Below are positions 1 through 18,332 of a stretch of 18,332 nt of DNA, one piece after another. The notes beneath the pieces were generated by a model that did no database searches, had not been told where the DNA came from, and was given only the letters and a program-made list of their open reading frames with translations. The stretch comes from Clostridiales bacterium. Its GTDB lineage: Bacteria; Bacillota; Clostridia; Oscillospirales; Ruminococcaceae. The translations under genes were made by a program, and so were the position numbers. Position 1 is the first letter of the stretch, and each line of letters begins with the position of its first letter. The stretch covers positions 1 to 18,332 of the forward strand of contig JAAZLM010000001.1 of assembly GCA_012799315.1 (NCBI GenBank), written 5' to 3'.

Positions 1-2
1 AA

Positions 3-545
3 AATATTACCGAAATATACAGCGGTTATCATGGCGGTTGTATTATATATGGTATTTATAACGATAAAATATATATGGACGTTGATGCGTCAGACATTAA
101 AATTGATTATTCTGACTTAGATGCATTAATTAGAGAAAGAGATTCTGAGAATTCTGAAGATTCTTATATGTGCTATAACATTCCTGAAGGGGAATTTGTA
201 AAATCCGATATACCAAATTTCGTCTTTGTGAACGAAGATTATTTCATCTATAATGATGAAAGCACAGTTATTCTTGACAAAAACGGTGATATAGCATTGG
301 AAATTGACATCGACACCACTTATTCCATTCTTACAGTTGTGAATGGAAAGTTCTTTTTAGAACATGACGGAGTCTGCTATGATATAGAATCAAAGAAGAA
401 ATATAAACTGAACAATTCGGGCTGTGAAATAATCTCCTATTTTAACGATCAATATATACTAAGATATCCCAACGAGTCGGATAATGTAGCCTATAGCTAT
501 AAAGCAATGTCGGAGAACGAGTTGATTGGAGATGAGATAAAGTGA
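3..545 (+). CDS. Unrecognised beta-rich protein, 3' part only
   Basis: The reading frame is open from the left window edge to a TGA at 543-545, so the gene starts outside and about 180 residues are visible; an internal ATG at 75 is not needed as the start. I do not recognise the family. The visible part is rich in aromatic and acidic residues and shows three loosely similar strand pairs (around FVNEDYFIY, VVNGKFFLEHD and YFNDQYILRY), suggesting a beta-sheet or propeller-like fold. No membrane segment is visible in this part. Its stop codon overlaps the GTG start of the ABC ATPase (GTGA), so it is very likely translated in the same operon and may be an accessory or sensing partner of the exporter. 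That role is inferred from position only. Confidence 0.65.
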   Translation, partial: NITEIYSGYHGGCIIYGIYNDKIYMDVDASDIKIDYSDLDALIRERDSENSEDSYMCYNIPEGEFVKSDIPNFVFVNEDYFIYNDESTVILDKNGDIALEIDIDTTYSILTVVNGKFFLEHDGVCYDIESKKKYKLNNSGCEIISYFNDQYILRYPNESDNVAYSYKAMSENELIGDEIK

Positions 546-1273
546 ACACTTTAACCCTTGAAAACATCAGCAAACACTATGGAGAAAAGCTAGCGCTTGA
601 TAATCTTAGCATCACGTTTGAAGATGGCATTTACGGACTGCTGGGTCCTAATGGCGCAGGGAAATCAACATTGATGAATATTATTACTCAGAATGTTTCT
701 TTTGATAACGGTGGGAAAATTACTTGGAATGGTTCCGACACTAAGAAAGATGACGTCACCTTTCGGGAAGTAATCGGCTTTATGCCACAGCAGCAGGAAC
801 TTTACTCTGCCTTTACAGCTGCACGTTTTGTTGGCTATATTGCCACTCTTAAAGGCATTGCGCCAAAGCAGATTAAAGAAGAAGTAATGCGTGTTTTAAA
901 GCAGGTTGAAATGTCTGAATATGCGAACAAAAAAATCGGCAGCTTTTCGGGCGGAATGAAGCAGCGTGTCCTAATAGCTCAGGCGCTCCTCGGCAATCCG
1001 AAGCTTTTAATCCTTGATGAGCCGACAGCGGGTCTTGACCCAAAGCAAAGAGTGGTTGTGCGCAATCTTATTGGCTCCTTATCCAAAGAGCGAATTGTGA
1101 TTATATCAACTCATATCGTGTCCGATATTGAATCTATTGCAGACGATATTTTACTTATTAAGTCGGGCAAAATAATTGATAGAGGTAGCGTGCCGGAGCT
1201 TTCACAAAAGGTAGTTTCGGGTGAACAGAACCTAGAAAACCTCTATATGCAGTATTATGGTGACAAGATATGA
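542..1273 (+). CDS. ABC transporter ATP-binding protein (ABC-2 exporter type)
   Basis: A 243-residue nucleotide-binding subunit that would power the membrane protein encoded next to it. The ATPase motifs are complete and in order: Walker A GPNGAGKST at residues 35-43, Q-loop glutamines near 83-85, signature FSGGMKQR at 135-142, Walker B plus catalytic glutamate LLILDEPTAGLDP ending at 167, and the H-loop histidine at 191. The single-domain length and the GGMKQR signature fit the BcrA/NatA-like ATPases that pair with ABC-2 permeases. The start is GTG at 542, overlapping the previous stop by four bases; the stop overlaps the permease ATG as ATGA, which implies translational coupling. The substrate cannot be read from the sequence. 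Peptide antibiotic resistance, peptide export or ion export are all possible for this family. Confidence 0.93.
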   Translation: MNTLTLENISKHYGEKLALDNLSITFEDGIYGLLGPNGAGKSTLMNIITQNVSFDNGGKITWNGSDTKKDDVTFREVIGFMPQQQELYSAFTAARFVGYIATLKGIAPKQIKEEVMRVLKQVEMSEYANKKIGSFSGGMKQRVLIAQALLGNPKLLILDEPTAGLDPKQRVVVRNLIGSLSKERIVIISTHIVSDIESIADDILLIKSGKIIDRGSVPELSQKVVSGEQNLENLYMQYYGDKI

Positions 1274-3456
1274 GAATCTTGTCAAATGAGTTATACAAGC
1301 TATTTACATCTGCCGTATTTGTCCTTACTTTAGCCGTTGCAATAATCATTAGCCTGTATTCTTCAGCAACTACCCAGATTGATGCGGTCGATACTGATAG
1401 CTATAAGGAGTTCTTTTCTGAAACCTTGCAAATTACGGATACTACCGAACAAGTCAAATACATAGAAGATAAGCTTGAATCTATACTTAACTCCGCCGAG
1501 GTCAATATTGAATGGCGAAACAAAGTGAACTTTTACAGAAAACAACTTGAGCAAGTGGCGGCAATCAGGGATTATAAGCTATATCTTGAAAACATCGATA
1601 AGTCTGCCGAAACGATGACATCGATTTCTATTTTTGCCGACGAGAATAGCTTTACATACAGAAACATCATTCGCACACCGCAGGCTTATGAAGGTGTCAA
1701 GGCTGTCGAGCCAGTATTTTCACCGTCCGAGGGTATATTGCTTGCTATAAATAACAGGGCAATTGATATCGTTTATATTTTTGTCTTGATAGCGGCAGTG
1801 ATTGTGCTTATCGGCAAAGAGCGTGAAAGCGGAATTATCAGTCTTTTAAAGCCCTTGAAAAATGGGCGGAAAAAACTTAGTCTTGCAAAAACTATGACGC
1901 TGCTATTAATCGCTGTTTTTGCTGGTGCGATTCTGTTTTTCATATCACTTGCGGTAGGTCAAATTAGATTTGGTTTAGGCGATCTTTCAAGACCGGTTCA
2001 ATCGCTGGAGGGGTTTATCGGCTGCAATCTTCCTATAAGTGTTTTGCAAATGCTGTTGATTGCCTTTGTAATGAAGGCTTGTACAGTTTTCGTTATTGCC
2101 GTTATTTTCGATTGCCTTTGCACGAAATTTTCCGTAACGGTATCTATTGTTTCTCTAACCGCCATTGCAGGCGTTGAACTTGCGCTTTATAGCTATATTC
2201 CTTTCTCCTCATCAGCAGCGCCTTTTGCTGCGATTAATCTTGCGTCTTTTATGGATAGCGCAAGTATTATGAAAACATATAGCTCTATAAACGCTTTTGG
2301 CTATCCGCTTTCGCATTTATCTGTAACCGTTTTTTGCCTTATTATCGGGGCGGCTTTGACTGTTTTAATTGCAACCATGCTATTTTCAAACATTAGTATC
2401 ACTGCAAGCAATAAGTTAAACCTAAGGTTGCCATTTCGGAAGTTTATCCCTAAAAGGGCTTTCACTTATTCCCTCTATAAGGTCATGATTATGCATAAGG
2501 GCGCTCTTATTCTGATAGCCGTTCTGGCAATTGAAATTTACGGTGCTGCTACATTCCAGTTAGCATATAATTCAGACGACGGATACTATAAGCATTACTG
2601 CGACACACTATCGACTATGGATTCCGAACAGGCAAATATCTATATTAATAGTGAAGAAGAGCGGTTCAATGAGTTGCTTGAAGCACTCTCATCGCCCGAT
2701 ACTGGCGCTAATGAATTAATAGAGGTAAGCCGTCAGCTCAATGCACGAACGGGCTTTGAGCAAGCCAAAGAACAATATAATTACATCGCCAATTTATCAA
2801 GTAGCAACAAGGAGATGTTCTATCTAAGCGGCTGGAACGAACTATTCGGTGCTAATGGTTATCAATCGGATATGCAGCATGCACTTATATTGATAGCTTC
2901 ACTGTGCCTGATAATACTTCCAAGTATTGCATATGACAGAAAGTGCCGAATGGGACTGCTCATCTATGCGACTAAGCACGGAAAAAATAAATACTACATA
3001 CATAATAATGTTATAGCCGCAATGCTTGGAATAGTAATTTCTTTTATAGTATATATACCACATTTTTATTCTATCTTTTCGGCATATGGATATGACGGTT
3101 TTGGCAGTTCTATACGCTGTTTGCCTTTATATGAGAGGTTTGCAGACATTCCTATATGGAGTTATCTTTTAATACTATTCCTTGCACGGTGCCTAATTGC
3201 CGTACTTTTGTCAATTTTGCTTGTGTCGATATCGTCAACGTCGAATAGTTCCTCAACTGCAATATTGATAGGGTTTATTCTGTTTGTCTTGCCTGTCCTG
3301 ATATATTTGGCTGGTTATAGCTTAGCAATTGTATTTTGCGTGCCACTAAGCATTAGCAACATCTGGGTTGAGATGAATTTAGCTGTCTTTGCGAATATGT
3401 CCACATTCTTAGCACTCGTTTCATATAGTCAGATTCATAGGCTTATAAAGAAATAA
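1270..3456 (+). CDS. Large ABC-2 type permease, two-fold architecture
   Basis: A 728-residue polytopic membrane protein coupled to the ATPase gene by an ATGA overlap. It reads as two similar halves. Half one has a membrane segment near residues 12-30, a charged, probably external helical region near 33-163, then a run of membrane helices starting near 165 and followed by IGKERESG, a motif often seen just inside the membrane in ABC-2 permeases. Half two repeats the plan: membrane segment near 412-430, external region near 431-537, then helices from about 538 with YDRKCRMG in the equivalent place. About 12 membrane segments are expected. At 728 residues it is much longer than the usual 250-400 residue ABC-2 half-permease, so it may act as a fused dimer. 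Substrate unknown. Confidence 0.85.
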   Translation: MRILSNELYKLFTSAVFVLTLAVAIIISLYSSATTQIDAVDTDSYKEFFSETLQITDTTEQVKYIEDKLESILNSAEVNIEWRNKVNFYRKQLEQVAAIRDYKLYLENIDKSAETMTSISIFADENSFTYRNIIRTPQAYEGVKAVEPVFSPSEGILLAINNRAIDIVYIFVLIAAVIVLIGKERESGIISLLKPLKNGRKKLSLAKTMTLLLIAVFAGAILFFISLAVGQIRFGLGDLSRPVQSLEGFIGCNLPISVLQMLLIAFVMKACTVFVIAVIFDCLCTKFSVTVSIVSLTAIAGVELALYSYIPFSSSAAPFAAINLASFMDSASIMKTYSSINAFGYPLSHLSVTVFCLIIGAALTVLIATMLFSNISITASNKLNLRLPFRKFIPKRAFTYSLYKVMIMHKGALILIAVLAIEIYGAATFQLAYNSDDGYYKHYCDTLSTMDSEQANIYINSEEERFNELLEALSSPDTGANELIEVSRQLNARTGFEQAKEQYNYIANLSSSNKEMFYLSGWNELFGANGYQSDMQHALILIASLCLIILPSIAYDRKCRMGLLIYATKHGKNKYYIHNNVIAAMLGIVISFIVYIPHFYSIFSAYGYDGFGSSIRCLPLYERFADIPIWSYLLILFLARCLIAVLLSILLVSISSTSNSSSTAILIGFILFVLPVLIYLAGYSLAIVFCVPLSISNIWVEMNLAVFANMSTFLALVSYSQIHRLIKK

Positions 3457-3580
3457 AATAGTTCGTTTTTAGATGGGGAACAGCACAATTCCATAGTAAA
3501 ATATGGGTATTATTGAAAAGAGGATGGGGGGATATGCTTAAAAAACACGATAGGTACAACTTAAACAAATTGCCCATTAA

Positions 3581-3888
3581 TCATTAAGTACGACAAAAAA
3601 ACATTTCTATGATTATTATGTATTTGCAAACTTTTTAGAACCGCCGAATAGTACAGAAGATATATTGATTAAATTTGGGCTATTTTGTGTTAATGAAATA
3701 GAAAGCATAACCATTAATAATTCTAAGCTTTCTTCTAAAAGCTACGAAGATTTTTACTATGCCATGATTATGATAAGGCTAATATTTTGAATATTACAAC
3801 GGCTTATTATGTTATAAAGTCTGATCTTACACATCTATTTACAAAAAACATAGCTATCGGGAATTCTAAAGCAACTCAAATTAACTAG
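3581..3888 (+). pseudogene. Frameshifted remnant of an unknown gene
   Basis: No intact gene lies between 3457 and the tRNA. A coding-like stretch runs in frame 2 from just after a stop at 3578 to a TGA at 3788, including residues such as YYVFANFLEPPNSTEDILIK. A second open stretch in frame 1 continues from about 3760 to a TAG at 3886 with residues such as NILNITTAYYVIKSDL. Joining them needs one frameshift near 3765-3772. There is no plausible start codon for the first part, although a short ATG frame at 3535 behind a GATGGGGGG stretch ends at 3580. The pattern suggests a decayed gene, but AT-rich noncoding DNA can look like this by chance. I see no recognisable domain. Confidence 0.3.
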
Positions 3889-3916
3889 TCCTATGCTGAA
3901 AATAATGTGATATAAT

Positions 3917-3960
3917 TAAAAAGCAATCCCCACGTATAAATCATACGGGGGATTGCTTTA
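3917..3960 (-). terminator. Rho-independent terminator of tRNA-Thr
   Basis: Arms 3920-3931 plus 3933-3937 pair with 3943-3959: 17 base pairs with a single bulged A at 3932 and a five-base loop. Read on the minus strand the hairpin is followed by TTTTTAATTATA, a proper U tract directly downstream of the tRNA 3' end. On the plus strand the tail is only TTTATT, so it is a weaker stop for anything coming from the ABC operon. Confidence 0.88.
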
Positions 3961-3961
3961 T

Positions 3962-4037
3962 TGGAGCTGTTAAGCGGATTCGAACCGCTGACCTCTTCCT
4001 TACCAAGGAAGTGCTCTGCCTACTGAGCTATAACAGC
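3962..4037 (-). tRNA. tRNA-Thr: tRNA-Thr (anticodon GGT)
   Basis: On the minus strand this 76-base sequence folds as a complete cloverleaf. The acceptor stem GCTGTTA pairs with TAACAGC; the D-arm contains AGCTCAGTAGGCAGAGC; the anticodon stem CTTCC/GGAAG encloses the loop TTGGTAA, giving anticodon GGT (reads ACC and ACU threonine codons); and the T-arm contains GGTTCGAATCC. The terminal CCA is encoded. It is a lone tRNA with its own promoter and terminator, not part of a cluster. Confidence 0.97.
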
Positions 4038-4056
4038 ATTGAATGTGGCAAAGACC

Positions 4057-4085
4057 ATTATACAATATCCAGAACACCTTGTCAA
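4057..4085 (-). promoter_or_regulatory. Consensus sigma-A promoter of tRNA-Thr
   Basis: On the minus strand TTGACA (4080-4085) and TATAAT (4057-4062) are separated by exactly 17 bases, a perfect housekeeping promoter. Transcription should begin around 4049-4050, about 12 bases before the mature tRNA 5' end at 4037. Confidence 0.92.
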
Positions 4086-4154
4086 TCCTTTTTTCGCTGA
4101 AAATCGATTTACTTCAACTAAATTAATTTGAGACGAGGACAACTAATATCAATG

Positions 4155-4183
4155 TTGCAAAAAAGGCGAAAAAGATGTAAAAT
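4155..4183 (+). promoter_or_regulatory. Probable promoter of the DUF815 ATPase-lipoprotein operon
   Basis: TTGCAA at 4155-4160 and TAAAAT at 4178-4183 are spaced by 17 bases, and lie about 40 bases before the ATG at 4221. The -10 box matches consensus at five of six positions and the -35 at four. Confidence 0.5.
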
Positions 4184-4220
4184 AAGAGGGTAAATATAAA
4201 TAGTAAAGGTTGATTTATAA

Positions 4221-5432
4221 ATGGAAAACGTTATTTTCTCAATATCGTCGCTGTCGGTTCTAGGCAGTATTCAAAGAGATGAACTCATCGTCAAGTTGAA
4301 AAGACTAGCATTAACACATGACTTTATAGAGGCGGTTGAGTCATATAGCGCAGTAATCGCCTTACTATGTAATCATGGGCTGAGCCTATCGGATTATCTA
4401 TATAATAGGGCGATATTTGATGACAATATTTATATGAGGCATTATGCTAATCACGCAGAAAATATCGAAAAATATATTGAGGATGCGGTGCGTCACGATA
4501 TAAAATCACTATCATATATTGCTAGGATAACATCGAATATGCTTAAGGAAAAGATGTGTGTTCGATTCCCCAATTTTCAAACAGAGATAGAAGAACTACC
4601 GGATTTTGATACCGGCGAATGGAATTATAAAGTAGAGGATTTTCGGGATTTTGCAGTGGAGAATGGCTTTGGCATATATGCAAAACACCATGCTTTTATT
4701 TTCGATGGCAATGCTATTATCCCGGTGAAAAATCCTGATGGAATCAGACTATCGGATTTAAAAAAGTACGAAATACAACGTAGGAAGATTGTCGAAAATA
4801 CACTATGCCTATTAGCGGGCAAGCCAGCAAATAATGTCCTCCTATACGGTGATAGAGGAACAGGGAAGTCATCAACTGTAAAGGCGCTTGGCAATGAATA
4901 TGCGGACAAGGGTTTGCGGATTGTCGGTATAGCTAAGGAGAATCTATCATATCTCGGTGATCTAATAGAACTCCTAGAAAATACGGGGCTTAAATTTATC
5001 ATTTTCATTGACGACTTAACATTTAATGAAGATGACGATAGCTTCGGCGCATTGAAGGCGGTGTTAGAGGGTTCACTTGTGCCACTTCCACCCAATATGG
5101 CAATTTACGCAACGACGAATCGCCGCCATCTTATCAAAGAAACATTCACAGCACGTGAGGGTGATGAGGTGCATCGTGCCGATACTATTGATGAAAGTCT
5201 ATCCCTTTCGGACAGATTCGGTCTTTTAGTCACATTCCTACTGCCGGCGAAAGATGAATTCCTGCAAATAGTTTCTGCAATTGCGCACGATAGGGGAATC
5301 GATCTCGACGAAGAAAAATTATGGCACGGTGCGGAGCGCTTTGCACTTATGAAATCGGGCAGAACACCACGACTAGCAAAACAATATATTGACTATGTCC
5401 AGTCACGAATTGCACTCGGACTTGATATATAG
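4221..5432 (+). CDS. DUF815-family AAA+ ATPase
   Basis: A 403-residue P-loop ATPase. Residues 1-170 are a mostly helical N-terminal region with no motif I recognise. The nucleotide site follows: Walker A GDRGTGKSS at residues 210-218 and Walker B FIIFIDDL with aspartates at 264-265. Next comes YATTNRRHL (sensor-1 position, asparagine after TT), then DRFGLLVTF and the helical lid, with RTPRLAKQY near the C-terminus. This motif order and wording match the DUF815 family (PF05673), which is common in clostridia and in some proteobacteria and has no firmly assigned role. The start at ATG 4221 is preceded by a modest AAAGG site. The next gene begins 16 bases after the stop, so the two are probably co-transcribed. 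Cytoplasmic; no membrane segment. Confidence 0.85.
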   Translation: MENVIFSISSLSVLGSIQRDELIVKLKRLALTHDFIEAVESYSAVIALLCNHGLSLSDYLYNRAIFDDNIYMRHYANHAENIEKYIEDAVRHDIKSLSYIARITSNMLKEKMCVRFPNFQTEIEELPDFDTGEWNYKVEDFRDFAVENGFGIYAKHHAFIFDGNAIIPVKNPDGIRLSDLKKYEIQRRKIVENTLCLLAGKPANNVLLYGDRGTGKSSTVKALGNEYADKGLRIVGIAKENLSYLGDLIELLENTGLKFIIFIDDLTFNEDDDSFGALKAVLEGSLVPLPPNMAIYATTNRRHLIKETFTAREGDEVHRADTIDESLSLSDRFGLLVTFLLPAKDEFLQIVSAIAHDRGIDLDEEKLWHGAERFALMKSGRTPRLAKQYIDYVQSRIALGLDI

Positions 5433-5448
5433 TAACAAGGAGAATTTT

Positions 5449-6405
5449 ATGAAAAGAATTGCATATATACTGCTAATGCTAGCAATTTCACTACCTTTAA
5501 TCTCATGTCAGGTGCCCGCAGATATTGAAGATGACATGATTGAGAATGCGGCATTCCCAATTACAATTGACGGTGTAATTATCGAAAATTCACCTAAGAG
5601 TGTGATCTCACTATCACCAGCAATAACTGAGATAATTTTTGAAATGGGCTATGAGGATACTTTAATCGGTAGGAGCAGATATTGCGACTTCCCGCCCGAG
5701 GTAGAGGAGATTCAATCAGTGGGGAGCGGCGCCAATCCGGATATTGATTCAATTGTAGATCTTGCGCCCAATGTCGTCATTTGCGGTAGCGCACTTGCCC
5801 AAAAAGATACTGCATATCTCAATGATAAAAACATCAATGTTGTTGTAATTCCAATCGCCAAAACGATCAACCAGTTCTATAAAGGGTATGAGATTATCGG
5901 CACTCTTTTTGAAGGGGCAATTAAGGGCGTCAATAAGGGGCAGGAAACATACGAGGCACTAAAATCAAGAATCGATGCAGAAATTAATAAGCATAGTAGC
6001 GATAGAAAAACATTTGCTTATATAACGACATCAAGCAATACCATTGCAACGGGCGACACTTTTGAAGATGCAATTCTAACAATTTTCGGTGACAATATCG
6101 CAGCTGATGCTAGTAACTATCAATATAGCCTTAAAGATGTTGATAAAGCAAACCCCGATGTCATTTACATTCATAAGAGCATAGATGAAGATAAGATTTC
6201 AAAGAAAAAGGAACTTGCGAATACGACCGCTGTCAAGAATGGCAATATCATAAAAATAGATAATATCTATTTCGAACGGCCGAGCCTTAGAATTCTAGAA
6301 TTGATTGAACAATTATCACCGTCGGAGCAGGAAGATGCGCAATCAAAAGAAGAGGAATCTACCGATACAGGGGATGAAAACACCCCGCCTGCAAATGGCG
6401 ATTAA
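5449..6405 (+). CDS. BtuF/FhuD-like substrate-binding lipoprotein
   Basis: A 318-residue periplasmic-binding-fold lipoprotein. I place the start at ATG 5449, not at in-frame upstream codons inside the ATPase gene, because AAGGAG lies seven to twelve bases before it and the protein then begins with a signal peptide: lysine and arginine, a hydrophobic stretch, and the lipobox LISC with the lipidated cysteine at residue 20. The mature part opens with SPKSVISLSPAITEIIFEMG and later has PDIDSIVDLAPNVVI, both typical of class III binding proteins for cobalamin, haem or siderophores (PF01497). The last 25 or so residues are acidic and Ser/Thr/Glu-rich, probably disordered. No permease or matching ATPase gene is nearby, so it is an orphan here; it may serve a transporter elsewhere or have a sensing role. 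Ligand unknown. Confidence 0.88.
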   Translation: MKRIAYILLMLAISLPLISCQVPADIEDDMIENAAFPITIDGVIIENSPKSVISLSPAITEIIFEMGYEDTLIGRSRYCDFPPEVEEIQSVGSGANPDIDSIVDLAPNVVICGSALAQKDTAYLNDKNINVVVIPIAKTINQFYKGYEIIGTLFEGAIKGVNKGQETYEALKSRIDAEINKHSSDRKTFAYITTSSNTIATGDTFEDAILTIFGDNIAADASNYQYSLKDVDKANPDVIYIHKSIDEDKISKKKELANTTAVKNGNIIKIDNIYFERPSLRILELIEQLSPSEQEDAQSKEEESTDTGDENTPPANGD

Positions 6406-6457
6406 CTAAATGGGGAGTTGTGTAATCGTTTTTATTTTACTATGCTTTCATAGTGAA

Positions 6458-6488
6458 TTAACACACTTTAATCATTGTATAGTATAAT
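6458..6488 (+). promoter_or_regulatory. Possible promoter in the intergenic region after the lipoprotein gene
   Basis: A perfect TATAAT lies at 6483-6488 with TTAACA at 6458-6463 upstream. The 19-base spacing is longer than ideal. No open frame follows on this strand, so if active it would make a short RNA covering the two hairpins at 6550-6606. Confidence 0.3.
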
Positions 6489-6494
6489 TAGATT

Positions 6495-6616
6495 GTGTTT
6501 AAATCTATATAGTATTAAACATTATTTTCCGTTTGATACCCTTATATTTGGATAATGGAGTCCCCCCTCTATTATCCGTCAATGCTCCGATTACTTCATC
6601 GGGGCATCTTTCTTTT
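6495..6616 (+). ncRNA. Candidate small structured RNA
   Basis: Between a possible promoter and a terminator-like hairpin lies about 120 bases with no coding frame. It contains a hairpin at 6550-6577: 11 base pairs including one G-U, with a C-rich loop TCCCCC. Five bases later comes a second hairpin at 6583-6606. The C-rich loop of the first could pair with the GGGG in the second (6601-6604), an alternative fold. I do not recognise a known riboswitch or RNA family. It could equally be the long 3' untranslated end of the lipoprotein operon. Confidence 0.3.
6583..6616 (+). terminator. Terminator of the ATPase-lipoprotein operon or of a small RNA
   Basis: TGCTCCGAT (6583-6591) pairs with ATCGGGGCA (6598-6606) over nine base pairs with one G-U and a six-base loop. 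TCTTTCTTTT follows on the plus strand. Confidence 0.6.
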
Positions 6617-6625
6617 ATTATACTT

Positions 6626-6661
6626 AAAGGTCTATGTGCAATTTTGCACATAGACCTTTTT
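6626..6661. terminator. Terminator-like hairpin at the end of the htrA operon
   Basis: A perfect 15-base-pair stem (6626-6640 with 6645-6659) has a four-base loop, and begins two bases past the stop codon of the minus-strand protease gene. On the plus strand it runs into TTTTT; on the minus strand the stem ends in TTT and is followed by AAGTATAATAAAAG, so the U tract is poor in that direction. It probably separates the two convergent operons. Confidence 0.65.
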
Positions 6662-8077
6662 CTAATCGTCACTTTCCAATTTAAAAGTAATTTCAAGGGT
6701 TTCGCCTTCGTCACTATGCTCTCTATATATCGTGGCGGAGATTTTATCGCCGGGGGATTTGTCGTTAATCAAGTCATGCACTTGTTCGAGTGTGGTCACC
6801 TTAGTAGAATTAATATGGGTGATAACATCATTAATTCGCAGACCACTTTGAGCGATGTCGCATTCATCATCGATGCTCTGTATATGCAGACCAGCAACTT
6901 TACCACTCATTTTAGCAACAGTATCCGAAACAGGAACGAATACAATACCAATTCTAACACGGCCCTTAATTTCGCCATCTTTAATTAGTGTTTCAATAAT
7001 CGGCCTAGCCTCATTAATAGAAATGGCGAACCCTATTCCCTCAATTTCATGCGATACATATTTTGATGAATTAATGCCAACAACCTGCCCGTACATATTA
7101 ACGAGAGCGCCGCCCGAATTGCCCGGGCTAATAGCAGCATCAATTTGTATGCAATTCATCTGATACGAATCGTAATCCGATATTATGCGGCGGTTCAATC
7201 CCGATACGATCCCCTTTGTAATAGTGCCGCTCAATCCCGATGGGCTGCCAATTGTGATAATATCTTCGCCTAGTTCAAGCTCATCCGAATTGCCGAATAT
7301 GGCGGCATCAAGTCCATTTGCGTCGACCTTTAAAACGGCTAAATCAGTCTTTAAATCCATTCCAACTAATAATGCCTCATATTCAGTTCCGTCGGAGAAC
7401 ATGACAAGGAATTTCTTAGCCGCCTCAACAACATGGGCATTTGTGATTATATAACCGTCCGTCGTCAATACAATTCCCGATCCTTGCCCATTGGGCTGGA
7501 ATTGATCGGTATTAGCATATGTCCATATTTCCACAACGGAATTGCTAACAATTTTTGCAACGCCGACTGCATTGAGCACTGCATAATTGGAGTCGTTCGG
7601 ATTGGGCTTAGATTTCTGATCAATTATAATTACATCACCGGGATTATGCGTTTGGGGGAGGTCGGGGAGTATATTATCATCTTCTATTGGATTGGTGTAT
7701 ATATCGTCTGTATCGCCATAGCTGATATCCGGCGTTTTACCAATATCGTGCTGCACAGGCATTGAATACATCACAACTATTAATATCGCACTACCGAAAA
7801 GCAGCACTAATAATGATATTATTGCAACGAATAACACACTAACTTTATTTCTCGGCTTATGTAGAACGGGATTATTTTGCGTATAATTATAATACCCATT
7901 ACCGATAGGAGGTACTTGGGTATTTCCATGATATTGATTTTGGTGCGGGGCGCTACTATCGACTTCACTACCGAATGAATCGCTCCCTGAATTTGGCTGA
8001 TGTTCAGCAGGGGAAATTTGTTCTATGCTATCTTCCTTGATTAAATCTTTTCTATTATCGTCGTTGAAATTGTCCAT
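6662..8077 (-). CDS. htrA: Membrane-anchored HtrA/DegP-like serine protease with PDZ domain
   Basis: An envelope quality-control protease of 471 residues. I start it at ATG 8075-8077, because AGGGGG sits seven bases upstream; an in-frame ATG 33 bases earlier lies inside a hairpin and lacks a good site. Residues 1-78 are a polar, Asn/Gln/Pro-rich cytoplasmic tail, 79-103 form one membrane segment, and the rest is outside. The trypsin-like domain carries the full triad: His215 (TNAHVVEA), Asp245 (KTDLAVLKV) and Ser321 (SPGNSGGALVN). A single PDZ domain occupies roughly the last 95 residues (from VPVSDTVAKM to the end, with LRINDVITHINS). This is the usual Gram-positive HtrA arrangement. It lies 58 bases after the sensor kinase gene on the same strand, so the two-component system may control envelope proteolysis directly. 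Confidence 0.95.
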   Translation of the reverse strand: MDNFNDDNRKDLIKEDSIEQISPAEHQPNSGSDSFGSEVDSSAPHQNQYHGNTQVPPIGNGYYNYTQNNPVLHKPRNKVSVLFVAIISLLVLLFGSAILIVVMYSMPVQHDIGKTPDISYGDTDDIYTNPIEDDNILPDLPQTHNPGDVIIIDQKSKPNPNDSNYAVLNAVGVAKIVSNSVVEIWTYANTDQFQPNGQGSGIVLTTDGYIITNAHVVEAAKKFLVMFSDGTEYEALLVGMDLKTDLAVLKVDANGLDAAIFGNSDELELGEDIITIGSPSGLSGTITKGIVSGLNRRIISDYDSYQMNCIQIDAAISPGNSGGALVNMYGQVVGINSSKYVSHEIEGIGFAISINEARPIIETLIKDGEIKGRVRIGIVFVPVSDTVAKMSGKVAGLHIQSIDDECDIAQSGLRINDVITHINSTKVTTLEQVHDLINDKSPGDKISATIYREHSDEGETLEITFKLESDD

Positions 8078-8103
8078 TATATTGCCCCCTAAAATAAACA
8101 AAG

Positions 8104-8131
8104 CCATCATGCCGACCTATTCGCCGGCATG
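8104..8131 (-). other. Intercistronic hairpin between the kinase gene and htrA
   Basis: CATGCCG (8108-8114) pairs with CGGCATG (8125-8131), a seven-base-pair stem with a ten-base loop, starting four bases past the kinase stop. On the minus strand it is followed by GGCTTTGTTTATTTT and then the htrA ribosome binding site. It may be a partial terminator or an RNA-processing site that sets the ratio of htrA to the two-component genes. Confidence 0.4.
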
Positions 8132-8135
8132 AAAG

Positions 8136-9581
8136 CTAGCTTTTAATGAATTTGCTACCCGGATTTTTATTAGGTATTGATATAGTAAATTCGCAATACT
8201 CACCTACAACACTTTCTACTATTATATCGCCGCCATGCAGTTTTATGATAGAACGCACAAGAAATAATCCTAATCCGACACCGCTCTTATCCTGGCTACG
8301 GGATTTATCCGTTTTATAGAAGCGATCAAATATCCTAGGAATATCCTCCTGCTCGATACCCGTACCGCTATTTTTGATACTAATATAGACATTGTCCTCG
8401 TCTTCTTTGAACGAAAATTCGATATATCCGCCCTCGTCAACGAATTTTACCGCATTCTCAATGAGGTTATAAATAACTTGATGGACTAAATCACTATCAC
8501 CGTGGATAGTTACTCTATCGCTATCAAGACCACGAATATCGACACTCTTTTCATTCAATTGCTGCTCAAAAGAGAAAATTGTAGATAGAACAACTTCAAC
8601 TACATCGAAATTCGATTTACTTAGTTTCATCTCTCCGGCATCTATCCTAGATAGGTTTAGCATTGATCGAACAAGCCGTGACAATCTTTTTACTTCAGAG
8701 GATACTATCATTAAGTATTTAGATTGTTCCGATTTCGGTATCGTGCCATCAAGAATACCGTCAATGAATCCAGCAATTGACGTCATCGGTGTGCGTAACT
8801 CATGGGACACATTCCCGATAAAGCTCCTGCGCATTTGCTCCGATGATGCTAGATTCGCCGCCATCTCGTTCAATGCGGTTGACAATTCGCTGAATTCGAA
8901 TTCATTATACGGCGGTATTCTTCTTGAAAAGTCCTCTTTTGCATATTGCTTTGCAGCGAGCGACATCTCACGAAGTGGGCGCACAAGCCCAAGCATTGCA
9001 AAATAAACCATAACGAACACGCCGATTATCGCTATTAAACATGCGAATATGAACATCCTAAATATCTCTTTAAGGAATGTTACTAGCTCCGTTGCGGGCA
9101 TCGACACAAGAACATAGTATTCCGGCTGCCCCTTTATCAATACGGGGACAATTGCGGTATAATGAGTTTCTGAATGGAGTCCGTCGAGCTTACCCATCTC
9201 ATAGAAATCTTCATCATCAAGTTTATCCATGATTGAGCCGGGCACAGTGAATCCGCCGTTATGCGAATTGAATGTCTTTGTGCAAGTGACACCCCTGCCA
9301 TTACTGTCAACAAGCAGGATTTGCGCATTCATCACTCGGTCATATACGGCGTAAATATGGAGTAATTCCTCAACATCAATTTCACCTTTTTTATTGTATA
9401 TTGATAATGTCTGTTGTGCAATTTCATTTGCGCTATATAGCAAAAGCTCCTTTTTCTCCTGCTTAAAATAAGATGATGCGAAAAAAAGAAGTACCGCACC
9501 TAAAAAAGTGAAGCTGATAATTATAATCGATGCGCATATATAAAAGTATTTTTTAAATACGCTTTTCTTTTTATTTCTCAT
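8136..9581 (-). CDS. HAMP-containing sensor histidine kinase
   Basis: A 481-residue class I sensor kinase, partner of the response regulator encoded just upstream. Layout: basic N-terminus, membrane segment at 12-36, extracytoplasmic sensor region at about 37-172 (no specific domain recognised, but the size fits a PAS-like or dCache-like fold), second membrane segment at 174-197, HAMP at about 198-250, HisKA with the phosphorylated His260 in FIGNVSHELRTPMTSI, and the ATPase domain with N-box NLIENAVKF (372-380), NSGTGIEQED near 404 and GVGLGLFLV from 434. All catalytic motifs look intact. AAAGG lies eight bases before the ATG. Overall it resembles the PhoR/WalK/CssS kind of kinase; the adjoining HtrA gene points to CssS-like sensing of envelope or secretion stress, which is inference. 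Confidence 0.94.
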   Translation of the reverse strand: MRNKKKSVFKKYFYICASIIIISFTFLGAVLLFFASSYFKQEKKELLLYSANEIAQQTLSIYNKKGEIDVEELLHIYAVYDRVMNAQILLVDSNGRGVTCTKTFNSHNGGFTVPGSIMDKLDDEDFYEMGKLDGLHSETHYTAIVPVLIKGQPEYYVLVSMPATELVTFLKEIFRMFIFACLIAIIGVFVMVYFAMLGLVRPLREMSLAAKQYAKEDFSRRIPPYNEFEFSELSTALNEMAANLASSEQMRRSFIGNVSHELRTPMTSIAGFIDGILDGTIPKSEQSKYLMIVSSEVKRLSRLVRSMLNLSRIDAGEMKLSKSNFDVVEVVLSTIFSFEQQLNEKSVDIRGLDSDRVTIHGDSDLVHQVIYNLIENAVKFVDEGGYIEFSFKEDEDNVYISIKNSGTGIEQEDIPRIFDRFYKTDKSRSQDKSGVGLGLFLVRSIIKLHGGDIIVESVVGEYCEFTISIPNKNPGSKFIKS

Positions 9582-9608
9582 TCGACATGCCTTTCAAAAC
9601 CGACTTAC

Positions 9609-9626
9609 CCCCCCGATATCGGGAGG
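9609..9626 (-). other. GC-rich palindrome between regulator and kinase genes
   Basis: CCCGATATCGGG at 9612-9623 is a perfect palindrome extended by two further pairs after one mismatch. It lies in the 75-base gap between the response regulator stop and the kinase start. It could be a short RNA hairpin or a dimeric protein-binding site; nothing further can be said. Confidence 0.25.
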
Positions 9627-9656
9627 AAAGTCATATCGATAGCGGTTCATCCAGTA

Positions 9657-10358
9657 TTATTCTTCTACTTCAGTTGCCTCAAACTTATATCCGACACCCC
9701 ATACTGTCTTGAGTGCCCATTTGTCCGATGCACCCTCTAGTTTTTCTCTTAGGCGCTTTACGTGAACGTCGATCGTTCTAGAATCGCCATAGTATTCAAA
9801 TCCCCAAACCTCATCAAGTAACTGATCACGTGTGTAGACCCTGTTAGGATTGGATGCTAGATGGAATAGAAGTTCAAGTTCTTTGGGCGGTGCGTCGACA
9901 ACTTTTCCGCCAACTTTCATTTCATACCTAGTCATATTGATAACTAAATTTTCATAGTGAACTTCTTTAACTTCATTCTCATTTGCCGCTTGTCCCATTC
10001 TGCGAAGAACAGCCTTAATCCTAGCGACAATCTCCTTAGTGTCGAATGGCTTTACTACATAGTCGTCAGCGCCAAGCTCAAGTCCTAATACCTTATCGAA
10101 TGTTTCTCCCTTAGCGGTTAGCATTATGATCGGTGTATTTGACTTCTTGCGGATCTCACGGCATACCTGCCATCCGTCAAGCCCCGGCAACATGATATCT
10201 AGTAGAACAAGATCGGGCTTAAGAGCATTGAATTTAACAATTGCCTCTTCACCGTCATTCGAGAGGATAACGCTATATCCCTCTTTCTCTAAATATAACC
10301 TCAATAATTCACAAATGTTCTTATCGTCATCAACAACTAAAATTTTACCTAATGACAT
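9657..10358 (-). CDS. OmpR/PhoB-family response regulator
   Basis: A 233-residue DNA-binding response regulator. The start is set at ATG 10356-10358 because AAAGGGTG precedes it by six bases and the protein then begins directly with MSLGKILVVDDD; an earlier in-frame codon would add ten residues unlike the family. Receiver domain, about 1-120: acidic Asp10-Asp12, phosphorylated Asp54 (VLLDIMLPG), Thr81, and Lys103 (VVKPFD). The winged-helix output domain occupies about 135-230, with PPKELELLFHLASNP, VYTRDQLLDEVWG, SRTIDVHVKRLREKL and a final WGVGYKF, all diagnostic of the OmpR class. It is first in the operon with the kinase and htrA. Likely autoregulated, but this is inferred. Confidence 0.96.
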   Translation of the reverse strand: MSLGKILVVDDDKNICELLRLYLEKEGYSVILSNDGEEAIVKFNALKPDLVLLDIMLPGLDGWQVCREIRKKSNTPIIMLTAKGETFDKVLGLELGADDYVVKPFDTKEIVARIKAVLRRMGQAANENEVKEVHYENLVINMTRYEMKVGGKVVDAPPKELELLFHLASNPNRVYTRDQLLDEVWGFEYYGDSRTIDVHVKRLREKLEGASDKWALKTVWGVGYKFEATEVEE

Positions 10359-10427
10359 TTTATTCACCCTTTCATAAATTAGACTCAAAGACGAGTCGCA
10401 TAACTCTACTTTTGTATTGATACATTA

Positions 10428-10433
10428 ATTATA
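10428..10433 (-). promoter_or_regulatory. Possible -10 box of the response regulator operon
   Basis: TATAAT on the minus strand, about 70 bases before the regulator start. I find no convincing -35 box at 16-18 bases, so the promoter may be weak, activated, or elsewhere. Confidence 0.3.
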
Positions 10434-10502
10434 ACTTATTCACAATTAGACAAATGGAGAATATGTAAACTAACATAACTTTATTTATTAATGATAAGTT
10501 TC

Positions 10503-10519
10503 GTTTAAGACTTGTTTAA
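10503..10519 (+). promoter_or_regulatory. Possible OmpR-type regulator box (direct repeat)
   Basis: GTTTAA occurs at 10503-10508 and again at 10514-10519, an 11-base period. OmpR/PhoB-class regulators usually bind direct repeats at about this spacing. It sits between the regulator operon and groES. The repeat is short and AT-rich, so chance is a real possibility. Confidence 0.25.
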
Positions 10520-10759
10520 ACTAAACATGAAAACCAGTTGCATTTTTATAACAGAACATATATTCAATTAATGTCTTTCCCATTTAAATGTTGCATTAGC
10601 ATTATTATACCATTTTTTATTTATTAATTCAAGATGTAAAAGTATATAGTTGCACAATTAACTATAAATATTTTCAATAATATAGACTGAATTATGTGGT
10701 TCTAGATGCTTTCTTTTTGTTCGTTTCATACAAATTTTGTTTTTTTACATATCGAGCAC

Positions 10760-10787
10760 TTGATTTTTTTTGTATTGTTGATAGAAT
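10760..10787 (+). promoter_or_regulatory. groESL promoter
   Basis: TTGATT (10760-10765) and TAGAAT (10782-10787) with a 16-base spacer, a sigma-A type promoter. The predicted start point falls at the left edge of the CIRCE operator, the usual arrangement for HrcA repression. Confidence 0.75.
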
Positions 10788-10792
10788 AGATA

Positions 10793-10819
10793 TTAGCACT
10801 CATATATATAGAGTGCTAA
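10793..10819 (+). promoter_or_regulatory. CIRCE operator (HrcA binding site)
   Basis: TTAGCACTC (10793-10801), nine bases of ATATATATA, then GAGTGCTAA (10811-10819). This is a perfect match to the CIRCE consensus, an inverted repeat with a nine-base spacer. HrcA bound here would repress groES-groEL until heat or misfolded protein draws it off. No hrcA gene lies in the window. Confidence 0.97.
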
Positions 10820-11134
<315 letters not shown>

Positions 11135-11147
11135 AATAAATTTATAG

Positions 11148-12800
<1,653 letters not shown>

Positions 12801-12821
12801 TATAGATACTATCCTAAATAG

Positions 12822-12860
12822 AAAAACTCACAGTATAAATACTGTGAGTTTTCTTTTTTT
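12822..12860. terminator. Bidirectional terminator between groEL and the phosphonate operon
   Basis: AAAACTCACAGTAT (12823-12836) pairs with ATACTGTGAGTTTT (12839-12852), a nearly perfect 14-base-pair stem. On the plus strand it is followed by CTTTTTTT; on the minus strand the tail is TTTTTC. It ends groESL and also the convergent phosphonate operon, whose last stop codon is at 12864. Confidence 0.93.
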
Positions 12861-12863
12861 AAC

Positions 12864-13994
12864 TTATAAGATATTCGATAGAATTTGTCGTACCTGTTCT
12901 TTCGATATATCGACGGGGTTATTATTCATTCTGCCAGCAGTGAATGATGCTTCAACAAGCTTATCAATATCATCATCTTCAATGCCGAATGCACTCAGAC
13001 GCAGAGTCTGAATATCGTCGGTAACTTTATCGAGCCATTCCTGCAAACCTCCGTCACTCTCAAATATCGCTAGGAGTTCGGCAATTTCGGGCAGGGCGGA
13101 CATATTAATTTTAGCAATTTGTGCAATTGTCAATATTACCGCAAATCCATGATCAACACCGAACATCATAGTCATTGGATATGAAATAGAGTGACTTGCC
13201 GTTGTGCGGGTATTTGAGAATGCAACACCTGCAAGGATTGATGCACGGCATAGCTGGGAGCGAATGTAGTAATCGTCCGGCTTTTGAACTGCTAGTGGTA
13301 GATACTTATGAATCTTCGACACTGCCATCATAGCAATATCTTGAATGAGCGGATTAGTCTGCTTAGCCCAGAATGATTCCATCGCATGACTCATCGCATC
13401 AAGTGCCGTTGACACCATTAATTTCTTTGGCGCCGTCATAGTCAATTCCGTGCAAACGAGTGATTGAGCAGGGTATAATGCGTTCATATCAACGGATAGC
13501 TTTTTACCGCTAACCGTATCCCAAATTGTTGCCCATTTAGTAACTTCCGATCCTGTTCCGGCAGTTGTAGGAATAGCTATGATCGGGATAGTATTCGCAT
13601 TATCAGCATATCCTCTTGCTTGTATATACTCAGAAACATCGTCAGGAACATCATTGCCACTGCTAATATAATCAAACAATGCACTAATGCCCTTACCTAA
13701 GTCGATAGCACTGCCGCCGCCGATACAAATCAGCTTTTCGGGCTTGGTGCCGATTTTCTTAACACCGTTGATGACATCAATATGTGTCGGATTCGCATAG
13801 TTTTCATCGAGCCATGTGAAGTCATATCGGCTAGCCATTCCATCAATGACGTTAGTTAGCTTTAGCCACTTAGACATATCTTTTGATACAATTAGTGAGA
13901 TGCTGCTCCCCTCATTGTAGGAAAGCAAAACCTCCTCTAATTCGTTTTTTGTAACGAATTCAATGTTGATAGGACAGAATAAATCGTCCTTCAT
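12864..13994 (-). CDS. Iron-type alcohol dehydrogenase, probable phosphonoacetaldehyde reductase
   Basis: A 376-residue group III metal-dependent dehydrogenase. NAD(P) is bound by the Rossmann part (IGGGSAIDLGKGIS and TTAGTGSEVTKWAT). The metal ligands are intact: Asp199 and His203 in DAMSHAME, His268 in ASHSISYPMT and His282 in VDHGFAV. The family alone does not give the substrate. Its place as last gene after PEP mutase and phosphonopyruvate decarboxylase indicates reduction of phosphonoacetaldehyde to 2-hydroxyethylphosphonate, as PhpC-type reductases do in phosphonate gene clusters. No aminotransferase is visible here, which argues against 2-aminoethylphosphonate as the end product. AGGAGG precedes the ATG by eight bases and almost touches the stop of the previous gene, leaving only 15 bases between them. 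Confidence 0.85.
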   Translation of the reverse strand: MKDDLFCPINIEFVTKNELEEVLLSYNEGSSISLIVSKDMSKWLKLTNVIDGMASRYDFTWLDENYANPTHIDVINGVKKIGTKPEKLICIGGGSAIDLGKGISALFDYISSGNDVPDDVSEYIQARGYADNANTIPIIAIPTTAGTGSEVTKWATIWDTVSGKKLSVDMNALYPAQSLVCTELTMTAPKKLMVSTALDAMSHAMESFWAKQTNPLIQDIAMMAVSKIHKYLPLAVQKPDDYYIRSQLCRASILAGVAFSNTRTTASHSISYPMTMMFGVDHGFAVILTIAQIAKINMSALPEIAELLAIFESDGGLQEWLDKVTDDIQTLRLSAFGIEDDDIDKLVEASFTAGRMNNNPVDISKEQVRQILSNIL

Positions 13995-14009
13995 ATTAAC
14001 ACCCTCCTT

Positions 14010-16037
14010 TTAGTCAGCATCGGGAATTAGAGTCAAGATTTCTGAAATTGGCATGCAACATTCAGAATCCGCCTCCATGCAACGTGAATTTGCTAGTATG
14101 GTTTCTGCTGTCTTTTGCATTGCGGGGAATGCGCTGCGTATTAGCTGATTAGCATAAATAACGATATTAACACCGTGTTCAGCGAATTCTTCCTCAGTTA
14201 CCATATTGAATGTAGTTGGAACAACAACAAGAGGAGTATCCTTATTTTCGGAGCGGAAAATCCGGCAGAATTCAAAAATTTCATCAGGTGATTTCTTGCG
14301 TGAGTGAATCATTATTCCATCTGCGCCAGCATCGACATATGCCCTTGCCCTTTCAATAGCATCGTCCATGCCTTGCTCAAGTATTAGACTTTCGATACGG
14401 GCAATTATCATGAAGTCTTTAGTCATAAGGCCGGCCTTACCAGCTTTAATTTTATCGCAGAAATTCTCAATACTATCTTGAGTTTGTGCAACTTCATTAC
14501 CAAATAGGGAATTCTTTTTCAGCCCCGTCTTATCTTCTATAATAATAGCGGATACACCAATTCTCTCGAGTGTCTTAACAAAGAATTGGAAATGCTCAGT
14601 TAGTCCACCCGTATCACCATCAATGATGATTGGCTTAGTTGTAACCTCCATAATATCGTCGATTGTACGCAGTCTTGAAGTTGAGTCGACAAGCTCAATA
14701 TCGGGCTTACCTTTAGCGGTTGAATCGCACAGGCTAGAGATCCACATTGCATCGAATTGGCGGATAGCGCCATCTCTTTCGACCTTAGTATTTTCAGCGA
14801 TTAATCCAGTTAAACCATTGTGCGCCTCTAAAACTGAAATAGGCTTCTTAAGTTCTAGGAGTTTTTTCAGTCTTGCACGACGGCGCTCAGGCATTGCCAG
14901 CACTTTTCTTGAATTCTGCTCAAGTGCCTCAGTTGTTGCATCATTAGTATATGGGAATTCCACCAATTTGCCACCGTATGAAACGAGTGTATCAATTACT
15001 TTTTGGCGGATATTCTGTTGCGGGCCAGTCTTCCAATCATCGCCATGGACAACAATATCGGGCTTATATTTTAGTAGATTTTCAGTATAGTCAATTGAAT
15101 CCTGCTTAACTACTTTTGATACACCTTTGATATTGTTTATTATCTTCATTCTTTCTTCAAACGGTACTAGCGGGAATCTTTTATATTGGGATACTGCCTC
15201 ATCAGTCATAACGCCGACAGTCAATTCGCCAAGCTCCGCAGCATTTGAAATAATTTTGATATGCCCGTTATGAATAATATCCGTACTCATAACAATATAA
15301 ACTGATTTCTTATCTTTATCGCCCAACAATTTACCACTTACTTTCCTACAATTTTCTAAATCTTCGGGGTTGTCAATTTCAGCACAAACACGGCCTTTTA
15401 CATCTAGAGGATATATGTTAGTCTTATCAGTAACCGTATTTAGAGCATTTTCCGCATAAACGGAGCGGTCGCCCCTATTGCAGAAATCTACAATTGCATC
15501 AAGCCATACCGCCCAATCCTCTTTTTTGAGCTTATATAAAGGCTGCGCCGCAACCGCATCGTCAAAGAATTCAATGCCAACAGCGGCAACCTTACCATCT
15601 TTAATTACAGCTTTGAAGTCCTTTTGCGGTAGGGGGAGGGTGGTATCAACAACAATTGATGAATCCTCCGCCTTGATAATATCACGCAGAACGGTCGGCT
15701 CAAAGACTAAATCGCCGTGTATTAGCAAGATGTCATCATCACGGAGCACATCTTCAGCCAGTGCTATTGAATAAATATAGTTAGTATCCTTATACACATC
15801 GTTCTTTACAAAAGTGAAGTTAAGGTCGGGGAAATTCTCTCTAGCATATGATTCTAGCAATTTGCTATAAGGGCCAGTTGTGATTACAACATCTTTGATG
15901 CCCTCATTCTCAAGATGCGTCAGCTGCAAATAAAGAACTGTTATACTTGGCTGAACTTCCACCATGCATTTCGGTTTGTCCTGTGTTAAAGCGCCCATGC
16001 GCTTTCCAATGCCTGAATTCAAGATTAGTGCTTTCAT
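14010..16037 (-). CDS. aepX: Triple fusion: nucleotidyltransferase, cytidylyltransferase-like domain and PEP mutase
   Basis: A 675-residue protein in three parts. Residues 1 to about 235 form a LicC/PntC-like NTP-transferase domain (GIGKRM at 9-14, KPK at 21-23, HGD at 107-109). Residues about 243-372 form a TagD/RfaE-type cytidylyltransferase fold (HNGH at 256-259, HGDDWK at 331-336), but where family members have an ISTT-like motif it reads TNDATT at 364-369. Residues about 377-675 are PEP mutase, with EAHNGLTGLIAE, DGDTGG, and EDKTGLKKNS at 501-510, the EDK-x5-NS signature that separates PEP mutase from isocitrate lyase relatives. The enzyme should turn PEP into phosphonopyruvate, and a nucleotidyltransferase domain should activate the final phosphonate with CTP. 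The start overlaps the previous stop (TAATG), with AAGGAGA upstream. Ordinary PEP mutases are about 300 residues, or about 430 with one cytidylyltransferase domain. Confidence 0.9.
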   Translation of the reverse strand: MKALILNSGIGKRMGALTQDKPKCMVEVQPSITVLYLQLTHLENEGIKDVVITTGPYSKLLESYARENFPDLNFTFVKNDVYKDTNYIYSIALAEDVLRDDDILLIHGDLVFEPTVLRDIIKAEDSSIVVDTTLPLPQKDFKAVIKDGKVAAVGIEFFDDAVAAQPLYKLKKEDWAVWLDAIVDFCNRGDRSVYAENALNTVTDKTNIYPLDVKGRVCAEIDNPEDLENCRKVSGKLLGDKDKKSVYIVMSTDIIHNGHIKIISNAAELGELTVGVMTDEAVSQYKRFPLVPFEERMKIINNIKGVSKVVKQDSIDYTENLLKYKPDIVVHGDDWKTGPQQNIRQKVIDTLVSYGGKLVEFPYTNDATTEALEQNSRKVLAMPERRRARLKKLLELKKPISVLEAHNGLTGLIAENTKVERDGAIRQFDAMWISSLCDSTAKGKPDIELVDSTSRLRTIDDIMEVTTKPIIIDGDTGGLTEHFQFFVKTLERIGVSAIIIEDKTGLKKNSLFGNEVAQTQDSIENFCDKIKAGKAGLMTKDFMIIARIESLILEQGMDDAIERARAYVDAGADGIMIHSRKKSPDEIFEFCRIFRSENKDTPLVVVPTTFNMVTEEEFAEHGVNIVIYANQLIRSAFPAMQKTAETILANSRCMEADSECCMPISEILTLIPDAD

Positions 16038-17170
16038 TAGAAAATCTCCTTTATAAACGACATGAAATCGTCTTTATTTTGTGCCGGTGTAGTAGTTGGC
16101 CTACCTAAATCCGCCCGTGACTTAAGATTTGCCTTTACTTCTACAAAAATCGGGCCGCTCATACCATCGAGCTTTGAAATAACCGCCTTTAGCTCAACTG
16201 CATTAGTTGCAGTGAAAACATGAGCATAGCCGACGGACTTTGCCAGTGCGGGGAAGTCGATATTCCCAGACACCGTTGGCATTCCTCCGACTGTTTCGTG
16301 AGCGGAATTATTAATAACGAAGTGAATGAGGTTCTTTGATTGTTGCGAAGTTAGCACTGCCATACTTCCCATATGCATGAGGGATGCACCATCACCATCA
16401 AGGCAGTAAACACGTCTATCGGGCTTCTCCATTGCAATGCCCATTGCAATCATTGACGAATGACCCATTGAGCCAACAGTGAGGAAGTCCCTCTTATGGC
16501 ATTCGCCACGTTCCTCCCTAGCTTCAAATAATTCTCTTGATAATTTTCCAGTAGTCGATACTACAATATCGGATTCGCCCATACCGTCGATTATTGTTTT
16601 AACAATTTCCTCACGTGATAGCGGATAGTCATTACCGTAATCGACTTTATCGCACATTTCAAGTGCGCCTTTTTGCACCACTAGTGCAAATGGTTTCTTT
16701 TGTGATAATGCGGTATTTGCCTCTTTTAATGCGGAGTCCATCTCATCTTCCGTTGTATCTTTCTTTAAGATGAAGTAGGGGATGTTCAAACAGTCAAGTA
16801 ATTTTAGTGTGATTTCTCCTTGGAAGATGTGTTGGGGCTCATCTTTTACACCGGGTTGCCCCCTCCATCCTATTACAAAAAGCATCGGAATTTGATATAC
16901 TTTTTCGTTAATTAGCGAGCAGATCGGATTGATCGCATTGCCAATTCCACTATTTTGCATATATACAACAGCGGGGGATCCCGTTGCAAGATAATGCCCT
17001 GCGGCGAGTCCGACTCCTGCCCCTTCATTAGCGGCGATAATATGATTATTGCCAATACCATATTCCTTTGTAACATAGTCGCATAGTGCTTTTAGCTGCG
17101 AATCGGGTACGCCGGTATAGAAATTGATTCCAATATCGCTGAATTTTTCGAATAATAATTTTATATCCAA
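16037..17170 (-). CDS. aepY: Phosphonopyruvate decarboxylase
   Basis: A 377-residue thiamine-diphosphate enzyme that removes CO2 from phosphonopyruvate to give phosphonoacetaldehyde; this irreversible step pulls the unfavourable PEP mutase reaction forward. Visible features: FYTGVPDSQLKALCDYV at the N-terminus, the cofactor-activating Glu49 in AANEGAGVGLAAG, and the ThDP/magnesium motif GDG at 259-261 ending in NN at 287-288, the expected spacing. The short length without a central domain is typical of this enzyme and distinguishes it from acetolactate synthase. Translation seems to begin at TTG 17168-17170, with AAGGA ten bases before it; I see no ATG in frame nearby. Its stop overlaps the PEP mutase start by one base, so the two successive enzymes are coupled. 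Confidence 0.94.
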   Translation of the reverse strand: MDIKLLFEKFSDIGINFYTGVPDSQLKALCDYVTKEYGIGNNHIIAANEGAGVGLAAGHYLATGSPAVVYMQNSGIGNAINPICSLINEKVYQIPMLFVIGWRGQPGVKDEPQHIFQGEITLKLLDCLNIPYFILKKDTTEDEMDSALKEANTALSQKKPFALVVQKGALEMCDKVDYGNDYPLSREEIVKTIIDGMGESDIVVSTTGKLSRELFEAREERGECHKRDFLTVGSMGHSSMIAMGIAMEKPDRRVYCLDGDGASLMHMGSMAVLTSQQSKNLIHFVINNSAHETVGGMPTVSGNIDFPALAKSVGYAHVFTATNAVELKAVISKLDGMSGPIFVEVKANLKSRADLGRPTTTPAQNKDDFMSFIKEIF

Positions 17171-17208
17171 TATGATTCTATCCTTCCATTCTAGTATTAA
17201 TAAATAGC

Positions 17209-18332
17209 TTAAGCTATAAATTTCTTTAACCGTGCCTTTAGTCTTGCTTTAAAGGTATTGTTCTGACTTGTCCTTTTCTGCTGGCGCCGCTCCTTTAGCA
17301 TTTCAGATGCTAAAATAGCTTCATGCTGCATTTCTTCTATTGTCGGTGGTGTGAATTCATCATCGGCAGGCTCGCCCCCAATTCCATCTAGCTCAAGAAT
17401 ATTCATTATAGCATCATTGAACTGGAATGCATCATCGGGATTAACATAAATATCGCAGTTTAAATTAATGATCTTCTCTTTGCCGACTTTCCTAGTTATC
17501 CTTTCGCCAAAGTTGATTGGTGAAATAATGATTTTATCATATCTTTCAAGCATTTTTTGATCAACATAGCGCTTTAAACTTAGATCCTTGCTAATATATA
17601 CAATTGATTTGTCAGCGATTGTTGGCAATGCCCATCTCCAAATATCTTGACTTTGCGCAGTGTCGATCGTAAGGTCGAATCGAATATCATCGAAGACGAA
17701 ACGAGTGAAAATCTGAGTCCCCTCATCCGATAGATAACCGTCGCCAAATGCGGATTCTGTCCTTGCACCCGATATTGCCTCTTGATAATATCGATATAAC
17801 TGCCATGGACAACGATAGATGATGTGGATATTCGGATTAAGCCGCTTTAAGTAAACCTCATCAACGATATTGGGCCTTGCATTGAAATAGAGTGTAATAT
17901 CTAACTGGGTAAAGTCAATTTTATTAAGCGAATTTACAAGATCGGCACTATCCGCCCTTGAACGGAAGTTACCAACATTGATTAAAATTCGTGGTTTTTC
18001 CGGTCTTTCGATACTATAAACATTCGGCGAATGTGCACCCTTGAATATAATATCGACAACACGTTGAGTGCAATTCCCATCTTCACGGTAGCAATATTCT
18101 TCTAGCATATATGTATGCTTATCTTCATAGTTAGGATAGATTTCATCAATATTAGCAAGTGTATCGGTAACTTCTTTTGCGGTGTAACAAATTGGCCCCG
18201 GCATAGTGTCGAAATCCATATACATTCCACGCTCTTTTTCGTATAACTCCCTATCGTAAGCAAAGAAAATAATTGGTCGCTTTAATTTTAGGAAGTCGAA
18301 GAATATTCCCGAATAATCGGTAATTAGAATAT
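17209..18332 (-). CDS. TagF-like CDP-polyol phosphotransferase with C-terminal GT-B-like domain, 5' end outside the window
   Basis: The frame is open to the right edge, so only the last 373 residues are seen. The first visible residues, ILITDYSGIFFDFLKLKRP, then YEKERGMYMDFDTMPGPI, are the C-terminal signatures of the CDP-glycerol glycerophosphotransferase family (PF04464: TagB, TagF, TarL). These peripheral membrane enzymes add polyol phosphates to teichoic-acid-like polymers. After this domain come about 230 more residues. They include RILINVGNFRSRADSADLVN and YDKIIISPINF, resembling the first half of a GT-B glycosyltransferase as found in some multidomain Gram-positive homologues, but ending without the usual second half. 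The tail is basic (ARLKARLKKF). It lies 38 bases ahead of the decarboxylase gene on the same strand, linking polymer assembly to phosphonate synthesis. Donor and acceptor are unknown. Confidence 0.85.
   Translation of the reverse strand, partial: ILITDYSGIFFDFLKLKRPIIFFAYDRELYEKERGMYMDFDTMPGPICYTAKEVTDTLANIDEIYPNYEDKHTYMLEEYCYREDGNCTQRVVDIIFKGAHSPNVYSIERPEKPRILINVGNFRSRADSADLVNSLNKIDFTQLDITLYFNARPNIVDEVYLKRLNPNIHIIYRCPWQLYRYYQEAISGARTESAFGDGYLSDEGTQIFTRFVFDDIRFDLTIDTAQSQDIWRWALPTIADKSIVYISKDLSLKRYVDQKMLERYDKIIISPINFGERITRKVGKEKIINLNCDIYVNPDDAFQFNDAIMNILELDGIGGEPADDEFTPPTIEEMQHEAILASEMLKERRQQKRTSQNNTFKARLKARLKKFIA

Follow-up and report, generated by a model that had tools for sequence, protein, structure and literature searches.

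A predicted phosphonyl-tailoring operon with a Cps3D-related PF04464 transferase and an apparently halved glycosyltransferase domain

Introduction

The closest described relatives of the locus reported here are the Pnt clusters, in which formation of a C–P bond is followed by CTP activation and transfer to the cell surface. The available text on these clusters counts 42 triple fusions among 1485 PEP mutases, and the triple fusion discussed below is therefore already known (Rice et al., 2019; PMC6697681). The present operon shares with the Pnt clusters both this logic and the domain architecture. However, characterised PntCs are stated there to prefer aminoethylphosphonate (AEP), whereas the product here is probably 2-hydroxyethylphosphonate (HEP), and the neighbours named in that text are LicD-like phosphotransferases or glycosyltransferases, whereas the partner here belongs to PF04464. 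The word glycerophosphotransferase is absent from the main text of PMC6697681 in its available form, and the abstract calls the steps after CTP activation of phosphonates enigmatic. It is the transfer following CTP activation that leaves phosphonyl tailoring open, and a recurrent, directly neighbouring PF04464 gene points to an enzyme class, besides LicD, that can be tested for it.

A similar combination occurs in B. thetaiotaomicron, where, according to passages of PMC10434189, the CDP-glycerol glycerophosphotransferase family gene BT1716 lies four locus tags away from the PEP mutase gene aepX (BT1720), with BT1717 given as a lipopolysaccharide biosynthesis gene and BT1721 as a cytidylyltransferase gene. 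In contrast to the present operon, the B. thetaiotaomicron cytidylyltransferase (CyTase) is a separate gene and the PF04464-type gene is not adjacent to the PEP mutase gene. BT1716–BT1721 appear in the expression tables of that paper, and the pair carries no interpretation in those passages. In the available parts of two further papers, TagF appears only in a reference title (PMC7866108) and the passages hold no TagF–phosphonate link (PMC7356198). Literature listings being partial, we do not claim that the TagF–phosphonate pairing is unpublished.

Fom1 of the fosfomycin pathway is also a fused CyTase–PEP mutase, and its CyTase is the nearest solved relative of the second domain of the fusion described here. 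Fom1 serves an antibiotic pathway, whereas the present operon adds an N-terminal nucleotidyltransferase and a wall-polymer-type transferase; none of what we take to be the later fosfomycin genes is among the four operon genes visible. A bacterial polysaccharide bearing HEP is reportedly known from the phosphonoglycans of Glycomyces and Stackebrandtia, said to have been described by Yu et al. in 2014; these, unlike the present locus, are actinobacterial, and we know of no link between them and PF04464.

On the transferase side, TarF/TagF of wall teichoic acid belong to the PF04464 family and share its conserved histidines with a close relative of the enzyme described here, but the operon partners here are PEP mutase genes, not TagD. 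The capsule polymerase Cps3D (8qoy), the best solved match of the present TagF family, uses CDP-glycerol and pairs PF04464 with a GT-B domain at its C-terminus, according to the available text of PMC8262930. In contrast, the enzyme described here ends after what appears to be the first half of that domain.

Results and Discussion

Operon layout and predicted product

The window, the whole stretch of 18,332 nucleotides that was analysed, is G000:C245:1-18332, and its source genome, G000, comprises 1.26 Mb in 287 contigs (79% complete). ORF analysis of the window gives an operon of four minus-strand ORFs, in the order 5′ to 3′ TagF-like, phosphonopyruvate decarboxylase (Ppd), PEP mutase fusion and iron-type alcohol dehydrogenase (Fe-ADH). 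The TagF-like gene and Ppd are 38 bp apart, Ppd and the fusion overlap by 1 base, and 15 bp separate the fusion from Fe-ADH. The features are as follows.

17209..18330, minus strand: TagF-like (PF04464) transferase, C-terminal 373 residues (ORF and Pfam; N-terminus lost at the contig end)
18040..18330, minus strand: end part of the PF04464 phosphotransferase domain (TDYSG and RGMYMDFD..PGP stretches)
17209..18039, minus strand: TagF-like C-terminal extension (matched by family profile to the beginning of the C-terminal region of Cps3D; Glycos_transf_1 not found)
16037..17170, minus strand: Ppd (NCBIfam TIGR03297, 479.7 bits, cut-off 312.5)
14010..16037, minus strand: predicted triple fusion of LicC/PntC-like nucleotidyltransferase, Fom1-like CyTase and PEP mutase (Pfam, NCBIfam and motifs)
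15327..16037, minus strand: fusion domain 1 (residues 1-237), LicC-like nucleotidyltransferase (NTP_transferase; 1jyk 43 bits, 6pd1 26 bits)
14916..15320, minus strand: fusion domain 2 (residues 240-374), Fom1-type CyTase with HxGH (CTP_transf_like; 5x3d 150 bits)
14019..14885, minus strand: fusion domain 3 (residues 385-673), PEP mutase with EDKxxxxxNS (TIGR02320, 410.2 bits, cut-off 319.55)
12864..13994, minus strand: Fe-ADH, probable phosphonoacetaldehyde reductase (Pfam; TIGR03405 under cut-off)
12823..12852, plus strand: terminator-like stem of 13 pairs between groEL and the operon end (stem search)

The four tightly packed minus-strand genes of the first-pass annotation are all present, and their families are as named there, with amendments: the TagF-like gene is incomplete, consisting of its last 373 codons, and PEP mutase is one part of a triple fusion that carries two different CyTase-type domains. 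The contig ends inside the first gene, and tagD, tagGH and other wall-polymer genes are absent from the four operon genes visible. GC content is fairly even along the window (0.34-0.44). Promoter-like matches in 12700-18332 number 18 against a shuffle mean of 16.9, a count that is uninformative on a separate promoter, either way.

For the predicted PEP mutase and Ppd steps, the matching models score above their cut-offs. The fusion unites PF12804, PF01467 and PF13714 within one protein, which fits the PntC triple-fusion architecture. Domain 1 resembles LicC/PntC with a low score, while domain 2, with its HxGH motif (HNGH) at residue 256, scores 150 bits to the Fom1 CyTase against 36 bits to glycerol-3-phosphate cytidylyltransferase, so that CMP-HEP is the best guess for the activated product. 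The fusion holds catalytic-looking stretches (GIGKRM, KPK, HGDL and EID; HNGH; and EDKTGLKKNS at residue 501), the core residues of which are invariant or nearly so in one alignment of 14 sequences, and both nucleotidyltransferase domains may therefore be active. PEP mutase, then Ppd, then Fe-ADH would make HEP, which the Fom1-like domain 2 would activate with CTP as CMP-HEP; domain similarity thus suggests that HEP and CMP-HEP are probably what the module makes. The route from PEP through phosphonopyruvate and phosphonoacetaldehyde to HEP and CTP activation, as first proposed for this locus, is predicted by the gene families, with one qualification at the Fe-ADH step. There the family is assigned by Pfam, and the best NCBIfam model, the phosphonate-associated TIGR03405, stays below its cut-off of 423.7 with 235.3 bits.

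That shortfall (235 vs 423.7) speaks for a different product, AEP or another phosphonate, with the Fe-ADH acting on a different substrate. So do the resemblance of domain 1 to LicC/PntC, a family active on AEP according to the available text of PMC6697681, and a B. thetaiotaomicron table in which aepX and a phosphocholine-cytidylyltransferase-type gene are listed close to a gene of PF04464 type (passages of PMC10434189). We nevertheless regard a product other than HEP as unlikely: no aminotransferase is found among the four operon genes visible, domain 2 is far nearer to Fom1 than to glycerol-3-phosphate cytidylyltransferase, and the Fe-ADH family keeps company with the fusion, being found in 72 of 112 loci compared with 79 for the fusion family and 73 for Ppd.

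The TagF-like transferase

The TagF-like ORF is open to the end of the window, which is the end of the contig, and the open frame found in the whole genome is likewise 373 aa; ATG 18225 was ruled out as its start because the frame continues open to the contig end. The fragment matches PF04464 with 105.4 bits (cut-off 22.1) over profile positions 270-367 only, and about 275 residues outside that family follow. Its N-terminal part can be supplied by a relative, P0122 (462 aa), which is 99% identical over the shared half and has a complete PF04464 domain (279.8 bits, cut-off 22.1). The two conserved histidines of PF04464, H444 and H584 in TagF (the residue number 584 was counted by eye on the alignment), both have aligned counterparts in P0122, in a region that the window fragment lacks. 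Across 396 genomes of the family, P0122 otherwise has no match at E 1e-30 that exceeds 36% identity. PF04464 matches in G000 fall only on contigs C137 and C245, and the missing N-terminal part is thus absent from the assembly.

The best solved relative of this family, Cps3D, was reached with a five-sequence profile (351.6 bits), the alignment covering PF04464 and continuing into the C-terminal region. Neither Glycos_transf_1 nor a complete C-terminal GT-B domain was found in the window fragment (E 0.001) or in the relatives P0121 and P0123 (E 1). A sister TagF in genome G388 keeps the whole GT4 domain (Glycos_transf_1), in a Cps3D-like arrangement of PF04464 and GT4. Given the lack of Glycos_transf_1 in the fragment, P0121 and P0123, the lineage of the window TagF appears from sequence to have dropped the glycosyltransferase donor half, the protein seeming to end after the first half of the domain. 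Scores to the TarF, TarL and TarB equivalogs (81.4, 38.7 and 28.3 bits) lie far under the cut-offs (550, 1000 and 500), a weak test since only a fragment was compared. The locus is most likely a phosphonyl-tailoring operon with a Cps3D-related PF04464 transferase that appears to be truncated in this way.

We propose that the operon makes HEP and activates it as CMP-HEP, and that the TagF-like enzyme transfers HEP to a surface glycan or polymer, a reading to which we give a probability of about 0.55. Specifically, the PF04464 enzyme would move the HEP phosphonate group from CMP-HEP onto a hydroxyl of the acceptor. Addition of one HEP, or growth of a chain via the free hydroxyl of HEP, would both fall within this proposal. 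We infer the transfer by TagF from gene position and the chemistry of the family. The presence of such a cluster in a gut-type Clostridia bacterium suggests a phosphonate-bearing surface polymer. If the TagF-like enzyme builds chains, then gut-type Clostridia and Bacteroidales with the fusion would have a surface polymer with its phosphorus in C–P bonds.

The main rival reading is that TagF still uses CDP-glycerol, made by a TagD encoded elsewhere, to build a glycerol-phosphate polymer, the phosphonate being a decoration added by a further transferase outside the visible genes. G000 does encode TagD, right at the end of contig C29 (C29:7490-7828; 191 bits, above its cut-off); CDP-glycerol is therefore available as a possible donor for the window TagF. 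In addition, a single acyltransferase gene lies between the sister TagF of G388 and TagD, in a neighbourhood that includes LicD and an ABC-2 permease, and Cps3D uses CDP-glycerol. However, the second PF04464 gene of G000, a TagF on C137 beside an ABC-2 permease, could serve this TagD, and no LicD match was found in G000 (79% complete). Moreover, the window TagF lies just ahead of Ppd and the CMP-phosphonate genes, and TagD was not found in G378, a genome considered below. These observations leave the use of CDP-glycerol a possible but rather unlikely explanation. On the contrary case named in the first-pass annotation, in which the TagF-like gene belongs to an unrelated glycerol teichoic acid operon with its own CDP-glycerol synthase, the evidence is mixed: the operon as visible contains no TagD or other teichoic gene, but TagD and a second TagF occur on two other contigs, C29 and C137.

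Recurrence of the pairing

The pairing of TagF with the phosphonate module recurs beyond the window. Adjacency was counted at 72 of 80 relative loci, the other 8 being dropped because no plus-strand PEP mutase ORF was left after ORF picking; gene labels came from our own profiles and clusters, and PF04464 proteins over 100 bits were called canonical. Of 665 flank genes on the same strand, 106 directly adjoin the module. For canonical PF04464 genes this is so in 6 of 9 cases (expected 1.4), for divergent ones in 9 of 12 (expected 1.9), for LicD in 18 of 44 (7.0) and for flippases in 10 of 25 (4.0). In contrast, four other families show no clear excess: GT2 (3/32, expected 5.1), GT4 (0/28, 4.5), DegT (1/13, 2.1) and epimerase (5/23, 3.7). 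The comparison controls for mere location in a polysaccharide island but not for kinship of loci (for example, L010 with L011 and L038 with L040), and binomial values derived from it are optimistic because the 72 loci include near relatives. Six of the divergent PF04464 proteins (L021, L004, L010, L038, L069 and L075) pass the Pfam cut-off, and for a seventh candidate (L019) Pfam gave only 60KD_IMP, at E 0.001.

The search of PEP mutase neighbourhoods for PF04464 that was suggested at the outset thus returns a recurrent partner that is adjacent beyond expectation, without an excess at the level of genomes. With PF04464 counted at E <=1e-15 and PEP mutase over its cut-off, PF04464 occurs in 9 of the 30 PepM-positive genomes of the order and in 93 of the remaining 365, which rules out a genome-wide PEP mutase–TagF association there. 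This lack of enrichment, together with the 31 of 72 loci in which neither LicD nor PF04464 is among the same-strand flank genes, would fit a module that makes a free or lipid-linked HEP derivative, with TagF a chance neighbour in a surface-polysaccharide island. We consider chance proximity improbable, since the adjacency excess is seen for LicD, PF04464 and flippases but not for the four other island families tested, and since the TagF–Ppd order is retained in a distant relative, L012. In L012 the order TagF–Ppd–...–PepM recurs with a TagF only 31% identical to the window fragment; there is no ADH match at that locus, and TagD lies elsewhere on the contig.

A quick tree of 64 PF04464 domains, 12 of them labelled pepM-near, needs 6 changes of that label, with starred branches forcing at least 5, against a shuffle average of 11.2. 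The pairing is thus partly clustered and of more than one origin. Exact placements are unsure because of six long branches, two of which meet. At 4 of 10 pepM-near loci (L026, L056, L064 and L071) TagF lies one or more genes from the module, and P0123 was counted as pepM-near without neighbourhood information. It is in this context that a bolder version of the proposal arises, in which TagF polymerises CMP-HEP into a wall or capsule polymer with a C–P backbone, a phosphonate teichoic acid, and several PF04464 lineages were recruited separately. HEP has a free hydroxyl, and a chain with C–P bonds in its backbone is therefore chemically allowed, but we hold this version to be doubtful.

Neighbours are exchanged within one TagF subfamily, that of L008, whose members lie beside the PepM fusion (G378), LicD (G894), TagD (G471; TIGR01518, 207.8 bits) or a TagD-like ORF (G798). 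The pairing is not kept among close kin: in G894, which shares its genus with G378, the gene next to TagF is LicD. In G378 (98% complete) the fusion is the only TIGR01518 match, there is one IspD match, and the only full-length PF04464 match adjoins PepM. This genome is the clearest case for a donor switch, but it is one genome, and the absence of TagD from it was dropped as evidence when taken alone, since 71 of 102 PF04464 genomes likewise have no TagD over cut-off. The absence of TagD near pepM-near TagFs was set aside as well: TagD was found at 0 of 10 such loci (flanks up to 10 kb) and at 4 of 40 control loci (within 1.5 kb), which does not discriminate. The TagD flank profile was built from three sequences, and a fifth control and L012 gave a weaker match in a longer ORF. 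Position therefore argues for the original suggestion that the PF04464 enzyme uses the CTP-activated phosphonate, through the adjacency excess, several separate pairings and the TagD neighbour swap in one subfamily, while the TagD on C29 argues against it.

Distribution of the fusion

A protein search returned at least 7995 homologues of the fusion, and all 120 among the matches listed carry the three Pfam domains. A genome scan confirmed at least 530 fusion loci, of which the best 80 were retained, mostly from Clostridia and Bacteroidales. Surroundings differ among relatives with the full fusion: G035 has no LicD or PF04464 match within 19 kb, and in G026 a 60KD_IMP-PF04464 protein lies beside the fusion. 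In L003, L005 and L012, domain 1 stands alone as a gene that ends in its own stop codon, with 12-57 bases between it and the CyTase–PEP mutase gene that follows.

Candidate phosphonate transferases and fused nucleotidyltransferases

In three relative loci, PEP mutase is adjoined by a protein of one family:

L021, 8073-10004: family protein, Pfam domains 60KD_IMP and weak PF04464
L069, 711-2741: family protein, Pfam domains 60KD_IMP and weak PF04464
L020, 8095-9975: family protein, assigned by clustering and our own PF04464 profile

The L021 and L069 proteins combine a YidC-like 60KD_IMP domain with a weak match to PF04464, the TagF-type glycerophosphotransferase family, and the three proteins are possible membrane-anchored phosphonate transferases.

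The PEP mutase fusion (window, 14010-16037) carries two distinct nucleotidyltransferase domains in a single polypeptide, the motifs of both appearing intact, and the first of these is a stand-alone gene in three relatives (L003, L005, and L012). The last of these loci also encodes a further fusion, divergently oriented from its LicD–TagF–Ppd–PepM operon, that is perhaps another CDP-polyol maker:

L012, 4913-6052: fusion of a short-chain dehydrogenase with a CTP_transf_like domain

Genomic surroundings

In genome G388, a TagF–TagD–LicD–ABC-2 permease locus (L203, on G388:C6) lies near groESL; the phosphonate operon of the window also adjoins groESL (region 10850-12800), on the opposite side. 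Other genes in the window are as follows:

542-3456: ABC transporter ATPase, adjoined by a large protein whose ABC-2 membrane match is weak
6662-10388: consecutive genes for an HtrA-like protease, a histidine kinase, and a response regulator, upstream of groESL
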